64,000 nt of DNA from positions 36,257-100,256 of IMG/VR virus record IMGVR_UViG_3300042291_001557; one strand, 5' to 3'. Shown here one piece after another: positions 1 to 64,000 of the stretch. Origin of the DNA: a virus. Both the position numbers and the translations under genes were made by a program. How positions within the stretch are numbered: position 1 is the stretch's first letter; each line of letters starts with the position of its first letter. A model generated the notes under the pieces. The model had not been told where the DNA came from. It saw nothing but the letters and a program-made list of their open reading frames with translations, and did not search any database.

Positions 1-1
1 C

Positions 2-1930
2 GATGTGCGTGTGAGAGCCATGAACGTAGCTCCAGGCGGAGGAACGCGCAGCGCCTTAATAAACGCTTACACTGCTGGAATCCCAGGAACCGTAACTGGC
101 GTTAGTGGAACATCCAACGCTAACGCAGCGTCCGTGGTTTCATGGACTGCGCCAGATGCAAACGGTGACGGGATAGATGACTACACGATTCAGTACTCAA
201 CTACTTCAGACTTTTCTTCTGATATAAATACTTTTGCCCATACGGCATCCGCTGCTACTTCACAATCTATTCCACTCACAAACGGAACGACTTATTATTT
301 TAGAGTTAAAGCAGTAAACGCAGTTGGTTCATCCCTTGACTGGTCAGCTATTTCGGGAGGTGCAAGACCAGCAATTATTGCAGGAATACCAACTTCGATT
401 ACTCAAAGCTCAGGAAATGGCTCTTACACAATCGGATGGACAGCCCCAACGGGCACTCCGCCATTCTCTTATGTTGTTCAAATAACCACCGCAAACGAGA
501 CCGCATGGGACACGGCAAAAGAAGTTACCGTAACGTCTCTTAGTAAAACCTTTACTGGCCTGTCTAACGGTTCTTCTTACCGAGCCAGAGTTTATGCTTA
601 CAACGCTGCGGGAGCAACTGCTCCGTATTGGGTTGAAAGCACGGCGCAAACGCCATCCACGGTTCCTGACAACGTCGCAACTCCTACATCGTCTGCAGGA
701 GATAGATTCTTTAAAATTGACTGGGTAGCACCAACAGGAACTGGAACTGGTGGCTCACCAATAACAACGTATTGGGCTCAATATTCTACTGACAATGTCA
801 ATTGGGTAGGGACTGTGGATGTTGGAAACGTTCTTACCAAAACATGGACCAGCAATGGTACCACTTTCAAAAATGACGGAACAACTTATTATGGACGTGT
901 TATAGCATTTAACGTCAGAGGCAATAGCGTTGCATGGTCGGCTGGGTCACCTGGAAGAGCGCCAGCAATGGTTATTCCAACAATGAACTGGGTTGATTCT
1001 TCAGCTACAAAATATTCAGACTGGAGCATGTCCTGGTCTGGAACAACTGGATATACGTACCAAACTCAGAAGTATTACACCTCATGGGCAGACTTCGGGG
1101 GCTCACAAAGCGGTTCTGGTGCAAAAACAAGCGACTCGTTTACTGTTGGGTATGGGGCGTCTGTTTATGGCAGAGTAAAAGTAACGGACCCTGATGGTGT
1201 TGTTGATTACACGAACCAAAGGTATGTTACCGCCGGAAGAGCTGCCGGTTCAGATACCGACACATATAGCTGGAATGACTGGGTGTACACAAACGGAACT
1301 GCTACCGGGAGTGTCATTGCTTCCAATCGGAGCTACGATACTGAGGAACAGTTTAACGGAGAATCCTCCACAAATGTCTATCCCATTTCGTACCCTCACG
1401 TTTTTGATGACAACACCGACGGAACGCTTGGCTCCACCAACGGTAACATAGTCTATGTTTATGCCGTAAGAATAAGAATGACCCGTGCCAACAGTGAGGT
1501 ATTTGACCTCACAGCCAATACTCAAACTAACACAACTGGAAGAAAAGTTTTCTTCTATGGTCCTGGAAGTCTCGGGATGCGCCTCTGGAAACAGACCGAT
1601 GGTACACCAGTGGGCCAAAGCTGGGGAACCCCAGACCAAACAGTCAACTCCTTCTGGACCGGAACGGCCCAAAAGGAGCACACATGGAATGTCGACAATA
1701 CCGTTACCGGTAACGTACTTGTTAATGGCGTGCGCTGTTTGCGAGCTCCCGGTAATGAATGGTTTATATCCGGGAGCAATGCCGCTGGAACTGTATACTC
1801 CACCAACTGGGGTACCGTTGTGAGCGGTGCAGCAACAACCGTAGCGCTCACCGTGTATTATTTCCGTGCCACCAGGACATTCACTACATACGCCAATGAT
1901 TACGGCGCAACAAATTCAACCTATGGCTGA
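2..1930 (+). CDS. Fibronectin type III repeat tail/appendage protein, 5'-truncated
   Basis: The reading frame is open from base 2, so the gene enters from the left and its start is outside the window; 642 codons are visible. At least four Fn3 repeats can be recognised by their recurring end motif (YYFRVKAVNAVG, YRARVYAYNAAG, YYGRVIAFNVRG), covering about the first 320 residues. The remaining ~320 residues are Thr/Trp/Tyr-rich, probably beta-sandwich, and I do not recognise them. Fn3 arrays are common in tail fibres and tail tips of phages of Gram-positive hosts, where they are thought to bind glycans. It is the only large plus-strand gene in the first 32 kb. Function as a virion adhesin is inferred. 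Confidence 0.8.
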   Translation, partial: DVRVRAMNVAPGGGTRSALINAYTAGIPGTVTGVSGTSNANAASVVSWTAPDANGDGIDDYTIQYSTTSDFSSDINTFAHTASAATSQSIPLTNGTTYYFRVKAVNAVGSSLDWSAISGGARPAIIAGIPTSITQSSGNGSYTIGWTAPTGTPPFSYVVQITTANETAWDTAKEVTVTSLSKTFTGLSNGSSYRARVYAYNAAGATAPYWVESTAQTPSTVPDNVATPTSSAGDRFFKIDWVAPTGTGTGGSPITTYWAQYSTDNVNWVGTVDVGNVLTKTWTSNGTTFKNDGTTYYGRVIAFNVRGNSVAWSAGSPGRAPAMVIPTMNWVDSSATKYSDWSMSWSGTTGYTYQTQKYYTSWADFGGSQSGSGAKTSDSFTVGYGASVYGRVKVTDPDGVVDYTNQRYVTAGRAAGSDTDTYSWNDWVYTNGTATGSVIASNRSYDTEEQFNGESSTNVYPISYPHVFDDNTDGTLGSTNGNIVYVYAVRIRMTRANSEVFDLTANTQTNTTGRKVFFYGPGSLGMRLWKQTDGTPVGQSWGTPDQTVNSFWTGTAQKEHTWNVDNTVTGNVLVNGVRCLRAPGNEWFISGSNAAGTVYSTNWGTVVSGAATTVALTVYYFRATRTFTTYANDYGATNSTYG

Positions 1931-1942
1931 TAATGTTTTGTC

Positions 1943-2161
1943 ATGCGTGAACAAATAGGCAAAAACCAAAAATCTAGTCCTACTGACTTTTTAAAATCAG
2001 ATACAGAATTTGCGCCGACTACACTTCAACGCGAGCGTTACTCAATCTGCAAGGAATGCCCAGAACTTACGAAAGTTACAAAGCAATGCAAGCAATGTGG
2101 TTGTTTTATGAACTTAAAAGTGAAGCTTGGTCATGCAGTCTGCCCACTAGGTAAGTGGTGA
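1943..2161 (+). CDS. Small Cys-rich zinc-binding-like phage protein
   Basis: A 72-aa protein with CKECP, CKQCGC and a late Cys (CPLGKW), the pattern of a small zinc ribbon. Similar short proteins with CxxCP...CxxCGC...CP..KW occur beside structural genes in many aquatic phages, and I recall them only as uncharacterised (DUF6171-like). It follows the Fn3 gene by 12 nt and converges on the glycosyltransferase, overlapping its end by 15 nt. No function can be assigned. Confidence 0.65.
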   Translation: MREQIGKNQKSSPTDFLKSDTEFAPTTLQRERYSICKECPELTKVTKQCKQCGCFMNLKVKLGHAVCPLGKW

Positions 2162-3217
2162 TTTCAGCTCGTAGAAACCTTTGCCCCACAAAGTCATAAG
2201 GCGAGTGAAGTACTTTTCATAGAGAAGCGCATTTGTTTCCAAGCCGAACCTATCGACCGCATACTCACGAATGGCCTTGCGGTCCAAGCTCGGTGCCGCA
2301 ACTGCTGCGTCAATGAATTCCTGCAATGTCCTGCAGCGAAAGCCGTTGACCCCATGAACTACGTTTTCGGGAAAAGCGCCCCAATCGGTTGTGATAACCG
2401 GAGTGCCACAGGCCATCGCCTCAGCCACAACTAAACCAAAAGGCTCGGTGTAAATAGTTGGCACAAATGAGGCAATTGCCCCACCCATGAGCCTTGCTCG
2501 CTCTTCGGTTCCAACCACCCCAACATACTCTCCGTAAGCAGGCGGAGTTCCCTGTCCAGCGACCACCAGACGCTTCCCAAGGGCCTTACAGACGTCTGCG
2601 GCTATCTGATAGCCCTTTCGCTCTATAAGGCGTCCTATGAACAAATAGTAGTCATCTGGGGTTTCCCTGAATGGGAAGTCATTGATGTCCACATGGCCCG
2701 GAATTACGTCGTCATAGAACTGCCCGTCTACGTCATGTGGGTTGGTGACCGCTGCTCCGTAGCAGACATGCATCCATGCGTAGGACTCAAAAACCTTGTA
2801 TTTGGCAAAGATGCCACCATAGCCAACCTCAAACTCCACGGTCATATTGTTGGGAAAGGCGTCGGCTACTCCCTTGTGTGCCAGCCCGCCAATAACGCAA
2901 ATAAAGTCTTTTGGTTGGATTCTTTTACCTATCTCGGCAATGATGTTCTTATTCATATTCTGCCAATGGGGCAAGGAATAGTCAAAAGAGGCGAGAGTGT
3001 AGTGGTTCCCGTTTAAGGACTGAAGACGCTCTTCTTCGGTGATGCACATAACGTGCTCAGTGCAGGGGGCTTCATTAAACTCCCCGCTGTACAAGAAAAC
3101 TTCATGACTCAAAGACGTCATCATTATTGCAAACTTACGGACATTCTCCGTAAACGCACATGACGTAAATTCTTTTGTCGTATTTGTGTGGGGGAGGCTA
3201 ATTAGGTGAAATCTCAT
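2147..3217 (-). CDS. GT-B fold glycosyltransferase (GT4-like)
   Basis: A 356-aa protein with the C-terminal half of GT4 enzymes: FIGRLIERKGYQ, LVVAGQG and the EPFGLVVAEAMACGTPVI segment, whose first Glu belongs to the E-x7-E motif that binds the donor nucleotide-sugar. The N-terminal half is shorter and divergent. It is the last gene of the long minus-strand appendage operon, next to a second glycosyltransferase and three oxygenases. Transfer of sugar onto a virion protein is therefore the most economical role, but host-glycan modification cannot be excluded. The ATG is preceded by an A/T-rich region without a strong ribosome binding site. Confidence 0.85.
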   Translation of the reverse strand: MRFHLISLPHTNTTKEFTSCAFTENVRKFAIMMTSLSHEVFLYSGEFNEAPCTEHVMCITEEERLQSLNGNHYTLASFDYSLPHWQNMNKNIIAEIGKRIQPKDFICVIGGLAHKGVADAFPNNMTVEFEVGYGGIFAKYKVFESYAWMHVCYGAAVTNPHDVDGQFYDDVIPGHVDINDFPFRETPDDYYLFIGRLIERKGYQIAADVCKALGKRLVVAGQGTPPAYGEYVGVVGTEERARLMGGAIASFVPTIYTEPFGLVVAEAMACGTPVITTDWGAFPENVVHGVNGFRCRTLQEFIDAAVAAPSLDRKAIREYAVDRFGLETNALLYEKYFTRLMTLWGKGFYELKSPLT

Positions 3218-3242
3218 TTATGACCTCGATTAAACATTTCTA

Positions 3243-3929
3243 TCACGGCATTAGAACTGATGATTTGAAATGCCCGACTTTAACCGCAGTGTCAACAACC
3301 GCATCAAAACCTGCATCTTTGGCTCTTTTAAACATTGCCGTATCTTCTGAAGTGACTATTCTCTTCATTACCCTTCCGTCGCTCGTTATGGTTTCTTCTT
3401 CTGCGTCGGCAAAATATGGGTTGTGGATGTTCTCGAAGACGCCCTGCTTGAAGCATACAAACCCAAAGCCGGCAGCATCTATGTTTACGTACTTTACGCT
3501 GGTGTTAAAATCTTCCATCTTTGCAAACCTGTAATCAAATATTGAGGCTTCCGAATCGTTGGCTGTTTCTTCCAAAATCTGCTGAGGGCTCTTCTTCACG
3601 ACAACAGACAGGCTTCCGTCGCCCCTAATTACATAAATTCCACTAGTAATCGTGTGTGGAGATTCAATAAGCGAACAAAAATCAGACACAGACCATTCGA
3701 TGTCGCTATCTATCCAGAACATGTGGGTGTAGTCAGGGTGCTCAGTGAGGGCGCGAAATGCCAACTTGTCACGCAGTTGACCAACATGGGCTCCGCTTTC
3801 GTGAAGAAAGCTTAGTTCTATATTGTTTTGCGAACAGTATTTAACCGTGTCAAAAAAAGACCTTACATAACATGGGGAAAATTCTCGGGCAGGAGTGACG
3901 ATAACGACATTCCTATTGCTCTGAATCAT
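3243..3929 (-). CDS. GT-A-like glycosyltransferase
   Basis: A 228-aa protein. An N-terminal Rossmann-like strand (VVIVTPARE) leads to FWIDSDIEW at residues 71-79, where D74-S-D76 is a DxD motif expected to bind metal and nucleotide-sugar. The segment AFRALTEHPDYTHMFWIDSDIEW resembles the anchor-type glycosyltransferases found in aquatic phages. The gene overlaps the upstream oxygenase gene by 17 nt, implying translational coupling. The acceptor is unknown; location in the fibre operon suggests a virion protein. Confidence 0.7.
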   Translation of the reverse strand: MIQSNRNVVIVTPAREFSPCYVRSFFDTVKYCSQNNIELSFLHESGAHVGQLRDKLAFRALTEHPDYTHMFWIDSDIEWSVSDFCSLIESPHTITSGIYVIRGDGSLSVVVKKSPQQILEETANDSEASIFDYRFAKMEDFNTSVKYVNIDAAGFGFVCFKQGVFENIHNPYFADAEEETITSDGRVMKRIVTSEDTAMFKRAKDAGFDAVVDTAVKVGHFKSSVLMP

Positions 3930-4698
3930 CTGTCAAATCTTTGCTTTGGGCTTCCGTCCATGTGAACTCGGTTTTTGGTTCCTCAAACACTTCGTGGTTA
4001 ATAGTATTTACTGGCGTGTCGTCAGTATTTTCCTCAAAGTCCAAACTCGTCGTGACAAAACAGCTAATTATCCACTTGTCCGAAGAATAAGGGACCAATC
4101 CCATGTGTGGGTGAGTCCAACTTGTAGGAAACAAAACAATTTTACCGATTTCCGCATCGACAGAACAATCATGAATTCTAAAACTTGTCCCCCCGCCATC
4201 GGTAACGGTATTTAGGTAGACGACGACAGCTAAAACTCTTGTGTGGTTTTTGCCGTTTTCGTCCGGCCTTGGATAGTCCCATGGTAAACCGTCGACATGC
4301 TCTCTATAGAAACCGTCATTTTTAAAGTACCTCTGAATTCTTAATCCAGTAATGTCCAGATTCGGGACAGACCAGAATTGTGGAAACATTTGGATGTAAT
4401 CATTTATGCACGACCATATGCGCGCATAGAGGTACTCACTGACTGCCGCATACTGGTGGTAATACTTGGTGGAATCAACCGTGTATATATTTGGGTCCAT
4501 CAACCCAGTGTCCATACAGCGTTTAATGCCTGTATTCACGCCACCTATAGTCGGCCCCTGAGTAAAAAAGCCAACGTTTAAAAAATCTTCCAAAAGGTTA
4601 GACACTAAAGATTCACATCTTTCTGCATCTAGAGCCTCCTTGTATTCGGCTATATATGAATATTTTCCAAGAGGAAAAGATGCTTTGGTTAATCCCAT
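3913..4698 (-). CDS. 2-oxoglutarate/Fe(II) oxygenase (prolyl-hydroxylase-like), third copy
   Basis: 261 aa from the ATG at 4698, chosen because AAGGA lies 9 nt upstream; a longer frame to 4734 lacks this. It has the facial-triad pattern of the double-stranded beta-helix oxygenases: H134-V-D136, a distal His in WTHPHMG (H196 or H198) and K208 as the probable 2OG-binding base. The YLNTVTDGGGTSF segment is typical of prolyl 4-hydroxylase-like proteins. It overlaps the upstream gene by 10 nt. It is less similar to the two cassette oxygenases than they are to each other. Hydroxylation of a virion protein is inferred from context only. Confidence 0.8.
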   Translation of the reverse strand: MGLTKASFPLGKYSYIAEYKEALDAERCESLVSNLLEDFLNVGFFTQGPTIGGVNTGIKRCMDTGLMDPNIYTVDSTKYYHQYAAVSEYLYARIWSCINDYIQMFPQFWSVPNLDITGLRIQRYFKNDGFYREHVDGLPWDYPRPDENGKNHTRVLAVVVYLNTVTDGGGTSFRIHDCSVDAEIGKIVLFPTSWTHPHMGLVPYSSDKWIISCFVTTSLDFEENTDDTPVNTINHEVFEEPKTEFTWTEAQSKDLTDDSEQ

Positions 4699-5468
4699 TT
4701 GCGTTGTTCCTTTCTGTATTTGCCCCTGCGCCAACTAGGGAGAAGAGGAATTGGTCCACCAAAACCTCTTTCGTAAATAAGCTTAAATACGTTCTCGTCA
4801 CCAACGTGCATTTTTGAAACATTATCAGAACGTTTAAAAAAAGTCATTTGGGCAATAGGGGTCCCCTGAGGAATGTAGAACTCTTTGTCCGTCAACACGT
4901 TTAAAATTATATTGACCGTATGGTAATAATCCGTGTTTATTACTCCCGGGATTACGTCAAACTCGGGCCTTGGATTAAGAAGCGAACCAGTCAGAATGCT
5001 TGAATATCCTTTTGGCGTCATAAAGCAAAACGGATTCCCAAGCTTTATGTATTGCCCTTCGCCAACAGATGGGTTTCTTCTTTCCGTAAACGGACAGTCC
5101 CCTGTTTGTTTTCTTTCAAAATGCTGTATTGAGCCCATAATTTTTATGTTTTTTCTGTCGACATTAAACTCAGACTGAATGTCAATACCATTGGGATGAG
5201 GCCTTACTCGTAGGTCGGCCCACAATGGGATGGTCACACCGTTATGCATCAGGTCTTGTCCGCCAGGGCAATACCTATAACCGTCCTCTAGAGGGGTTTT
5301 GGTCGTCCAGTCGTCTTTGGAGAACTTGTTCATGTAGGGCATAATATCTTCATCGCCTAACAACCTATTGTCTTCTGCGGTTATTAATATTTCCCCTGGC
5401 TTCAACTTGGGTAACTGGTTTACCCTGGATACGCCATCTAGATAAACAACATTTTTAGAAGATTTCAT
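4689..5468 (-). CDS. Conserved phage protein of unknown function, cassette copy A
   Basis: 259 aa from the ATG at 5468, which overlaps the halogenase stop by 14 nt; the longer frame starting at a TTG (5486) is less likely. It is a diverged paralogue of the protein at 14660-15454. Shared landmarks are KPGxIxxTxxDNRL near the N-terminus, GVTIPxW, TGxCPxTxRxxxxGQYxKxxNPxxFxTPxGxSS, and VPxxxxTDxYHxxNxxxN. I do not recognise the family. Tight coupling to the halogenase in both cassettes suggests joint function, for example as an adaptor or a further tailoring enzyme. Confidence 0.75.
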   Translation of the reverse strand: MKSSKNVVYLDGVSRVNQLPKLKPGEILITAEDNRLLGDEDIMPYMNKFSKDDWTTKTPLEDGYRYCPGGQDLMHNGVTIPLWADLRVRPHPNGIDIQSEFNVDRKNIKIMGSIQHFERKQTGDCPFTERRNPSVGEGQYIKLGNPFCFMTPKGYSSILTGSLLNPRPEFDVIPGVINTDYYHTVNIILNVLTDKEFYIPQGTPIAQMTFFKRSDNVSKMHVGDENVFKLIYERGFGGPIPLLPSWRRGKYRKEQRKWD

Positions 5469-6891
5469 GGTGGTATACGGTTTCAAGGTTCATGTTTGAT
5501 TGTCTTATTTCGGAGAGACTAGATGAAGCATAGTGCCGATTCTGATAATAATCAAGAGACCGAGAACATGATTCCTTTGTTATCAAACCCTGCCCTTGCG
5601 CCACATGCCAGAAGTGCGCTATCTGAAAAAGTTCATATCCACTCTGAGGGACGTCATTGGTGGAAGGGGGCCTTTCTGACCACAACTCTAAGAGCTCGGA
5701 AAGCAAAGGGGACCTTGGGGCACTTGCTGCGTCTTTCCAGAAACTGGTATCCCTTCTGTCCGATATGTAATGCATGCTCACCATGGCTATGAGGTTCTCG
5801 TGAAAACTTTCCATAATCGAATTGTACTTTCGGGAAAGAGACGTAGAGCCGGGTTTGAAAAATGGAATAAAACTAGATAGCGCCTTAGCCTGCTGAATTG
5901 CCGTAGAAATACTCGTAGCCTCAAGTGGCTCCATAAAAGAACTGCTCAACCCAATGGCAACACAGTTGTTTACCCACTGCTTACTGGTGTACCCAGGATT
6001 AAACTTTATAACTCTTGGCTTATCGAGAACATGACCAGTGACTTGTTCTATCTCTTTTATTGCTTGCTCTTCGTCTAGATGACCAGATGAGAAGACGTAA
6101 CCATTCCCACGTCTTTCCTGGGTAGGAATCTCCCACATCCAACCAGACGACATGGCGATAGCCCTGGTGTACTGCCTTATCAGACCGTTCGGGTCAGGTT
6201 TTGTCGGGAAAGGTATAGCCGTATCCGTAAGTAAATATCGTGATGCATCCACCCATTTGGCTTCGTCAAAATTCTTAATTAGGAACTTTGAAAACCCCGA
6301 AGCGTCTATCCAGAAATCAGAATAATATGTTTCTGAATTTGACGCAACCGACTGTATGTACCCGGTTTCATCAATCAAAGAAGAGACTAAGTCATCTATG
6401 AAAATCTTTATATTTTTCCTGGAACAAATTTTTTGAAGATAATGATTCAGCTTAAATGTGTCAAAATGATATTGATTTGTGTTTCTATGGATATGTTCTG
6501 ATTTGACTACTTTTGTTTCAATAAACCCAGGATGAGTTATTGTGTTGGTGAGCAGCTTGCCTTGCTCATGAATGTATTCATACAGAGGTATGTTTTCATT
6601 TTTAATAAAATAACCACTAATACTGTGAAAATAATCAGGAGTGTGATTGGTCCATTTCTCAAACCGAATACCAAGTTTGTGCGTAGCGGCAGTTTCCCTG
6701 ACCATCTCATCAATGTCTATTCCTGCTATTTCAACAAAGCTATGCCAATGCTCCGTACTACCTTCGCCAACTCCAATTATGCCAATAGTTTTTGACTCAA
6801 TAATTGAAACGTCAAGCAAGGGAAGCTTGCTTTTTAGAACTATCGCCGCAACAAGACCAGCAGTCCCTGCCCCTACAACCATAACCTTCAT
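5455..6891 (-). CDS. Flavin-dependent tryptophan-halogenase-like enzyme, copy A
   Basis: 478 aa. Seen: the FAD-binding GAGTAG (residues 7-12); GVGEGSTEHW (40-49); a Lys (K72) in HKLGIRFEKW at the place of the family's catalytic lysine; the halogenase signature WMWEIP (251-256); and EPLEATS (321-327), the conserved acidic segment. All parts needed for flavin-dependent halogenation appear intact. Known members use FADH2 and O2 to make hypohalous acid, which is channelled to the lysine; a cyanophage member (VirX1) is a halogenase. No flavin reductase is visible here, so the host must supply FADH2. The substrate is unknown. The gene ends inside the next gene and starts 3 nt after the oxygenase stop. 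Confidence 0.9.
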   Translation of the reverse strand: MKVMVVGAGTAGLVAAIVLKSKLPLLDVSIIESKTIGIIGVGEGSTEHWHSFVEIAGIDIDEMVRETAATHKLGIRFEKWTNHTPDYFHSISGYFIKNENIPLYEYIHEQGKLLTNTITHPGFIETKVVKSEHIHRNTNQYHFDTFKLNHYLQKICSRKNIKIFIDDLVSSLIDETGYIQSVASNSETYYSDFWIDASGFSKFLIKNFDEAKWVDASRYLLTDTAIPFPTKPDPNGLIRQYTRAIAMSSGWMWEIPTQERRGNGYVFSSGHLDEEQAIKEIEQVTGHVLDKPRVIKFNPGYTSKQWVNNCVAIGLSSSFMEPLEATSISTAIQQAKALSSFIPFFKPGSTSLSRKYNSIMESFHENLIAMVSMHYISDRRDTSFWKDAASAPRSPLLSELLELWSERPPSTNDVPQSGYELFQIAHFWHVAQGQGLITKESCSRSLDYYQNRHYASSSLSEIRQSNMNLETVYHHEIF

Positions 6892-6894
6892 GAG

Positions 6895-7521
6895 CTACCT
6901 AAGCCATGTTACGAAGGCATACTTGATGCCAAAATTGTTTTCCTCTACGGGGTGAGCTGTATGTCTATACAAATAGTTTGACGGAAACAAAACCATAGAA
7001 CCAGCAGAGGGAGAAACCTTTATGCCGAAATAATCAAACTCCAATTCGCCTCCGTTGAAGTCGTCATTAAACCACCCGACACAGCTAAGAATGCGACCAT
7101 TTTCCGAGCCGTAATCACAATGAGAACTGTATTCTCCACCGCTTGGGTATTTTAATACTCTGTATCCTTCGTCGGTAGACAGCTCAAGGCTGTACTTATC
7201 ACGATAATGATAAACCGCTGCGTCTATGTTCTTGAATATTTTTTTCCAGAGTACTGCTGCCGGTTTCATTCTTGGAATATTTTCTATTTTGTTAGCTTGC
7301 AGGGGGTTCAACTCCATTTGTACAGACATTCTGTACGATGAAATTTTACCGTTGTCAGTTTCTGAATTTTCCCACATCAAGTATGGCCAGTCTTCTTTTG
7401 ACTCAGATTCAATAAGTTCTATGATGTTTTCAGGTGAAAATATGTTTTTGTACATAATTACGCCAGGGGCCAACTCTACTATTTCTGAGCTTTCTATAAT
7501 TTCGTTAACAGACATCATCAT
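6895..7521 (-). CDS. 2-oxoglutarate/Fe(II) oxygenase, cassette copy A
   Basis: 208 aa. Iron-binding pattern H134-C-D136 within GGEYSSHCDYG, a distal His in RHTAHPV (H187 or H190) and K200 in GIKYAFVTW as the 2OG-binding base: the arrangement of prolyl-4-hydroxylase-like oxygenases. GGELEF follows, as usual in the fold. Three consecutive ATG codons (7521, 7518, 7515) overlap the upstream gene's end. Its counterpart is 16968-17549. It precedes the halogenase by 3 nt, so the two enzymes are almost certainly made together. Confidence 0.85.
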   Translation of the reverse strand: MMMSVNEIIESSEIVELAPGVIMYKNIFSPENIIELIESESKEDWPYLMWENSETDNGKISSYRMSVQMELNPLQANKIENIPRMKPAAVLWKKIFKNIDAAVYHYRDKYSLELSTDEGYRVLKYPSGGEYSSHCDYGSENGRILSCVGWFNDDFNGGELEFDYFGIKVSPSAGSMVLFPSNYLYRHTAHPVEENNFGIKYAFVTWLR

Positions 7522-7948
7522 TTACCGTAAAATCAAAAGTGTGAATAATCTTATCTTTATACCAAACGCAAATAGCACAATCTCCCGGCGCACCAAAATT
7601 AAGCCCAAAATGAATAGAATGCCTATTTATTTTTTTTACATCTAGAAATCTGTGCCCATTTGGCTCTCCCACAATGTAGAGAAAAAGACTAATTTTTACA
7701 TCATCATCAAATACGAGAAATTCGTTTTTGTAATCAATCCGAATTAATTGATTTACCTTGACAGGAGAATGAGAAAACTTTATTGAATGCTCTGTTGGGA
7801 TAGAAATCGGACGAGGGGTGTCTCTGTCAAAAATCAAATCTTTGGTTCTCTCGTTGTCGCCGATAAGTATGGGGGCGACGTGGAGTCTAGATAATTCCTC
7901 TGCTGTGGGAAGCATTTCTTCTGTTGGACAAAAAATTACTGTATCCAT
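7505..7948 (-). CDS. Unknown small cassette protein A (about 147 aa)
   Basis: 147 aa from the ATG at 7948; the frame can be extended upstream only with a TTG. A predicted beta-rich protein, aligned by position and by weak similarity (IxIDxxxEFLVFDDD against FCIDLTDEFVFFGRD, and RHSIHFGLNFG against VHSLRFRSRYVSLG) with 17546-17962 in the second cassette. No catalytic motif is visible. It sits between the structural genes and the oxygenase and overlaps the latter by 17 nt. Function unknown. Confidence 0.65.
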   Translation of the reverse strand: MDTVIFCPTEEMLPTAEELSRLHVAPILIGDNERTKDLIFDRDTPRPISIPTEHSIKFSHSPVKVNQLIRIDYKNEFLVFDDDVKISLFLYIVGEPNGHRFLDVKKINRHSIHFGLNFGAPGDCAICVWYKDKIIHTFDFTVNDDVC

Positions 7949-7974
7949 AAATAGACACAATAGCAGTTAATTCT

Positions 7975-8223
7975 TTATTCCGCCTGAAGTCGAGCAAGGC
8001 TGGCCCGTGTAGTCTTTATTCCTACAACCAACATTCGGAAATGAGTTGAATACATATAAGACTCGCCGTCTTCAGGAACTTCAAAAGTATCCATGTCTAC
8101 GGTGAGAGGGTCTATCCCTGACTGTATGCAAGTTGTGAAAAAATTAGAGTACGCGGTCTCTAGCGCTTTGGTAAGGAGATTTACTGTTTCTTCTGTCGTT
8201 ATTTCGTCTCTTAGTTCTGGCAT
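7975..8223 (-). CDS. Small helical cassette protein A (82 aa)
   Basis: 82 aa, mostly helical, with the pattern ETAYSNFFTTCIQSGIDPLTVDMDTFEVP followed by a short helix. The protein at 17959-18186 has the same layout (LYTLLVRLNVDPETFDEEVGF), so the two are cassette paralogues. AGAGGAAAA lies just upstream of the ATG as a ribosome binding site. Possibly a small chaperone or adaptor for the fibre protein encoded immediately upstream; this is inference. Confidence 0.65.
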   Translation of the reverse strand: MPELRDEITTEETVNLLTKALETAYSNFFTTCIQSGIDPLTVDMDTFEVPEDGESYMYSTHFRMLVVGIKTTRASLARLQAE

Positions 8224-8232
8224 TTTTCCTCT

Positions 8233-10362
8233 TTAAGCGTTAATTATTATTTTTGTACTAGAAGACAAGGATTGAGTAAGCCCCCATGAATCAGTAACAA
8301 CAATTATACCGCCTTCTAGGCCGGTAGAACCAGCGTTACCCATGGTCCCCGCTAGACCATTGGTGCCAGCATTGGGTGCTCCATTGGTTCCGGGGTTCCC
8401 AGGGTTGCCTGCACCACCAACCGTTCCTGCGTTACCGGCAGCTCCAGGATTTCCTGCTGCGCCTCCGTGTCCAGTTCCGTTATTCCCATGATTACCTGCT
8501 ACGCCGGCGTTGCCGGCAGTTCCATGGTTCCCTGCTGTTCCTGCTGCGCCGTTATGCCCATGACCATTTGTACCAGAATTACCGGCTGCGCCACCATAAC
8601 TGGTCGCAACAGCATTCTGCCCGTAGTGGGTGTTATGGTTATGCCCTGCACCGTGTCCGTTGAATTCATTATGTCCTAAACCTATGAAAAAGTGGTTGAC
8701 GTTTGCTGGGTTTGCGCCACGAGGCCATGTTCTGTTTGCGGGTGCACCAGTATAGTGAAAAGCATGTTCGGTCGAGTTTCTCCATGAATGTCTAGGAAAA
8801 TGTGCACTGTTTGATTCGTTAGCAGGGCGACCACCGGAACCACCAAATGTTCTCATATGACTATAACCTGAGACATGGAACGCATGGGCGTTGGAAGCAG
8901 CATTGGGGTTTCCTGCCTGCGAGACATACTGGTAATAAGTGTCATTTACTCCCGCATTGCCAGCTGCACCTGCAGTGGCCCCAGTTCCGTTAGCGGCCCC
9001 CGTTCCTGCTGTTCCATTTGTTCCTGCGTTGGCTACTCCAGGGTTTGCTCCGCCTGCGGTGGCACCGCTTCCGCCGTGGCCTCCAGTTCCTACGTTTCCG
9101 GGGTTTCCTGCATTGCCTGGGACGAGAGTTCCCACAACTCCGGCCCCACCGGACGTAGCACCAGTCCCTGCAATCCCAGGATTACCTGACGCACCTGCAG
9201 TTCCATGAGAACCAACCCCGCCAGGTTGTCCAACATTAACAACAGAGCCAGAGCCAGAAATATATTTAGCCACAATCAAAACAACGGGTCCTCCTCTTCC
9301 TCCCGTGCCACTTACTCCAGGGTTTCCTGCGTTGCCTGCGGCTCCAACAGTTCCAGCGTTGCCCGCTAAACCTGCCGCACCAAAATGTCCTGCGTTGGGC
9401 GCACCACTGTTTCCTGGGTTACCTGCATTGCCTGCGTTTCCTGCCGTACCGGCATTTCCTGCTGCACCCGCGTGTCCAGTTCCGCCATGTCCTGTTCCGT
9501 TGGTTCCTGGATTGCCATGGTTTCCTGCAGTGCCTGCGTTCCCTGCTGCACCATTGTTGCCGTGGTTTCCGGCGTGCCCATAACCATAAAGACCATAAGA
9601 ATTGTGTGTGTTGCCGTGGTTCGAACCAGACGGAATGTGTATTCCACCAGCAGTAGCTCCCGTTCCTGCCGCTCCTGGGTTGGCCCCACCAGCACCTCCT
9701 GCGGTAGCTCCACTTCCTCCGTGCCCACCAGTACCGTTACTGCCACCTGTTCCTGGGTTTCCTGCATTTGCTACTCCAGCTCCTCCAGCACCACCAAGGT
9801 TTGCTCCAGTTCCAGCAATTCCAGGATTGCCTCCCGTGCCAGGATTTCCTGCAACCCCTGGAACTAGGGTTCCTGGATTTCCTAGCGTGCCACTGGTTGC
9901 ACCACTTCCATCTGCACCCTTGTCGCCACCAGAAAGCACACGAATCGAACCAGCATTATCTACAAAATAACCACGAATTGATTTTTCCAAATCATTCAGT
10001 GTTGCCAGGTCGATTGGATTAGCTGAAGTCTGACTCAAGCTGTAAGTAACAATAGAAGCAGCCCCACCAGCCACTGTTCCTGACGGGATTAAGGACGTAT
10101 GCGAAAGAGTGGCTCCGATGGTTCCGTTGTTGGTTAAGGTCCCTTTAACAAAGACTCGAAAGCCGTTTGTGATTACAGTGCAACCGCTGTTGACCGTTAG
10201 GTTTTCGTAGTACATGTCTCTGGACAAAACAGTTGGAGTTCCAGTGTTTGAAACAATTACAGTTCCGTCTGTCCCTTGTCCATACACAGAGTCGTTTCCA
10301 AGTCTCTGTGTGTACTCTTTAGATTCCGTACCAGGTCTAAACCTGACAACTCCAATTCCCAT
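8233..10362 (-). CDS. Glycine/asparagine-rich fibre or adhesin protein, copy A
   Basis: 709 aa. Residues ~1-130 form a beta-rich head (RLGNDSVYGQGTDGTV, DMYYENLTVNSG, FRVFVKGTLTNNG) shared with 18195-19805 and, more weakly, with the 244- and 235-aa proteins. Then follow hundreds of residues of short Gly triplets (GNAGTAG, GNPGTGG, GNHGNNG) broken by His/Asn/Tyr/Trp-rich patches (~270 and ~490-590), and a C-terminal beta strand (GGIIVVTDSWG). Gly-rich repeats separated by variable loops recall the polyglycine-II sandwich adhesins of T-even relatives (S16 gp38). A receptor-binding or fibre role is inferred. The Gly-rich composition opens long spurious Pro-rich frames on the other strand. Confidence 0.75.
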   Translation of the reverse strand: MGIGVVRFRPGTESKEYTQRLGNDSVYGQGTDGTVIVSNTGTPTVLSRDMYYENLTVNSGCTVITNGFRVFVKGTLTNNGTIGATLSHTSLIPSGTVAGGAASIVTYSLSQTSANPIDLATLNDLEKSIRGYFVDNAGSIRVLSGGDKGADGSGATSGTLGNPGTLVPGVAGNPGTGGNPGIAGTGANLGGAGGAGVANAGNPGTGGSNGTGGHGGSGATAGGAGGANPGAAGTGATAGGIHIPSGSNHGNTHNSYGLYGYGHAGNHGNNGAAGNAGTAGNHGNPGTNGTGHGGTGHAGAAGNAGTAGNAGNAGNPGNSGAPNAGHFGAAGLAGNAGTVGAAGNAGNPGVSGTGGRGGPVVLIVAKYISGSGSVVNVGQPGGVGSHGTAGASGNPGIAGTGATSGGAGVVGTLVPGNAGNPGNVGTGGHGGSGATAGGANPGVANAGTNGTAGTGAANGTGATAGAAGNAGVNDTYYQYVSQAGNPNAASNAHAFHVSGYSHMRTFGGSGGRPANESNSAHFPRHSWRNSTEHAFHYTGAPANRTWPRGANPANVNHFFIGLGHNEFNGHGAGHNHNTHYGQNAVATSYGGAAGNSGTNGHGHNGAAGTAGNHGTAGNAGVAGNHGNNGTGHGGAAGNPGAAGNAGTVGGAGNPGNPGTNGAPNAGTNGLAGTMGNAGSTGLEGGIIVVTDSWGLTQSLSSSTKIIINA

Positions 10363-10364
10363 TG

Positions 10365-11099
10365 TTATACCAACTGCATGTAGTTATAAGTACCAGTATT
10401 CGCTCCGGTTACATCTGTAGAGACATTGCTCGGCAAGGAAGAACCGCTAGAAATAACAAGAATTACTCCGCCGCCGCCAGGAGAGGTTGCTGGTGCCGCA
10501 ATTTTAGCATTCACGGATACTGCTGTAGAAACAATGTAGCGAGCAGCGATTATTACTACTCCTCCGCCTGCCTGCCCTGTTCCGCCTGCTCCACCGCGAA
10601 GAAAAGTTGGTCCACCAGACGCTGTAATCGAATATCCGCGAATTGCTTGAATTGGCTGTTTGTAGTACTCAACCCCACCCATGGCGGCAGTTGGTGGCGT
10701 AGCGGTGTAAGTAGCCAAAGCGTTCCCGCCGAGACTATGGGTTACTGAAGTAGCAGCGGCTCCGCCTTGCTCTATGGAGCCTGCAGTCGAAAACCCAGTC
10801 GTGTAACCGATTACTGAAGCCTCGCCAAGACTTAGCTGTCCCTTTACCAATATCCTGTAACCAGCCGGGTCTAGACGAATAGACGTATCGATAGATAATG
10901 AATCAAGAAACAAGTCTCTGGTCATTGTAAAAACAGAAGAAGAATAAGTTAACCCAAGAGAAGCAGAGTACGTTCCTCCACTCCCAGACGTTGTTGACAG
11001 AACTGCAGCACCATCGGCCCCTGTTCCGTAAATGGAATCAGGAGCGTCAATGAAAGCCGAGAAGGCCGTCAACACTGGATATCTTGATACTCCGGCCAT
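10365..11099 (-). CDS. Gly-rich appendage protein, cassette copy A (244 aa)
   Basis: 244 aa. Begins MAGVSRYPVLTAFSAFIDA and shares its whole plan with 19807-20514: a DSIYGTGADGAA head, LFLDSLSID, YRILVKGQLSLG, a GGAxYxxQP-IxGYSxTASGGPTxLRGGAGGxGQxGGG centre, a VVIIAARYI strand and a common C-terminus (TDVTGxNxGTxNYMQLV). The head repeats the head of the larger Gly-rich protein next door, so both may share a fold or attachment point. Two nucleotides separate it from the 709-aa gene. Virion appendage protein by inference. Confidence 0.75.
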   Translation of the reverse strand: MAGVSRYPVLTAFSAFIDAPDSIYGTGADGAAVLSTTSGSGGTYSASLGLTYSSSVFTMTRDLFLDSLSIDTSIRLDPAGYRILVKGQLSLGEASVIGYTTGFSTAGSIEQGGAAATSVTHSLGGNALATYTATPPTAAMGGVEYYKQPIQAIRGYSITASGGPTFLRGGAGGTGQAGGGVVIIAARYIVSTAVSVNAKIAAPATSPGGGGVILVISSGSSLPSNVSTDVTGANTGTYNYMQLV

Positions 11100-11101
11100 G
11101 A

Positions 11102-11437
11102 CTAAAGGGTGTAGCCGTTTACCGTTACCGTAATAGCGGCATTCTCACTGACAAAATAAATAATGTCGTCTAGGGCTAGAGAAGTGTTCGTGTTGTAAGT
11201 AATCGTCTCTTTAGGGGAAACGCTCATTTGTGACAAGATTCTTTGCGCAGCAACATCGCTGGATACGGTATTAGCGGCGACACCTACTGTTATCCAGTAT
11301 GCGGTACTTGCGCTTGTGTTGCAGATGATTATCTGCTTTACTACTCCGGCAGCCGTGGCTGTATAGGCACCTGTAGCCCCAGAACTAAAAGTTGTAACGG
11401 TGGCCTTGGGACCGAACCGATAAGGAACTACTGACAT
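11102..11437 (-). CDS. Small beta-sandwich virion protein, copy A
   Basis: 111 aa with the pattern GVVKQIIICNTSASTAYWITVGV ... PKETITYNTNTSLALDDIIYF ... ITVTVNGYTL. The same layout occurs at 20514-20888 and 23892-24197, so three paralogues exist. This kind of ~110-residue all-beta protein recurs next to fibre genes in aquatic phages, and I know no assigned function. Its stop is separated by only 2 nt from the next start. A connector or decoration role in the fibre is possible. Confidence 0.7.
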   Translation of the reverse strand: MSVVPYRFGPKATVTTFSSGATGAYTATAAGVVKQIIICNTSASTAYWITVGVAANTVSSDVAAQRILSQMSVSPKETITYNTNTSLALDDIIYFVSENAAITVTVNGYTL

Positions 11438-11677
11438 TTAGATGACCTCCATGAGAAATATTACTTCAGTATCGTCTGCACGCACGTTAGTCGGGCCACT
11501 TGCTCCGGGGACTCCAGACGAACCTACAGGACCAGTTGGGCCTGAAGGACCTTCAGGGCCCTGGGTCCCACCAATCCCAACATTGAGTGCCCACTTGCCG
11601 TCCGTGTACGACCAGGTTTTGCCGTCAACTGTAAAGTTGTCACCGGGAGCAGGGGAGTTGGGAAAATCGATAGCCAT
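11438..11677 (-). CDS. Short collagen-like protein with fibre N-terminal domain, copy A
   Basis: 79 aa from the ATG at 11677. This start is supported by two things: the conserved N-terminus ([25 protein letters not shown]) shared with 12045-13061 and 20888-21145, and a TATAAT 7 nt upstream. A short collagen-like run of Gly-X-Y triplets (GPEGPSGPTGPVG) follows, and then a tail (ADDTEVIFLMEVI) resembling the end of 20888-21145 (RLSMEVF). The N-terminal domain is common at the attachment end of phage fibres. Confidence 0.75.
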   Translation of the reverse strand: MAIDFPNSPAPGDNFTVDGKTWSYTDGKWALNVGIGGTQGPEGPSGPTGPVGSSGVPGASGPTNVRADDTEVIFLMEVI

Positions 11678-11684
11678 GCCTGCA

Positions 11685-11690
11685 ATTATA
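11685..11690 (-). promoter_or_regulatory. TATAAT -10 box, leaderless arrangement
   Basis: TATAAT ends 7 nt before the ATG at 11677, so transcription should begin at or next to the start codon. The flanking sequence CAATCAGTTCAGGG upstream is shared with the box at 13069. No clear -35 is visible. Confidence 0.6.
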
Positions 11691-11768
11691 CCCTGAACTG
11701 ATTGAGGGGAACCATAAGAAACAAGGTGGCAATATAATGCCAATTGAAGAAATCAAAAACTATGGTCG

Positions 11769-12035
11769 TTACGCTTCCAACGCTGCTTTAGCAGCTAGGT
11801 ATGCTGCTCTCTGCTCATTTTGGTCATACACGGGAGCGTCATAAGCATCTCCGTTGTCCTTTATTGCTTGAATGGTTTCTTCAGCCCATTGTTCAGCGTC
11901 TTCTTTTGTCCACGGCATCCAGTTGTGAGGGAAGTTAAATTGACTTATTGTGCGAGAAAAAGAAGAACCATTAATTTCCCCAGTCCATGTAATGGTTGCT
12001 TCATTTTTGTCGTTTACTTCATATGTGTATTCCAT
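11769..12035 (-). CDS. Unknown 88-aa protein (tail-fibre-assembly-like)
   Basis: 88 aa: a beta-rich half (YTYEVNDKNEATITWTGEINGSSFSRT) followed by a helical half rich in Ala, Glu and Tyr (WTKEDAEQWAEETIQAIKDN, QRAAYLAAKAALEA). The helical end resembles proteins annotated as fibre-assembly helpers in other phages, but the match is loose. It lies between the 338-aa and 79-aa collagen-like genes. Confidence 0.55.
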   Translation of the reverse strand: MEYTYEVNDKNEATITWTGEINGSSFSRTISQFNFPHNWMPWTKEDAEQWAEETIQAIKDNGDAYDAPVYDQNEQRAAYLAAKAALEA

Positions 12036-12044
12036 AATATCTCC

Positions 12045-13061
12045 CTAGACAACATACTCAATAATGACAGCGCCATTTGAACCCATGTTCGCAAGGGTGG
12101 TGCCTGTGTACCCATTAGCCATGCCCACGGTAAACGAGTAGACAGTTGACGGAACGGTAGTTACTTGAAAAACTTCCGTTACTCCATCCTGCCCACGACT
12201 CGCTTCTATTCTTCCCGAAACCCTAGTATAAACAAGGTCACCACTATCCTGCTCTCTAGTCTCCACAGCAACAGCAGTTGCGACACCACCAATTCCTCCA
12301 GAGCCAGGGTATCTATTTTCTGCGTCAAAATTGGATGTATTGTTACTTGAACTGCCACTAAGTTTAGTTCCGTAAATAATATCACCAGTAATAGTCTCGG
12401 TTTTAATCGGTCCCTGTTTGCCCCCAAGAGCGGTATATGTAGTCCCACCAGCAACAAAGGTTGTTGAGCCACCATCTTCGTAGCCCATCATGGAAGTCGC
12501 GGATACAGTAGCGTAGTTGGTTACTGTAAGTGTGGCAAATCCTTGCCCACCGCCTGCACCAATAAGTGTCAGTTTTATTTGCGTGACACCAGCAGGACAA
12601 GTCCATGTTCCGCTACCGTTTGTTGTGTACTTTGTAACATAGATTTTGGGGTCCACAGCACTGACTCCTGGGACTCCGCTAACCCCAGGCACGCCACTAA
12701 CCCCTTGCGGACCAGTTGCACCGGTCGGTCCTCCCGCAGGACCCGTGGCTCCCGTTAAGCCAGTCGGACCAGTCGGACCTGTCAGACCAGTGGGCCCAGC
12801 TATTCCTGTTGGTCCAGTAATTCCTGTTGGTCCAGCAATTCCTGTTGGCCCTGTTGCCCCAGTCAAACCTGTTGGTCCAGTTGCACCAGTAGGCCCAGTG
12901 GGACCCCCTGCAGGCCCTGTTGCTCCTGTTGGACCTGTCGGGCCAACAACGCCCATAGTGCTTACAAAAAGAGCCCATTTTCCGTCAGTGAATGTCCACG
13001 TTTTATTGTTTGTCGTAAACGATGCGCCCGGCGCAGGTGAGTTGGGGAAATCGATAGCCAT
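12045..13061 (-). CDS. Collagen-like fibre protein
   Basis: 338 aa. An N-terminal fibre domain ([27 protein letters not shown]) is followed at residues ~40-130 by more than 25 Gly-X-Y triplets of GPT/GAT/GVS type, the signature of a trimeric collagen-like shaft. A C-terminal beta domain begins [31 protein letters not shown], typical of the Gly-rich tip domains of phage fibres. Phage collagen triplets carry no hydroxyproline unless a prolyl hydroxylase acts, and three oxygenase genes of that fold lie in the same operon. The start follows a TATAAT by 7 nt. Confidence 0.8.
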
Positions 13062-13068
13062 AGGGCTA

Positions 13069-13074
13069 ATTATA
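13069..13074 (-). promoter_or_regulatory. TATAAT -10 box, leaderless arrangement
   Basis: TATAAT lies 7 nt before the ATG at 13061 and is preceded by CAATCAGTTCGGGG, nearly identical to the sequence before the 11685 box. It can start an internal transcript for the shaft gene and the whole downstream cassette A. Confidence 0.6.
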
Positions 13075-13094
13075 CCCCGAACTGATTGTGAGGC

Positions 13095-13379
13095 TTAAAA
13101 CCACCAGAAGTGTTTAAGAATTGAAAGGCTAGCCAAAATCACCCACATAACATTGAAAAGGATAATCGTGGGGAGCGTCTTTTCGGTAGATGACCAAATT
13201 AGGGCGATACTCGAAGCGATGGCAAATATATAAACCCACCACCACTGGTACCCAAGAAGCAGGCCGGGAAAGATGATGGCGATTTTGGTAGCAAAGCCCC
13301 AAGCTTCTACGACGTTTGGTCTAGTCCAGTATCCCTTGTGGGACATTGTCTTTGTTGCCTGTATTACCTTTTTCAGCAT
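13095..13379 (-). CDS. Small multi-pass membrane protein
   Basis: Up to 94 aa; MSHKGYWTRP at 13346 is an alternative start that would reduce the 59-nt overlap with the upstream gene. Hydrophobic stretches IAIIFPGLLLGYQWWWVYIFAIASSIALIW and TIILFNVMWVILASLSIL predict three membrane spans. An inner-membrane protein inside a fibre operon is unexpected. It could be a superinfection or export factor, but nothing in the sequence decides this. Confidence 0.55.
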   Translation of the reverse strand: MLKKVIQATKTMSHKGYWTRPNVVEAWGFATKIAIIFPGLLLGYQWWWVYIFAIASSIALIWSSTEKTLPTIILFNVMWVILASLSILKHFWWF

Positions 13380-13536
13380 TTTTCCTCGCTTTATATTCCA
13401 GTGTCAACAGGTGAAAAATTGTTAATATTGCACCGCCGGAAAAGTGTAACTTCCACCCTAACTTTTTCCAACCCTCTTCCGTATTGGGGAAGACTAAGTT
13501 ATCTGTTTGATAACGGTAATCGCCAAACTTGGACAT
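13321..13536 (-). CDS. Unknown 71-aa protein
   Basis: 71 aa (MSKFGDYRYQTDNLVFPNTEEGWKKLGWKLHF) with one weakly hydrophobic stretch (GAILTIFHLLTL) and a basic tail. It ends inside the next gene and begins 1 nt after the 372-aa gene's stop region. No family recognised. Confidence 0.5.
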   Translation of the reverse strand: MSKFGDYRYQTDNLVFPNTEEGWKKLGWKLHFSGGAILTIFHLLTLEYKARKNAEKGNTGNKDNVPQGILD

Positions 13537-13537
13537 T

Positions 13538-14656
13538 TTAGTTATAGGTCATATAAGAAAGAAGTGCTTTTTTTGCTGCTATTTCCTCGGCACCTGTTGG
13601 GCGCACTGTTGGAATAAGTAAGTTTTCGGACTTCTCAATAAACTCAAAAATTTCTTCTGCCGTCGTATTGCTGCTGTCTATCTTAAAATCCAAACAAGTT
13701 TTATATATAACGCCTTCTATTTTAGAATTCTCTACCGCTAAAACGTTTGAATCAATGGTTATATCCTGTGGGTAATTTGCAACGAGGGAATTCAGGGAAA
13801 TATAGCGCAGTTTTTTTCTAAGCCAGTCAAGAAATAGTGGGCTTATGTCTATCTGTTCAATAAAGTCTTGCCTCGGGTTATCTGTTTCTAGGAGGTATCT
13901 GTAAACCGGCATGTTTTCTTGATACTCGTTAATCTCGTCAATAACTTCTGGGGGCATTTTTATCGCCTCAAGATAACTCTTTGCATCAAGCGCTATTTCA
14001 TCCGTAACGTTAAAAGGTTCTTCGGCCAAAGAAGCCCACTCGATTACTAGTTTCATGCAGCCCATAAAAGTCTTTGACATGCCAACCACGGCAGGCCAGT
14101 CTCTATAGGAAGTTCCGATATCGGAAACCCGCATGTAGCTGACAGTAGATGTTCCAGCAACACTCAGCAAGCTTGCAACCCGTTTAATTGTGTTGTTGTT
14201 TATTTTATTTAGGTCAGCTATGAATGGTTTTATCCCATCTCCCACCGGATACGCCATCGCCATGAATAAATGTGTTTCGCACCTGTTCTTGTAGTCCCAA
14301 TACGCATTGACAAATTTTGACTCTACTTGCTGCTTCATTGACACTGAATTATAGAAAGAAAACGTATCACTTTCAAGATGACTGGACATAAATGCATATT
14401 CATAAAAATGCTCGTAAGGCATCCACTGGACGATTGATTCGCCCTCTTCGTTAACGAGAACATAATTGTAGTCAGTCTTTCCCAGGTCGAAATTACGAAA
14501 AGCAATTATCTGGTAGTTATCTGCAATAAAGATGTCATATTCCGTATATTCAACATCTCCGTTTGGGTGTCTTATGTAAAGTTTGAAGTCGTCCAAGGAT
14601 TCATGAACGTAGTAGCAACCATAAAGAGATGGGTCTATTTGAGACGTGTTATTCAC
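13538..14656 (-). CDS. Unknown 372-aa protein, unique to cassette B
   Basis: 372 aa, acidic, with an N-terminal beta-rich part (YGCYYVHESLDDFKLYI, YNYVLVNEEGESIVQW) and a helical C-terminal part rich in Glu. No nucleotide-binding or catalytic motif was seen. Three nt separate it from the upstream 264-aa gene. In cassette A the equivalent position holds the third oxygenase, so this gene marks where the two cassettes differ. Function unknown. Confidence 0.6.
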   Translation of the reverse strand: MNNTSQIDPSLYGCYYVHESLDDFKLYIRHPNGDVEYTEYDIFIADNYQIIAFRNFDLGKTDYNYVLVNEEGESIVQWMPYEHFYEYAFMSSHLESDTFSFYNSVSMKQQVESKFVNAYWDYKNRCETHLFMAMAYPVGDGIKPFIADLNKINNNTIKRVASLLSVAGTSTVSYMRVSDIGTSYRDWPAVVGMSKTFMGCMKLVIEWASLAEEPFNVTDEIALDAKSYLEAIKMPPEVIDEINEYQENMPVYRYLLETDNPRQDFIEQIDISPLFLDWLRKKLRYISLNSLVANYPQDITIDSNVLAVENSKIEGVIYKTCLDFKIDSSNTTAEEIFEFIEKSENLLIPTVRPTGAEEIAAKKALLSYMTYN

Positions 14657-14659
14657 TTT

Positions 14660-15454
14660 TTACTTCCTTTTGAGTATTTTTTTAATTATACCTTTTTGTT
14701 CAGACTGCTTATCTAAAGCATTATCAACAATTACCCTATTGCGACGATAAGGACCAGCAGTCCCATCGCTTGGGGCAACGTGCCCTGTCCCAAACCCTGT
14801 TGTAGCAACGTATTTAAAGTAAGACTCGTCGTTGAAGATTATTTCCCCAAAGTCGGAGTTGCGCTTAAACGGAACTACCTGACACATCGGTGTTCCGTAT
14901 TTTATGGAAAACGGCCTATCACCAATAGGGTTAATAACCATGTTTGCTAAGTGGTAGAAATCCGTATGAACGATTGACGGAACGAGCGTGTAGTCCTCGT
15001 TTGGTTCCCAGTACGGTGGGAGAATCATCGACGACCAGCCTGGGGCTGTTTCAAAGCGCCACGGATTAATTATCTTTGGGTATTGGCCCGTTGCTACTTT
15101 TCTGACAGCAGTCATTGGGCATTCACCGGTGGAGTGAGCAGAAAATCCTGATATTGAATTTATCCCAGCTTGTGGTGCAAAATCGTCCCCCGCCGTTTCC
15201 CATGTCTCGCCATTTGGGTCTAGACGGAATCTAAAATTTGTCCACATAGGAATAGTGACGCCAGCAGTAAGAAAATCTATTGTTCCAGCGCATTTGCGAA
15301 TGGAGCCCTGATGCTTACCAATTTTCTTAAACCACATAGGAGGATTCTGTACTGTGTTAACAAATGGAGGCATCTCCATCAATCTGTTATCCATCGGTGT
15401 GAATCTTATTTGTCCAGGTTTTACTGGCGGCATCTTGGTCATTATTGGTTCCAT
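14660..15454 (-). CDS. Conserved phage protein of unknown function, cassette copy B
   Basis: 264 aa, paralogue of 4689-5468 (see that entry for the shared motifs: KPGQIRFTPMDNRL, GVTIPMW, TGECPMTAVRK, VHTDFYHLANM). The two differ in the N-terminal third and in the C-terminal ~30 residues, where this copy has a basic tail (GIIKKILKRK). It overlaps the halogenase stop by 13 nt. Retention beside both halogenases argues for a coupled role. Confidence 0.75.
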   Translation of the reverse strand: MEPIMTKMPPVKPGQIRFTPMDNRLMEMPPFVNTVQNPPMWFKKIGKHQGSIRKCAGTIDFLTAGVTIPMWTNFRFRLDPNGETWETAGDDFAPQAGINSISGFSAHSTGECPMTAVRKVATGQYPKIINPWRFETAPGWSSMILPPYWEPNEDYTLVPSIVHTDFYHLANMVINPIGDRPFSIKYGTPMCQVVPFKRNSDFGEIIFNDESYFKYVATTGFGTGHVAPSDGTAGPYRRNRVIVDNALDKQSEQKGIIKKILKRK

Positions 15455-16950
15455 TCTTTGTCAATCAACACAATTTCCCGCAAAGCAGTAGCGTGGTCGA
15501 CTTGTTCGCCACTATTCCGATTTGCTTTGTATTCTGCAATTTTTTTCTCAACGCTTTGCCGTATCCCAAGCCTATTGAGGGCAGTGGTGGCCGCATCTGG
15601 ATTGATGGCGTTTTGACCTTGAGCAACATGCCACAAGTGTGCCGACAAAAACATCTCGCCGTTTAATGCACTAAAATCAAATCTGGTTGGTGGACGCTCC
15701 GCCCATAACTCAATCATCTCCTGCAATTCTTCATTGAGTGGCGTTACTGACATTTCCCGCCAAAATGGAGTGTCCTGCCTATCCGAATAATAATGGAGAC
15801 GAACCATCGTAAGAATATTGCGCATCATCAGCTTCATGCTGGCGTTAAAGTGTTTCTGAGATGCTGTGTGCCCAGGTTGATACGAAGCAAGATAGGGGAC
15901 AATTTGTTTTACTTGCTGAATTGTTGAACCTATGCTAGAGGCCTCTAATGGCTCCACAAAAGAAGAAGCCAGCCCGATTGCACAACAGTTCTTTACCCAT
16001 GTGTTCTTTAGATAGCCCGCGTCAAAATTAATAACACGATGGGCTTCAATCTTGTAGCCGGACATCTCTTCGGCTTCACGTACCGCTTCTTCTTCGGTTA
16101 TAAATTTAGACGAAAATACGTATCCGTTTCCACGCCGTTCTTGAGTGGGGAGTTCCCAGAGCCACCCGGAAGAGGCAGCACGAGCACGTGTGTAGGGACG
16201 AATTCTTCCGTTGGGGTCAGATTCCGTAGGAAACGCAATTGCCGTATCGCACAAAAGATGGTCACTGAAAGAAGACCAATCATCTGCCCCAAGTTTTTTC
16301 ATCAATATTCTGCTAAAGCCACTAGCGTCAAACCAAAAGTCTGACGCAATGGTTTCATTTGATTTGGTTACTACGGATAGTATATTTCCGTTTTCGCTAT
16401 CAAGATTAATAGAATCTACTTCTGCCTCAATAAACTCAATCTGTCTCTTGAACGCCAGAGTAATTAGATAATTATTTAGCTTATGCGTATCAAAATGGTA
16501 TTGATTTGTAGACCGGTGCATTCCCGCTTTGCTGATTTTGTCTTTTACCAATGCAACGTTCGTAATCTGTGGGGTCAAAAGCTTCCCCTCTTCCAGATAT
16601 TGCATATAAGTTGCGTGTGCTCCAAAAGCATAAATATCATCTACGTCACCTACGCTATGAAAATAGTCAGGATTTTTTGTTGTCCAGTTTTCAAATCTAA
16701 TTCCGTACTTATGCGTACCAGCTGTCTCGACAAGCATTTCTTCAATAGGGATGTCACATAGGTCAGCAAACTGACGCCAGTGTTCCGTGCTTCCCTCCCC
16801 CACGCCAATAATCCCAATTTTTGAGGACGATACAACTTTTATTCCCGCTATGGGAAAGGCTTTGCGCAAAATCAAAGAAGCAAGTAGTCCTGCTGTTCCA
16901 GACCCGACGATGGTAATAATAAATGGTTTTTTTTCTTGTTTGTAATCCAT
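15442..16950 (-). CDS. Flavin-dependent tryptophan-halogenase-like enzyme, copy B
   Basis: 502 aa. GSGTAG (16-21), GVGEGSTEHW (49-58), K81 in HKYGIRFENW, the signature as WLWELP (263-268, Ile changed to Leu) and EPLEASS (333-339). Compared with copy A it has about 24 more residues, in an N-terminal extension, an insertion near residue 105 and a longer C-terminal helix. The conserved core (SSGWxWExPTQERRGNGYVFSS) is nearly identical, so both copies appear to be under selection for activity rather than decaying. Different substrates or different positions on one substrate are possible reasons for keeping two. Confidence 0.9.
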   Translation of the reverse strand: MDYKQEKKPFIITIVGSGTAGLLASLILRKAFPIAGIKVVSSSKIGIIGVGEGSTEHWRQFADLCDIPIEEMLVETAGTHKYGIRFENWTTKNPDYFHSVGDVDDIYAFGAHATYMQYLEEGKLLTPQITNVALVKDKISKAGMHRSTNQYHFDTHKLNNYLITLAFKRQIEFIEAEVDSINLDSENGNILSVVTKSNETIASDFWFDASGFSRILMKKLGADDWSSFSDHLLCDTAIAFPTESDPNGRIRPYTRARAASSGWLWELPTQERRGNGYVFSSKFITEEEAVREAEEMSGYKIEAHRVINFDAGYLKNTWVKNCCAIGLASSFVEPLEASSIGSTIQQVKQIVPYLASYQPGHTASQKHFNASMKLMMRNILTMVRLHYYSDRQDTPFWREMSVTPLNEELQEMIELWAERPPTRFDFSALNGEMFLSAHLWHVAQGQNAINPDAATTALNRLGIRQSVEKKIAEYKANRNSGEQVDHATALREIVLIDKEWNQ

Positions 16951-16967
16951 AACTGAATCTTACTCTA

Positions 16968-17549
16968 CTAGCAAAACCATGTCACTAGAGAGTGCTTAAC
17001 GCCTTCAAGGACGGGATGGGCAACATGCAAGTAGGGGAAATTTGAAGGAAACATAAGAACCGAACCTGTTTTCAGCTTGACGGTCACATCAAAGGTGGGA
17101 AACTCTAATTCTCCGCCACTTTCGGCTTCCCCAAGGGATGCGACAATACTAAAAACACGCCTATTGTCTCTCCAGTGGTCATAGTGAGCACGATATTCTC
17201 CTCCTTGGTAGTATTTGAGGATTGCAAATTCTTCAGGGATGGCGTCCTCTATCATGAATTCTTGACGGTAATCTTCGGCGACCGCCATGCAGGGTAAAAA
17301 AATGTTTTTTTGGTAGAAATCAGATAATTCAGTTTTTTCATACGGAGGGAGCAAAGACGTAAGAACACAATTAATAGAAGTTCTAGTATCGGTCGTTGAC
17401 CCTGCTCCGGTTTTACCGTAGTCCCATTCGAGGCCGGACCACTCGTTCGCAGTTTCTTCTTCTACTTTAGCTAAGAACTCAATCGCTACTGATTCAGGGA
17501 ACACGTCTTCATACAGGGATACGCACGGTGCTATTTTTGTATTTTTCAT
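16968..17549 (-). CDS. 2-oxoglutarate/Fe(II) oxygenase, cassette copy B
   Basis: 193 aa. H122-Y-D124 in GGEYRAHYDHW, a distal His in LHVAHPV (H175 or H178) and K185 in GVKHSLVTW complete the oxygenase triad and 2OG site. The core motifs SGGELEFPTFD and GSVLMFPSNFPYLH match copy A closely. It lies 17 nt before the halogenase start, with upstream overlap of 4 nt (ATGA) to the 138-aa gene. Confidence 0.85.
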   Translation of the reverse strand: MKNTKIAPCVSLYEDVFPESVAIEFLAKVEEETANEWSGLEWDYGKTGAGSTTDTRTSINCVLTSLLPPYEKTELSDFYQKNIFLPCMAVAEDYRQEFMIEDAIPEEFAILKYYQGGEYRAHYDHWRDNRRVFSIVASLGEAESGGELEFPTFDVTVKLKTGSVLMFPSNFPYLHVAHPVLEGVKHSLVTWFC

Positions 17550-17962
17550 ATAACCCTAAATTCCCCAGAACAATAGTCTTCTGTTTCAGAAACAGTAATT
17601 TTATACTTCCAATTTCCCAGACTAACGTATCTTGAACGAAAACGCAAGCTATGAACCTGACGAACGGAAGGTTTTGTAATTACCGTTTCCCCGGTTTCTG
17701 AAGTAGCAATCAATCGAGCATCGCGTCCAAAAAAAACAAATTCGTCTGTCAGGTCAATGCAGAAAACGTATCCAGACTCAACGGTAGGCGGTATTTCTAC
17801 CACTTTTTTGTATGGGACACTAACGATGCAAATATCTGTGTATTTGTTGTCTTCCCCAACCTGTATGGACAGCATTGTTTTTTTTGCCAACTCTATGGCC
17901 TTTAAGGGGATTTCATTGTTTTCCAGAAGTAGGGATACTGGAACATGAATAAATCTTTTCAC
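17546..17962 (-). CDS. Unknown small cassette protein B (138 aa)
   Basis: 138 aa, beta-rich, positional equivalent of 7505-7948. FCIDLTDEFVFFGRDARLIATSETGE and VHSLRFRSRYVSLGNWKYKI are its most recognisable segments. It overlaps both neighbours by 4 nt, so the run 18186-16968 is translated as a coupled unit. Function unknown. Confidence 0.65.
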   Translation of the reverse strand: MKRFIHVPVSLLLENNEIPLKAIELAKKTMLSIQVGEDNKYTDICIVSVPYKKVVEIPPTVESGYVFCIDLTDEFVFFGRDARLIATSETGETVITKPSVRQVHSLRFRSRYVSLGNWKYKITVSETEDYCSGEFRVI

Positions 17963-18186
17963 GACAGTTCGGTGATTTTTACTTTTACCCGATTGAGAGC
18001 ATTTACTAACTCTTGAATACGAATGTACTCACCAGTGAAATTTGTTCCAGTAAAGCCAACTTCTTCATCAAAAGTTTCTGGGTCAACATTCAAACGAACA
18101 AGAAGCGTATACAGCTCTTTTTCTATTCCGGATTTTGAACTTTGACAAAGTTCAATTTTTTCTGCTTGCGTTAAGTTGAATTCCAT
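17959..18186 (-). CDS. Small helical cassette protein B (75 aa)
   Basis: 75 aa, helical, equivalent of 7975-8223: both have a long helix, an NVDPETFD/GIDPLTVD turn and a final helix. AGGAGAAATC precedes the ATG. Possible adaptor or chaperone, by position only. Confidence 0.65.
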   Translation of the reverse strand: MEFNLTQAEKIELCQSSKSGIEKELYTLLVRLNVDPETFDEEVGFTGTNFTGEYIRIQELVNALNRVKVKITELS

Positions 18187-18194
18187 GATTTCTC

Positions 18195-19805
18195 CTACGA
18201 ATTAATTAATACGTACGCTGCACCCGCGGAGGCAACATAGTTGTCTGAGTCGACCGTTAGTCCTGCGCGAGTATCGTAAGTGATTGTGTTTGCTATTGAG
18301 TCCGTGACGATAAGGATAGCACCGCCGCCACCGGCCCCACCACGTTTTCCATTTGGACCAGCAATCGCTGGCCCTCCTGCTCCTCCTGCCCCTCCTGCTC
18401 CGCCTGGATATACTGTTGGCGCAACATGTGTTGAAACGCTATTGGGGTGATGAGAATGTCTTGCGGTAGTCCCTGAGGGTCCTGCATAAAAAACGGCCCC
18501 AACGCCAACTCCGTTATTGTGATGAGGGTGGTTATTGCCAAAGTGAATATGGTTGTCACTCCCTCCGGCATTACCTATCCAATCCATGTGGTGATTATGA
18601 CCCGTGGTCGCGCCGTGTGAATGGCCACCATGGCTGTTTGGTTTTTGATGATAGTGAGGAAATGGATAATGATGAGTTATCTGAAAATAAGCGTGCCACC
18701 AGTGCGGTTCCCAGTGGTGTGCTCCACCGTGGGGTCCATCGTTGTGGGGGGAATGGTGATGGCCATTGTGGTGGTGATGAGGGGTCGCGTGGTGATGCGG
18801 GGTTCCTCTATGAAAGTGGTGAGGGGTCGAGTGGGCACCATGAGCCCCATGCTTGGCGTCGGTAAGGGCATGAACATGCTCTTGAACGTTTTCGTGTTGC
18901 TGGACGTGCTGCCGAACGCCATGCTTATGCATGTTTGAGTGATTAGTGTAATAGTGATGATGGTCAGGGTTATGGGTTGCGGGATGCGCAACGTTAACGT
19001 TCGGATTGGGGTGTGAGTAAGCAGGGGCGGGTGTTCCCGTACCACCCGCAGTACCCGCAGTACCTGCGCCACCCGCCGTTCCTGCGACACCCGACATTCC
19101 CAGTGAAATTATTTTCCCTGTTCCTACAACCGTTTTAGCTACTACACAAACAACTGCTCCACCTGCTCCGCCAATTCCACTGACTCCGGAAGTTCCAGGC
19201 GTCCCAGCATTTCCAGTTCCACCAGTCCCCCCTCTGCCTCCGACTGCACCAACAGTGTGTGCGTTTGGAGCGTACGAACCAGCCGCTCCTGCTGTGCCTG
19301 GACTTCCTGGAGACGGTGCGGCTCCTGCGGTTGGAGCACCAGCAGTACCTCCAACTCCTCCACCTATGTTTTGAAAACCTGACGGGGTTGGAACTAAGCC
19401 ACCAGCCATCGCATCGATTGACTTAAATAAATACAGCGGGAGCGGATTGCCGCCTGGGTTTGTTCCGCCTCCGCCCACTCCACCAGCGTTGTAGGTAATA
19501 GGAACGGTGTTTGTTCCCACAGTAGTTTTAGTTGTTACTGCGGTCGGCTCTCCAACTACACCTGCAGTAACAGAACCGGAACCAATATAGCCATTTAGCG
19601 TTAGTGTGTTTTTAACAAAAACTCTGTAGCCGTTTGTCTTTAACAAAACTCCCGAGTTTACAGTGAGGTTGTTGTAGTACATATCGCTCGTTATGGAAGT
19701 ATCTGACGAAACAGTAACGTTTCCATCAGTACCCTGACCATAGATGTCGTCGTTACCTAGTCTTTGCGAAAAGCTTTGAGTCCTAAACTTCTCTATGCCA
19801 GCCAT
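18195..19805 (-). CDS. Glycine- and histidine-rich fibre or adhesin protein, copy B
   Basis: 536 aa. Head domain (RLGNDDIYGQGTDGNV, DMYYNNLTVNSG, YRVFVKNTLTLNG) as in 8233-10362, a Gly-rich centre, then at residues ~265-450 an extreme His/Asn/Gly region with clusters of Trp and Tyr (PHHHHYYTN, HHWEPHWWHAYF). The C-terminus returns to GGAGGAGG and a beta strand (GGGAILIVTDS). The His-rich stretch could bind metal ions or form the receptor-binding surface. It contains aromatic residues that could be halogenase substrates. Copy A has a milder version of the same region. Confidence 0.75.
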   Translation of the reverse strand: MAGIEKFRTQSFSQRLGNDDIYGQGTDGNVTVSSDTSITSDMYYNNLTVNSGVLLKTNGYRVFVKNTLTLNGYIGSGSVTAGVVGEPTAVTTKTTVGTNTVPITYNAGGVGGGGTNPGGNPLPLYLFKSIDAMAGGLVPTPSGFQNIGGGVGGTAGAPTAGAAPSPGSPGTAGAAGSYAPNAHTVGAVGGRGGTGGTGNAGTPGTSGVSGIGGAGGAVVCVVAKTVVGTGKIISLGMSGVAGTAGGAGTAGTAGGTGTPAPAYSHPNPNVNVAHPATHNPDHHHYYTNHSNMHKHGVRQHVQQHENVQEHVHALTDAKHGAHGAHSTPHHFHRGTPHHHATPHHHHNGHHHSPHNDGPHGGAHHWEPHWWHAYFQITHHYPFPHYHQKPNSHGGHSHGATTGHNHHMDWIGNAGGSDNHIHFGNNHPHHNNGVGVGAVFYAGPSGTTARHSHHPNSVSTHVAPTVYPGGAGGAGGAGGPAIAGPNGKRGGAGGGGAILIVTDSIANTITYDTRAGLTVDSDNYVASAGAAYVLINS

Positions 19806-19806
19806 T

Positions 19807-20514
19807 TTAAACCAACTGCATGTAATTTACAGTGCCAGGATTCTGTCCAGTTACATCTGTTGTGACGTTTGCAGGAAGACCGGCTGCCGACGAAACCACA
19901 AGGACAACTCCCCCGCCAGCAGGGGCAGTTGCTTTTGCTGAAATCTCGGCCGTGCCGCTTAGTGGACCCGAGATATACCTTGCGGCGACTATTACTATTC
20001 CGCCACCTTTTTGTCCAGCGCCACCGGCTCCACCACGAAGATATGTTGGGCCACCCGAAGCAGTAAGAGAATATCCTAGAACCGCATTTCTTGGTTGCTG
20101 GAAATACTTAGCTCCTCCCAAGGAGTCTAATGGGGCAGTTGCCGTATAGCCAGTTGCTGAACCACCAAGAGAATGAGCAACAGCCAAGGAAGCTACCTGT
20201 CCCTGGAGTATTGAGCCACTGTCCGAATACCCAGTTATGTATCCAATACGGGAAGATGTTCCTAGTGTGAGTATGTTTTTGACAAACAAACGATATCCGT
20301 TTGGTTTTAAATGAATGTTGTCATTAATCGTTAGGTTGAACAGATACAAGTCCGCAACCATGGAATAAACGTTTGATGCCGGAATCATCCCCAAAACAGT
20401 GGATGAGCCATTAAGGGTCGCTGAACCATCAGCCCCAGAACCGTAAACAGAATCGGCAGCATCAATGAATTGCCCAAAAGCATTCAAGGCTGGATAGCGG
20501 GCCACGCCAGCCAT
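19807..20514 (-). CDS. Gly-rich appendage protein, cassette copy B (235 aa)
   Basis: 235 aa, clear paralogue of 10365-11099 over its whole length, including MAGVxRYPxLxAFxxFIDAxDSxYGxGADG, GGAKYFQQP, GYSLTASGGPTYLRGGAGGAGQKGGG and the common C-terminus ending VNYMQLV. One base separates it from the His-rich gene and it shares its start base with the upstream stop. The high conservation of ends against a variable middle fits an assembly-constrained virion protein. Confidence 0.75.
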   Translation of the reverse strand: MAGVARYPALNAFGQFIDAADSVYGSGADGSATLNGSSTVLGMIPASNVYSMVADLYLFNLTINDNIHLKPNGYRLFVKNILTLGTSSRIGYITGYSDSGSILQGQVASLAVAHSLGGSATGYTATAPLDSLGGAKYFQQPRNAVLGYSLTASGGPTYLRGGAGGAGQKGGGIVIVAARYISGPLSGTAEISAKATAPAGGGVVLVVSSAAGLPANVTTDVTGQNPGTVNYMQLV

Positions 20515-20888
20515 TATGTCTCTTCTATGCCGACGATTGTGATGTTTACCGAAGTGGCAACACTGGCAAACGCAGTCAGCTGGTCACTGTTTGTAGCATT
20601 TGCTGTCGAACCGTTATTGTTTAAAACCAACGAACAATTGAAAGCCATCGTCTCATTTGCTGCAATTGCAACAGAACTAAGAATGTCATGCGTTGCTACT
20701 TCTGCTACACCTAGCGGTTTGAGTCGCACGGTAACGGTCTTTGCTGCGGACGTAGTATTAGTGAGAATGATTTGCTTTACGACGGTCGTTGTGTCGAGCG
20801 GAACTGTGTAGTAGACAACAGACGTTGCCGACAGTTGCTGTGGCGACGGAGCCCCACTAACATAAAGACGTTTTTGAACTATGGCCAT
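20514..20888 (-). CDS. Small beta-sandwich virion protein, copy B
   Basis: 124 aa. VVKQIILTNTTSAAKTVTVRL and VAIAANETMAFNCSLVLNN give the same strand pattern as 11102-11437 and 23892-24197; it ends SVNITIVGIEET. Overlaps both neighbouring genes by one base. Likely structural; role unknown. Confidence 0.7.
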   Translation of the reverse strand: MAIVQKRLYVSGAPSPQQLSATSVVYYTVPLDTTTVVKQIILTNTTSAAKTVTVRLKPLGVAEVATHDILSSVAIAANETMAFNCSLVLNNNGSTANATNSDQLTAFASVATSVNITIVGIEET

Positions 20889-21145
20889 TAGAAAACCTCC
20901 ATGGATAAGCGGATGTAGTTATCCCTAACAAGAGAGCTAGGTACATACTGACTTCCGTCATAAGCAACTACCTGGTCAACCGCGGCACCGGCAGTATCTA
21001 TTTGAGCAAGGGTAATAGAACCGTTAACCACGGCTGTTGGAATAGTTATAACCGTCCATGCGTATCCGGTATATTTCCACGTTTTACCAGAGTCTGTAAA
21101 AGTGTCTCCCGTAGTGGGCGAGTTGGGAAAGTCAATAAGAGGCAT
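20888..21145 (-). CDS. Short fibre N-terminal domain protein, copy B
   Basis: 85 aa from the ATG at 21145, chosen because the conserved N-terminus begins there (PLIDFPNSPTTGDTF, TWKYTGYAWTV). The frame can extend to 21169 but would run into the neighbouring gene. It has no collagen triplets, unlike copy A; instead ITLAQIDTAGAAVDQVVAYDGSQYVP, a module also present in the long fibres at 24216 and 26894. It ends RLSMEVF. Confidence 0.7.
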   Translation of the reverse strand: MPLIDFPNSPTTGDTFTDSGKTWKYTGYAWTVITIPTAVVNGSITLAQIDTAGAAVDQVVAYDGSQYVPSSLVRDNYIRLSMEVF

Positions 21146-21147
21146 GA

Positions 21148-23892
21148 TTAAGCCTGCGCTTCCGTCCAAGAAAGACGACTAAATACGGTGGCCGACAAAC
21201 TTCCCAAGTTGGTTACCGAGATTATCAACACGTCAGGACCATCCGGATAAATGCCGCTCGATGTGTCAGAACCACCTCCGCCAAGAACGCAGTTTCCCAA
21301 GTCTCGTACCGGGTTTAGGTCGATTGAGTTTGCTCCCGTGCTAACGAAAAACCCACCCGTTACCTCACCGCCAGTAACGGTTGCTCCAGATGTAAAGTTG
21401 GCTACCTGAGCAAGACTTGATGTTGACACAGAAGGCTTAGTCCAGGTTCTTGTCTGGCTTGGCGTTCCATTCAATGTTGCAGTTACTAGCAGGTTGGCGT
21501 TACTAGTAGTTGTTGTTAAGTCAAGAGCACGCAAAATTAACTGCATTCTATTTATCAACTCACGGCTACCAAAAACACCTGAGGTTCCGTTGTCCACCGA
21601 CGGGGACACTCTAATTGCAAGAATTGCGTTAGTTGCTCCTGCGGCTACGGACACACCAGTTGACTGGCCATAGGTAAAAACCAAAGACTTATCATCGTCG
21701 AATCTGCCGTCCATGATGATTGATGTACCCCAGTGGGAGATGGATGGGGCATATGTAGGATAAGCAAGCTCTACGTTGACAGGGTTGGTTGATGAATAGT
21801 TAAACGTAACTGGAGCACCGGCCATGGGAATGGCTGCAACAGTAGGACTTGATGCCGTTACTGCTTGGCTTAGCTCGATTGTTGTCGAGTTAGTAATTTT
21901 GGAGATAAACGTTCCTTCGGGAATGTTTAGACCAGAAAGACGCTGACCAACTTGTAAGTTTGCAATCGACGCCACGGTACACACGTTACTTCCAGTTGAA
22001 ACAGTCAGAGCAAGGCTGGGGTTTCCGGTTTGTGCACGGGTAATCCCAGTAAATGTCGTTTCTGTTTTTCCTGTGTAGTTGATAAATTCCCAACCATACA
22101 GGTTGTTCGACACCACTAATGTTCCAGCAGACGGGAAACCGTTAGTACTCGTAACATAAAGCGTTGTTGCTGACGAAGAAAATGTTTGAGTTATTTCCGT
22201 ATCAGGCGGCTGAGTCATTGATTCGTATCGTCCAGGCAAGTTTCCTGAGCGCATAAACGATTCACTGTTGGTGTTGTTGTTCAACATTTTGTGACAATAC
22301 GTTACGTTTCCATCTGCGGCACGAAGCCCCCATCTGACAGAACCTGCTCCATACCATGAATAGTCAATGTAAAACATTTGCATTTTACTTAAATCAAGAT
22401 TGTATCCGCTAGGGCCTGTGCCGTCGAATTTATCTACGTTCCAATTTGCTTGGGCAATTTTCGTATCTATGGTTTTAGATACGATAACCATGTCAGCAGT
22501 TGCACCTCTATATGCGGGGTTGATTGTCATGTTGGTGTCGCTGGATATGTCCATAACTCTGTATGACTGACCGCGCAAAACAATATAGTCACCTGTTTTT
22601 AACTGTTTAGCAAACCTTGTGGGAAAAGATGCATCGGTTTGGTTTATGTCGCAACTTCCGTTAGTCGCACTAACTTTTCCGGATATCTGAAAAGTTGACG
22701 AGCGCCTTACAGCCCATAGTGTCACTCCGTCGAACTCAAAGAACATTCCGTTTTGTTGGTCAAAAATACCAATTCTGTTTACGCAGCCGTACCACGTGGA
22801 AACCGTAATGTAATACTGCCCGGAAGCCGTTGAAGCACTTGGAACACTTAGTGCTATGTAGGTCAAGGTGTTGTAACCAGTAACCGTATAAACAGTAAAT
22901 GTTCCGTTGTATGCGGTTTCGTTAGCGTCGTGAACGAAAATAGTAGAGCCGGGCTGAAGGTTGTGTTTTTCTTTTGTTTGTACAGTTACTGTTGTTCCGA
23001 CTGAAGTTAGTGAATCCAACTGAAGGTCGGGTTTCAGCAACGTTCCTGAACTCATCTGCACACCCTTACCGGACTGGTATCGGAAGTAACGACGTGTTTG
23101 ACGAATTGCTGATTCGAAGTTTGATGTTCCGTTGGATGAGAAAATTACACCACCATCAAACGGCCTGTGCAAGAACTGAGCCTGCGGCCGTGTGAAAACT
23201 TTTCCAACCGAGAAACCAATTGTGCCTGTTGGAGCTGTAATAACGTTGTATCTAAACGTCACCGCATCTACGATTCCCGTAACGGCAAAAGAACCGTTAG
23301 GTGCGTTGGTTGACGCAGTCAGACCCATTACGGCTATTTCGTTTCCGAGTGACAGTCCGTGAGGAACCGTAGTCACGACAAGAATCGTTGTCCCGGAATA
23401 AGTAACGCTAGATGGGGCGGCACCTATTTGGGCACCGGTATATATTGCCCCAGTAGAGAAGATTGTTTTGTTGGCATCAAAGATGTTGATGACAGTGCTC
23501 GTGTTAACCGCTTTTGCGGTATACGTGAATGAAGTAGAACCGTTCGATGTTTCCACAAGGTAGTTTCCGTTGGCGATAGCAAGAAAGGTGTCCTGAACAG
23601 ACACTGCAGTATTGACTGCAGGCGCTCCACTTGAGCAAGTTACGGTTACTGTTCGTGAACCAGTTGGCTGACTGACTGCTGTTACCGTAGTAATAGGAAC
23701 CTGGGTGTTATAAACAAATGGACGGTTGTTGGTTAAACCAAGGTTTTCCCATTTTGAGATTTGTGTACCGTACTCAAAGTCAGTGTCGATAAGTGCCTGA
23801 GGCTGAGATACACGAAACCTGTTAACTGGGTCAACAAGAACAGGCGTTCCATTGACAATTGTGTCACTAGGCGGAAACTGAGATACACCCAT
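21148..23892 (-). CDS. Large structural protein, appendage or baseplate-associated
   Basis: 914 aa, beta-rich, no signal or membrane segment. The N-terminal motif DPVNRFRVSQPQALIDTDFEYGTQISKWENL resembles the start of large structural proteins I recall from aquatic tailed phages. Internal repeats of the form TxVTVxTxxxHxLxxGxxIxVxxxxxxxYNGTFTVxxVxxxxTFxYxA occur at least three times (~60-115, ~165-215, ~295-345). Placement between fibre genes and its size fit a baseplate or fibre-connecting protein; this is inference. Confidence 0.7.
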   Translation of the reverse strand: MGVSQFPPSDTIVNGTPVLVDPVNRFRVSQPQALIDTDFEYGTQISKWENLGLTNNRPFVYNTQVPITTVTAVSQPTGSRTVTVTCSSGAPAVNTAVSVQDTFLAIANGNYLVETSNGSTSFTYTAKAVNTSTVINIFDANKTIFSTGAIYTGAQIGAAPSSVTYSGTTILVVTTVPHGLSLGNEIAVMGLTASTNAPNGSFAVTGIVDAVTFRYNVITAPTGTIGFSVGKVFTRPQAQFLHRPFDGGVIFSSNGTSNFESAIRQTRRYFRYQSGKGVQMSSGTLLKPDLQLDSLTSVGTTVTVQTKEKHNLQPGSTIFVHDANETAYNGTFTVYTVTGYNTLTYIALSVPSASTASGQYYITVSTWYGCVNRIGIFDQQNGMFFEFDGVTLWAVRRSSTFQISGKVSATNGSCDINQTDASFPTRFAKQLKTGDYIVLRGQSYRVMDISSDTNMTINPAYRGATADMVIVSKTIDTKIAQANWNVDKFDGTGPSGYNLDLSKMQMFYIDYSWYGAGSVRWGLRAADGNVTYCHKMLNNNTNSESFMRSGNLPGRYESMTQPPDTEITQTFSSSATTLYVTSTNGFPSAGTLVVSNNLYGWEFINYTGKTETTFTGITRAQTGNPSLALTVSTGSNVCTVASIANLQVGQRLSGLNIPEGTFISKITNSTTIELSQAVTASSPTVAAIPMAGAPVTFNYSSTNPVNVELAYPTYAPSISHWGTSIIMDGRFDDDKSLVFTYGQSTGVSVAAGATNAILAIRVSPSVDNGTSGVFGSRELINRMQLILRALDLTTTTSNANLLVTATLNGTPSQTRTWTKPSVSTSSLAQVANFTSGATVTGGEVTGGFFVSTGANSIDLNPVRDLGNCVLGGGGSDTSSGIYPDGPDVLIISVTNLGSLSATVFSRLSWTEAQA

Positions 23893-24197
23893 TACGCTAT
23901 TTCCATTCCACTTATATGAAAGTTTACTGCGACGGAGGAAGCTCCGCCTTTGATTGTTTCGCCGGCTTCAATGACCTGCTTGACGTCAAAAACGGCCATG
24001 GAGTTACCTGCAATTACGATGTTTGGAGACATGACGATGTTGTTCAAAGTCAGGGTGTAGGTAGCCGGAGCACCTGCCGTATTAGCGATGACGATGCTGG
24101 TTACAACTGCCGTCGTGCTAGCGGGGGCAGTATATAGAACCGTAGAAAGCGTGGTCGATGCCACTCCACGAAAAAGAGGTTTTGCGGTGTTAGCCAT
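23892..24197 (-). CDS. Small beta-sandwich virion protein, third copy
   Basis: 101 aa: VLYTAPASTTAVVTSIVIANTAGAPATYTLTL and VIEAGETIKGGASSVAVNFHISGMEIA. It is the clearest member of the three-paralogue family (with 11102 and 20514). Overlaps the 914-aa gene by one base. Structural by context. Confidence 0.7.
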   Translation of the reverse strand: MANTAKPLFRGVASTTLSTVLYTAPASTTAVVTSIVIANTAGAPATYTLTLNNIVMSPNIVIAGNSMAVFDVKQVIEAGETIKGGASSVAVNFHISGMEIA

Positions 24198-24215
24198 TAT
24201 TGTCTTTCATAATTA

Positions 24216-25985
24216 CTAGAATGCTCCCATTATAACCGCTATGGCGGCATTGTTGCTTACCGAGTCGGCGCTTACCCACTTGAGACCCGTTGCCTGTGAT
24301 GAATCGGACTGCAAAACATACCCATTCTGAATTGTTGATAAAGCAGCAACGGCACCGCTGCCTATTCCGACAACAATATCACCCTTGACAGCAAGGGGGA
24401 GCGACCCTGCAAGCGTTGCCGCACCCACTTGAACCCACGCACCGCCGTAATAAACAGACAATGTCTGACTGGTTGAGTTGTACCACGCTTGACCATTGGC
24501 AGGGTTTGGTGGAGCACTGCTTCCAGTCACCACGCCGATTCCCGAAGTTCCTATTTCAATCCAGAAACTGTCGTATCTAACGAAAGTCAAACCACTGTCA
24601 GACTCAAACCACAAGTCCCCCTCATATGGGTCCGCAGGAGGCGTAGTGGACACGGTCATCAGCGCCGAGCCAATTCTGTAGTAGTAGGTACCGTCGTTGG
24701 TGTACTCCCAGAGGTCTAGGGTTTCATTCCATCGAAGTCTTACGTCGGCGCTTGAACCGCGGTTAATCTCAATTTCACCCGTAGAAGTAGGGGCCCCTGT
24801 CACGTTTGCGTTAAGGGTGATTTTGTTGTTGGCTACGTCAAGTGTTGCCGTGGTTTGGTTGACAGTGCTACCGGTTACGGTCAGGTTTCCCCCGACCGTA
24901 ACGTTGTTGAAAATTACGTTGTCGTTAGGAGAGACTGCTTGCCCAATGCTTATGGTTGGGCTAGCCGTTTCACCAGTGTTGTTGATAATCGTTACGCCGG
25001 TTCCCTCAGTTAAAGAGGCTACGTAATCTCCTGTTGTATCTGTTCCGAGGTTGATGACATCGTTAACCCAGGCTGTTCCATCCCACTTTAAGTAGTCTCC
25101 AGATGAAGGAGTAGGAACGGTCGTATCTGACAAGTTGTCTAAAGTTGCATTAAGCGCAACCTCGGCCGATGAACCCTCACCAGGCGTATGAGTGACCGTT
25201 ATTCCTGTTCCTTGCGTAACGCCAGAAACATAGTTGCCTGTGGTCTGTGTTCCCAGTGCTACAGAATCGTTGGCGATTAACGTAGCAATAGATACGTTGC
25301 CGCTGAGGTCTGTATTGACCGTTCCGGTAACACTGCCTGTGAGGGCTATTGTTCTTGTGTAGAAAAGCGCTGAAGCAGTATCGGCGTTACCAATTAATGC
25401 TCCACGGAAGTTGGTTGCCTGAATATCTCCCGCAGCTCCCGATATAACGTTTGCCGTATTTACTGCCTGAGGGATAAAGGTGAAATATCCTGTCGAGTCG
25501 TCAAACCCAAAAAATCCTGTTTTAGCTGCTGCTCCAGTGTGCCAACGAAACTCAACACCTCTGTCTTTATTGTCATCGGAAACAAGGGTTGCCATGCCGC
25601 CGATGGTGATGATTTTGTCAGCAGTGAAGTCTGGGTCATTAACCCAACCGGTTCCGTTCCATTTAAGAATGTCACCGGTGGCGATGTTTGTTACGACTAC
25701 GTCTTTGAGAGCTTCGAGGTTTGTCTCAGAGTATTGAGCCATCACAAACGCAGTTGTGGCTACCTGTGTGGAGTTGGTATTTACGGCCGCTGTAGGGGCC
25801 GTAGGGGTGCCTGAGATGCCTTGGGGCATGGTAACGGCCCCACTGCTGTGAATCGTGAATAAAGCGGAACCATCGTGGTCTTTAACTTCAAACAGGGATA
25901 CGTCAGAACCTTGTACTTTTTGAACAACTATTGACTGGTCGTCAATGTTGAATACCGGAGCGGTGTCAAACCTTTTACGAGCCAT
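24216..25985 (-). CDS. Tail fibre protein (589 aa)
   Basis: 589 aa, no start-site ambiguity. Modules visible: ATTAFVMAQYSETNLEALKDVVVTNIATGDILKWNGTGWVND (a repeated shaft unit, also in 26894-30436), NVTVGGNLTVTGSTVNQTTATLDVANNKITLN (a fibre module common in cyanophages) and twice a tip unit (TTPPADPYEGDLWFESDSGLTFVRYDSFWIEIG and SAPPNPANGQAWYNSTSQTLSVYYGGAWVQVG). This modular build, free of enzymatic motifs, marks a long trimeric fibre. Confidence 0.8.
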   Translation of the reverse strand: MARKRFDTAPVFNIDDQSIVVQKVQGSDVSLFEVKDHDGSALFTIHSSGAVTMPQGISGTPTAPTAAVNTNSTQVATTAFVMAQYSETNLEALKDVVVTNIATGDILKWNGTGWVNDPDFTADKIITIGGMATLVSDDNKDRGVEFRWHTGAAAKTGFFGFDDSTGYFTFIPQAVNTANVISGAAGDIQATNFRGALIGNADTASALFYTRTIALTGSVTGTVNTDLSGNVSIATLIANDSVALGTQTTGNYVSGVTQGTGITVTHTPGEGSSAEVALNATLDNLSDTTVPTPSSGDYLKWDGTAWVNDVINLGTDTTGDYVASLTEGTGVTIINNTGETASPTISIGQAVSPNDNVIFNNVTVGGNLTVTGSTVNQTTATLDVANNKITLNANVTGAPTSTGEIEINRGSSADVRLRWNETLDLWEYTNDGTYYYRIGSALMTVSTTPPADPYEGDLWFESDSGLTFVRYDSFWIEIGTSGIGVVTGSSAPPNPANGQAWYNSTSQTLSVYYGGAWVQVGAATLAGSLPLAVKGDIVVGIGSGAVAALSTIQNGYVLQSDSSQATGLKWVSADSVSNNAAIAVIMGAF

Positions 25986-26036
25986 TATGTTCTCCTAGTT
26001 GGCTTTCTAGCCAGATTGCGTATTCTTTGTAAGCCA

Positions 26037-26894
26037 TCAGAACGTAACCGTTCCTGTTCCTGCTGTAAAACTATAAACTTTATAACCTGCTGGAGTGGTT
26101 TTTGTGTAAGTTAAACCGGCACTGACAGAAGTCAAGTCAGCATAGGAGTTTGGGTAAGAAATAATAACAACCCCGCTACCACCAGCGCCACCTCCAGCAG
26201 TTTGAAAACCTGTATGTGGGTTTGATTCGCCACCTCCACCTCCACCGCCGCCAAGGTTGGTCCCTCCGGCTGTAGGCATATCTGAGTAAGCGGTACCATT
26301 GCCCCCACCACCTGTACCGCCAAAGCCAAAAGTTGTATAACCGCCTGCACCGCCACCGCCAGCGTAAGTAATAGATGTTCCTGTAATGGAACTTGCAAGT
26401 CCGTTACCACCATTAAGAACTGAACCAGCAGCGCCTGCGCCACCGCCTCCACCACCACGGTTATTATGAATTCCTATTGCGCCGCTATTGCCTTGACCCA
26501 CTGTTCCAGCCCCAGCATTTTGCTGAGAAGGCTGGTTGGTTCCACCTCCACCTCCGCCTCCTGAACCACCGCCTGTTGCAACATCGTTTTGACCACCGCT
26601 ACTACCGCCGCCGATAGAAGTAATGGAACTGAAAACAGAATTTTGACCAGCACCGGAAGCAGAATAACCACCAGCAGGCCATGAGCCCCCACCGATACCA
26701 CCAGCACCGACAGTTACGGTAATTGGAACACCTGTGCTAACACTAAATCCTGTTGCGGTGCGGTATCCGCCTCCGCCTCCGCCTCCGCCTGCACCGCCAG
26801 ATGCTCCTCCTCCTCCCGCTACAACAAGATATTCGACAGTAGATGGAGGAATTCTTTTCATGACTCCGATTAGTCCAGAGATAACGCCAGCCAT
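26037..26894 (-). CDS. Glycine-rich adhesin-like protein (285 aa)
   Basis: 285 aa. VEYLVVAGGGGASGGAGGGGGGGGYRTATGFSVS and further GGGGGGGG runs alternate with short variable loops, ending VVIISYPNSYADLTSVSAGLTYTKTTPAGYKVYSFTAGTGTVTF. This is the typical Gly-rich tip domain of phage fibres, related in style to polyglycine-II adhesins. It overlaps the long fibre gene by one base, as expected for a tip protein made with its shaft. Confidence 0.75.
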   Translation of the reverse strand: MAGVISGLIGVMKRIPPSTVEYLVVAGGGGASGGAGGGGGGGGYRTATGFSVSTGVPITVTVGAGGIGGGSWPAGGYSASGAGQNSVFSSITSIGGGSSGGQNDVATGGGSGGGGGGGTNQPSQQNAGAGTVGQGNSGAIGIHNNRGGGGGGAGAAGSVLNGGNGLASSITGTSITYAGGGGAGGYTTFGFGGTGGGGNGTAYSDMPTAGGTNLGGGGGGGGESNPHTGFQTAGGGAGGSGVVIISYPNSYADLTSVSAGLTYTKTTPAGYKVYSFTAGTGTVTF

Positions 26895-29800
26895 TAGGTC
26901 AACCCATTTCCGCTAATCATCCATGATGTTGAGGTTATTTTTACAGCAGTTGCCATTCCAAAAGGAGCAAGAGTTCTAGAGCCAGTCGTTCCTGGGCCAG
27001 CAAGATACAGGTCGTCCGATGTGATTGCGATAGTTACCGTTGCACCCGTGCCAGCAATAAATACAATAGTTGCGCCAATAGGCATAGCAACTGTTGCGTT
27101 GGCAGGGATAGTTACCGTACGGGTTGCAGTTGAGTAAATGTGTGTCCCAGCGTCGGCAGCAACGACCCCGTAAGCGCCTGTAGTAGTAGTGTTTTGTGGT
27201 AATCCCATATAACCAAAACCGCTAGTGCCAGTTGAAGTTGTTCCAGCGGCAGGACTGCCGGTAACCGTTCCGGTAAATATTGGGCTCGCTAAGTTGGCTT
27301 TTAAGTTATCTGCAGTTGTTACAAAAGCCGTTGTAGCAATGGCGGTTGTACTATCCGCAGCAGTCTGTGTGGTGGCGATTGTTCCGGTAGGGAGAGTCGG
27401 GGTGCCCGTAAAGGTCGGCGAGTCGGCCTTTGCCATAACATACCAAGCTCCACCATGGGCATAGTACATAAGACCCGTTGCGTTGACGTGGGCAACCATT
27501 CCGTGCCTAGTGCTAGCTATTGGCAGGTCCCCAAAGACGTCATAGACGTTCCATGCCAAATCAGCACTTGCTACTGTCCCAGAAGGGAGAACAACCGTGC
27601 CTGTAAAAGTTGGAGAGGCCAGTGGCGCTTTGGCGTCAATTTGTGTTTGGATTGAAGAAGTAACGCCATTTAGGTAGCCAATTTCGGTATCAGAAACATC
27701 AGCAACTCTTGCTTGAATCGTTGTCGTATCAACCGAAAGCACATTAGATACAAGATTGATTCCGCTGCCGTTAGTAAGCGTTTGTGCAGCATTAAAAACA
27801 GTGTAAGTAATGTTGTCGGTTCCAATAACAATTGGATTCGTTGGACTGTTATTTATAAAACCATACCCAGCATTGGTATTTCCACCCATAACAAAGCAGA
27901 AGTCTCCAGGAGCCAATTCTCCAGATGGGTTATTATCAGTATCTGTTGCTCTTGTGACTACCCAAGGGGCGCTTACGCTACCGACTGCCGTAATGGTGTA
28001 AATACCATTTTGTTTTGAATCAGTTTGCGACTTAACAAGGATTCTGCTTCCAACAACTACCGAGGCTCCATCAATAGTACCAATTGAACCATTTGTTGCT
28101 TTTGTTAGAGTTGCACCAACGCCAGCAGTTCCGTTGTTGTATGTTCCAGCGAGGTTACCACTTGTTGCAGCAACCACTGATGCATGGAAATGGACACCAG
28201 AAGCAATGTTATCAACATACTGTTTTGTTGCTGCTTGCAATGCCGATGCCGGGTCTGCGGCAAGTGTTACTGAACCAGTAAATGTTGGAGAAGCGAGTGG
28301 GGCTTTTGCTGCTAATAGTGTCGAGTCGTTTACCCAAGCGGTTCCGTTCCACTTCAGGATGTCGTCACTAGCAGCAGACGTAATTGTTACATCCGTAAGG
28401 TCGTCAATTGCTCCAACACTGGATGAAACTCCGTTTATCCATGCACTACCGCTCCATTTAACTACATCGTCTACTTGTACGTCTGACATCGTGACGTTTG
28501 TTAAAACGTTTAGGGATGGAACCGTTACGTTCTCTCCGAGAGTTGATGAGTAGATTACTATACGCACTGAGTCTGCAGCAGGGATAACGCTGAAGTTAAC
28601 TGTTACCGAGCTTGTTGTCGTGGCTTCCCATTGAACTTCGATTACTTCGTACGGACTAGCAACATTGCGCGCCACAACAATAACGTCCCTAGTTGATAAC
28701 GTGTGATTTATTACAAAAGTAGTATTGGTTCCATCGCCGATAGTTCCTACATGAGTTGAGCCCAACGCTCCGTTTGGAGGACCAGAAGGGCCTACTACTC
28801 CAGAAACGCCAGAAGGTCCTGTCGGTCCTGTCGGTCCTGTTGCACCAGAGATACCAATAAAAGAAATAGTTACTGGGTTAAGTAAACCTGAACCAGTTTC
28901 AAAGTCTGAAGTTAAATCAAACCCAGAATCTTGAGTTAAGTTCGCAATTGTGCCTCGAATGTAATTGCTTGAGTTAATTGAAATTTTTACATAATCGCCA
29001 TTAGCAAATGCTCCAGTATTGGAACACGTAATCATGTACGTAAATCCAAGACCAGAAATCGAATCGCCGCTGGCATTTCCGGTAATTCCTGCGTATCCAC
29101 GACCCGTTGCACCAGTTGGTCCAGTTGGACCCGTAGGACCAACTATCGATGAAGGCGTTCCAGATACACCCGACACTCCAGATACACCAGAAACTCCGCT
29201 AACACCACTTACGCCTTGAGGGCCGGTTGGTCCAGTTGGGCCTACAGGTCCAATACCACCAGTTTCAACCCATTGAATATTGTCAGTACCGATTTTGATG
29301 GCGTTGTTTGCGGCAGTACCTGTAACGGTTTGAATATATGTTCTGCCTGCTTTATCGCCTGCTTCAACAAGACAGAAGTCTCCGTTTTCAACTTCGCCAG
29401 CAAGGCTGTTATCAAAGTCGGTTGCGCGAGTAAACCTGTGCTTTGAACCACCGGAGCCAAGACTTGTTACGGTATAAATACCATTTTCAATCGGATTAGT
29501 TCTCCCCGAAAAAAGAACACGGTCACCAACAACAATTGTTGCTCCGCCTGCTGTAGAAATAGCACCATTGGCATCTGCTTCAATGTAGGCACCAACACCG
29601 TAGCCTTCACTTGCATCTGCAGTTCCAGCAAAGTAAGTACTTGCGCCTTGCGTGTCAACAACCGTAGTTACAGTGGCGTGAGCATTTTGTGCTCCAGGAA
29701 CACCACTTACACCCGAAACACCGCTGACTCCCGAAACACCTTGTGGACCAGAAGGACCGGTCGGACCAGAAGGACCAGCTACGGACGAAGGTGTTCCGCT

Positions 29801-30436
29801 TACGCCGGAAACGCCAGAAACACCACTTACGCCAGATACGCCTTGTGGACCAGAAGGACCAGAAGGACCAGACGGACCCGAAGGACCAAGAGGCTGTGGT
29901 CCAACTTCAACCCAATGAGAGTCGTAGTAAATAAAAGTTTTACCAGTATCGGACTCAAACCAAATCTGACCAGAAACAGGAGTGCTCGGAGCGGTGTCGG
30001 AGATTGTTGCTCCACCTGCAGCGTTGGCGTTCACCCAAGCAGTGCCGTTCCATTGCAAAACCTGATTAGTTGTAATGCTTGTTATTGTTACGTCGGTTAA
30101 GTCATCAATGGATGCGACAGTCGATGCAGTGCCTGGAACAAACTTGGTTCCGTTAAATTTGAGAACCTGGTCACCGCTTGCGCCAGTCGTGTCTACTTCT
30201 ATTCCGTCAATGAAAAGGGCGGGGACCTTAAAGGTGTCGTCTGTTTTTAAAACGTTTGCTTCGTCGCGATACAGGTTTACATCGCCGGCAGTTTCTCCAT
30301 CACCCCAAACAAGACGTCCGCCACCTTGAATTTGAAGTCTTGCGAAAGTATCTTGGTCTACAAAAATTGTCAACCCATCAGAGCCAGCAGACGACAGCTG
30401 CTTAATAGCAATAGGGGTTATAAATTTTTGAGCCAT
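26894..30436 (-). CDS. Long tail fibre with several collagen-like segments (1180 aa)
   Basis: 1180 aa, the largest fibre. Three collagen-like runs ([19 protein letters not shown] type) lie at about residues 185-250, 395-445 and 535-560. Between them are repeats of a ~45-residue unit with GNRILVKxQTDxxQNGIYTITxVG and TRATDxDN-GELxxGDFCFV, also found in 30675-31979. TPTFTGTVTLP-type repeats and a C-terminal tip (TRTVTIPANATVAMPIGATIVFI) follow. A multi-segment shaft of this kind suggests a flexible side fibre. Confidence 0.85.
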   Translation of the reverse strand: MAQKFITPIAIKQLSSAGSDGLTIFVDQDTFARLQIQGGGRLVWGDGETAGDVNLYRDEANVLKTDDTFKVPALFIDGIEVDTTGASGDQVLKFNGTKFVPGTASTVASIDDLTDVTITSITTNQVLQWNGTAWVNANAAGGATISDTAPSTPVSGQIWFESDTGKTFIYYDSHWVEVGPQPLGPSGPSGPSGPSGPQGVSGVSGVSGVSGVSGTPSSVAGPSGPTGPSGPQGVSGVSGVSGVSGVPGAQNAHATVTTVVDTQGASTYFAGTADASEGYGVGAYIEADANGAISTAGGATIVVGDRVLFSGRTNPIENGIYTVTSLGSGGSKHRFTRATDFDNSLAGEVENGDFCLVEAGDKAGRTYIQTVTGTAANNAIKIGTDNIQWVETGGIGPVGPTGPTGPQGVSGVSGVSGVSGVSGVSGTPSSIVGPTGPTGPTGATGRGYAGITGNASGDSISGLGFTYMITCSNTGAFANGDYVKISINSSNYIRGTIANLTQDSGFDLTSDFETGSGLLNPVTISFIGISGATGPTGPTGPSGVSGVVGPSGPPNGALGSTHVGTIGDGTNTTFVINHTLSTRDVIVVARNVASPYEVIEVQWEATTTSSVTVNFSVIPAADSVRIVIYSSTLGENVTVPSLNVLTNVTMSDVQVDDVVKWSGSAWINGVSSSVGAIDDLTDVTITSAASDDILKWNGTAWVNDSTLLAAKAPLASPTFTGSVTLAADPASALQAATKQYVDNIASGVHFHASVVAATSGNLAGTYNNGTAGVGATLTKATNGSIGTIDGASVVVGSRILVKSQTDSKQNGIYTITAVGSVSAPWVVTRATDTDNNPSGELAPGDFCFVMGGNTNAGYGFINNSPTNPIVIGTDNITYTVFNAAQTLTNGSGINLVSNVLSVDTTTIQARVADVSDTEIGYLNGVTSSIQTQIDAKAPLASPTFTGTVVLPSGTVASADLAWNVYDVFGDLPIASTRHGMVAHVNATGLMYYAHGGAWYVMAKADSPTFTGTPTLPTGTIATTQTAADSTTAIATTAFVTTADNLKANLASPIFTGTVTGSPAAGTTSTGTSGFGYMGLPQNTTTTGAYGVVAADAGTHIYSTATRTVTIPANATVAMPIGATIVFIAGTGATVTIAITSDDLYLAGPGTTGSRTLAPFGMATAVKITSTSWMISGNGLT

Positions 30437-30479
30437 GACCTCAGTCGTTTCTCTTGTTAATGCCCCTCAGGGCTAAGCG

Positions 30480-30668
30480 TTAAGCTTTCTTGCCGAAAGC
30501 TGTATCTTTTGGATTCAGATAACGAAGGATAACAGGTAGTGCTGCTGCCCAGAGAGCGTTAGCAGTAAGTTTTAAATCGTTAGTTGCTACATATGTTGCG
30601 ACTGCTGCACCAAGGACGCTTCTTGCGTACGATGCTGCCATTGCTTTTTGTTCTGCTGTAATTTTCAT
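30480..30668 (-). CDS. Small conserved phage protein with one hydrophobic helix
   Basis: 62 aa: MKITAEQKAMAASYARSVLGAAVATYVATNDLKLTANALWAAALPVILRYLNPKDTAFGKK. One Ala-rich amphipathic or transmembrane helix and the conserved ending RYLNPKDTAFG, which I recall from small proteins of many aquatic phages without assigned function. It sits between two fibre genes. A holin-like role is possible but the lysis genes are elsewhere. Confidence 0.65.
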   Translation of the reverse strand: MKITAEQKAMAASYARSVLGAAVATYVATNDLKLTANALWAAALPVILRYLNPKDTAFGKKA

Positions 30669-30674
30669 GGTTTC

Positions 30675-31979
30675 CTATCCGGTGACTATGATTTTGTAAT
30701 CACCTAGAGCAATTGTTCCTTGCAGTACAACCGTGACGGAGTCATTGGTTCCACGGTTTATGTCACCATAAACGGTATTTCCGGTAGATACTTCATAGAT
30801 TTGAACAATAACATCCTGGGTATCAAAGCTGTGAGTCACAACGGTTGTTGAAACCGAGGAGACGCTAGCAGCACAGCCCTGGGAAGCAACACGAGCAAGC
30901 TTCGAGACACCTGTTGTAACCGTGGTAGCGCTTGTCTTTATACCAAGAGCAGTACGAGCATCTGCGGCAGTTGAGGAACCAGTACCACCGTGCAGTACGG
31001 CAACGTCCGTCGCCTCCCAAGTTCCCGCTGCAATTATTCCGAGGGTTGTAATCGATGTTTGACCAACATAGGTTGACGCAATATCTACCGCGTCCCCCGT
31101 AATTGCGGTTCTGTCATTAACTACGTTGACATTGATTGTGTTGCCGTTTTGAGAAATACCGTCACCGGCAGTAAACGAACCAGCACCAGAGAACTGTGTC
31201 CATACGATTGCCGTTGAACCGATAGTGATTGTTCCGTTTGTGGAAACAACGAATCCCTTATCTGAGTGGGTAGAACCTTCCTCAACAAAAGCGAACGTTC
31301 CGGCTTTTAGTTCTCCGGTATCAACGGTTCCGTTAGCGTCAGACGAACGAGATGCTGCGCCTGCTTCTGCTGCAACCACGACATAAATACCGTTCTCTGT
31401 TGCTGTGCTTTGGTCTTTTACAAGAACGCGGTCACCAGCAACAAGGGTTACTCCGTCAATCGTGTCCCCGGCCTCAAGGTCGGTGGCAATGTTAATTGGA
31501 GCTGTTGTAGCAAGTCTTACGGACTGCTTAACATCAAGACCTTGGCGAGCAGCGTCTACATAACCCTTGGTGGCAGCATGGTTAGCGTCAGTTGGGGTTG
31601 CAACTTTTATATTTGACTGAGCGTCTCTTTTAACCAACTTAGAAGCAGTTGCTTCGTCGGTTGCGTCGGTGAGCATTTGCCACATTGCTGCTGGAATCAG
31701 ACCAGCACTGTTGGTATCGGCTACCTTTAGGGTGAGCGTTACAATGCCGTTTTCGTCGGATACCTCAAGAGCTTCAGCAATTCCTACACCGCCACCAGAG
31801 GTAATAGAATGGACTGACTTCTTCCATGCACCATTCGCATACACCCGAACTATATTTAGCTGGGTGTCATAGTACATCCGGCCTTCAAAGCCAGTTGGGG
31901 CTGTAGCTAGCTTCTCAAGGGAGCTATTAAGCAGCTGATTGCCATTTAGGTCAATATTTGTTAGAAATTTTTGTGCCAT
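30675..31979 (-). CDS. Tail fibre protein (434 aa)
   Basis: 434 aa. Begins MAQKFLTNIDLNGNQLLNSSLEKLATAP and GRMYYDT-NIVRVYANGAWKKS, the standard fibre attachment domain, then the module ATKGYVDAARQGLDVKQSVRLAT-GDTIDGVTLVAGDRVLVKDQSTATENGIYVV. Its C-terminus (VVTHSFDTQDVIVQIYEVSTGNTVYGDI) is a small domain also ending 31992-32309 and present in the 1180-aa fibre (INHTLSTRDVIVVARNV). Confidence 0.8.
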   Translation of the reverse strand: MAQKFLTNIDLNGNQLLNSSLEKLATAPTGFEGRMYYDTQLNIVRVYANGAWKKSVHSITSGGGVGIAEALEVSDENGIVTLTLKVADTNSAGLIPAAMWQMLTDATDEATASKLVKRDAQSNIKVATPTDANHAATKGYVDAARQGLDVKQSVRLATTAPINIATDLEAGDTIDGVTLVAGDRVLVKDQSTATENGIYVVVAAEAGAASRSSDANGTVDTGELKAGTFAFVEEGSTHSDKGFVVSTNGTITIGSTAIVWTQFSGAGSFTAGDGISQNGNTINVNVVNDRTAITGDAVDIASTYVGQTSITTLGIIAAGTWEATDVAVLHGGTGSSTAADARTALGIKTSATTVTTGVSKLARVASQGCAASVSSVSTTVVTHSFDTQDVIVQIYEVSTGNTVYGDINRGTNDSVTVVLQGTIALGDYKIIVTG

Positions 31980-31991
31980 TTTTCCTCTACC

Positions 31992-32309
31992 TTACGTGAG
32001 ATATGCTTTCCCAGAGAACGCCGCAGAGAACGTCACCGTAACCTGAGTATTACTATTGTATTGTACCTCACCAAATACATGCGTATCTGCAGAGTCAACA
32101 ATGGTTACGGACGGCTTGCCCCCCAAAGTATGGGTTATTACCCAAGTTGTTGAAGCGACCTCTTGGTTGAATATGTACCTTCTGGTGTTTGCTGAGCTTC
32201 CACCAATTCCTCCGCCTCGAACTACTACTTGGTTTGGCGAATCCTGATTGACTAAAACCTGGTTTGGCGTATCCTGATTAATTAAAACCTGGTTTGGGAC
32301 ATTACTCAT
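31992..32309 (-). CDS. Short fibre protein with N-terminal NQVL tandem repeat
   Basis: 105 aa. Three tandem copies of a ten-residue unit (PNQVLINQDT, PNQVLVNQDS, PNQVVVRGGG), encoded by 30-bp repeats with few differences, followed by the small fibre domain TWVITHTLGGKPSVTIVDSADTHVFGEVQY. The repeat would be a natural site for length change by slippage. It overlaps the upstream gene by 4 nt. Confidence 0.7.
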   Translation of the reverse strand: MSNVPNQVLINQDTPNQVLVNQDSPNQVVVRGGGIGGSSANTRRYIFNQEVASTTWVITHTLGGKPSVTIVDSADTHVFGEVQYNSNTQVTVTFSAAFSGKAYLT

Positions 32310-32668
32310 CTAGTCACTTCCTCGGACACTGTAAATGTTCCTTGTATAACCCTAGACACCACGCCCTCAAAACTTTCTATTTCTAGGTCGTAAACACCAC
32401 TAGACAAATCGGAAGTAACTTCTGGTTCCATAAGTAGAATAATTCTTCCTTCTACTTCAACTATTTCTATGCGACCATTTGCCGTACTCAGTTCAACGAT
32501 TACCGTAGAACTAGTGACTGTTCTTCTTACCTGCATTCTCGCAGTAAAACCCTCAAGGTCGTATTTGTGGAAAATGGTTGGGTCGGTAGGGTCAGGGTAC
32601 TGAAGGTCGATAATTCTAGTGAAGGTCGCACCTTGCTGACAAAATATATTGTAGACGCCTGCAATCAT
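32306..32668 (-). CDS. Unknown beta-rich structural protein, first gene of the minus-strand appendage operon
   Basis: 120 aa from the ATG at 32668, placed by the AGGAG 6 nt upstream; the longer frame begins at a TTG. Pattern: GVYNIFCQQGATFTRIIDLQYPDPTDPTIFHKYDLEGFTARMQVRR, similar to small proteins I recall next to fibre genes in cyanophages. All genes from here to 2147 are on the same strand with very short gaps, so this is probably the promoter-proximal gene of a 30-kb operon. Confidence 0.65.
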   Translation of the reverse strand: MIAGVYNIFCQQGATFTRIIDLQYPDPTDPTIFHKYDLEGFTARMQVRRTVTSSTVIVELSTANGRIEIVEVEGRIILLMEPEVTSDLSSGVYDLEIESFEGVVSRVIQGTFTVSEEVTR

Positions 32669-32851
32669 GGCCAACTCCTAGAGATTCTCCAGTATTTATT
32701 GTAGTTGAGAGAAAACTCTGAAATAGCAAGTAAATAATGGTCTTGACGCAAAACTAGCACAAACAATTCAAAGTCCGTGATTTTTGTTGTTTGTCAAAAT
32801 GGTAAAATTGTTTTGTCTTTGGGGCAACGACTATCGCATTTGGGGAAATAG
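32669..32851. promoter_or_regulatory. Divergent control region with phased TTTGGGG repeats
   Basis: Spacer between the divergent appendage operon and the plus-strand surface-protein operon. TTTGGGG starts at 32818, 32839 and 32860, exactly 21 bp apart (two helical turns), so a protein could bind three sites on one face; the third site is inside the coding start. A TAAAAT at about 32802 is a possible plus-strand -10. No strong -35 was found. Confidence 0.5.
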
Positions 32852-35800
32852 GTGTCATTTTTGGGGAACACTAGAATAAAAATTAGAAAATCGGCTTGGA
32901 TAAACATGCCGGTGATTCTTCTATCTTTATTCACTTCTGTTTTTAGTGTTGGAGCTTCTGCGTCAACAGTTATTACGAATGGCGGATTCGACGGTTCTGA
33001 CGGCTGGACGATAGTTCAGAATGGCGGAAGCGGGATGGTATTCAATGGAGCCCTTAGGTTTTCTTATGCAACGGGAGAAGTCAGTCAGTCTTTCACAGTA
33101 AGCCCAAACGAAACTGTAGAAATCTCGTTTACTGTTGACAACTCAACCACCAATAGTGTTGGTCAGGGGGCGATTGCCGATACATGGAATGCCACACTTA
33201 CTGCTGGTGCGACCGTTGACAGTGTGGGAAGGTCGACGGCCCACAACCAAGAAACTTTCACATTGACACTAAGTGTCCCAACCGGAGTGTCTTCTGCGAC
33301 CTTGAACTTCAGTGGAATGGATAATGGGTTCTGGTCAGGGGTCTACGGACCAATAGTCGACAGCGTTTCGGCCAACATAACGCCGGCCCCCTTTGTTGCA
33401 ACAGGATACCCATCAGACCAGCAGTGGGAAGCTGTTACTTACGGCGCTGGAAAGTTTGTGGCTGTTGCTTCTTCTGGTGACGGCAACCGTGTCATGACTT
33501 CAACAAACGGTGATTATTGGACCTCAAGAACGTCTGCTTCCGACAGTAACTGGCAAGGAATAACTTATGCGGATAACCAGTTTGTTGCAGTTGGCTCAAA
33601 TGCAGTAATGACATCTCCTGACGGAATTACATGGACTTCACGAACTGTACCAAACGGAGAATGGCAAGCAATCACAAACTGCGGTGGCCTTTATGTTGCT
33701 ACTGCAACTTGGGGAAGCAACTATATTATGTCTTCGCCCGACGGAATTGATTGGACCGTTCGAACCCCTTCTACGGCATGGTCACATGATGCAGTTGCTT
33801 GTAGCGCAGAAGTCCCACGGTTTGTTTCTGTATCAATGTTTGGTAGAGGCTGGTCTTCTGCTAATGGTACTACTGGTTGGTCTACACAAAACCCAGGCGC
33901 AATAGTTGACATCCGAACAATTGCGTTTGGTGCTGGTCGTTTCTCGTGGCTTGAATACAGCACAAATTCAGGAAATAGATACGGTGCGTACTCCACAAAC
34001 GGAGTCAACTGGACAAACACGGCTAGCGCCCCAGCCAACCAGTGGAAATATATTACATATGGTGGAAACAAGTTTATTGCCGTAGCAGAAGGTGGAGTAA
34101 ATTCTCGCTCTGCTTATTCAACCGATGGTGCAAACTGGACGCTTGGTTCTGGCGTACCAAACAACTCATGGCAAGGTGTTGCTTATGGGGCGGGAAAATA
34201 CGTTGCTGTAGCAAACTCTGGCACAGGAAACAGAGTAATGACATCCACTAATGGGCAGTCATGGGAAAGTCTTTCTGTCAGTTACTTCAACGCGGTAAGT
34301 AACTTAACTGCGACGGCAAACAATGACGGAAGCGTAACTCTCAACTGGGATGCACCAGAAGCAAGCAACACAGAAATATATGGATACTCGGTCAATTTTG
34401 TGGACTACGACGATGGCGTAGAGCGTGGCGGGTGGGGTGTTTGGACAGCTGCTGTAAATACCTCTTATTTACTTAGTGATTCCATGTTTAACGGAAGTGC
34501 CCCAGTTACTACTGGGTATGGCCCTGTCCGCTTCAAGGTTTACGCAATGAATGGTCCATGTGCAGGTGTTGGTACTGGTTCCTGCATGTACGGCCCAAGC
34601 ACCAGCGCGGATGCAGATGTTGTTGAACCTGTTTCATCTACAACTACTAGTAGTACTAGTACCACCAGTACATCAATAGTGCCCACAACGACCACAAGCA
34701 CAACAATAGTTTCACCTATTAATGATACAACAACTACCGAACCAGATATTGTCCCTCCTCCCATTGAAACACTTCCAACAGATAACACCACTGTTTCAAT
34801 TCCAGAAACAGAAACACCAATTTCCCCAACTACTACAACTCTTGTTGAAACAATAATTGACACACCAGTGGAGGTAACCCCAGTTGAGACACCCGCGAGC
34901 GAAGGTAACTCCGAAGGTGATGGACCCGCCGCCTCGGTACCACAATATGCCCCAGAACAAGAGACAACAACACAAACGGATGAACCGGCGATAGTTGTTC
35001 CAGCAGATACCCAAGATGCAGCTGATGCTGCAGTTGCGGATATTTTTGACGGCCCCATGTCTGACGCAGGACTTGCAAATGCAGTTGACGATTTGGTTAC
35101 AGATGCCGGAACTCCTGAAGAACTTACAGCCGTAGTTAATTCCCTTCTCGACCAAGAACTAACAGACACGCAGTTTTCTACAGTTATTGATTCAGTGTTT
35201 GATGGACCTATGTCTGACGAAAACTTTTCTGCTGCAGTTGATGCTGTCTTTACAGATACTTCTGCATTAAGCGACGAACAGTTTGACACTGCAGTTCAAG
35301 CAGTGTTTGATGGTCCTTTGTCAACCGAACAGTTTGGCGATGCTCTTGAGGCGGTTTTTGACGAACCGATTTCTGATGAAAAGTTCGATGCCATTATTGA
35401 TGCAGTTTTGGATGAACCACTTTCTGACGAACAGTTTGAAGAACTTGTTGGTGTCCTGGAATCAGACGCAGTTACAGAAGAACAAGTAGCTGCTGCAGTT
35501 GACTCAGTTATTGAAGGCGGCGTTACAGAAGACCAAGCTACAGAACTTGCTACCAGCGAAAAGGTTTTGGAGAGTATCGACGGCGAACAGGCTGCGGAAA
35601 TCTTTGACGCTGTGGATATCTCAAACGTAACGGCAGAAGAAGCTGCGGCTCTGGTTGAGGCTGTTCAGGACGCACCAACCGAGGTTAGAGAATCGATGGA
35701 ATCGGAAATTAACGTATTCGATGGCGCTATTGACACGTATGTGCCACTTGGTTCTGCTGTTGACGTTGGAACACGAAGAGTGGTTGTAGCAGCAGCGACT

Positions 35801-35947
35801 GCTGCAATGGGTATAACTATGGCAGGCGGAGCCCCATCTGCGCCGTCTGCACCAAGCGGACCAAACGGTAGTGGTGGAGGCGGCGGCGAAGGCGGCGGCG
35901 GACCATCTGAAAACAAAAAAACTTCTAATAGGAGGAGAATAAAGTGA
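32852..35947 (+). CDS. Secreted propeller / Fn3 / Thr-rich surface protein
   Basis: 1031 aa from a GTG. Signal peptide (basic start, hydrophobic MPVILLSLFTSVFSVGASAS, cut near residue 38). Residues ~38-180: jelly-roll-like domain (GFDGSDGWTIVQNGG). ~190-480: repeated WxxVTYGxGKFVAVAxxG...VMTSxxGxxWTSRT blades, a beta-propeller. ~485-590: one Fn3 domain. ~595-720: Thr/Ser/Pro-rich linker. ~735-925: acidic repeats of about 26 residues (FDGPMSDxxFxxAVDAV). C-terminus: a hydrophobic helix, Gly-rich spacer and basic tail (NRRRIK). This is the build of a bacterial surface adhesin, unusual for a phage. Overlaps the next gene by 4 nt. Confidence 0.8.
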   Translation: MSFLGNTRIKIRKSAWINMPVILLSLFTSVFSVGASASTVITNGGFDGSDGWTIVQNGGSGMVFNGALRFSYATGEVSQSFTVSPNETVEISFTVDNSTTNSVGQGAIADTWNATLTAGATVDSVGRSTAHNQETFTLTLSVPTGVSSATLNFSGMDNGFWSGVYGPIVDSVSANITPAPFVATGYPSDQQWEAVTYGAGKFVAVASSGDGNRVMTSTNGDYWTSRTSASDSNWQGITYADNQFVAVGSNAVMTSPDGITWTSRTVPNGEWQAITNCGGLYVATATWGSNYIMSSPDGIDWTVRTPSTAWSHDAVACSAEVPRFVSVSMFGRGWSSANGTTGWSTQNPGAIVDIRTIAFGAGRFSWLEYSTNSGNRYGAYSTNGVNWTNTASAPANQWKYITYGGNKFIAVAEGGVNSRSAYSTDGANWTLGSGVPNNSWQGVAYGAGKYVAVANSGTGNRVMTSTNGQSWESLSVSYFNAVSNLTATANNDGSVTLNWDAPEASNTEIYGYSVNFVDYDDGVERGGWGVWTAAVNTSYLLSDSMFNGSAPVTTGYGPVRFKVYAMNGPCAGVGTGSCMYGPSTSADADVVEPVSSTTTSSTSTTSTSIVPTTTTSTTIVSPINDTTTTEPDIVPPPIETLPTDNTTVSIPETETPISPTTTTLVETIIDTPVEVTPVETPASEGNSEGDGPAASVPQYAPEQETTTQTDEPAIVVPADTQDAADAAVADIFDGPMSDAGLANAVDDLVTDAGTPEELTAVVNSLLDQELTDTQFSTVIDSVFDGPMSDENFSAAVDAVFTDTSALSDEQFDTAVQAVFDGPLSTEQFGDALEAVFDEPISDEKFDAIIDAVLDEPLSDEQFEELVGVLESDAVTEEQVAAAVDSVIEGGVTEDQATELATSEKVLESIDGEQAAEIFDAVDISNVTAEEAAALVEAVQDAPTEVRESMESEINVFDGAIDTYVPLGSAVDVGTRRVVVAAATAAMGITMAGGAPSAPSAPSGPNGSGGGGGEGGGGPSENKKTSNRRRIK

Positions 35948-36117
35948 AAGCTTTAAAAAAAATAGCAAAAGAGTTCCATTCACTTGCATGGACGCTCGCA
36001 GGTGCGGTAACGGTTTTAATAACCCTTTCCGGCGATACAAGAACGATGGGTGTATGGATTTCAGGCATTGCCTTAACTGTTCACTTGCTTGGAATTGTAT
36101 TTAAAAAGGAAGATTAA
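35944..36117 (+). CDS. Small two-span membrane protein
   Basis: 57 aa from the GTG at 35944, overlapping the previous stop (GTGA) and preceded by AGGAGGAGA, a very strong ribosome binding site. Two hydrophobic stretches (LAWTLAGAVTVLITLS and MGVWISGIALTVHLLGIVF) predict a hairpin in the membrane, with a basic N-terminus. Its stop overlaps the next ATG (TAATG). It could help insert or anchor the flanking surface proteins. Confidence 0.7.
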   Translation: MKALKKIAKEFHSLAWTLAGAVTVLITLSGDTRTMGVWISGIALTVHLLGIVFKKED

Positions 36118-37637
36118 TGATTACAGATAAGTTTATAAAAAAACTTACCCAAGGAGTAGCATTTTTCTTAATTGCTGTTGGCGTAAGCGCGTTACCTATT
36201 AATTATTCTTCCGACAGTGGGGTTTTGATTTCAGGAAGCGCAGCTCGTGCAACAACTGGCGGCGGACCAATCGTTCTTGATGGTATGGACCCCGTTTGCC
36301 ACTCTGGCGGAGAAAATACCGGCTTATATATTGCTCGTGTACTAAAGAAAGTTCACGATGGTGCAACAAACCCAAATAATGGCCGCATTGCAATCCTTGG
36401 TTCTAACGGAGCAAATAACTCATGTGGTTCATCATGGGCGACAAAAATTACCCAATACGTATCAGAGTTTACAACAGCCCCTGGTGTTGATTTCTATACA
36501 ACAAATACTCAAATAGAGGCATTTTTTGCTTCAACAATTACTTCCGCACAGCCAGTATTAATCTGGATTCCAGACAACTGGTCTCGCTCTTCAGTAATTG
36601 AAGCAACGTTCACAACAAACGCTGAAAAAATTGCCGACTTCGTTAACTCCGGTGGTGGTTTATTTGCCAACATGGGTTCATACGGTTGGCTTAGCGCACT
36701 ACTTCCAAGCGCCACCTACAACAACGGTGGTTGTAACGGCGGCCCTGATGCAACGGCTGACGGTATTTCAGACTTTGCATTAAGTAACTCAATAGTTGCA
36801 GCCTGTTGGCACGGGTACTTTACCGGAAACGTAGGGACACTAAAGACTCTTGTTGATTATCCATACCCGTCAGTTTCGAGCACTAGAAAAGCAGTTTCTA
36901 TTGGTGGCGGGTCTGTGTCTTTGCCTAGTTCTTTCACTCTTGCCATCAGTCCAGCTACTCCAAATGCTGGAGAAGACCTAACTATTACTGCTACTGCCCA
37001 GACACTTGCTGGAGTCCCTCAGTCCGGAGTAACGGTTACGGTTACTGTCAGTAGTGGCCCAGATGCCGGGCAAACACTAACTGCCACCACTAACGCAAGT
37101 GGCGTAGCTACATTAACGGTTAGGACAAATTCAACTGGAACAGCCGTCTACACAGCTACGGCTACAGTCAACGGCGTAGCCAAAACGGTCTCGGCAACAG
37201 TTTCTTGGAATCCTCCAACTACAACAACAGCTGCTCCTACTACCAGTACAACCAGTACTACCAGTACAACCAGTACTACCAGTACTACTAGTACCACTAG
37301 TACTACCAGTACAACAACCAGCACTCTTGCCCCGAGCACTACTACCAGTATTACTCCAAGCACTACCGTCGCTGTTGTTCCAAGCACCACAATAAAGGCT
37401 GTGCCTAGTACGACTGTTGCCGATACCACGGCCCCAACTACCTCGGTTGTAGAAACAACAGTTCCGATAGTCGCTAAAGTTACGACAACTACGGTTCACG
37501 ACCACAGCACACATAGTCATGATTTGCCTAAAACAGGTGGAGCGTTTACCAAGAGCTTGCTTCTCGGTTTGTCGTCAATACTTTTTGGGATGTTTACACT
37601 TATATATATAAGGCGCAGAGAGTCACAGAATAAATAG
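36117..37637 (+). CDS. LPXTG sortase-anchored surface protein
   Basis: 506 aa. Signal sequence (ITDKFIKKLTQGVAFFLIAVGVSALP), then residues ~50-260 forming a ThuA/amidotransferase-like alpha-beta domain (VLIWIPDNW, FVNSGGGLFANMGSYGW), ~280-370 a bacterial Ig-like domain (PNAGEDLTITATAQTLAGVPQSGVTVTVTV), ~370-455 a Thr/Ser linker encoded by ACCAGTAC repeats, and a complete sorting signal: LPKTGG at ~470, a hydrophobic span and RRRESQNK. A host sortase should attach it to peptidoglycan. It is translationally coupled to the small membrane protein. Likely a lysogenic-conversion or superinfection-exclusion factor, by inference. Confidence 0.85.
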   Translation: MITDKFIKKLTQGVAFFLIAVGVSALPINYSSDSGVLISGSAARATTGGGPIVLDGMDPVCHSGGENTGLYIARVLKKVHDGATNPNNGRIAILGSNGANNSCGSSWATKITQYVSEFTTAPGVDFYTTNTQIEAFFASTITSAQPVLIWIPDNWSRSSVIEATFTTNAEKIADFVNSGGGLFANMGSYGWLSALLPSATYNNGGCNGGPDATADGISDFALSNSIVAACWHGYFTGNVGTLKTLVDYPYPSVSSTRKAVSIGGGSVSLPSSFTLAISPATPNAGEDLTITATAQTLAGVPQSGVTVTVTVSSGPDAGQTLTATTNASGVATLTVRTNSTGTAVYTATATVNGVAKTVSATVSWNPPTTTTAAPTTSTTSTTSTTSTTSTTSTTSTTSTTTSTLAPSTTTSITPSTTVAVVPSTTIKAVPSTTVADTTAPTTSVVETTVPIVAKVTTTTVHDHSTHSHDLPKTGGAFTKSLLLGLSSILFGMFTLIYIRRRESQNK

Positions 37638-37649
37638 TTTCTCCTATTT

Positions 37650-37676
37650 GTGTTCCTTTATTTAAGGGCACATTTT
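37650..37676 (+). terminator. Possible terminator after the surface-protein operon
   Basis: GTGTTCCTT and AAGGGCAC can pair imperfectly around a TATTT loop and are followed by ATTTTAAT. It lies 13 nt after the LPXTG gene and before the endolysin gene. Confidence 0.4.
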
Positions 37677-37752
37677 AATGAGGTACAATGTAAAAGCGTT
37701 TTTGTAATACAAAAGCGGTCGCGGAAAACTATTCATGCAACGGAGACCACTC

Positions 37753-38289
37753 ATGGCAAGAAAATATTCTTATTACCCCAGTTTTGATGGAAAAGGCGCA
37801 CAAGCAGGAACCCAAAAACTCGTTGAACTTGCGGGCAAGAGATGGAAAGCCACTAATTTGGGGATTTATTCCCCACGATTGATGCGTAACTCCCATACTG
37901 AGGGAAAAAAGATTGGCGACCCAGGCATGGAGAAATTCCTCAGCGTTCACGCTACTGGAGCAGCATGTGACCTCGGCTACACAGACCGTAAGGTTGGTCT
38001 TGAAATGTGGAACTGGTTCTTAGCACATACTCTTGAACTCGGTATCGAAGAAATTCACGACTACGCTTTTGATGCGACCGCGAAAGACGGTAAGCCTGGA
38101 TACGGTCGTGGATATAGATGTTCCCGCGGCGAAGGCACAGACCCTAAGTCGGTCAAGATTTATGACGCAAAAGACAATGCTGGTTCATTCGGGGGCAAGT
38201 GGTTGCATTTAGAGCTTTCTCCTGCAATGGCTAAAGACCCAGCAAAATTTGAAGCTGCATGGCGCGCCCTTCCTAAGCCTGGTGCATGA
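37753..38289 (+). CDS. M15-type peptidase endolysin
   Basis: 178 aa from the ATG at 37753, chosen for the GGAGA 8 nt upstream; an ATG at 37735 is alternative. SVHATGAACDLGY gives the S-x-H-x2-G-x2-x-D zinc-binding pattern of D-Ala-D-Ala carboxypeptidase-like (M15) enzymes and WLHLEL supplies the last His. Such peptidases cut the peptide cross-links of peptidoglycan. It has no cell-wall binding domain. Membrane-protein genes follow at once, as expected for a lysis module. Confidence 0.8.
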   Translation: MARKYSYYPSFDGKGAQAGTQKLVELAGKRWKATNLGIYSPRLMRNSHTEGKKIGDPGMEKFLSVHATGAACDLGYTDRKVGLEMWNWFLAHTLELGIEEIHDYAFDATAKDGKPGYGRGYRCSRGEGTDPKSVKIYDAKDNAGSFGGKWLHLELSPAMAKDPAKFEAAWRALPKPGA

Positions 38290-38295
38290 TTCCGA

Positions 38296-38523
38296 ATGGA
38301 AGCAATCACAGTTGCTCTCATCACGGTAGTCGGTGCCGTACTAGTTGCCCTTGTTGAAAAAGGACGACGTGAAAACAAGTCTGACCACGGAGTCGTATCC
38401 GACAAGCTAGATATTATAGGTAAAAGTCTTGGCCGGTCTATCGACCGTGTTGAGGAAACCGTTGTCCGTAATGAAGTAAAGCTTGACCAGCACATTCGTG
38501 ACCATGTAAAGGGAGACGCCTGA
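38296..38523 (+). CDS. Membrane-anchored coiled-coil protein, holin-like
   Basis: 75 aa: one N-terminal membrane span (ITVALITVVGAVLVALV), then a charged helix (SDKLDIIGKSLGRSIDRVEETVVRNEVKLDQHIRDHV). This small plan is common directly after endolysins of actinophages and may be a holin or its regulator. It shares a stop/start base with the next gene. Confidence 0.55.
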   Translation: MEAITVALITVVGAVLVALVEKGRRENKSDHGVVSDKLDIIGKSLGRSIDRVEETVVRNEVKLDQHIRDHVKGDA

Positions 38524-38771
38524 TGGCCGGCAAGAAGCCAGCAAAGGTAATGGCCGGCACGACAAAACAGGTCGTCCTGGACCCTGCCATATATGGAATC
38601 TCTGTCAAGTATTACGGAACAAAGAACTCGCCAATGATTTGCCCATCTTGCAAGAAACCCTCCGTAAGAGGGATGGTTAGACTCCGTGGAGAAGAAACGT
38701 TTTGTTCCCTGAGATGTGCCGAGCAATCATCTAAAATGAGTACACACGATTCGGGAGATGAAACACAATGA
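38523..38771 (+). CDS. Small zinc-ribbon protein
   Basis: 82 aa with CPSC at ~41-44 and CSLRC at ~61-65, a four-Cys zinc site, and a basic N-terminus (AGKKPAKVMAG). Possibly nucleic-acid binding. Overlaps the next gene by 4 nt. Function unknown. Confidence 0.55.
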   Translation: MAGKKPAKVMAGTTKQVVLDPAIYGISVKYYGTKNSPMICPSCKKPSVRGMVRLRGEETFCSLRCAEQSSKMSTHDSGDETQ

Positions 38772-39091
38772 GTGACAGTCCACTATTTAAAGCACGTCAA
38801 GCCGAAATGGCAAAGCGCGGCGTAAGCGCTGCCAATATTCCGAGTATTCCAAGTCCGAGCAGGCCTAATCCTTCTAGCCAAGAAGAAATTGACACATATC
38901 GCGCCGAACTAAATGCCAAATACATTGAAGCTGACCTAAAGGTTGAGCAAGAAGAAGCAAAGAAAACCAAAAAGAAGCCTGAACCAGTTATTGCGGCACC
39001 AAAAGAAACTTTTCCTCCAGTGCTAGAGAACAAAGCAATTCAGCCTGACGAAGTTAAAGAAGAAACCAAGGAAGACGAGGAAACGCTGTGA
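38768..39091 (+). CDS. Charged, probably disordered protein (107 aa)
   Basis: 107 aa, rich in Lys, Glu and Pro, with a helical segment (EEIDTYRAELNAKYIEADLKVEQEEAKKTKKK). No family recognised. Coupled by 4-nt overlaps to both neighbours, so part of the lysis/late operon. Confidence 0.5.
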   Translation: MSDSPLFKARQAEMAKRGVSAANIPSIPSPSRPNPSSQEEIDTYRAELNAKYIEADLKVEQEEAKKTKKKPEPVIAAPKETFPPVLENKAIQPDEVKEETKEDEETL

Positions 39092-39327
39092 AAAAGCTAA
39101 GCCCAGAAGAAAGAGCAGCCAAGAAAGAAGGAGCAGCAAACGCTCCTGTTTCCAAATCTGTTAAAGCCAAGCCTGCAAAGAAGAAGCAGGAAGAAGCGCC
39201 AGTTGTTGAAGAGGCTAAAGCCGAAGAACCAGCCGCTGAAGAGACAAAGGTAGAAGAAGCACCTGCAGAAGTAGAAGCTGTCATCGAGCCTGAAGCAGAG
39301 AAAGCCGCAGAAGCTCCTGAGGCGTAA
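39088..39327 (+). CDS. Ala/Glu/Lys-rich low-complexity protein (79 aa)
   Basis: 79 aa of alternating basic (KSVKAKPAKKKQ) and acidic (VEEAKAEEPAAEE) low-complexity sequence. Could be a histone-like or spacer protein; composition alone gives no function. Overlaps neighbours by 4 nt and 1 nt. Confidence 0.5.
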   Translation: MKKLSPEERAAKKEGAANAPVSKSVKAKPAKKKQEEAPVVEEAKAEEPAAEETKVEEAPAEVEAVIEPEAEKAAEAPEA

Positions 39328-39641
39328 TGAAGAAGGAACTGTTTCTTAACGTTCTTCTTCGAATATTCGCAACCTTTGCGGCCTCCGGTCTCGGAGTTGT
39401 AGGTGCTGGCGCTATTGCGGGCGTAAGCATGACTAAAGCCATATTGATGGCCGGTATCGCCGGCGTTGCCACCGTTATTGAAGGACTCTCTCGCGCCTTC
39501 CTGGATGACGGAAAACTAACTCTTACGGAGATTAACTCTGTATTCACTCGTTTTGACAAAAAGAGCGCAGTCGCCGACTCTGAAGTTGAAAAAGAGACAA
39601 CCCGTAGAACCCCCAAAACTACAACAACACCTAACGCCTAA
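39327..39641 (+). CDS. Holin candidate (two membrane spans)
   Basis: 104 aa. LLRIFATFAASGLGVVGAGAIAGVSM and AILMAGIAGVATVIEGLSRAFL predict two spans with a charged C-terminal tail ending in PKTTTTPNA. Start, size and the RIFATFAASGLG...AGIAGV pattern resemble the r1t-type holins of phages of Gram-positive hosts. It is the last gene of the plus-strand lysis operon and is the best holin candidate in the window. Confidence 0.65.
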   Translation: MKKELFLNVLLRIFATFAASGLGVVGAGAIAGVSMTKAILMAGIAGVATVIEGLSRAFLDDGKLTLTEINSVFTRFDKKSAVADSEVEKETTRRTPKTTTTPNA

Positions 39642-39668
39642 AAAACCCGTATTGGTGCTATTTTGTAG

Positions 39669-39701
39669 TTAGCTCATGGCTGATGTTAAGAGCTGAGCTA
39701 A
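39669..39701. other. Inverted repeat between operons
   Basis: TTAGCTCA and TGAGCTAA, perfect complements separated by 17 nt, followed by AAAAAATT on the plus strand. Possible operator or processing hairpin; the missing T-run argues against a simple terminator of the lysis operon. Confidence 0.4.
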
Positions 39702-39732
39702 AAAATTCAAATTTATCCAAACGAGAGTATCT

Positions 39733-40092
39733 ATGGCCCTTGAAGAAATGATGTGGCATAACGACGGCCACAAATTAATACTCAAAATTGTCAAGTCGGA
39801 AATAGAAATAGAGTCCGTCTATTGCCCTCATGGCAACGAAGGCGAATGTTTCATAGACGAGTACGGATGTGCGGTCCGCTGGTTTGCTGACAGGTTCGGC
39901 ATGGAGTGTAATGTTGGTTCTTGCTATGTAGACAAGTCCCTAGATGTCTGCTGGACCCTAGTTGGGAACACAAGAGACATGGAGTCATGCCAAGTTTGGT
40001 TTATGCCTCTTGCTGACGAGGTATTTAGTGCCTGGCTTGTCAGTCTCGGAGTTCAGGCTTCCCCACCTGACTCTGCCGGCCAATTGACATAA
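39733..40092 (+). CDS. Unknown 119-aa protein
   Basis: 119 aa with seven Cys (YCPHGNEGECFIDEYGC, CNVGSC) and several Trp. No family recognised; two Cys pairs could bind metal. It runs convergently into 40040-40333 and overlaps it by 53 nt. Confidence 0.55.
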   Translation: MALEEMMWHNDGHKLILKIVKSEIEIESVYCPHGNEGECFIDEYGCAVRWFADRFGMECNVGSCYVDKSLDVCWTLVGNTRDMESCQVWFMPLADEVFSAWLVSLGVQASPPDSAGQLT

Positions 40093-40333
40093 TCACTTCC
40101 ATGCCTTTTCTGGTCAATCTGTAAGTATCTCCAGAGACGTTAGATATGCATCCATCTCTAGCAAGAATCTCTGCTGACTTTCTTGCCTTGTTCTTGTCTT
40201 GAATCTTTCCCCTAAAGAGACTTGAGGCCAACGTTACGTCGGCCAGGCCACCCTTGAACTTGACGTATTTAAGAACGAAATGTGTTCCGGAGTTCTCTTT
40301 AAAGCTAACCGAGATGTTGCTATCTAGTTTCAT
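40040..40333 (-). CDS. Winged-helix-like small protein
   Basis: 97 aa. The C-terminal part (KARKSAEILARDGCISNVSGDTYRLTRKGMEVI) has the helix-turn-wing layout of small winged-helix DNA-binding proteins. It follows the wHTH gene at 40347 by 13 nt, so both are probably one minus-strand regulatory operon. Confidence 0.55.
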   Translation of the reverse strand: MKLDSNISVSFKENSGTHFVLKYVKFKGGLADVTLASSLFRGKIQDKNKARKSAEILARDGCISNVSGDTYRLTRKGMEVIMSIGRQSQVGKPELRD

Positions 40334-40346
40334 CCCGAAATTCTAT

Positions 40347-40799
40347 CTAGAAAACTGATTCTTCCGTGTTTTTTCCGCCAGATTTGACAACAGTCACACC
40401 AAATAGGCCGGAGATGGCTTCTTTTAGGTGCTGTATATCAGGGTGATTTTTGACTTCTTCGACGTTTACTTTGTAAATATTTTGTCGTTGTGTTTTTGTC
40501 TTTGTAATGAGGCCATTTTGTATCAATAATTTGACTGTTTTATCAATCATTGTCTCACTTAAATCCAAATAAACAGATAAAGCACGCTGAGTCATCGTCG
40601 GGTCTTCCATTAAAGCAATCAAAACCCTCCCAGATGTAGATATTAGGTTTATCGCGTTTTCGTTATGGTACCGAAAGACTTTTTGCTTATCGAGCGTCTT
40701 TAAGACCGCGTTGACCAAGAAGTCAGCATCCTTTGATTCGGAAGAACTAAGGGCTTCTTCTAATGCTCTTTTGACTTCTACTGACCTGTCGACCTTCAT
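40347..40799 (-). CDS. MarR/ArsR-like winged-helix regulator
   Basis: 150 aa. Residues ~60-115 (RVLIALMEDPTMTQRALSVYLDLSETMIDKTVKLLIQNGLITKTKTQRQNIYKV) form a clear winged helix-turn-helix with the recognition helix at TQRALSVYLDLSETMIDKTV. It faces the early plus-strand operon across a 90-bp divergent region with a TGTAGTATT inverted repeat overlapping its own -10, so it is a good candidate repressor with autoregulation. Confidence 0.75.
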   Translation of the reverse strand: MKVDRSVEVKRALEEALSSSESKDADFLVNAVLKTLDKQKVFRYHNENAINLISTSGRVLIALMEDPTMTQRALSVYLDLSETMIDKTVKLLIQNGLITKTKTQRQNIYKVNVEEVKNHPDIQHLKEAISGLFGVTVVKSGGKNTEESVF

Positions 40800-40804
40800 G
40801 AGGT

Positions 40805-40839
40805 AATACTACATCAACCTGTGGACATAGTGTAGTATT
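40805..40839. promoter_or_regulatory. TGTAGTATT inverted repeat (candidate operator)
   Basis: AATACTACA (40805-40813) and TGTAGTATT (40831-40839) are perfect complements 17 bp apart in the divergent region. The half site occurs again at 43328, before another minus-strand gene. A dyad of this spacing fits a dimeric winged-helix repressor. Confidence 0.6.
40806..40811 (-). promoter_or_regulatory. TAGTAT -10 of the wHTH regulator, leaderless arrangement
   Basis: TAGTAT lies 6 nt before the ATG at 40799, inside the TGTAGTATTA element. No good -35 at 16-18 bp, so an activator or extended -10 may be used. Confidence 0.5.
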
Positions 40840-40889
40840 CGTGTTGACATACATGACGCCTTTGGTGTCGTAACCAAGTTGGAGGAAAC

Positions 40890-41174
40890 GTGCTTAAAGA
40901 TGCACTAAGAGCTGTAGCCCAAGGTGAAAGCAAAAAAGCCTGTAAATTTGGCTCCATAACCACATCGCTGGATAAGGAAACAAAAGAGGCGCTTATTCTT
41001 GCTATGGCAAGCGAAGCCTCAACTATGGATATCACAAGGGCACTATGTTCCGACGGTCACTCTATAGGAAGAGATGTCGTAGGTGTAAAAAGAGCATGTT
41101 TCAAGGACCCTTCCTTTAACTGTTGTATACGTGAAACTATCGATAGCTGCATAGCTAAGAACGAGGGTAAATAA
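40890..41174 (+). CDS. Unknown early protein (94 aa), possible HTH
   Basis: 94 aa from the GTG at 40890, with GGAGGAAAC as a strong ribosome binding site. Helical; TMDITRALCSDGHSIGRDVVGVKRACF looks like a helix-turn-helix as in terminase small subunits or RNA-polymerase sigma-like proteins, but the match is loose. It is the first gene of the operon with the phosphoesterase and the Ntn hydrolase. Confidence 0.55.
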   Translation: MLKDALRAVAQGESKKACKFGSITTSLDKETKEALILAMASEASTMDITRALCSDGHSIGRDVVGVKRACFKDPSFNCCIRETIDSCIAKNEGK

Positions 41175-42364
41175 TGTCCGCAAAGAAAGAAACACTTTCT
41201 TCAGCTCTCGGGTCGATGGCCAAAGAAAAGAAGAAATCTGAAGAAAACAAGAAGGTCCTTGAGTCAATTGCAGAAATGCTGAAACTCAAAGATATTAGTC
41301 TCGACGATGTGGGGGACATTAAGAAGATAACAATCAACCAATCTTCCACCCAAAACCCAGATAACCCTTCCGAGACAAGGGATTCAGCCCGAGTAGCAAT
41401 CCAGTTTTCACCCAAATGGGACAACGGTCCGGACTGGCCGATAGTCCAACAAAGCAAGCCCATACAACTACAAAAGACAACGACAAAACCTAAAGCCTCA
41501 ACAGGGTTCAAAACCTGTGTTGTGGTGCCTGATATACAGATAGGTTTCTTCCGAAATAAAGACGGAGAGCTAGAGCCTTCACACGATGACAAGGCTATGG
41601 ATATCGTTTTGGCAATGATAAAGAAGCTCCAACCGGATTTAGTTGCTTGTGTTGGCGACAACCTCGACCTTCCGGAGATGGGAAAGTACGTAACGTACCC
41701 TTCATACGCCCAAACCACCCAGGCTTCAATCGACAGAGCCGCAATGTTCTGCGCTCAAATGCGAGCAGCAGCCCCAAATGCCAAGATTGTCTGGCTGGCT
41801 GGAAACCATGAAGAGAGAATGCCAAAGTATCTAGTTCAGAATGCTGGAGCAGCCTATGGACTACGCAAAGGCAATACCCCAGAATCATGGCCAGTACTGT
41901 CAGTTCCGTATCTCTGCCGAATGGAAGACTACGGAGTCGAGTACAGACCTGGATATCCGGCCGCAGACCTGTGGATAAATAAGAAACTACGTATTATTCA
42001 CGGCGACCGCGTTAAGTCTTCTGGCTCAACAGCCCATGTATATCTAAATAACGAGAAGCATTCTGTTATCTACGGACATATTCACCGTATTGAGACAGCC
42101 TTCAAGACCAGAGAAGACTTTGACGGTGCCCGCACTATCATGGCTGCATCTCCTGGATGCCTTTGCCGTACCGATGGGGCGATTCCGTCCACTCGTGGAG
42201 GCGTAGACCTTGACGGCCGCCCATTAACAAGGCACGAAAACTGGCAACAAGGCGTCGGAGTGGTCACTTACGAAGATACCGGCAAGCACAAGTTCTCCTA
42301 TGAAGTAGCACCGATATACAACGGTTGGTGCATGTTCCGTGGCGTGGAATATATTGCTGAGTAA
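41174..42364 (+). CDS. Calcineurin-like metallophosphoesterase
   Basis: 396 aa. An N-terminal coiled-coil (~1-50), then the two-metal site of the family in order: D120 (VVPDIQIG), GDN at 161-163, GNHE at 210-213, HGD at 276-278 and GHIH at 301-304. All canonical residues are present. Such phage enzymes may be nucleases, phosphatases or RNA-repair enzymes. The long N-terminal extension is unusual and may bind a partner. Overlaps both neighbours by one base. Confidence 0.85.
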   Translation: MSAKKETLSSALGSMAKEKKKSEENKKVLESIAEMLKLKDISLDDVGDIKKITINQSSTQNPDNPSETRDSARVAIQFSPKWDNGPDWPIVQQSKPIQLQKTTTKPKASTGFKTCVVVPDIQIGFFRNKDGELEPSHDDKAMDIVLAMIKKLQPDLVACVGDNLDLPEMGKYVTYPSYAQTTQASIDRAAMFCAQMRAAAPNAKIVWLAGNHEERMPKYLVQNAGAAYGLRKGNTPESWPVLSVPYLCRMEDYGVEYRPGYPAADLWINKKLRIIHGDRVKSSGSTAHVYLNNEKHSVIYGHIHRIETAFKTREDFDGARTIMAASPGCLCRTDGAIPSTRGGVDLDGRPLTRHENWQQGVGVVTYEDTGKHKFSYEVAPIYNGWCMFRGVEYIAE

Positions 42365-43005
42365 TGACAACAATCGTCGGAATTCAGGGAGACGGCTTTG
42401 CCGTAGTGGGGTGCGATACACGCATCTCCTCTTTTAACGAGTCCGGTGACGCCTATCAGATATCTACTCTAGGTAATGGCTCATCCAAAATCGCCGTAAA
42501 TGGCAAATATTTGCTTGGTGCAGCTGGCGAAATGCGAGCAATTAACATATTGCACCATGTATTTCAACCTCCTCCTCCTACCCCAGGACTAAGGGGAAAG
42601 AAGCTTGACTCCTTTATTACGGGTAAATTTATCCCAAGTTTACGAGCTTGCTTTGATTCCCAGGGGTATTCACCCCCTGACTCCGGAGACTCTAAAGAGC
42701 ATAGAGCGGAACAAGGTTCTTCGATTATTGTCGTCACAAACGGCACTATCTACATTATTGAGTCTGACTACAGTTGGACAACAGAGGCTAACTACCTTTA
42801 CTCCATAGGGACTGGCTCTTCTTACGCTCTAGGTGCTTTGCATTCCCTACTAGGGAACAAACGCCCAACCCCAACTCAAGCCAGGTCTGCCTGTACAAAG
42901 GCTTTAACCGTCGCTTCCAAGTTTGACCCTTATACGGGTGCTCCTTTACAGACATTCGTTCAAGAGGCAACCAACCGGAAGTCTTCAAATAAAGACCCTG
43001 AATAA
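42364..43005 (+). CDS. Proteasome-beta / HslV-like Ntn hydrolase
   Basis: 213 aa. MTTIVGIQGDGFAVVGCDTRIS matches the start of self-activating proteasome-type peptidases, where Met removal exposes Thr2 as nucleophile; the GCDTR Asp and later Lys/Ser of the fold (SSKIAVNGKYLLGAAGEMRA) are present. No propeptide is encoded. Actinomycetes have a 20S proteasome, so the protein could replace, cap or poison it, or form its own ring. It shares a base with the phosphoesterase stop. Confidence 0.8.
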   Translation: MTTIVGIQGDGFAVVGCDTRISSFNESGDAYQISTLGNGSSKIAVNGKYLLGAAGEMRAINILHHVFQPPPPTPGLRGKKLDSFITGKFIPSLRACFDSQGYSPPDSGDSKEHRAEQGSSIIVVTNGTIYIIESDYSWTTEANYLYSIGTGSSYALGALHSLLGNKRPTPTQARSACTKALTVASKFDPYTGAPLQTFVQEATNRKSSNKDPE

Positions 43006-43043
43006 CAAACGGCCGCTTATTCAAGAGGCTATGTAGTTTCGAA

Positions 43044-43068
43044 AACCCTAAGAATCCCCATAAGGGTT
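43044..43068 (+). terminator. Possible terminator after the Ntn hydrolase gene
   Basis: AACCCT and AGGGTT pair around a 13-nt loop; no T-run follows (TAAACAAC). Weak. Confidence 0.35.
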
Positions 43069-43075
43069 AAACAAC

Positions 43076-43321
43076 TTACCTAGTAGAAGTACGTATGTCT
43101 GAGTAACAAGCATGGAGTGCTTCAGAGACTGTTTTTTTCGTCCCCGAACCAGAGACTAATACTGAGTTCTTCTCTCGTGACCATGCGTTACACATCCAGC
43201 TATGACCGATATGGAGTAGCTCAAAGTCCATATTCATTAGCTCAAACCACTTTGTGTACTGCTCTAGGTCATGAGACGTGTGAGTTGGCTGTTCGTGTGA
43301 GTGTCCGTATGTAACTGGCAT
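43076..43321 (-). CDS. Unknown 81-aa protein
   Basis: 81 aa from the ATG at 43321, chosen because TAGTAT lies 7 nt upstream as for the wHTH gene; the ORF could extend to 43339. The sequence MPVTYGHSHEQPTHTSHDLEQYTKWFELMNMDFELLHIGHSWMCN is His/Trp-rich; the rest is a variable basic helix. No family recognised. Confidence 0.5.
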   Translation of the reverse strand: MPVTYGHSHEQPTHTSHDLEQYTKWFELMNMDFELLHIGHSWMCNAWSREKNSVLVSGSGTKKTVSEALHACYSDIRTSTR

Positions 43322-43328
43322 AACTCTA

Positions 43329-43334
43329 ATACTA
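43329..43334 (-). promoter_or_regulatory. TAGTAT -10, leaderless arrangement
   Basis: Within TGTAGTATTA, the same ten bases that precede the wHTH gene at 40799; ends 7 nt before the ATG at 43321. Suggests co-regulation of the two genes. Confidence 0.5.
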
Positions 43335-43421
43335 CACAATTGAGTTTACTAATATCGTGTCAGGGTTAGGTATTTATATGTGCTGTAATTAATACGAACC
43401 TATATAAAAGGACGTACAAAA

Positions 43422-43754
43422 GTGCCCAAAGAAAAATCTACTAATAATAATAGTCAACCGTTAGAGGGATTGTATATTGGCAGAAAAGACTGGTTTGGAC
43501 ACGCATCTTGTAAAGGATTGACCAACCTAATGTTCCCCAAAGAACATAAGGACATTACCTATATAGCCGAGGCTAGAAGGATATGTAGTAACTGCCCTGT
43601 TAAGCCGCAGTGCTTGGAGTATGCACTCGAGTTTCCGGCAGCAGATATGCACGGAGTATGGGCCGGATTGACCAGTAGACAGTTAGCCGCAGAGCAGAGA
43701 CGCAGGGGAGTCAAGCCGATTAGACCAACACTTGCTCAGATGTGGAGTCACTAA
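43422..43754 (+). CDS. WhiB-family Fe-S regulator (first copy)
   Basis: 110 aa from a GTG preceded by AAAAGGACG. Four Cys in WhiB order: C in HASCKG, then CSNCPVKPQC (C-x2-C-x5-C), followed by GVWAGLT, the family's G-V/I-W turn, and a basic tail (QRRRGVKPIRPT). WhiB proteins hold a 4Fe-4S cluster and bind region 4 of the main sigma factor; they occur only in actinobacteria and their phages. It may modulate the repeated -35 family of region 48-64 kb. Its stop overlaps the next ATG. Confidence 0.88.
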   Translation: MPKEKSTNNNSQPLEGLYIGRKDWFGHASCKGLTNLMFPKEHKDITYIAEARRICSNCPVKPQCLEYALEFPAADMHGVWAGLTSRQLAAEQRRRGVKPIRPTLAQMWSH

Positions 43755-43831
43755 TGAAGAAGTTCATCATGACGGTTGTTGGGGTTGCGTTAGTTATTAT
43801 TGCGATAGACAGCTGGTTCTGGGGAGGATAG
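43754..43831 (+). CDS. Tiny membrane protein (25 aa)
   Basis: 25 aa, starting at the ATG that overlaps the WhiB stop (TAATG): basic start, one span (FIMTVVGVALVIIAIDSWFW). Too short for family assignment; the overlap and good hydrophobic profile support a real gene. Confidence 0.5.
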   Translation: MKKFIMTVVGVALVIIAIDSWFWGG

Positions 43832-43916
43832 GGATTATCCCTAAAAGCTTCTTAAAAAGAGTCCAAAAAGCTAGGCCTTGCGGCAGAATTTCAAATTCCA
43901 AAATTACAAACGCAAA

Positions 43917-44258
43917 TTACAAAATGCGAATGTTGCAAGTGTTGCAGAACGTCATGCCATCCAACTCGGTTAGTTGCATCGTACAACTAACTTGTCCACA
44001 GGGCTGCAGCAGGGTCTCGCCCTTCATGTATGCGACAATAGACTCCTCCATCGTGGGGAGAGAGTACTGGGCCGTGCCGGGGGTGGGGATTCCTTTGTCT
44101 TCCTGCAGCAGTAGGAAAATCGCGTAGTTCACTACCTGACCTACCGACAGGTCGTGCCGGCGAGAATAGTCAATCAGCTCGTTCTTTAGTGAGCCCTTCA
44201 GGCGTATGTGTACTTCAGACCACTTGTCAGGTTGACGGGACTTCTGAGGCTTACGCAC
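43917..44258 (-). CDS. Ribbon-helix-helix regulator with a Cys-rich tail
   Basis: 113 aa from the GTG at 44258. WSEVHIRLKGSLKNELIDYSRRHDLSVGQVVNYAIFLLL is a ribbon-helix-helix fold (beta strand, two helices). The C-terminus has five Cys (CGQVSC, CNTCNI), a possible zinc site. It overlaps a second RHH gene by 8 nt, so the two may form homo- or heterodimers. Confidence 0.65.
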   Translation of the reverse strand: MRKPQKSRQPDKWSEVHIRLKGSLKNELIDYSRRHDLSVGQVVNYAIFLLLQEDKGIPTPGTAQYSLPTMEESIVAYMKGETLLQPCGQVSCTMQLTELDGMTFCNTCNIRIL

Positions 44259-44418
44259 TGTCTCTCTCTACGAGAGCTGTTATGTAATCAGTAAGGGTTA
44301 AATCGACAGCATCAGCTTGCTGGATTAATTTTTCTTTAAACTCTTTACTTACCCGGATTGTTACCGTACTAAAGGGTTTGGTTGGAATTATGGTTGGTCG
44401 TCCTGGGTTACGCTTCAT
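44251..44418 (-). CDS. Small ribbon-helix-helix protein (55 aa)
   Basis: 55 aa: MKRNPGRPTIIPTKPF, then STVTIRVSKEFKEKLIQQADAVDLTLTDYITALVERDS, a textbook Arc/CopG-type RHH. The ATG overlaps the stop of the small membrane gene upstream (TAATG), and its 3' end overlaps the next RHH gene. Likely a DNA-binding autorepressor. Confidence 0.7.
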   Translation of the reverse strand: MKRNPGRPTIIPTKPFSTVTIRVSKEFKEKLIQQADAVDLTLTDYITALVERDSA

Positions 44419-44537
44419 TAAGGAAGATAGTACACGATTGCCGCGACCAATGCGTAGAGCAGTGATTTGCTAAGCGGGTCAATACGTCTTGACCTGTACG
44501 TCCACAATATAAGTGCCGAACCAATAATATACCTCAT
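44418..44537 (-). CDS. Tiny membrane protein (39 aa)
   Basis: 39 aa from the ATG at 44537, with AGGAG 8 nt upstream. One or two spans (YIIGSALILWTY and SLLYALVAAIVYYL) with RSRR between. It is coupled to the RHH gene by a TAATG overlap, so it is part of the replication/regulation operon. Confidence 0.55.
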   Translation of the reverse strand: MRYIIGSALILWTYRSRRIDPLSKSLLYALVAAIVYYLP

Positions 44538-44570
44538 CCGATATACTCCTTTTTGTGTGGGTATTCTAGT

Positions 44571-45059
44571 TTAGGCATTATCATCCATCACCGTCAGGTT
44601 ACTAACCTTCTTGTACTTCTTTTGTTCCAACTTTTCTACCACCTTATTATATACCCGTACAAAAGTTTCCCTATCTCCGTTGGTATGCAGGTCGTTGGCT
44701 GATGCTCCCAAAAGGGACATGGTCTCAATCATTGCTTCTGGTCTCTCCCCCTGGTAGAACTGACCACCCTCTGTTGCTTTACGCATGGACTGGAGTATGC
44801 CCCAGCTTGTTGCAGCATCTGGATGCTTTTCGCCGCCCGTCGTCATGTCGATGGCTCGCCGGCGCACTTCACCCGGACGTGGTAGGAAATTGGCATAAAT
44901 CGCTAAATCGTTAAAAGCTTCGCTAGCTACGTCGTACTCGATATCGCTAAGCATGGCGAACCAGGAACGAAAGATGTGTTTCTCGTCAGATAGGAGTATC
45001 TGGAGGTTATACATCGCGTAAGCAATTCTGGTGAGTTCTTCACATTCGAACTTATTCAC
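44571..45059 (-). CDS. Possible replicative helicase loader (G39P-like)
   Basis: 162 aa from the GTG at 45059. RSWFAMLSDIEYDVASEAFNDLAIYANFLPRPGEVRRRAIDM resembles the helical domain of phage helicase loader/inhibitor proteins of the G39P type (W...L.D.....A..A......F.P.PGE...R). The C-terminal part is charged. It follows a small acidic protein and is two genes away from the replication-protein-like gene, which supports a replication role. Assignment tentative. Confidence 0.5.
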   Translation of the reverse strand: MNKFECEELTRIAYAMYNLQILLSDEKHIFRSWFAMLSDIEYDVASEAFNDLAIYANFLPRPGEVRRRAIDMTTGGEKHPDAATSWGILQSMRKATEGGQFYQGERPEAMIETMSLLGASANDLHTNGDRETFVRVYNKVVEKLEQKKYKKVSNLTVMDDNA

Positions 45060-45258
45060 CTGTTAGCTCGCGAATCCATTTTAATCCTTTATAGGCCAAG
45101 CTGTCCCAGTCGCCGGCATCAAGCAAAGAAGTTATTTCTTTGTGGATTTCTTCCTCGCTCACGGTCATTGGGTAATTGGCCGAAGTGAACAAAGCGATTA
45201 AAAGAAGAAGACCTACCTCGTCTAAATCTTTGGCTAGATTTATCCGAACGTTGTTCAT
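45052..45258 (-). CDS. Unknown acidic protein (68 aa)
   Basis: 68 aa from the ATG at 45258, chosen because GAGGAAAT directly precedes it; upstream ATGs at 45333 and 45321 are possible. MNNVRINLAKDLDEVGLLLLIALFTSANYPMTVSEEE is helical. Overlaps the next gene by 8 nt. No family recognised. Confidence 0.5.
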   Translation of the reverse strand: MNNVRINLAKDLDEVGLLLLIALFTSANYPMTVSEEEIHKEITSLLDAGDWDSLAYKGLKWIRELTGE

Positions 45259-45310
45259 ATTTCCTCGATTCTCGATTAATCCCGGAACGTACCGGTACTC
45301 ATTTTCTTTT

Positions 45311-45745
45311 TCAAATTGCATGGAGGTTCTCATCCACCACCGTCGGGTTATTACGGTATTTTGCACGGTTCCTCTGGACCATAATCCAGGAGTTCTTTGC
45401 TACTGCGTACACGTCACTGTCAGGCTCTGCCATAGCTATCTCTACTAGGACGAAGTCTTCGTGGGTGTAGTTTCTGAATTCTTGCGGCGGACGTGGCGTA
45501 TTGAAGTCCGGGTAACCCGCGCAGTCATACAGGGAGATAACGCCATACCCGATTGTAGATACCATGGGTTCTATAAAGTCCCCGCGCTGCTGCCAGCCGA
45601 CAATTGTAAGTCTGTCGATATTAAATTCATATTCGACAATATTCTGGAAGTCGTCGTCGAAGACCGGCTCGACCCACATGCCCCATGCGTACAGCGGGTA
45701 AGGCTGGGAGGTGAAGACTGGGTGTTTCTTTTTGCTTTTACTCAT
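45311..45745 (-). CDS. Unknown 144-aa protein
   Basis: 144 aa with a basic start (SKSKKKHP), beta-rich middle (YEFNIDRLTIVGWQQRG) and a helical end. The last codons (NPTVVDENLHAI) are formed by one copy of the dispersed 15-mer. AGGAAAAAC is a good ribosome binding site. Function unknown. Confidence 0.55.
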   Translation of the reverse strand: MSKSKKKHPVFTSQPYPLYAWGMWVEPVFDDDFQNIVEYEFNIDRLTIVGWQQRGDFIEPMVSTIGYGVISLYDCAGYPDFNTPRPPQEFRNYTHEDFVLVEIAMAEPDSDVYAVAKNSWIMVQRNRAKYRNNPTVVDENLHAI

Positions 45746-45793
45746 TTTGTGTTTTTCCTGTTTATTCGCAGCCGGCGGCGGCCAGCTTGTTTA

Positions 45794-46168
45794 TTACCAA
45801 TTTGGTTCATTCTTGTCATTATCGTCTCGAGGGAGCTTGTCTAACATTGCCTCAATACGTGCATTGTCTCTGAAGATGTGCTCTATTCCCGTGTATTTCT
45901 TGTTTTGCTTATTGCGGCCCATATGGAAGTCAGACATTGTGCACCCAGTAATTGCATCCTTCGCGACGTCTACTCCATAGTGGTGAATAGCGCTGCCGAT
46001 TAATACTTTTCTGGCATGGTCCAGAACCGCCAAGCTGCGGCCTTTAAACGTTAGCTTCCAGAATTCAAAAACTTCGAGAATTTGTTCTTCTGAAACTTTT
46101 TTAGCTGCAGCATTTTTCTCAAGCGTTTTCTTAGCTGGACCTCGAGATTTTTTTGGTTTTTCTAGCAT
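45794..46168 (-). CDS. Replication-protein-like C-terminal domain protein
   Basis: 124 aa. After a basic, Lys-rich N-terminus the segment VFEFWKLTFKGRSLAVLDHARKVLIGSAIHHYG-DVAKDAITGCTMSDFHMGRNKQNKKYTGIEHIFRDNARIEAML matches the C-terminal domain I know from phage replication initiation proteins. It lacks the usual N-terminal winged helices, so it may be a separate subunit or a remnant. Confidence 0.6.
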   Translation of the reverse strand: MLEKPKKSRGPAKKTLEKNAAAKKVSEEQILEVFEFWKLTFKGRSLAVLDHARKVLIGSAIHHYGVDVAKDAITGCTMSDFHMGRNKQNKKYTGIEHIFRDNARIEAMLDKLPRDDNDKNEPNW

Positions 46169-46446
46169 CTTATTATTCTAATCCCCGTGAAAGGTTTTGT
46201 CAAGTCTAGTTGAGAATTAAATTCTCAAGCTGAATTGATAAAAGTTAGTAGGCAATGTCAATTTAGTTAATCTAAAACAGTCAGTAAGGAAAACCCCTTT
46301 GGAGGGGGTCCGGGGGAACCTTTGCTTTTTGTTAACCAGTTTTTGGCAAACTCAAAGTAGGCCCTCGGAATTTTCCGCGAACTTGAATCAGGTGGTTGTA
46401 GATGTGACGTCAATCTTATGTTTGGTCTAACGACCAAGCGAGGAGA
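46169..46446 (-). other. Long leader or small-RNA region
   Basis: Between the promoter at 46447 and the coding start 46168 lie ~270 nt without a gene. On the minus strand, ACCCC-CTCCAA-GGGGTTTT (plus 46290-46309) could stop transcription after about 150 nt, giving either an attenuated leader or a small RNA. Only this hairpin and a GC-rich run were seen. Confidence 0.4.
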
Positions 46447-46475
46447 ACTGTAGCAGCTTCATCCACCACCGTCAA
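46447..46475 (-). promoter_or_regulatory. TTGACG-17-TACAGT promoter
   Basis: TTGACG (46470-46475), 17-bp spacer, TACAGT (46447-46452). The -35 and spacer contain one copy of the dispersed 15-mer. Drives the 46168 gene or a leader RNA. Confidence 0.6.
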
Positions 46476-46503
46476 CTCGAAAGGCCAAGTTTTTTAAAGT
46501 TTC

Positions 46504-46521
46504 TTTTCCACAGCCTGTGGA
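46504..46521. other. Inverted DnaA-box-like pair
   Basis: TTTTCCACA and its inverted partner share TCCACAG-C-CTGTGGA, a 15-bp dyad in the noncoding gap 46476-46666; TTATCCACA also occurs at 46749. Candidate replication-related site; no AT-rich unwinding element was evident. Confidence 0.35.
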
Positions 46522-46666
46522 TGTGGTATCGTTTCTCTGCTGCATAGCGAGACCCTTTCCTTTGCGTGCAGCATCGCGGGGCTCCCCGGGGTTGAGTGAA
46601 GTTGCTTGTCTGTAACGGGTACGTAGGTGGCGGACTCTTATCATTCCCCTGGGGACCTTCGTATTT

Positions 46667-47230
46667 CTAAGCTTCTTTTAGCGGAAGAGTAAACCATCCG
46701 CGCTCGAACATCATCGCGACTATGCAGTAACCAATTACATCTAGGTAATTATCCACAATTGATTCATTGTTGGGGACCGTGCCGCGCGCTGTTAAATTCT
46801 CTAATCTTGCGATTTTGTCATGAACCCGAACCAGGAGGCCGAGTCTTCCGAATCGCATAATATTGTCACAGCCGTAATCTCTTTGTTTGCGCGTTACTAG
46901 GCCGGCGACATTATTAATCATTTTTTCCATATTTTCCGCGTCGAGTGCACGTTCTGGATTAATTCCGAAAAACTCAATTTTTGCATCGCCGGCCGCAGCA
47001 CGTGTAACCGCTGCCAGTATTTTCCAAAAATCCGACATTTCTTCAGGGCCCATCCAGGCCTCTGGGGAAATTCCTACATTTTTAGAAATCATGTAGTCGA
47101 GCTGCGTGCGCATATCTTCTAGCTTGTTCATGGCCACGAGATTAAATGCGAAAATCTGAAAAACAACCGCGGCCGCAGCTTCATCCCAGGTAATTGGCTC
47201 TTCGTAATAGGTCTCTTCCACCACCGTCAT
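46667..47230 (-). CDS. DUF1599 / nucleotide-modification-associated domain-like protein
   Basis: 187 aa. The C-terminal half (KQRDYGCDNIMRFGRLGLLVRVHDKIARLENL ... ESIVDNYLDVIGYCIVAMMFERG) matches the helical DUF1599 (Nmad1) family, often found near DNA-base-modification genes in phages, with MazG-like helices that may bind nucleotides. The first codons are formed by a copy of the dispersed 15-mer (ATGACGGTGGTGG). GAGGAGGGT serves as ribosome binding site and doubles as the end of the upstream gene. Confidence 0.7.
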   Translation of the reverse strand: MTVVEETYYEEPITWDEAAAAVVFQIFAFNLVAMNKLEDMRTQLDYMISKNVGISPEAWMGPEEMSDFWKILAAVTRAAAGDAKIEFFGINPERALDAENMEKMINNVAGLVTRKQRDYGCDNIMRFGRLGLLVRVHDKIARLENLTARGTVPNNESIVDNYLDVIGYCIVAMMFERGWFTLPLKEA

Positions 47231-47752
47231 TTAAATACCCTCCTCGGGGATAAAGTCTGGAATTTCCAGAACAGGGCCGCTGCCACTATCGGCTAATTCT
47301 AACGTTTTTTCGAAAAAGAACTCAAGCAGCTGCTCCCATTTTTCCTGAGCCCCGTCCTGGTCTTCCTCGTTTTGACATTTAACGGCACATTTTTCAATAA
47401 ACTCTTTAGACACCATGGCAACAATGCGGCCCTTGTCTGAGGATGGAATCAATACCGGTCCTTTACTACCGACAACTACCTGAGGAGCAATAACAATTGT
47501 TACTGTCCTTTCCCCTTCAGTGCCGACTACTAGGATATTGTCCGAACCTCGAAGAGCTTGGGTCAGCTCGGCCTGCATGTTTTTTGCTAATTCCGGAGAA
47601 ATGCCATCGAAGTTATTCAGCTCATCCATGAGCTCTTCACCTTGTTCGAAATTGAAGTTTTTCTTATAATCGTCGTCACCCACTGGGGCCTCGGTCTTCC
47701 TGCCAAATAGGCAATATCTATTTATTGGATTGTATCTGGATTCGTCATTCAT
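47231..47752 (-). CDS. Unknown 173-aa protein
   Basis: 173 aa from the ATG at 47752 (start uncertain; the frame runs to 47818 over the divergent gene's start). Acidic, with IVVGTEGERTVTIVIAPQVVVGSKGPVLIPSSDKGRIVAMVSKEF in the middle, a beta-rich core. No family recognised. Its stop is one base from the DUF1599 gene. Confidence 0.5.
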   Translation of the reverse strand: MNDESRYNPINRYCLFGRKTEAPVGDDDYKKNFNFEQGEELMDELNNFDGISPELAKNMQAELTQALRGSDNILVVGTEGERTVTIVIAPQVVVGSKGPVLIPSSDKGRIVAMVSKEFIEKCAVKCQNEEDQDGAQEKWEQLLEFFFEKTLELADSGSGPVLEIPDFIPEEGI

Positions 47753-47791
47753 TGTGAAAGCGTGCTCCCATCTAAAAGGCCATTCTTGTAT

Positions 47792-47797
47792 TAATAT
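47792..47797 (+). promoter_or_regulatory. TAATAT -10, leaderless arrangement
   Basis: TAATAT ends 7 nt before the ATG at 47805; no ribosome binding site precedes this ATG. No convincing -35. Confidence 0.45.
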
Positions 47798-47804
47798 CTC
47801 GACT

Positions 47805-48182
47805 ATGGACAACACCACTCGTTTTAAAACTTATATCGGAGCACTTAAACAGTTCTCTAATCGGGAAGGCCACACGCACGTGCCGGCAGCTCATGTTGAA
47901 AAATTCGAAGATTCCGGAATTAATCTGGGAGCTTGGGTTGGATACACCAGACAGAGATATCGAAAAAATCAACTTTCTGAAGAAAGAGCGCGGGAGCTCT
48001 CGAGCGTCGCGGGATGGATTTGGGGACCTCTTCGTCCTGGACCGGCCACTGACGTTAATCGGAATAAACAGATTCTTGAGATGCGAGCTTCCGGTAAATC
48101 CCTCCGCCAAATCGCAGACGAGTTTGACCTGAGCCGTCAGCGTGTTCATCAGATAGTTCGAGATATCGATGCGCAAGGATGA
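47805..48182 (+). CDS. Helicase-associated-domain protein with sigma-region-4-like HTH
   Basis: 125 aa. Residues ~5-70 (FKTYIGALKQFSNREGHTHVPAAH...LGAWVGYTRQRYRKNQLSEERARELSSVAGWIW) form one helicase-associated (HA) domain. The C-terminus (ILEMRASGKSLRQIADEFDLSRQRVHQIVRDI) is a helix-turn-helix like sigma-70 region 4. HA domains are typically repeated at the ends of actinobacterial helicases; a single one fused to an HTH is unusual and points to a DNA-binding regulator. Confidence 0.7.
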   Translation: MDNTTRFKTYIGALKQFSNREGHTHVPAAHVEKFEDSGINLGAWVGYTRQRYRKNQLSEERARELSSVAGWIWGPLRPGPATDVNRNKQILEMRASGKSLRQIADEFDLSRQRVHQIVRDIDAQG

Positions 48183-48474
48183 CCGCCTAAGAAGGTCGGA
48201 GCTTTTTCTTCCACCACCGTCGATTAATAAACACCGGGTGATACCAGACACCGACGAGAAACTCGAAGAAAAACAGATAACTGGATTTCTACTGGGAGTT
48301 GCCATCGCCGGCGTGCTGGGTTTCATCCTGGCATCGGCCGTGTACGGCTCGATACTTTGGGTGGTTATACAACTGCTGGAGAGAGACGTGCCTTTGGTGA
48401 ACTGCATAGCGGTCACCGGTATCGCCGGCTTTGTGAGAGCCCTTGATAGGGCATCTAGAAAGCGTCCTGCGTAG
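48169..48474 (+). CDS. Two-span membrane protein (101 aa)
   Basis: 101 aa; ATG at 48169 overlaps the preceding gene by 14 nt, with an alternative GTG-free start further in. TGFLLGVAIAGVLGFILASAVYGSILWVVIQLL and LVNCIAVTGIAGFVRAL are hydrophobic. Basic C-terminus (RASRKRPA). Converges on 48455-48745. Function unknown. Confidence 0.5.
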   Translation: MRKDDRLRRSELFLPPPSINKHRVIPDTDEKLEEKQITGFLLGVAIAGVLGFILASAVYGSILWVVIQLLERDVPLVNCIAVTGIAGFVRALDRASRKRPA

Positions 48475-48745
48475 CCTCTTCAGTATCCCAGCAGAGAATG
48501 TAAGGCTCTGTCAGGTCAAGCCAGTGACCATCAGGAACGCTCACTTTGTCTACCAGTGCGTCACAGGCAAATGCAATCCTGTCCATCATCTCTCGGTCCA
48601 AGAAGACTATGGTGTCCTCGTTGTCCTCTTTCACCTCGTTGACAATATGCTCAGGAGCATCGTTGGCAATGATGGTGTATCCGTTGAGACCATCAGGTGA
48701 ATCCTGATGTGTTGCGTCTCCCATGAAAGCGTAAAGCTTGTCCAT
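48455..48745 (-). CDS. Unknown acidic protein (96 aa)
   Basis: 96 aa, MDKLYAFMGDATHQDSPDGLNGYTIIANDAPEHIVNEVKED, ending ILCWDTEEATQDAF. Leader CTAGAAAAGGAAAAAAAC carries the ribosome binding site. Preceded by its own promoter. No family recognised. Confidence 0.55.
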   Translation of the reverse strand: MDKLYAFMGDATHQDSPDGLNGYTIIANDAPEHIVNEVKEDNEDTIVFLDREMMDRIAFACDALVDKVSVPDGHWLDLTEPYILCWDTEEATQDAF

Positions 48746-48777
48746 TGTTTTTTTCCTTTTCTAGTAAGTAGTTATTT

Positions 48778-48806
48778 ATTGTATCGACATCATGATGAGT
48801 CACCAA
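48778..48806 (-). promoter_or_regulatory. TTGGTG-17-TACAAT promoter
   Basis: Predicted promoter of the 48745 gene, with a ~30-nt leader containing ACTAGAAAAGGA, the same leader found at 51.1, 51.8, 53.2 and 55.2 kb. Confidence 0.55.
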
Positions 48807-48866
48807 CCTTGGGGGGAAGGAACTTAACCCGGAGGGTTGCGGTGACCCATCACAATGCGAAGTTGC

Positions 48867-48903
48867 CACGGCCAGTGGAGAGAAAGAAACCCCACTGGCC
48901 GTG
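48867..48903 (-). terminator. Strong hairpin after the VWA gene
   Basis: CACGGCCAGTGG and CCACTGGCCGTG form a perfect 12-bp stem. No clear T-run follows on the minus strand, so termination may need other factors, or this is an RNA-stabilising hairpin. Confidence 0.5.
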
Positions 48904-48909
48904 AATCCT

Positions 48910-50406
48910 TTATCCCCGTAACGGAAGTTCCGTTCCGATTGATTCTTGCCAAGCGTTGCGAAGCATCTGAGGGTAACGAGACTCAGGCTTGCCACCATTC
49001 TTCATCTTGCGAAGTTCGGTGATTGCTTCTTCTACGAACGGCACGACAACGATGTTGTGCTTCTTGCAGAAGTTGATGCACTGCATCGCAAGCGAGTTAT
49101 GGAATCCACTGTTCGTTCCGCACACGCCACCATCGGTCACCCAAATGATTGGCGAGTTGGAGCGTTGGCGATTCTTCACTGCCCATTCAAGCGCAGGGAA
49201 GTCAACACCGTTGCCGTTGCCCTGAGTCGGTAGGTCTTTGACCATACGACCCTTGTCAGCGAGAATGTAAGCGTTGGGAGTGTCCTTGCCACTCATCTCT
49301 GAGTACGAGATGACAGTTGCTCCGGGAGCGTTCTCAACAATCTTACGAATCTGCTCGTGATTGAAGTTCATTGAACCCGATGCGTCAATCACGACAACAC
49401 CACCACTGCCTCGTGTCACCTTGTCAAAGACTCGCATCTGTGGGTCGGTGATGAGACGGTGCATACGGCGTGGAGAGCGACCGATGTTAGAAGCAGTGCG
49501 CTTCTTACCGATGTTGCCCTTTGTCGCCAGTGGCATTGTTGGGCGTTCAATAATCAATTCAGCCCACTGAGGAATCCGGTGAGTAATTTCACCCGGTGTG
49601 ATTCCGGTGAGTCGCTTGCCAGTTCCTTTTTTAGGACGACCACGACCCTTGTTGGAGTGTGATGCTTTTACTGGCTCGCCTTCCTTGCCTTCTTCTGATT
49701 CGCCTTCTGCGCTTTCCTGCGATTCGCCTTCTTCTTCCTCGTGGAGTTCCTCGGGGGAGATTGATGCGAGACGGTCAACCCATTCAGCAATGCGCTCAGT
49801 GTGAGAGAATCCAAATGGGAAGAGTCCGGTGCGCTGGTCAACTTCTGTTGATGCGAGCGTTCCGTACTTGTAAGCCTTCTGCATTTCTTTCACTGCTCGC
49901 TTGGAGATATCGGCAAGCGATTCTCCCCACATGCGATTGTGTCGGCGTACGCCATTCAGGAATAATTTACTGCTCGCAGTTCCGGCAGTTGCGATTGCCG
50001 TGTGAACGGCACTCTGCCAATCGTTGGTATTCGCAATGCGCTCACCATCTGCAGTTTCGCCACCATCAGCAAGGTGAGTCTTTGCGTCAAAGCCTCTTTG
50101 CTGAATAAGAAAGTTCACTCGCAGTTCTTCAACTACTGTCATTGCTTTCTCGGTTGCAATTCCACGCTGAATCCATTGCTGAAACGAATCACCAAGTGGT
50201 GAGACCTTTGCATGCATCATCTCGTGCGCACGAATCACACGAGCAAGTTCGGTGTTCATCACCGGAACTTTCATGATGCGTTCAGCGATTGCTGTGAATG
50301 GTTCTCCACGGCGTGGGTTGCATTCTGTTACAACCCACCTTCCGTTATCAGAGTCCTTGCGTCCAAGCCATTCAGGCTCGGCGTAAATTGTCGCTTGCTG
50401 TTGCAT
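48910..50406 (-). CDS. Metallopeptidase-VWA protein (CobT-like partner of MoxR)
   Basis: 498 aa from the ATG at 50406. H61-E-M-M-H65 gives an HExxH zinc motif, followed by a Glu-rich stretch (VEELRVNFL). The middle (~235-270) is acidic low complexity. A von Willebrand A domain starts near residue 340 with DASGSM (MIDAS), WVTDGG and TELRKMKNGG. This is the layout of the metallopeptidase plus VWA (DUF2201/CobT-type) family. The ATPase gene ends 1 nt before its start, the usual MoxR-VWA pair, suggesting an ATP-driven complex acting on a metal-centred or folded substrate. Confidence 0.8.
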   Translation of the reverse strand: MQQQATIYAEPEWLGRKDSDNGRWVVTECNPRRGEPFTAIAERIMKVPVMNTELARVIRAHEMMHAKVSPLGDSFQQWIQRGIATEKAMTVVEELRVNFLIQQRGFDAKTHLADGGETADGERIANTNDWQSAVHTAIATAGTASSKLFLNGVRRHNRMWGESLADISKRAVKEMQKAYKYGTLASTEVDQRTGLFPFGFSHTERIAEWVDRLASISPEELHEEEEGESQESAEGESEEGKEGEPVKASHSNKGRGRPKKGTGKRLTGITPGEITHRIPQWAELIIERPTMPLATKGNIGKKRTASNIGRSPRRMHRLITDPQMRVFDKVTRGSGGVVVIDASGSMNFNHEQIRKIVENAPGATVISYSEMSGKDTPNAYILADKGRMVKDLPTQGNGNGVDFPALEWAVKNRQRSNSPIIWVTDGGVCGTNSGFHNSLAMQCINFCKKHNIVVVPFVEEAITELRKMKNGGKPESRYPQMLRNAWQESIGTELPLRG

Positions 50407-50407
50407 C

Positions 50408-51139
50408 TCAGGACACCTTATCGATTGCGATTGCGTCAAGGATTGCTTCTGAGCGTGAGCCAAAGACAATCTGTGATGCACGAGCGTCACCGAGACCTTT
50501 GCGCAACTTGTCAAATGATGCGAATGCTCGGAGTGAGATTCGGCGGTCACCAGCATCAGCCATACGGACTGCGAAGTTGCGAAGGTCATGAGACAGTGCA
50601 AGCAGTGCAGTTGGGTGCGGAGTGTTGATGCGAATGCGTACAGGGAAGCGGTCAGCCAACGCTGTTGGTAATTCTTCCATGTTCTCAACATTGGTGGTCA
50701 TGATTGCAGTGAAGCCTTCACGAGGACGAACGATGCGACCAGTCTCAGGGTGTTCCCAAGTTGCAGATTCCGGTGAGTCAAGCATTGCGAGCAGTGTTGC
50801 GAACACATCGCCCGATGCCTTGTCAACTTCATCAACGATGAGTCGCCCACCAGTGATGCCGTTGCCTTCCCAAGCCTTGATAGCCGAGCCGTTCATCCAT
50901 TGGAATCCCTTGTCTGCGCTTGGCATGAATGCACCAGTCACATCCATGTTGGTCATGTCCTCTGTGCAGACGAGACGGAAGGCTCCACCAGTGGTGTCGC
51001 CCATATTTAGACCAGCGTAGGTCTTGCCAATGCCTGATGGTCCGTAAAGCACTACACGGTCAATGCCGTTAGTGATTGCGTCCTCAAACATCTGCCAGCA
51101 CTCAGGGAGTGTGGTTGTTGTATCGGGTGTAGTTGTCAT
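50408..51139 (-). CDS. MoxR/CobS-like AAA+ ATPase
   Basis: 243 aa from the ATG at 51139 (AAAGGA 7 nt upstream); the longer frame to 51169 is the transcribed leader. Walker A GPSGIGKT (33-40), Walker B LIVDEVD (100-106), sensor 1 TTN, and arginine finger in LADRFPVRIRI. The protein lacks a large N-terminal extension. Forms a hexamer acting on the VWA protein, by family knowledge. Promoter at 51175-51204. Confidence 0.85.
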   Translation of the reverse strand: MTTTPDTTTTLPECWQMFEDAITNGIDRVVLYGPSGIGKTYAGLNMGDTTGGAFRLVCTEDMTNMDVTGAFMPSADKGFQWMNGSAIKAWEGNGITGGRLIVDEVDKASGDVFATLLAMLDSPESATWEHPETGRIVRPREGFTAIMTTNVENMEELPTALADRFPVRIRINTPHPTALLALSHDLRNFAVRMADAGDRRISLRAFASFDKLRKGLGDARASQIVFGSRSEAILDAIAIDKVS

Positions 51140-51174
51140 GTCTAGTTCCTTTTCTAGTAGTGGTGACATTCATC

Positions 51175-51204
51175 AACTTAGTTCCACCTACGGACGACTT
51201 ACAA
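51175..51204 (-). promoter_or_regulatory. TTGTAA-18-TAAGTT promoter (family P18)
   Basis: Core GTCGTCCGTAGG in the spacer. TSS about 51168; ~30-nt leader with CTACTAGAAAAGGAAC before the MoxR gene. Confidence 0.8.
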
Positions 51205-51281
51205 GTTTCCCTGTCTGTCACCCGGTGGCGTATCGGCTGATAGGGAAAGATTAACCTTCCCTACGGACGACTTACAAGCTT

Positions 51282-51785
51282 TTACTTGCTGGCCTCTCTA
51301 TCGGCCTTTGCATCACGGATTTCCCACAATCCCTTCTTAATCTTCCGGAAGGCCGGCGATTCCTGAATGAACTTCAAGGTAGTGGGATAGGAGAACCCGG
51401 AGATTTCTACGAGTTGCTCAGTGGTGTACTGCTCAAATATGTGAGCCTTTGACCAGTCGATGAAAGCGTCGTATTTATCAGAACGCTTCTCGGTCTTGGC
51501 CGTTACTTCTTCCATAGATTCGATTTCTATAGCGCAGTAGCCCCGTACCACTTCTATCAAAACTTCCGGATGAACAGAGTAAGAGGATAGGAACTTGGCA
51601 GGATTGCCGGAACTACCCATGCGTTGCCACACTTGCAGTGTGTACATAGCACGGAGCGTTTCACTAATACGAGAAACAGTTTCACTGGGGACACTGAAGG
51701 CGTTGCCGTATTCAGATACGGCATTGTCCCACATCTCTTTGTGGTTGCTCTTAATGAGTTCATCTGTAATGAATGGTGTTGTCAT
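51282..51785 (-). CDS. HTH-containing regulator of unknown family (167 aa)
   Basis: 167 aa from the ATG at 51785 after leader CTACTAGAAAGAAGTAAC. The C-terminal EQYTTEQLVEISGFSYPTTLKFIQESPAFRKIKKGLWEIRD reads as a helix-turn-helix with recognition helix SYPTTLKFIQ. The N-terminal half (ELIKSNHKEMWDNAVSEYGNAF) is helical and may bind a ligand or partner. Sits beside the MoxR pair but has its own promoter. Confidence 0.6.
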   Translation of the reverse strand: MTTPFITDELIKSNHKEMWDNAVSEYGNAFSVPSETVSRISETLRAMYTLQVWQRMGSSGNPAKFLSSYSVHPEVLIEVVRGYCAIEIESMEEVTAKTEKRSDKYDAFIDWSKAHIFEQYTTEQLVEISGFSYPTTLKFIQESPAFRKIKKGLWEIRDAKADREASK

Positions 51786-51816
51786 TTGTTACTTCTTTCT
51801 AGTAGTTCTTGTTTGG

Positions 51817-51846
51817 ATTCTACCTGGCCCTACGGACGGCTTACAG
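51817..51846 (-). promoter_or_regulatory. CTGTAA-18-TAGAAT promoter (family P18)
   Basis: -35 is CTGTAA; core GCCGTCCGTAGG in the spacer; leader with CTACTAGAAAGAAG before the 51785 start. Confidence 0.75.
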
Positions 51847-52035
51847 AATTTATTCGAATATTACATAATTCTCGAGGGGTGTGTCATAGTTTCTGGGGTC
51901 ATCCACCACCGTCAGTTAAATTCGGACTCTGAGTCAGGGCCTATTCGAGAAATATTCGGAAATTTGATTTTTTTACTGGGCCGGCCGCTGCTACGTAGTG
52001 AATTTTATTCACCGTCTAGACAATCACTTCGGCCC

Positions 52036-52067
52036 GAGCCCCGCCCTCTACCCGGGAACCGGGGCTC
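52036..52067 (-). terminator. Hairpin with paired GAGCCCC arms
   Basis: GAGCCCC (52036-52042) and GGGGCTC (52061-52067), with CCCGGG in the loop. Lies after the 52087-52341 gene; 51847-52035 contains only the 15-mer at 51899 and AT-rich sequence. Confidence 0.5.
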
Positions 52068-52086
52068 AGGAGAGGAAAAGTGCCGG

Positions 52087-52341
52087 TCACCTTTTCTTGT
52101 GGTAATCAATTGCCCGGGTATCCATCTTTCCATCTTCCAACCAGGCGTCGAACATCTCGTTGATGACCTGCAGTAGTCGACTTGATGAGATATTCCATTC
52201 AACTAGGTTCTCTGCGAACCTTCCGCTGGAGTAATCATCAAGAATTACTACCATTGCCTCAGCTCCCGTTGTTGCCAAGGTGTAATAGTTTTCCTCTAGG
52301 AGCCCCATTAATTCCTTTTTCTTGATTTTCTTTTCAAGCAT
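52087..52341 (-). CDS. Unknown 84-aa protein
   Basis: 84 aa, helical, MLEKKIKKKELMGLLEENYYTLATTGAEAMVVILDDYSS. Overlaps the upstream gene by 8 nt. Third gene of the unit driven by the 53225 promoter. No family recognised. Confidence 0.5.
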   Translation of the reverse strand: MLEKKIKKKELMGLLEENYYTLATTGAEAMVVILDDYSSGRFAENLVEWNISSSRLLQVINEMFDAWLEDGKMDTRAIDYHKKR

Positions 52342-52576
52342 CTGGCTCTTCTTTCACTAGTTCTGCATATTCTAGAGCAGAATCCATAATCCACTGGTTG
52401 ACATCGTTACCAGCATTTTCCCACTCATCAAACTCCTTACAGACTAGAGCCCACCCTTCTTGGGTGAGTTCTAGCCCGTCCATGTTTTCGAACTGTGGTT
52501 TATCCCACCACAGAATGCACAGTTCTTCATCAGGGGAATAGCGACTTAGCATCTCGATGATTTGTTTGATAATCAC
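52334..52576 (-). CDS. Small acidic protein (80 aa), paralogue of 54106
   Basis: 80 aa. RYSPDEELCILWWDKPQFE...LTQEGWALVCKEFDEWENAGNDVNQWIMDSALEYAELV parallels 54106-54366 (MDPDEELVCVWFTKDDF...MEWNDVVSIFENEKW...DVHQEIYKLV), so the two are duplicates. The DEELxxxW motif is the most conserved. Overlaps both neighbours by 4-8 nt. Confidence 0.6.
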   Translation of the reverse strand: MIIKQIIEMLSRYSPDEELCILWWDKPQFENMDGLELTQEGWALVCKEFDEWENAGNDVNQWIMDSALEYAELVKEEPDA

Positions 52577-53190
52577 AACAACGACGCTTCTTTCAGGAAT
52601 TCACAGTATTGGGTAAAAATTGCGTCGCTTTGCGCTTCTTTCCATGCTTCGTACTTGTCAATGGACTCATAGTCGTCGTAATCAACTTCTCCCTCGTATT
52701 CGCATGGCTCATACATAGACTGAAAGACCGTGTCGCCTTTGAGGTACGCCTCAGTGCCTGCAAAGAAGCCAGCCTCTTCGTCATAGTCAAAGGTGAAGAG
52801 CAGTTCAGGAAAGAGCGTAGAGACCTTTAGGAAGCCTGCATCGGCTGGACCCCATGCAGTTTGGTAGCGCATGACAACTTCCCACGAGCCGTTAGCAAGT
52901 TGCATCGGGTGTCCGATGTCAGTGTCGCAATCGCCCCACTTGGTACCCCAATTATCGTATGACCAGTCATACCAATCCTTGTAGCCGTACTTGGCAGTGT
53001 TGGACTCTTGCTGTTTGCGATGTTCATCGGCTTTGTCGTCTCCGACATAGCCAGCAACTGTCTCGTGCAGTTCTGCAGGGCAAGGTACATAGGACTCGAG
53101 AATTCGGGAATCCTTGATTCCGTCAATGAATCGCTGTACTTCTGCTGGCGAGCCTTTTACGCTCAGTGTGGTTGATACCCAATTTGGCAT
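52573..53190 (-). CDS. Api92/YubB-like ferredoxin-fold protein
   Basis: 205 aa. MPNWVSTTLSVKGSPAEVQRFIDGI is the hallmark start of the Api92-like/YubB (DUF1281) family, whose N-terminal domain is ferredoxin-like; the middle NWGTKWGDCDTDI and FLKVSTLFPELLFTFDYDEEAGFFAGTE match the same family. Known from phages and plasmids, with no firm biochemical function. Leader with CTACTAGAAAGAACAC and promoter P18 upstream. Confidence 0.75.
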   Translation of the reverse strand: MPNWVSTTLSVKGSPAEVQRFIDGIKDSRILESYVPCPAELHETVAGYVGDDKADEHRKQQESNTAKYGYKDWYDWSYDNWGTKWGDCDTDIGHPMQLANGSWEVVMRYQTAWGPADAGFLKVSTLFPELLFTFDYDEEAGFFAGTEAYLKGDTVFQSMYEPCEYEGEVDYDDYESIDKYEAWKEAQSDAIFTQYCEFLKEASLL

Positions 53191-53224
53191 GCTGTGTTCT
53201 TTCTAGTAGTGGTGAACAATGTTT

Positions 53225-53254
53225 AGATTAGTTGGTCCTACGGATGGCTTACAA
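53225..53254 (-). promoter_or_regulatory. TTGTAA-18-TAATCT promoter (family P18)
   Basis: Core GCCATCCGTAGG. Starts the three-gene unit 53190-52087 with a ~28-nt leader containing CACTACTAGAAAGAA. Confidence 0.75.
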
Positions 53255-53255
53255 G

Positions 53256-53534
53256 TTAGATGAAAGCAACTTCTATTGCGATTTCATCCTGCATTCCACA
53301 CTTGTCATCATTGGCTTCAAGCCAATCCTGAATCTCGTCGGTGATTTCTTGCCAGCCCTTGTCCCAGAAGCCGTTGTTGTTGAGAAAGTCGTACAACTCG
53401 TTCGGGTCAGGCAACTCTCGGAACTCCACAGGGAACTTCTCATCAGGGATGGAGAAGTAGTCCCACTTGGCGTAGGTCGGACCTTCGGGGTACGAGACCT
53501 CGGTAAGGATTCTTATGTAGTGGTCAACGCTCAT
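53256..53534 (-). CDS. Unknown 92-aa protein
   Basis: 92 aa from the ATG at 53534 (ATGA overlap with the upstream stop). Acidic, Trp/Tyr-rich: SYPEGPTYAKWDYFSIPDEKFPVEFRELPDPNELYDFL. The frame upstream to 53576 overlaps the preceding gene and is not used. No family recognised. Confidence 0.55.
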   Translation of the reverse strand: MSVDHYIRILTEVSYPEGPTYAKWDYFSIPDEKFPVEFRELPDPNELYDFLNNNGFWDKGWQEITDEIQDWLEANDDKCGMQDEIAIEVAFI

Positions 53535-53719
53535 TCTGACTCCTCTGTTGTGATGTCCCATGGGTGTGTGTCCCATTCTGATTGACCGTCAAGGTCTAAT
53601 GACTTGAGTTGGTCGTTGTTGAACGAGTAGTAGATAGAGAGAGCCTCTTCTTCGGTCTCTGCCTCAATCTCATAGTCGTGGTTGATGGATTCTGTTACTC
53701 GGAGTGTAAATTTCTTCAT
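53531..53719 (-). CDS. Small protein with DUF-type beta-alpha fold (62 aa)
   Basis: 62 aa: KKFTLRVTESINHDYEIEAETEEEALSIYYS, a beta-hairpin and helix similar to short phage proteins of unknown function that begin KKFTVxVTExxxxxYxVEAxxxEEAL. The start lies exactly 6 nt after the -10, so the mRNA is predicted leaderless. Confidence 0.6.
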   Translation of the reverse strand: MKKFTLRVTESINHDYEIEAETEEEALSIYYSFNNDQLKSLDLDGQSEWDTHPWDITTEESE

Positions 53720-53725
53720 GCCTTC

Positions 53726-53755
53726 ACCTTACTTTTACCTACGGGCGACTTACAA
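53726..53755 (-). promoter_or_regulatory. TTGTAA-18-TAAGGT promoter, leaderless
   Basis: Core GTCGCCCGTAGG; 6 nt from -10 to the ATG at 53719. A copy of the 15-mer (53760-53774) abuts the -35. Confidence 0.85.
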
Positions 53756-53849
53756 ATTGTCATCCACCACCGTTGAATAAAAAAGGGCTAGGGCTAAGTC
53801 GTAAATACAGAAAGCTGGATTTCTGACTAAACGCGCAGCGTGGTCAGAA

Positions 53850-54119
53850 TCACTCTTCGTGGTGAGGGGCGTCTTGAGCCCCGTCCCGGTTGGCCTGCAG
53901 ATATGTCGAATAGTTCATTTCGAACAATTGGTCAATTATTTCGGCCAGTTCGCCGCCGGACCGCCGGACGAATGGGTCCCATACCAAGATGCGCTTGTCC
54001 ACATACTCAACCAGTGTGGGGATATCCATGATGTCAACATCCGTTGGGTATGCAGAGAGCACGAACGAGACCGCATTTGTCATGAATGCTTTCTTTATTT
54101 CGTCTTCAGACCAAGGCAC
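53850..54119 (-). CDS. Unknown 89-aa protein
   Basis: 89 aa, acidic and helical (MPWSEDEIKKAFMTNAVSFVLSAYPTDVDIMDIP). Overlaps the upstream gene by 14 nt. Distal gene of the 54685 promoter unit. No family recognised. Confidence 0.5.
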   Translation of the reverse strand: MPWSEDEIKKAFMTNAVSFVLSAYPTDVDIMDIPTLVEYVDKRILVWDPFVRRSGGELAEIIDQLFEMNYSTYLQANRDGAQDAPHHEE

Positions 54120-54366
54120 CGAGTTTTTCTCCTACTAGTTTATAAATCTCTTGATGGACATCAGCCCATGAACTGGTTAGGGCATTAGCCCACTTTTCGT
54201 TCTCAAATATAGAGACTACATCATTCCACTCCATCGGAGCAAGCGTGTCATAGTCGCCATCGTCTCTGATTCCCAGCGGAAAGTCGTCTTTTGTGAACCA
54301 CACACAGACGAGCTCTTCGTCGGGGTCCATATCGGACATGTGTCTAGCAATGTCTTTTGCCTTCAT
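54106..54366 (-). CDS. Small acidic protein (86 aa), paralogue of 52334
   Basis: 86 aa; MDPDEELVCVWFTKDDF and MEWNDVVSIFENEKW align with the 52334 protein. Shares one base with the upstream stop. Function unknown; duplication inside the small-gene array is the main information. Confidence 0.6.
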   Translation of the reverse strand: MKAKDIARHMSDMDPDEELVCVWFTKDDFPLGIRDDGDYDTLAPMEWNDVVSIFENEKWANALTSSWADVHQEIYKLVGEKLGALV

Positions 54367-54677
54367 TAGAAGACCTGGTCCACTGTGTAGTGCTTCATAC
54401 TAAGAACCCAAGCGAGAACATCGCTCTGCCAGCCTGAATAGGCTTTCAGTGGGAGGGTGACGTCACTACTATCGTGACCAACAATGTATGAAAGTGCCAT
54501 TGAATAGTTTCCACGAGGGTTGTAATGGAGTGTGTAATAGACCTGACCATTGTTGCCAGCGGTTGCTAGCAGTTGGTAGTGCTTTTGTGTCCTGTTCGCA
54601 TGAAAGCGGACTTCTAGTGGTGTGGAATCGCCAAAGTTTGCTAAGGCGTCCCAGTGGAGTTGATAATCGTTGCTCAT
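54366..54677 (-). CDS. Unknown 103-aa protein
   Basis: 103 aa from the ATG at 54677, fixed by the -10 TAAGAT 7 nt upstream; a more distal ATG at 54686 overlaps the -10 itself. Beta-rich middle (HYQLLATAGNNGQVYYTLHYNPRGNYSMALSY). No family recognised. Confidence 0.6.
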   Translation of the reverse strand: MSNDYQLHWDALANFGDSTPLEVRFHANRTQKHYQLLATAGNNGQVYYTLHYNPRGNYSMALSYIVGHDSSDVTLPLKAYSGWQSDVLAWVLSMKHYTVDQVF

Positions 54678-54684
54678 GTGGTCC

Positions 54685-54714
54685 ATCTTATTTCACCCTA
54701 CGTGCGGCTTACAA
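54685..54714 (-). promoter_or_regulatory. TTGTAA-18-TAAGAT promoter, leaderless
   Basis: Core GCCGCACGTAGG; 7 nt to the ATG at 54677. Moves the gene start three codons in. Confidence 0.85.
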
Positions 54715-54752
54715 GTTCCAGAGGACCCGTACCGGGGCTCGGCAAAGAGAAA

Positions 54753-54772
54753 GGGCAGGATTTCTCCTGCCC
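54753..54772 (-). terminator. Intrinsic terminator
   Basis: GGGCAGGA-GAAA-TCCTGCCC stem of 8 bp, then TTTCTCTTT on the minus strand. Ends transcription of 54809-55231. Confidence 0.75.
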
Positions 54773-54808
54773 TGACCTTCGGTGTTGGGGGCTTGCGCCC
54801 CCTCAACC

Positions 54809-55231
54809 TCATTTGATAAAGCGAGCCACGCCCTTGTAGGTGCTTGTGTTGATAGTTTCCTCGTCAGTCATTTTCAGGACTGCGATAGCGTTTTCCAGTT
54901 CCTCAATGTCTGATTTGAGTGACCAGTCGGCAGAGGAGATTTCAGGCTCTTTTGGTGACTTCACAGAAGCAGGGAACTCAACGGTGATTTCGTATTTGTT
55001 GTGTTCCTCGTTGTAACGGAAGTTGTGAGCCTTACTGACGGAAGTTACTTTTCCTTTGCCTGAACGAAACATCTCGGCAAGAGTGTCACGAAAGTCTGAT
55101 ACAGCCTTTTCGTGGTCTTTCCGAGCCTTTTCGTTACTGGCTACTTCTTTCTGACGCTCTGCGAGAGCCTTTGATAATGCGTCAATCACTTTCTTAGTGC
55201 TGACCTTTACGCTTATTGGTTTTTGTGCCAT
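54809..55231 (-). CDS. Unknown coiled-coil protein (140 aa)
   Basis: 140 aa from the ATG at 55231, preceded by GAAATAGGGAA; the frame to 55273 is leader. MAQKPISVKVSTKKVIDALSKALAERQKEVASNEKARKDHEKAVSDFRDTLAEMF has a long heptad-like helix, then TSVSKAHNFRYNEEHNKYEITVEFPA. It looks structural or a protein-binding factor. Confidence 0.6.
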   Translation of the reverse strand: MAQKPISVKVSTKKVIDALSKALAERQKEVASNEKARKDHEKAVSDFRDTLAEMFRSGKGKVTSVSKAHNFRYNEEHNKYEITVEFPASVKSPKEPEISSADWSLKSDIEELENAIAVLKMTDEETINTSTYKGVARFIK

Positions 55232-55271
55232 TTCCCTATTTCTTTCTAGTAGTGGTGGGTTGGTAATTACC

Positions 55272-55301
55272 ACCTTAGTTTGCCCTACGGAGGGCTTACA
55301 A
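55272..55301 (-). promoter_or_regulatory. TTGTAA-18-TAAGGT promoter (family P18)
   Basis: Core GCCCTCCGTAGG. A ~40-nt leader with CCACTACTAGAAAGAA precedes the 55231 start. Confidence 0.8.
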
Positions 55302-55310
55302 GTTTGGTCG

Positions 55311-55328
55311 GGGGCTCAGGCGAGCCCC
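55311..55328 (-). terminator. Perfect GGGGCTC-AGGC-GAGCCCC hairpin
   Basis: 7-bp stem with a 4-nt loop, carrying the dispersed AGCCCCG motif in both arms; lies after the 55339 gene. Confidence 0.6.
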
Positions 55329-55338
55329 GCCCCGGGAG

Positions 55339-55542
55339 CTAGCCGGCAACCTCTTCCATTGTGTCTTGGTTGTAAATCGAGTTACATCGCCCACACACAT
55401 AGTGGAGACCATCCCATTCGTCGGGTGTTGGTTCAACAATTGTTCCGTCTTTCAAGCATGTCTCAAATCCGTCTAGGTGTGGGTTGTTCCCACAATCACA
55501 GACGAACCAATCAAAGGTGCTTTCTTTCAAGTTCAGAGCCAC
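55339..55542 (-). CDS. Small zinc-ribbon protein (67 aa)
   Basis: 67 aa. CDCG at ~15-18 and CGRC at ~50-53 form a zinc ribbon; between them FETCLKDGTIVEPTPDEWDGLHY. Begins 3 nt after the upstream stop. Likely nucleic-acid or protein binding. Confidence 0.6.
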   Translation of the reverse strand: MALNLKESTFDWFVCDCGNNPHLDGFETCLKDGTIVEPTPDEWDGLHYVCGRCNSIYNQDTMEEVAG

Positions 55543-55545
55543 GAA

Positions 55546-56013
55546 TTACCACGAACTCTGATAGGCGAAAGTCCACTCATCGGAAATCTTGGAAAGAGCG
55601 TTGTCAATAATTTCCACGGTGGATTCCAAGTCCTTGTAATACCATTCGTCATAGTCGGTGCTACCAAAGAAGAAGCCCGATGATGTCGGAAGGTGTTCGC
55701 TAGCGAGAGCATGGTTACCTAGAACCATCTTGCAAATAGTGCGCAGTTCTTCCAGTTTCTCAATGGGGACATAAGCCTCACGACAATCGTCATTACCGTC
55801 TTGACAGTTCTGCACGAACCAGTCATGAATGGCGTTCGCCTTTCTCCAGTAGCCAATCTTCACTTGACATTGGATAGAGGGAGTGTCTTTCTCCATGAAG
55901 TTAGTAACTCCAATTGCGTTAGCAACCGTGTGAAACCGTTTGTTCATTTCTTCCCCTCTCCATTCCATAGGTGAGAGGTAATTTTTTGCGTATAAGTATT
56001 GGTCTAATCCCAT
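55546..56013 (-). CDS. Conserved phage protein (155 aa), unknown function
   Basis: 155 aa from the ATG at 56013, set by the -10 7 nt upstream; the frame's earlier GTG (56022) overlaps the -10 region. MGLDQYLYAKNYLSP with VKIGYWRKANAIHDWFVQNCQDGNDDC is a widespread uncharacterised phage family (MGLDxYLYA...YWRKxNxIHxWFV). No catalytic residue can be named. Confidence 0.7.
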   Translation of the reverse strand: MGLDQYLYAKNYLSPMEWRGEEMNKRFHTVANAIGVTNFMEKDTPSIQCQVKIGYWRKANAIHDWFVQNCQDGNDDCREAYVPIEKLEELRTICKMVLGNHALASEHLPTSSGFFFGSTDYDEWYYKDLESTVEIIDNALSKISDEWTFAYQSSW

Positions 56014-56020
56014 GTCTGCC

Positions 56021-56050
56021 ACCTTACTAGTGCCTACGGACGGCTTACAA
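56021..56050 (-). promoter_or_regulatory. TTGTAA-18-TAAGGT promoter, leaderless
   Basis: Core GCCGTCCGTAGG; 7 nt to the ATG at 56013. A 15-mer copy (56055-56069) abuts the -35. Confidence 0.85.
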
Positions 56051-56175
56051 ATTCTCTTCCACCACCGTCAGATAAGGGAGAGCCCTCATGGCCGGCTATC
56101 GCGTGCGTGGATAGATTTATCCGTTTTCTTGCGATACTTTCCCAGCTCAGATTCGAGTCGGGGCTCAGGGGCCGA

Positions 56176-56424
56176 TTAGAAGCCGGCACGCCGAGAGTCT
56201 CTTGCCAACCTAAGACGGTCTGTCTCACCAAGTCCGCCCCAGACTCCAAAGTTCAGTGCGTTGTCAGTTGCGTACTGCAGGCAGTCGGCAGAGACAGGGC
56301 AAGTCGAGCAAACTTTCTTGGCTTGCTTGAGTTCCGTATTTGACGAAGGGAAAAACACAGACTTATCCATGTCTTTACAGTTTGCCTGCTCAACCCAATT
56401 ACGTTCGTACAGTGCCATACTCAT
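56176..56424 (-). CDS. WhiB-family Fe-S regulator (second copy)
   Basis: 82 aa. C in EQANCKD, then CSTCPVSADC (C-x2-C-x5-C) and FGVWGGLGETDRLRLARDSRR, the canonical WhiB turn and basic tail. Shorter and closer to host WhiB proteins than the copy at 43422. It is the downstream gene of the 56857 promoter and begins at the base where the upstream stop ends. A candidate for binding sigma at the repeated promoters. Confidence 0.88.
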   Translation of the reverse strand: MSMALYERNWVEQANCKDMDKSVFFPSSNTELKQAKKVCSTCPVSADCLQYATDNALNFGVWGGLGETDRLRLARDSRRAGF

Positions 56425-56849
56425 TAGTAGAGCCCCAATTCTTCACGCTCATCGTCCGAGACGGTGCGCAAGGTGCTTGCGCTACCCATTGCATCGTGGT
56501 GACTGAGGGAATACTCAACACGGTCACTAAATACCTTGTAGGTCATACGCCAGTCACTGCGGACTGTCATGCCTTCAATTAGGTCAGCGACATTCTTGGC
56601 GTGAAAATACCCAGAGACATTGCGATTCCATAGTCTCAAGTCCTCAACCTTCCACCAGTTGGTCTCATTGGAGTCACGAAGTTCCTCGGTAATCATCGCA
56701 AAGTCCTCAACAGCGAAGTCCCAACAGTCTCCGTAGCAGGTAGAACCGTACTCGGTGTCAATTGACATTGTTTCGCCGTCTTCCTCGTAGGTGAGGCAGG
56801 TGCATGAATTGGTAATTTCGCCAGTGGCGATAGGTGTATCTAGTTCCAT
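56424..56849 (-). CDS. Unknown 141-aa protein
   Basis: 141 aa from the ATG at 56849 by the leaderless rule. MELDTPIATGEITNSCTCLTYEEDGETMSIDTEYGSTCYGDCWDFAVEDFAMITEELRD has four Cys in its first half (CTC, CYGDC). The second half (VEYSLSHHDAMGSASTLRTVSDDEREELGL) is probably beta then helix. No family recognised; cotranscribed with WhiB. Confidence 0.6.
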   Translation of the reverse strand: MELDTPIATGEITNSCTCLTYEEDGETMSIDTEYGSTCYGDCWDFAVEDFAMITEELRDSNETNWWKVEDLRLWNRNVSGYFHAKNVADLIEGMTVRSDWRMTYKVFSDRVEYSLSHHDAMGSASTLRTVSDDEREELGLY

Positions 56850-56854
56850 GTCTT

Positions 56855-57091
56855 TCACCCTACTTGCTCATACGGACGGCTTACAAATTGGTCAAGCGTG
56901 GCGGAGCCCCGGGGGCTTATCTCGCCACGCTTCATTAGTTCTTCGTGAGCAAGGTCAGCAATGGCAGTTGACAGGTCGGTGTCGTCAGTCTCGTAATACA
57001 TTCCAGTAACTGCCTTGTACAGGTCGGTAGTGGGGAGAGTTGGCACTCTCCCCATCCATACCGACTTATAGAAACGGTAGTAATTGTTCAT
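56855..57091 (-). CDS. Unknown 78-aa protein with a promoter in its 3' end
   Basis: 78 aa. MNNYYRFYKSVWMGRVPTLPTTDLYKAVTGMYYETDDTDL, ending QFVSRPYEQVG, where the last ~11 codons are formed by the -35 and spacer of the next promoter. A hairpin (56894-56932) also lies in the coding part. Overlaps the upstream stop by one base (TAATG). Confidence 0.55.
   Translation of the reverse strand: MNNYYRFYKSVWMGRVPTLPTTDLYKAVTGMYYETDDTDLSTAIADLAHEELMKRGEISPRGSATLDQFVSRPYEQVG
56857..56886 (-). promoter_or_regulatory. TTGTAA-18-TAGGGT promoter, leaderless
   Basis: Core GCCGTCCGTATG; 7 nt to the ATG at 56849. It lies inside the 3' end of the upstream coding region (56855-57091). Confidence 0.8.
56894..56932 (-). 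terminator. Long hairpin around AGCCCCG
   Basis: AAGCGTGGCG and CGCCACGCTT, 10 bp perfect, enclosing AGCCCCGGGGGCT. It lies within coding sequence just before the promoter at 56857. Confidence 0.5.
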
Positions 57092-57561
57092 TACTTTCCT
57101 GCGTCACCAAGTGAGAGCATTGCCTCGGCAAGTGAGCCAGTTGCGTTTCCTTCGTCAATGCTTACTTCGTCAGTATCTCCGAAACGGATAATGCTGGTCA
57201 TGGTGAGGTCACTACGGCGGATGAACGCACAAAGACGCACACGGCGACGCTGGGCGTGTTCCGAAGGGCGACCCTCAACCGAACCGTCAGCATTGAGTGG
57301 GGCAGCCCATCCAGAAGTGACTACGGCAAGAATGTCAGAAGAACGAACAGAGAACGGTGTCTCGGCAATCGCTTCGTCAATCAGTTCGTAAACATCAGGA
57401 TTAGAGAGAACAGGCTCAACCGTCACTCCGTCATTCTCGGCACGGACAACAAGTAGGTGAGCCTCGCTCATGTACAGGCTGTCTTGTTCGTTGGTGAACG
57501 CACCCAAGAAGTCATGAACAAAGAGTTCCGCCTCGGTTGCGATATTGGTAAGTGTTGTCAT
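57091..57561 (-). CDS. Unknown protein (156 aa), paralogue of 59458
   Basis: 156 aa from the ATG at 57561, preceded by AAAGGGAAAC. DVYELIDEAIAETPFSVRSSDILAVVTSGWAAPLNADGSVEGRPSEHAQRRRVRLCAFIRR aligns with 59458-59889 (VGMSIHTTGWAAPLNEDGDIDSAPSDHPERRRVSLITTIT). Both end in a GSLAEAM/GALADAM helix. The WAAPLN.DG...PS.H..RRRV core is the signature; I do not know the family. Confidence 0.65.
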   Translation of the reverse strand: MTTLTNIATEAELFVHDFLGAFTNEQDSLYMSEAHLLVVRAENDGVTVEPVLSNPDVYELIDEAIAETPFSVRSSDILAVVTSGWAAPLNADGSVEGRPSEHAQRRRVRLCAFIRRSDLTMTSIIRFGDTDEVSIDEGNATGSLAEAMLSLGDAGK

Positions 57562-57597
57562 TAGTTTCCCTTTCATGGGGTCGTTGTTACAAATACC

Positions 57598-57627
57598 AAC
57601 TTACTTGCCCCTACGCGCGACCTACAA
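57598..57627 (-). promoter_or_regulatory. TTGTAG-18-TAAGTT promoter (family P18)
   Basis: Core GTCGCGCGTAGG; ~36-nt leader with AAAGGGAAAC before 57561. Confidence 0.75.
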
Positions 57628-57649
57628 GTTTGCCCCGAGGCCCCGTTGT

Positions 57650-57674
57650 CCGGCACAGTAAGTACGAGTGCCGG
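57650..57674 (-). terminator. CCGGCAC/GTGCCGG hairpin
   Basis: 7-bp stem after the 57694 gene, adjoining CGGGGCT. On the minus strand CTCTTTTTCTTTTTGAG lies before the stem, so the exact end is unclear. Confidence 0.45.
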
Positions 57675-57693
57675 GGCTCAAAAAGAAAAAGAG

Positions 57694-57831
57694 CTACTCA
57701 ACTTCTAATGGTTGAATGTTGTATCTACTGCGCATGAGTTCATAGCAGTCGTCACAGAGAAAACTATCGCTCTCTTCTATGCGTTCAGACAGGTAAGAAG
57801 GTTCATTGCCACACTTGCGGCAAGTACCCAC
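57694..57831 (-). CDS. Small four-Cys zinc protein (45 aa)
   Basis: 45 aa from a GTG that shares one base with the upstream stop (TAGTG). CRKC near the start and CDDC at ~29-32 make a zinc-ribbon pair: GTCRKCGNEPSYLSERI, then CDDCYELMRSRYNIQPLEVE. Below normal gene-finder size, but the overlap and Cys pattern support it. Confidence 0.65.
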   Translation of the reverse strand: MGTCRKCGNEPSYLSERIEESDSFLCDDCYELMRSRYNIQPLEVE

Positions 57832-58109
57832 TACTCACCCCCACGCTTCTTGTAGACGACTAGTGCTTCCTCTAGGGTTGAGCAGTAATCGCCTGTCTCG
57901 GCGTAGAAGCCCTCAGGGCGAGCCACGACATTCCAAATTGCGTACGGGTGAAACGCTGTCTCGTCTACGCAAACTGCTACCCAAGTGGCGTAGCAGTCAC
58001 CTACGACACGCTCATGGAGTTTCGTGTAGGCGATAACCATTCGCTGTGTGTCTCCGACCTTGTCGCCAATTCGGATTTCGCTGTATTCGTTTAGTGTGTT
58101 TGTTTCCAT
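57831..58109 (-). CDS. Unknown 92-aa protein
   Basis: 92 aa, METNTLNEYSEIRIGDKVGDTQRMVIAYTKLHERVVGDCYATWVAVCVDETAFHPYAIWNV, beta-rich, ending with a basic tail (YKKRGGE). Leaderless start by promoter 58116. No family recognised. Confidence 0.6.
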   Translation of the reverse strand: METNTLNEYSEIRIGDKVGDTQRMVIAYTKLHERVVGDCYATWVAVCVDETAFHPYAIWNVVARPEGFYAETGDYCSTLEEALVVYKKRGGE

Positions 58110-58115
58110 GTCTCC

Positions 58116-58145
58116 ACCTTACTGCTCCCTACGGAGCACTTACAA
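58116..58145 (-). promoter_or_regulatory. TTGTAA-18-TAAGGT promoter, leaderless
   Basis: Core GTGCTCCGTAGG; 6 nt to the ATG at 58109. Confidence 0.85.
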
Positions 58146-58173
58146 GTCAGGGGTTTAGCCCCGGCTTCCTTCT

Positions 58174-58374
58174 CTACATACATACGTAGTCGAGAAAACC
58201 CGGGCCATTTCCTTCGGGGTCTGCCATTACAACAACAGTAGAACCATCGGTGAACTCAATCACTGTCGTTTCTACTGGGTCGCAATACCACATGAACTCT
58301 TTGATTTCATCGGCAGTGAGGCTCGTGACCTTTGCGATGGTCTTTCCGACAATGTCATCCACATAGTGTTTCAT
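58174..58374 (-). CDS. Unknown acidic protein (66 aa)
   Basis: 66 aa: MKHYVDDIVGKTIAKVTSLTADEIKEFMWYCDPVETTVIEFTDGSTVVVMADPEGNGPGFL. The IEFTDGSTVVVMADPEGNGPGFL end resembles small phage proteins with a DGS-turn. Stop/start overlap (TAATG) with 58374-58721. Confidence 0.6.
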   Translation of the reverse strand: MKHYVDDIVGKTIAKVTSLTADEIKEFMWYCDPVETTVIEFTDGSTVVVMADPEGNGPGFLDYVCM

Positions 58375-58721
58375 TACTGCTCCTTCAAGAAGTCTGAGAT
58401 TTCAGAGACAAGAGCCTTCTTGCCCTGCTTGTACGCTTCTTCAAGCATTGCGCTTTCAAGTTCCGCAATCCGAGCAAAACCCGCCACGAACAACATCATC
58501 ATCTCGTTTATTGCTTCTTTATCCTCATCGGTCATCTTCTTGACAGGTACTTCAAGGTCGTCAATGTCGTCAATCTCGTCAAGCGCATCAGGGTCAATGT
58601 TGTCAAGGTCAGGTCGGACTCCGCTACTGCGGAAAAGTATCAACGCTTCAATGATTACGGACAATTCCAACCTAGTGAACTCTCGGTCAAGTTGGGCGAT
58701 GGGTTCAATGTCGTCAAACAT
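58374..58721 (-). CDS. Unknown acidic helical protein (115 aa)
   Basis: 115 aa from the ATG at 58721 (overlap TGATG with the upstream stop). MFDDIEPIAQLDREFTRLELSVIIEALILFRSSG with a highly acidic middle (DNIDPDALDEIDDIDD). Possibly a nucleic-acid mimic by charge, but this is speculation. Confidence 0.55.
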   Translation of the reverse strand: MFDDIEPIAQLDREFTRLELSVIIEALILFRSSGVRPDLDNIDPDALDEIDDIDDLEVPVKKMTDEDKEAINEMMMLFVAGFARIAELESAMLEEAYKQGKKALVSEISDFLKEQ

Positions 58722-59170
58722 CACTTGACCCCCAACCATGCGTTGAAGTCGTCATCTGTCATCGGCACAATCTTTGGAGTGAAGTCCATTTTGCTAATCA
58801 TGTTGGTGAGCATTGCTCGGTTCGCTTCTTCATTGTTCACAACTACCGTTCGTGCGAAGAAGTCAGCAGAGAAGAACAAGTCAGGCAGGTCGTAGTCGTA
58901 GCCGTCACTCTCGCCCTTGTCGTTGAGTGTGCCGACTAGCAACACATCTCCTGCGATGGGGTTGCCGTAGAGAACGGTAGCCGTGACATTGGGTTCAAGC
59001 CCAATGAGCAGACCCTCGTCATGGACATACATGGTCACTGCTCCGTGAGCCAATGAGACACAATCAAACCACCCACCGATTAGGTCGTTGATGACCGTGT
59101 GTGCGTTCTCCTTGGGGAGAATAATGGTGCGTGGTTCGCCTGTCGCTGGAATGAAAAGTGCTTTCGTCAT
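58721..59170 (-). CDS. Unknown 149-aa protein, DUF3846-like
   Basis: 149 aa. MTKALFIPATGEPRTIILPKENAHTVINDLIGGWFDCVSL followed by MYVHDEGLLIGLEPNVTATVLYGNPIAGDVLLVGTLNDKG matches the DUF3846 type (AxxIPATGExxxIxLxxxxxxxxIxxxxGGxxxxV...xYVxDEGLLxxLPxNxxA). A common phage protein whose function is unknown. Heads the unit 59170-58174 with a leaderless start. Confidence 0.65.
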   Translation of the reverse strand: MTKALFIPATGEPRTIILPKENAHTVINDLIGGWFDCVSLAHGAVTMYVHDEGLLIGLEPNVTATVLYGNPIAGDVLLVGTLNDKGESDGYDYDLPDLFFSADFFARTVVVNNEEANRAMLTNMISKMDFTPKIVPMTDDDFNAWLGVK

Positions 59171-59176
59171 GAGAAC

Positions 59177-59206
59177 AATTTACATCAGCCTACGCACGAC
59201 TTACAA
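59177..59206 (-). promoter_or_regulatory. TTGTAA-18-TAAATT promoter, leaderless
   Basis: Core GTCGTGCGTAGG; 6 nt to the ATG at 59170. A 15-mer copy (59214-59228) abuts the -35. Confidence 0.85.
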
Positions 59207-59317
59207 ATTAGCCTCATCCACCACCGTCACTAAAAAACCGTTGCCCTTCAGCCCTGTCACCTCAAAGAAAAACGGAATAAACGCATTAGTAATAGTTGTA
59301 CTGTGCAACTATCGGAA

Positions 59318-59339
59318 CAGGGGTAGCCCCGCACCCCTG
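59318..59339 (-). terminator. CAGGGGT/ACCCCTG hairpin around AGCCCCG
   Basis: 7-bp stem whose loop is AGCCCCGC; lies after the 33-aa membrane gene. No long T-run. Confidence 0.4.
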
Positions 59340-59359
59340 TCAGCCCACCGGGGCTCAGC

Positions 59360-59461
59360 TCAGATAATTCTGAATAGTAGGTCTAGGAGATACCAAAAGA
59401 TGGTGACTGCGCTCACCGTGACGAGCGAGAGTAACAAGATTTCTAGCGTTGTGCGTTTCAT
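59360..59461 (-). CDS. Tiny membrane protein (33 aa)
   Basis: 33 aa from the ATG overlapping the upstream stop (ATGA). KRTTLEILLLSLVTVSAV and TIFWYLLDLLFRII: one long span with a basic N-terminus. Overlap and composition support it despite its size. Confidence 0.55.
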   Translation of the reverse strand: MKRTTLEILLLSLVTVSAVTIFWYLLDLLFRII

Positions 59462-59889
59462 ACGAACAGCCTAGACCGAAGCCAGCAGTCTGCCATTGCA
59501 TCTGCGAGCGCACCCGAAGCAGAGCCCGGGTCGGTAACGATTTCTTCCTCGTCTGTGAAAGCGAGAGCCGAGCCAGTACTTTCGGCAGTAATTGTCGTAA
59601 TGAGAGAGACACGCCTACGCTCTGGGTGGTCAGACGGTGCGCTATCTATGTCACCATCTTCGTTGAGTGGGGCTGCCCACCCTGTCGTGTGGATAGACAT
59701 ACCTACGAAGTTCTCAAAGTTGTAGGAAGCGTCAAGCAGGTCGTACACATCTAACGCCCAAGCAATTTTTACAAACTGCTCTTGTTCCGTGACTCCGTAG
59801 AGTTCTGCTCTTTTTTTATTGAAGCAGTCTGGGTCGTTGTCTAATGCGAATTGGAGTTGGTCGTGGGCGAGGAGTTCTGCTGATTTCAT
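59458..59889 (-). CDS. Unknown protein (143 aa), paralogue of 57091
   Basis: 143 aa from the ATG at 59889, not the ATG at 59997, because the promoter -10 lies 6 nt upstream of 59889 and the promoter itself would otherwise be inside the gene. SIHTTGWAAPLNEDGDIDSAPSDHPERRRVSLIT aligns with 57091-57561. Followed by the 33-aa membrane gene. Confidence 0.7.
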   Translation of the reverse strand: MKSAELLAHDQLQFALDNDPDCFNKKRAELYGVTEQEQFVKIAWALDVYDLLDASYNFENFVGMSIHTTGWAAPLNEDGDIDSAPSDHPERRRVSLITTITAESTGSALAFTDEEEIVTDPGSASGALADAMADCWLRSRLFV

Positions 59890-59895
59890 AACCCC

Positions 59896-59925
59896 AGAGT
59901 ACTTCACCCTACGGGTGGCATACAA
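59896..59925 (-). promoter_or_regulatory. TTGTAT-18-TACTCT promoter, leaderless
   Basis: Core GCCACCCGTAGG; 6 nt to the ATG at 59889. The least consensus-like member of the family. Confidence 0.75.
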
Positions 59926-59996
59926 GTTTCTAAACTTGCGAAACTTAGCCCCGTTCCCCTTCCTCGTTGTGATTCCTTGACTTTTTTTGTGACCCA

Positions 59997-60239
59997 TCAG
60001 ATTCCTTCCAACGCCATTGCTGCGCCTCGGAGAGTGTGGGCCCGTTCGGCTGCTTTGAGCAGTTGTACCGCTTGCTGAGCAAGGTAGGTGGCTGTGAACT
60101 CATTGACCTGCGGGTCGAAACTCGCTAAGGACCGCTTGATGTCCTCGTAGGTCGCTTGCGCTCCTAGTTGGGCTTCGTGTGCCAGTTGGTTCAGGTAGTC
60201 GGATGTTGTCTTGGGTTGCGTGGTCGCTGTTGTTTCCAT
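59997..60239 (-). CDS. Unknown helical protein (80 aa)
   Basis: 80 aa from the ATG at 60239 (the earlier GTG is in the -10 gap). METTATTQPKTTSDYLNQLAHEAQLGAQATYEDIKRSLASFD then AQQAVQLLKAAERAHTLRGAAMALEGI: helical bundle or coiled coil. Promoter lies 6 nt upstream, the parS palindrome just beyond it. Confidence 0.6.
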   Translation of the reverse strand: METTATTQPKTTSDYLNQLAHEAQLGAQATYEDIKRSLASFDPQVNEFTATYLAQQAVQLLKAAERAHTLRGAAMALEGI

Positions 60240-60245
60240 ACACAC

Positions 60246-60275
60246 AACCTATCAAACCCTACGAACGACTTACAA
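60246..60275 (-). promoter_or_regulatory. TTGTAA-18-TAGGTT promoter, leaderless
   Basis: Core GTCGTTCGTAGG; 6 nt to the ATG at 60239. parS begins 7 bp upstream of the -35. Confidence 0.85.
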
Positions 60276-60281
60276 CCCCAA

Positions 60282-60297
60282 TGTTTCACGTGAAACA
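60282..60297. other. parS centromere-like site
   Basis: TGTTTCACGTGAAACA, a perfect 16-bp palindrome (20 bp with flanking AA/TT) matching the chromosomal parS consensus TGTTNCACGTGAAACA. ParB of the host or of the phage outside this window should bind it. It is the only copy seen in the window and lies directly before a leaderless promoter. Confidence 0.85.
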
Positions 60298-60328
60298 TTC
60301 TGTACCGGCCACTCGGGGCTCAGGGACG

Positions 60329-60368
60329 AAAAACCCCACTCGCCTGTCGTGTCCGAGGGCGAGTGGGG
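60329..60368 (-). terminator. Intrinsic terminator of the first KTSC-like gene
   Basis: CCCCACTCGCC and GGCGAGTGGGG, 11 bp, then TTTTT on the minus strand. The loop shares 13-15 nt with the terminator at 61081. Confidence 0.85.
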
Positions 60369-60382
60369 AATCCGTTGGGGTC

Positions 60383-60679
60383 TTAGTTCTTGGTGAACTC
60401 GTAGTGAGGCTTGATGTGTTCGTTCACGAACTTACCGAAACTCTCGGCAACCATCAGGTTGAATGCCACAAAGGCAGGAACGCCTTGGTAGTAATACTTT
60501 GCCCCACCTTTGTAGGTGATGACCATTACTGATTCGTCAGTGAGGTAGTGAGCCTCGGTGATGGCTGATGATTCTGCTGGCAGGAAGATAACGCTTCCAA
60601 ACCTGCTGATGTGGAATGTACCCTTGCCCGAAGGAAGTGGGTTATTGACTGTTGTTTCAAATGTCGCTGTTGTGTTCAT
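60383..60679 (-). CDS. KTSC-domain-like protein, copy 1
   Basis: 98 aa. LPAESSAITEAHYLTDESVMVITYKGGAKYYYQGVPAFVAFNLMVAESFGKFVNEHIKPHYEF matches the KTSC domain (S.I....Y......L.V.F..G..Y.Y..VP..V...L..A.S.G..F...I), found free-standing in phages and at the C-end of some lysyl-tRNA synthetases. It has a ~30-residue N-terminal extension. A tandem duplicate is at 61132. Confidence 0.75.
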   Translation of the reverse strand: MNTTATFETTVNNPLPSGKGTFHISRFGSVIFLPAESSAITEAHYLTDESVMVITYKGGAKYYYQGVPAFVAFNLMVAESFGKFVNEHIKPHYEFTKN

Positions 60680-60685
60680 GTCTCC

Positions 60686-60715
60686 ACCTTATCCCAACCT
60701 ACGGAAGGCTTACAA
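60686..60715 (-). promoter_or_regulatory. TTGTAA-18-TAAGGT promoter, leaderless
   Basis: Core GCCTTCCGTAGG; 6 nt to the ATG at 60679. Confidence 0.85.
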
Positions 60716-60753
60716 ATCAGGAAACCCTTACTGGCGAGCCCCGGCCCCCCAGT

Positions 60754-60785
60754 AAAAGGGCCACCAGCATTGCTGCCAGTGGCCC
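60754..60785 (-). terminator. Intrinsic terminator
   Basis: GGGCCACTGG pairs with CCAGCATTGC-side GGTGGCCC, followed by TTTTACT on the minus strand; ends the 58-aa gene. Confidence 0.75.
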
Positions 60786-60791
60786 CAGTGG

Positions 60792-60968
60792 TTAGTCGTT
60801 CTGGTACTTGTCGTCTTCTTCGATGAACTCATTCATCTTTACAACCAGTTCCTCTGCGTAGGGGCGTTCCCCTGTGTAGAAGGTCTGGGGGTCATCGTAG
60901 GCCCTGTAGGTGGCTGCCTCGTAGGCCTCCAGTAGCAGGGTGTATGGGATTGTCACTGTTTTGCTCAT
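60792..60968 (-). CDS. Unknown 58-aa protein
   Basis: 58 aa: MSKTVTIPYTLLLEAYEAA then YDDPQTFYTGERPYAEELVVKMNEFIEED, ending KYQND. Helical, acidic. Leaderless start and clear promoter and terminator show it is a complete single-gene transcription unit although below usual size. No family recognised. Confidence 0.65.
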   Translation of the reverse strand: MSKTVTIPYTLLLEAYEAATYRAYDDPQTFYTGERPYAEELVVKMNEFIEEDDKYQND

Positions 60969-60974
60969 ACGGAC

Positions 60975-61004
60975 ATCTTACCCCAGACTCCGGAGGGCTT
61001 ACAA
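60975..61004 (-). promoter_or_regulatory. TTGTAA-18-TAAGAT promoter, leaderless
   Basis: Core GCCCTCCGGAGT; 6 nt to the ATG at 60968. Confidence 0.85.
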
Positions 61005-61076
61005 GCTCGGTTTGTAGCCCCGTACGTATGTTCGTACCGTTGCTTGTTGATACGGACTCCCGGGGCTCGGTAGCCC

Positions 61077-61115
61077 AAAGCCCCACCAACCTGTCGTGTC
61101 CGAGGGTTGGTGGGG
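61077..61115 (-). terminator. Intrinsic terminator of the second KTSC-like gene
   Basis: CCCCACCAACC and GGTTGGTGGGG, 11 bp, then CTTTGG. Same loop (CTCGGACACGACAGG) as the terminator at 60329. Confidence 0.75.
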
Positions 61116-61131
61116 TCTCCGTGGAGGAGGG

Positions 61132-61422
61132 TTAGGAACCTTGCCAGAACTCGTAGTTCGGCTTGATGTGGGTGTTGATGAACTTCCCGAAACTTTCGGT
61201 AACCAGCAAGTGGAACACCACGGTGGTAGGAACTTCACGGTAGTAGTAGGTCTTTCCACCCGTGTAGGTGACCGAGAGAGTTTCGTCTTGGTATTGAGCC
61301 ATCTCAATTGCTGATGACTCAGGGTAGATAATTAGCGCACCGTTTTTCAGAACGCTGAATTTTCCGTTTCCTGCTGGGAGTTGTGTTTTGTGTGTGTGGG
61401 GGAATGTCGCTGTTGATGTCAT
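61132..61422 (-). CDS. KTSC-domain-like protein, copy 2
   Basis: 96 aa from the ATG at 61422. YPESSAIEMAQYQDETLSVTYTGGKTYYYREVPTTVVFHLLVTESFGKFINTHIKPNYEF is about half identical to the copy at 60383, including the shared start (STATFxHT) and PLPSGKG/QLPAGNG lead-in. Gene, terminator and promoter were duplicated together around the 58-aa gene. Confidence 0.75.
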   Translation of the reverse strand: MTSTATFPHTHKTQLPAGNGKFSVLKNGALIIYPESSAIEMAQYQDETLSVTYTGGKTYYYREVPTTVVFHLLVTESFGKFINTHIKPNYEFWQGS

Positions 61423-61428
61423 ACCCAA

Positions 61429-61458
61429 ACTTTACCACCCCCTACGGAGGGCTTACAA
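61429..61458 (-). promoter_or_regulatory. TTGTAA-18-TAAAGT promoter, leaderless
   Basis: Core GCCCTCCGTAGG; 6 nt to the ATG at 61422. Confidence 0.85.
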
Positions 61459-61459
61459 A

Positions 61460-61493
61460 CCTGCCCCTATCACAGCGGGGCTGTAGGGGCAGG
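61460..61493. terminator. CCTGCCCCTA / TAGGGGCAGG hairpin
   Basis: Perfect 10-bp stem with CGGGGCT in the loop, between the back-to-back promoters at 61429 (minus) and 61501 (plus). May insulate the two units. Confidence 0.5.
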
Positions 61494-61500
61494 CCGGAAG

Positions 61501-61530
61501 TTGTAGGCCGTGCGTAGTATTTGATAAAGT
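61501..61530 (+). promoter_or_regulatory. TTGTAG-18-TAAAGT promoter on the plus strand
   Basis: Same design and core (GCCGTGCGTAGT) as the minus-strand family, the only plus-strand copy. No ORF follows; it reads into the ncRNA. Confidence 0.8.
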
Positions 61531-61536
61531 GGACTT

Positions 61537-61725
61537 ATCGGCAAAGGACACCGAGTGGAAACCAAAGACTGAGGCAACTCGGCGACTGGGAGTGCCACAA
61601 ATATGCAGGCAAGCCCTATCTGTCGGATTGGTTCACGACCGGAAACCTCCCTCATCTCTCTGAGGGTCAATGGTGAATCACAGAGAACTAGAACCCTAGC
61701 CCTCAGCAGGCTGGGGTTCTTTTTT
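61537..61725 (+). ncRNA. Structured non-coding RNA, about 190 nt
   Basis: Start set 7 nt after the -10, end set by an intrinsic terminator (AGAACCCTAGCC/GGCTGGGGTTCT plus six T, 61690-61725). Internal stems include CCGAGT/ACTCGG and CCCTCA/TGAGGG. No start codon with a good frame exists on the plus strand. It matches no RNA family I know (tRNA, tmRNA, 6S and RNase P were considered). Confidence 0.7.
61690..61725 (+). terminator. Intrinsic terminator of the ncRNA
   Basis: 12-nt arms with one mismatch, seven-base loop, T6 tail. The strongest plus-strand terminator in the window. Confidence 0.85.
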
Positions 61726-61851
61726 GCCACCGGAGCCCCGGCACGGGTAAAAGAAAAAGCCACCCGAAGGTGACTCTTTCTTTCTTTGCTCAACCAGTAC
61801 AGCGACTAACTGGGAGCAAGAACTTTCTCGCTGTCGCTGTTCTACGAATTG

Positions 61852-62031
61852 TTATCCGTAGTGTTTGCTCACCCATTCAGGTGAATTGGTATCTTCTTCT
61901 TCGTAAGTGAAGAAGGCGATATTTTTTCTAAGCCATTGAACCGTGGTGTATGCGCCGACTGTGAATATTCCCACGCCTGCGCACTTGACCAAGAACCAAG
62001 TGACGATAATAAATGCTTTTGCTGTTTCCAT
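61852..62031 (-). CDS. Small membrane protein (59 aa)
   Basis: 59 aa from the ATG at 62031 by the leaderless rule. AKAFIIVTWFLVKCAGVGIFTVGAYTTV is one long or two short spans; the tail TYEEEDTNSPEWVSKHYG is acidic. First residues METAK match those of 63569-63703. Not a known family. Confidence 0.65.
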   Translation of the reverse strand: METAKAFIIVTWFLVKCAGVGIFTVGAYTTVQWLRKNIAFFTYEEEDTNSPEWVSKHYG

Positions 62032-62037
62032 GTCTTT

Positions 62038-62067
62038 ACCTTAGTTCAGCCTACGAACGGCTTACAA
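62038..62067 (-). promoter_or_regulatory. TTGTAA-18-TAAGGT promoter, leaderless
   Basis: Core GCCGTTCGTAGG; 6 nt to the ATG at 62031. The -35 and spacer are the last codons of the 62051 gene. Confidence 0.85.
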
Positions 62068-62338
62068 GTTTCCGTTCGTCTACTTGCGTGTAGAAGGGAA
62101 CAAGTGGCTCTCTGTCCGTAGGTTGTGGGTAGTTGTTGTTGAAGTAGTTGGTAGCGAACTCGCCCTCGTGGAGAGTGACCTCAGGGGTATCCTGTGTCAT
62201 GTCCACGATGAGTAAAGCGTCTGCTTCCTTCATGTAAGCCTGCCCACCGTTGAAATGGTAAAGCCTTCCTTCTTGTGTTGCTGTGTCTATGACCTGAGCC
62301 CACTCGGTGTGGGTGGTCGCTGTGTGTGTTGTTTTCAT
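62051..62338 (-). CDS. Unknown 95-aa protein with a promoter in its 3' end
   Basis: 95 aa. MKTTHTATTHTEWAQVIDTATQEGRLYHFNGGQAYMKEADALLIVDMTQDTPEVTLHEGEFATNYFNN. Last codons (KLVSRS stop) coincide with the -35 and core of the next promoter. No family recognised. Confidence 0.6.
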   Translation of the reverse strand: MKTTHTATTHTEWAQVIDTATQEGRLYHFNGGQAYMKEADALLIVDMTQDTPEVTLHEGEFATNYFNNNYPQPTDREPLVPFYTQVDERKLVSRS

Positions 62339-62344
62339 ACCTTC

Positions 62345-62374
62345 AACTTAGCCGAGACTACGGGCGACTTACAA
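62345..62374 (-). promoter_or_regulatory. TTGTAA-18-TAAGTT promoter, leaderless
   Basis: Core GTCGCCCGTAGT; 6 nt to the ATG at 62338. Confidence 0.85.
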
Positions 62375-62375
62375 A

Positions 62376-62412
62376 TTTGCCCCAATGGAGAGCGGGGCTC
62401 ATTTGGGGCAAA
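62376..62412. terminator. TTTGCCCCAA / TTGGGGCAAA hairpin
   Basis: 10-12-bp stem with CGGGGCT in the loop. Suitable end for the minus transcript from 62623. Confidence 0.55.
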
Positions 62413-62616
62413 AAGAAAGACCTACCGCCCCACCTCCGACACTAGGGCTAGCACCCACTTAAACTAGAGCAGTAATCGCGCGTAGAGGACGGATGGACTG
62501 TGGCGGATGCGTGATGGTCGTACGCCCATCAGAGGCTTGCTGTCCAGAGCCTTATCCTGCGGAGGGACTGGTGCGGTTAAGTTGTATCGGAGGGGAGGCG
62601 GTAAGCCTCTCTCACA
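62413..62616 (-). ncRNA. Possible non-coding RNA from promoter 62623
   Basis: The family promoter at 62623-62652 is followed on the minus strand by ~200 nt without a usable reading frame, ending at the 62376-62412 hairpin. Contains GAGGCTTACCGCCTC, a 5-bp hairpin near its 5' end. Either a small RNA or a leader of the 62338 gene; the second is less likely because that gene has its own promoter. Confidence 0.45.
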
Positions 62617-62622
62617 AAGACC

Positions 62623-62652
62623 AACTTACTACCCCCTACGGACGACCTACAA
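62623..62652 (-). promoter_or_regulatory. TTGTAG-18-TAAGTT promoter (family P18)
   Basis: Core GTCGTCCGTAGG. No start codon follows; TSS near 62616. Confidence 0.75.
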
Positions 62653-62653
62653 G

Positions 62654-62682
62654 TTGGCAAAGTAGCCCCGCAGCTCTATGCT
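62654..62682 (+). promoter_or_regulatory. TTGGCA-17-TATGCT promoter, leaderless, divergent
   Basis: Starts 2 bp from the minus promoter. 6 nt from -10 to the ATG at 62689. Has AGCCCCG in its spacer instead of the P18 core. Confidence 0.65.
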
Positions 62683-62688
62683 TGCCGC

Positions 62689-62883
62689 ATGAGTTCAGAA
62701 GATTACACCAAAGATGATTTAGGTCGAGACTTGTTCTTGATGGTCAAGGCCGGACTACTTGATGTCTCCATGAGAGAAGATGGCGAGTGGGTCTATAACG
62801 TCAGTGAGTCTTCATTGCTGCTCTCGGAAGAAGAGAAGGCAGACATTATTAGCCGGCTGGACGATTACGACGACATCTATTAG
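62689..62883 (+). CDS. Unknown acidic protein (64 aa), plus strand
   Basis: 64 aa: MSSEDYTKDDLGRDLFLMVKAGLLDVSMREDGEWVYNVSESSLLLSEEEKADIISRLDDYDDIY. The DLFLMVKAGLLDVSMREDGEWVYNVSE part looks like a small winged-helix or phage regulator fold. It is the only plus-strand protein gene in the 48.5-64 kb array and shares a divergent control region with a promoter of the P18 family. Confidence 0.65.
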   Translation: MSSEDYTKDDLGRDLFLMVKAGLLDVSMREDGEWVYNVSESSLLLSEEEKADIISRLDDYDDIY

Positions 62884-62906
62884 CCGGTCGGGGCTCAGGG
62901 GTGTTG

Positions 62907-63149
62907 TTACACTTCTTCCCCACAGGCAGGACACCCACCAACTGCGTACATCTCTCCACAGTTACGGCAGGCGTTCGGGTGTTCTTCATAGAACGAGAAC
63001 GCTGGTTTCCGATAGACGATTCCGTTGATTTGGTATCCACCCTTTGAGGCGTTATACGCATAGTGAGTACCGAGCTTTTCAGCCCACTTGATTATTTCGT
63101 CAAGTTCTTCTTGTGTCACTTCTTCTATTGTCGCTGTTCTCTTTGGCAT
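62907..63149 (-). CDS. Zinc-ribbon protein (80 aa)
   Basis: 80 aa from the ATG at 63149. C-terminal CRNCG at ~61-65 and CPACG at ~73-77 make a rubredoxin-like knuckle pair; N-terminus MPKRTATIEEVTQEELDEIIKWAEKLGTHYAYNASKGGYQINGIVYRKPAF is a helix and beta hairpin. Possibly nucleic-acid binding. Confidence 0.65.
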   Translation of the reverse strand: MPKRTATIEEVTQEELDEIIKWAEKLGTHYAYNASKGGYQINGIVYRKPAFSFYEEHPNACRNCGEMYAVGGCPACGEEV

Positions 63150-63155
63150 ACCCAT

Positions 63156-63185
63156 ACCTTACTTCACCCTACGCACGGCTAACAA
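63156..63185 (-). promoter_or_regulatory. TTGTTA-18-TAAGGT promoter, leaderless
   Basis: Core GCCGTGCGTAGG; 6 nt to the ATG at 63149, which therefore is the start rather than the ATG at 63155. Confidence 0.85.
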
Positions 63186-63216
63186 ATCAGTGGCAAGCCC
63201 CGGCCTTCCACTGATT
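63185..63216. terminator. AATCAGTGG / CCACTGATT hairpin
   Basis: 9-bp stem with AGCCCCG in the loop, just beyond the -35 of 63156; ends the 63232 gene transcript. Confidence 0.55.
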
Positions 63217-63231
63217 CCGGAGCGTGTCGTG

Positions 63232-63459
63232 TTAGTCGTCCTTTCTTTCTTCGTTCATCATCTTCAGGTGACGACTCATTTGTTCCGATAGTTCGTCTTC
63301 GTTATCGACGTACTCACCGTCTCCAAGATAAGCAGAGACCCACTTACCTGTCTCTTCGTCAAAGCAGGTTCCTTCAGTAAGAGATTCCTCTTCTTGTTCG
63401 GTGTCCCACTCCCAAGAGTTGGTTGCTGCGTCAAATGAAATAATAAAGTAGTGCTTCAT
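63232..63459 (-). CDS. Unknown acidic protein (75 aa)
   Basis: 75 aa from the ATG at 63459 rather than the 63540 start, because the promoter lies between. MKHYFIISFDAATNSWEWDTEQEEESLTEGTCFDEETGKWVSAYLGDGEYVDNEDELSEQM: beta then acidic helix. No family recognised. Confidence 0.65.
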   Translation of the reverse strand: MKHYFIISFDAATNSWEWDTEQEEESLTEGTCFDEETGKWVSAYLGDGEYVDNEDELSEQMSRHLKMMNEERKDD

Positions 63460-63466
63460 ACGCCCC

Positions 63467-63496
63467 ACCTTACTTTGGACTACGCACGACCTACAA
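63467..63496 (-). promoter_or_regulatory. TTGTAG-18-TAAGGT promoter, leaderless
   Basis: Core GTCGTGCGTAGT; 7 nt to the ATG at 63459. Confidence 0.85.
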
Positions 63497-63528
63497 GCCA
63501 TACCTAGCCCCGTCGTACCCGGTAGAAA

Positions 63529-63564
63529 GTATCCGGACACTGGGGGAAGCGTCCGGATACTTTT
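63529..63564. terminator. GTATCCGGAC / GTCCGGATAC terminator
   Basis: 10-bp perfect stem, T-rich on both sides (TTTT plus strand, TTTCT minus strand), so possibly bidirectional; ends the 63569 gene. Confidence 0.75.
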
Positions 63565-63568
63565 CTAG

Positions 63569-63703
63569 CTACCGTGAGTAACGGAAGCGTAGATAGCGAA
63601 GGTGTGCCTTCGCCTGAATGAGACGGAAGTAGGTGTAACCCTCGTTCTGTCCGGTCTTGATGATGAATGGATTACGCATATGTTTCCCTTTCGCTGTTTC
63701 CAT
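63569..63703 (-). CDS. Small basic protein (44 aa)
   Basis: 44 aa from the ATG at 63703: METAKGKHMRNPFIIKTGQNEGYTYFRLIQAKAHLRYLRFRYSR, strongly basic, with aromatic residues; a nucleic-acid or RNA-polymerase binding peptide is imaginable. Complete unit with own leaderless promoter and terminator. No family recognised. Confidence 0.6.
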   Translation of the reverse strand: METAKGKHMRNPFIIKTGQNEGYTYFRLIQAKAHLRYLRFRYSR

Positions 63704-63709
63704 GAACAC

Positions 63710-63739
63710 ACCTTATCTCAACCTCCGGACGGCTAACAA
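63710..63739 (-). promoter_or_regulatory. TTGTTA-18-TAAGGT promoter, leaderless
   Basis: Core GCCGTCCGGAGG; 6 nt to the ATG at 63703. Confidence 0.85.
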
Positions 63740-63749
63740 GTTGTGCCGG

Positions 63750-63772
63750 AGCAGCGTACGGGGCTCGCTGCT
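63750..63772. terminator. AGCAGCG / CGCTGCT hairpin around CGGGGCT
   Basis: 7-bp stem enclosing the CGGGGCT motif, 10 bp after the stop of the truncated last gene. Confidence 0.5.
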
Positions 63773-63782
63773 GAGTAAACGG

Positions 63783-64000
63783 TTACGACTCGCTTCTTAT
63801 TTTCTTGACGTGCTTCTTGATTTGCTTTATCGCTTCGGAATCCATTGACGAACCAAGGTCAAACTCGTAACGTACTTCTAGACGTTGTAAGAACTCGTGC
63901 CAATCTATTTTTTCTTCGTCGGCAAAGTAACCGTCAAAGATTTCCTCAACCGATTCTAGAACCGTCGGAGTTACTTGTTCTGCTGTCTGAACTACTGTCC
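63783..64000 (-). CDS. Unknown protein, truncated by the window end
   Basis: The last 71 residues of a protein that enters from the right: TVVQTAEQVTPTVLESVEEIFDGYFADEEKIDWHEFLQRLEVRYEFDLGSSMDSEAIKQIKKHVKKIRSES. Helical, acidic middle and basic end. Start and N-terminus lie outside the window. No family recognised. Confidence 0.6.
   Translation of the reverse strand, partial: TVVQTAEQVTPTVLESVEEIFDGYFADEEKIDWHEFLQRLEVRYEFDLGSSMDSEAIKQIKKHVKKIRSES

Follow-up and report, generated by a model that had tools for sequence, protein, structure and literature searches.

A virus genome fragment of 64,000 nt, the whole of which we refer to as the window (bases 36257-100256 of a 100-kb virus record), carries what is very probably a real gene for a structured RNA that is independently transcribed. 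This RNA, here called RNA1, stands between a promoter and a terminator of its own, and diverged homologues were found in three other viral contigs (L106, L107 and L113). As our main reading we propose, at a probability of about 0.5 for the proposal as a whole, that RNA1 is a stand-alone cassette that would be made together with the early proteins of the phage and would act in trans by binding a protein or ribonucleoprotein. Apart from tRNAs and cis elements, phage RNAs known to keep a conserved fold are few, and early phage genes have been studied mostly as proteins.

The window encodes a portal protein, a large terminase, a tail sheath and a prohead protease. Since relatives of the terminase in isolated phages include many from actinobacterial phages, among them those of Gordonia and Brevibacterium, and since a WhiB-type protein is encoded at 56176-56424 (-), the host is likely actinobacterial; going by the look of related contigs, we infer a freshwater source. 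Tryptophan halogenase-like and PAPS reductase-like proteins are also encoded in phage, at 15442-16950 (-) of the window and at 13089-14228 (+) of contig L004. Small minus-strand genes form an array in the right part of the window; about 18 are leaderless, their ATG following the -10 box of a common promoter by 6-7 nt; the small proteins of this regulon are probably early, host-takeover proteins. Many unrelated small leaderless genes begin with near-identical codons (ATGGAAACAACAGCGACA-like), for example those at 60275, 62067 and 63739 (-), and gene starts of this kind recur in L099, L104 and L106, possibly as a translation signal within leaderless mRNAs. Contig G046 is 99.8% identical to the window over 12.9 kb and extends 4 kb beyond the window end.

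The common promoter follows the consensus TTGTARGYCnnnCGTAGK-N6-TARRKT. A stringent pattern requiring both boxes at free spacing was found twice in the window and never in 100 shuffles, while the 18-nt upstream motif occurred 23 times against 0.18 expected. G046 carries 27 copies on the gene (minus) strand and a single plus-strand copy, TTGTAGGCCGTGCGTAGT-N6-TAAAGT at 61501-61530, which bears out the original prediction of an orphan promoter on the opposite strand. That prediction had also called the copy perfect; it lies well within the family but has three mismatches to the strictest 18-mer. As predicted too, no ORF follows it: at the expected leaderless start, 6 nt after the -10 box, the sequence reads AUC, where about 18 sister promoters have ATG, and the homologues have no reading frame in common.

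Within each phage the early promoter is uniform, and it differs between phages, the -10 box and the leaderless start being kept: it reads TTGTARGYCnnnCGTAGG in this phage (promoters 51204-66844, window and G046), TTGTTAGTCGTCCGTAAC in L104/L105, TTGTCGGTYnnGGGTGGG in L106/L107 and TTGTGnTTnC..CTAGTAAnnGATAGAGTG in L113. The pattern resembles that of immunity systems, as if in each phage a regulator had changed in step with its many sites. Inverted repeats lie directly upstream of promoters of the family, at 61459-61500 and 62376-62405, with a central GCCCCGC (CCTGCCCCTA...TAGGGGCAGG; GCCCCAA...TTGGGGC), each a candidate terminator or regulator site. A further small gene, at 62689-62883 (+), is a rare plus-strand member of the minus-strand array; it is apparently leaderless from TTGGCA-17-TATGCT, and its orthologue in L106 (4619-4819) is likewise opposed to the array.

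We place the 5' end of RNA1 6 nt beyond the -10 box, at AUCGG, a position that agrees with that in L113 and L106/L107 (Table 1). At the other end, the terminator hairpin (61690-61720) has 12 pairs and a 7-nt loop and is followed by TTTTTT; it is the strongest of 11 candidates in the surrounding 6 kb and stands where a strong terminator had been predicted, about 190 nt after the promoter. The folding energy of RNA1 gave z = -2.66, with one of 200 shuffles as good. ARAGORN matched no tRNA or tmRNA, and there is no tRNA gene in the window. Downstream of RNA1, no plus-strand gene begins before 62689. The terminator-like stem on the minus strand would serve the upstream minus-strand gene at 61852-62031 (59 aa, starting METAKAF), which is convergent with RNA1.

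Table 1. Positions of RNA1, its elements and neighboring features in the window
Feature	Position	Strand	Basis
Upstream box of the phage-specific promoter, TTGTAGGCCGTGCGTAGT	61501..61518	+	pattern search
-10 box TAAAGT, at the family's fixed spacing	61525..61530	+	pattern search
RNA1, structured noncoding RNA, 190 nt	61537..61726	+	promoter, terminator, homologues
5' hairpin P1, UCGG/CCGA, loop CAAAGGACA	61538..61554	+	alignment
Helix A: 61629-61636 UGGUUCAC with 61673-61680 GUGAAUCA	61629..61680	+	covariation
Hairpin B within helix A, CCCUCA/UGAGGG	61649..61666	+	covariation
Pseudoknot C: 61655-61659 UCUCU (loop of B) with 61682-61686 AGAGA	61655..61686	+	covariation
Intrinsic terminator of RNA1	61690..61726	+	12-bp stem, TTTTTT
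Terminator-like stem, GTCACCTTCGGGTGGC, T-rich tail	61749..61777	-	sequence; kept in L104, L105 and L106
RNA2, structured noncoding RNA, 216 nt	62402..62617	-	promoter family, fold, covariation

Collinear relatives of the window were reached through early-gene profiles. L104, L105 and L106 have neighboring genes as in the window, and the early region of L106 and its near twin L107 is collinear with that of the window. The L106 copy of RNA1 lies in the gap beside the orthologue of 61852-62031, oriented to that gene as in the window, and a pattern built from the window and L106 copies found those in L107 and L113. The comparison comprises three really different sequences from four contigs, L106 and L107 being near-identical. 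All have a core in common, GGATTGGYTCACGACC ... AATGGTGARTCACA, and a model of this core (R1) scored 78.8-95.4 bits (E 4e-21 to 4e-26) on all four sequences, which are its own training sequences. The RNA1 cassette is missing from L104 and L105 though both flanking orthologous genes are present, and a model search of these contigs (36.6 and 27.7 kb) did not find it.

L113 is a 5-kb contig with an SNF2-type helicase. Since it has no detectable protein in common with the 50-64 kb region of the window, RNA1 is kept there without its neighbors. Its RNA1 runs with the neighboring genes, so that the predicted opposite-strand placement is true of the window but not general. The L113 copy has the promoter TTGTGG...CTCTAGTAAnnnnTAGAGTG, whose family has about six further members in the contig, while in L106/L107 RNA1 has TTGACA-17-TAATGT, outside the regulon family; the predicted shared control with the early regulon was thus found in this phage and in L113 but not in L106/L107. 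Despite these differing promoters, all homologues start AUC(G/A)G at a constant 6 nt from the -10 box, and the terminator is conserved across them. Judged by this constant start under different promoters, RNA1 stays while its promoter changes.

The fold of RNA1 was compared across these lineages. In the 5' hairpin P1, one pair is compensated, from G-C to A-U in L106/L107; the 5' half of these two copies aligns poorly and may fold differently, and their middle part differs too. The core consists of the long-range helix A (UGGYUCAC/GUGARUCA), with one compensatory change and its remaining pairs invariant, the enclosed hairpin B, whose letters differ by lineage while pairing is kept, and the 5-bp pseudoknot C, in which the loop of B pairs just downstream of helix A. 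Pseudoknot C reads CCCCU/AGGGG in L113 and UCCUU/AAGGA in L106/L107; we recognized it visually in the very sequences compared here, yet its register does not shift among them although three sets of letters are used. In the model alignment, 97.4% of cells in the core are paired and six of 19 pairs have changes on both sides; for pseudoknot C alone the figures are 100% and three of five pairs, and those for hairpin B are slightly too low, as the window copy is one column out of register there. Six compensated pairs were equaled by two of 500 shuffles, and the covariation score of 0.439, against 0.208 in shuffles, was reached by none of 500; these figures rest on three distinct sequences and should be read with care. 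When partners were slid by 1-3 columns, pairing fell to 38-58%, and RNAalifold's own prediction contained seven pairs kept by changes on both sides. Covariation in homologous loci, which the original prediction had proposed as a check, was therefore found, in six of the 19 core pairs, three of them in pseudoknot C. Unpaired letters of the core, including GGAU, GACC and AAUG, are as invariant as the paired ones.

We then searched for known relatives. No Rfam 15 family reached the gathering threshold in the window or in the L113 and L106 loci, which agrees with the prediction of an RNA outside known classes, and at lax thresholds no family matched the RNA1 core in more than one homologue. The one low E-value, for ctRNA_p42d in L106 (E 0.00044; 26.9 bits vs a threshold of 50), comes from a match over the terminator hairpin. 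Isolated phages, plasmids and about 85,000 prokaryote genomes contained no relative of RNA1, the blastn matches in isolated phages and plasmids being terminator-like chance pieces. In 50 viral contigs, nearly all of them terminase relatives (81-100% identical), blastn for RNA1 found only the near-identical G046, and the promoter motif occurred in nothing beyond it. A CM search of viral contigs returned the known members and weak matches in G027 and G030, of which the G027 match reads as unrelated sequence. A relaxed pattern matched 33 viral stretches, of which we judged those outside the known loci (at most 21.2 bits with the CM, many with the same 44-nt span) to be chance; so too two pattern matches in WOR-3 and Planctomycetota MAGs, where the fold fails and which apparently lie within or beside genes. 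L099 has the same promoter motif, and RNA1 was not found in its 7 kb. In the literature we found general papers on structured RNAs and one on a mycobacteriophage ori RNA, none with a match to RNA1. RNA1 is a new RNA family, of a general kind, small structured RNAs made by phages, that is already known.

Several other explanations of this locus were weighed. That a promoter and a terminator flank intergenic filler by chance, the segment being untranscribed or a relic, would fit with RNA1 being known here from sequence alone, but it is very improbable given compensatory changes in three lineages, a start position kept under different promoters and a conserved terminator. The same low standing applies to a gene for a small peptide, such as one reading AUGGUGARUCACA (M-V-[N/S]-H) with GAG(A/G)G upstream: each of the three distinct sequences has the AUG and a purine-rich stretch there, yet the candidate has nine codons in the window, its frames elsewhere cross the terminator, its residues diverge beyond four codons, no ORF is common to the homologues, and helix A accounts for the conservation of these letters. 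RNA1 might instead act in cis, as an antisense to a neighbor, the leader of a downstream gene or a replication primer; in the window the 3' side of the 61852-62031 gene faces it on the other strand, and phage noncoding ori RNAs of a similar general kind exist in cluster A mycobacteriophages (PMC7157519). We consider a cis role rather unlikely because the neighbors of RNA1 and its strand relation to them differ in L113 and a strong terminator is present, the next plus-strand gene lying only at 62689; moreover, RNA1 is absent in other phages having the same genes, and, short of a systematic search, neither parABS nor RepA was noticed nearby.

Readings in which RNA1 pairs with other RNAs bear more directly on its action. 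The original prediction suggested that it targets leaderless 5' ends, so that RNA1 would be a base-pairing small RNA controlling the leaderless early mRNAs of its own regulon. It is indeed co-regulated with leaderless genes in this phage, and their similar ATGGAAACAACAGCGACA-like start would offer a common target. However, duplex energies, computed plainly without accessibility, did not favor this suggestion: the mean for RNA1 against 28 regulon 5' ends was -23.15, compared with -22.95 for shuffled RNA, and 37% of shuffles did at least as well. A lone low energy with the 51277 transcript was a long gapped artefact. RNA1 shows no complementarity to the ATGGAAACAACAGCGACA-like start in its conserved letters, and its promoter in L106/L107 is not from the regulon family; control of these mRNAs by pairing is therefore distinctly unlikely. 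Pairing with host RNAs (mRNA, rRNA or tRNA) is a common mode of bacterial small RNAs, and the purine-rich P1 loop AAAGGACA is conserved in the window and L113. Conservation is nevertheless concentrated in the pseudoknotted core and not in an open seed, and the P1 loop is altered in L106/L107, so that we give pairing with host RNAs a minor though appreciable chance.

Our preferred reading remains a trans-acting RNA that binds protein. What is conserved in RNA1, a pseudoknotted core whose unpaired letters do not vary, is met more typically in RNAs with a protein or ribonucleoprotein as partner, and we favor such binding from these letters together with the failed base-pairing test. The self-contained unit of promoter, RNA and terminator sits between two phage genes in the manner of a protein-coding moron. 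In this phage and in L113, RNA1 has a promoter of the phage's own regulon and is therefore likely early; transcribed in vivo, it would there be made alongside the small, probably early, host-takeover proteins of the regulon. Its folded shape is most likely what acts in trans: helix A, hairpin B, pseudoknot C and the invariant GGAU, GACC and AAUG would form a compact surface that binds a host or phage protein or ribonucleoprotein and so helps takeover, candidate partners being the transcription, translation or RNA-decay machinery or a defence system. That an RNA is kept across phages without any other detectable common gene, and with its promoter exchanged, points to a real function in infection, and RNA1 offers a compact core open to direct testing.

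The only other family promoter with no ORF behind it, at 62652-62623 (-), precedes a second structured RNA, RNA2, which is closed by a long helix between its 5' and 3' ends (z = -4.28). Close homologues are present in L106 (4905-5114) and L107 (2841-3050), and a second, diverged copy in L106 (6539-6749, back to back with RNA1) and L110 (8867-9077) keeps the closing helix by compensatory changes. RNA2 had no match in Rfam or in phage records, and a duplex of RNA1 with RNA2 was not better than shuffled. It has several CCUCC motifs resembling the anti-Shine-Dalgarno sequence, and one idea is that RNA2 may interfere with host mRNAs led by a Shine-Dalgarno sequence and leave the leaderless mRNAs of the phage unaffected. 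Both ORF-less promoters of the family here led to conserved structured RNAs, which makes orphan copies of regulon promoters a useful route to phage RNAs. Tentatively, RNA1 may even found a new class, a mobile, promoter-swapping RNA moron whose core would redirect a host machine (RNA polymerase, ribosome, RNA decay or a defence complex) and which would work together with RNA2 of the same regulon; this is possible but doubtful.

Among known systems, RNAs C and D of T4 are stable small phage RNAs of unknown function that lie within a tRNA cluster. RNA1 resembles them as a short phage-made RNA outside protein genes (their sequences were compared by blastn of phage records only), but it has a promoter to itself and a pseudoknotted core that covaries, and the window has no tRNA gene. 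The pRNA of phi29 is part of the packaging motors of small podoviruses; like RNA1, it is a phage RNA of similar size with loop interactions, whereas the tail of this phage is contractile and its large terminase is of an ordinary type, and RNA1 is without an Rfam match. Alma and LadyBird, mycobacteriophages with extrachromosomal prophages, have noncoding ori RNAs next to parA (PMC7157519), which, like RNA1 of the window, are actinobacterial-phage noncoding RNAs transcribed against their neighbors; theirs, however, lie in the prophage replication region, while RNA1 lies in an early-gene array and has no homologue in phage records. Phage morons share with RNA1 a promoter and terminator of their own (for RNA1 in the window, L113 and L106/L107), placement as a unit between two phage genes, and presence (window, L106 and L107) or absence (L104 and L105) at the same place. 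Morons encode protein and have a generic promoter, whereas the RNA1 cassette would make an RNA, in two lineages from the phage's own regulon promoter, and is thus moron-like in organization only.
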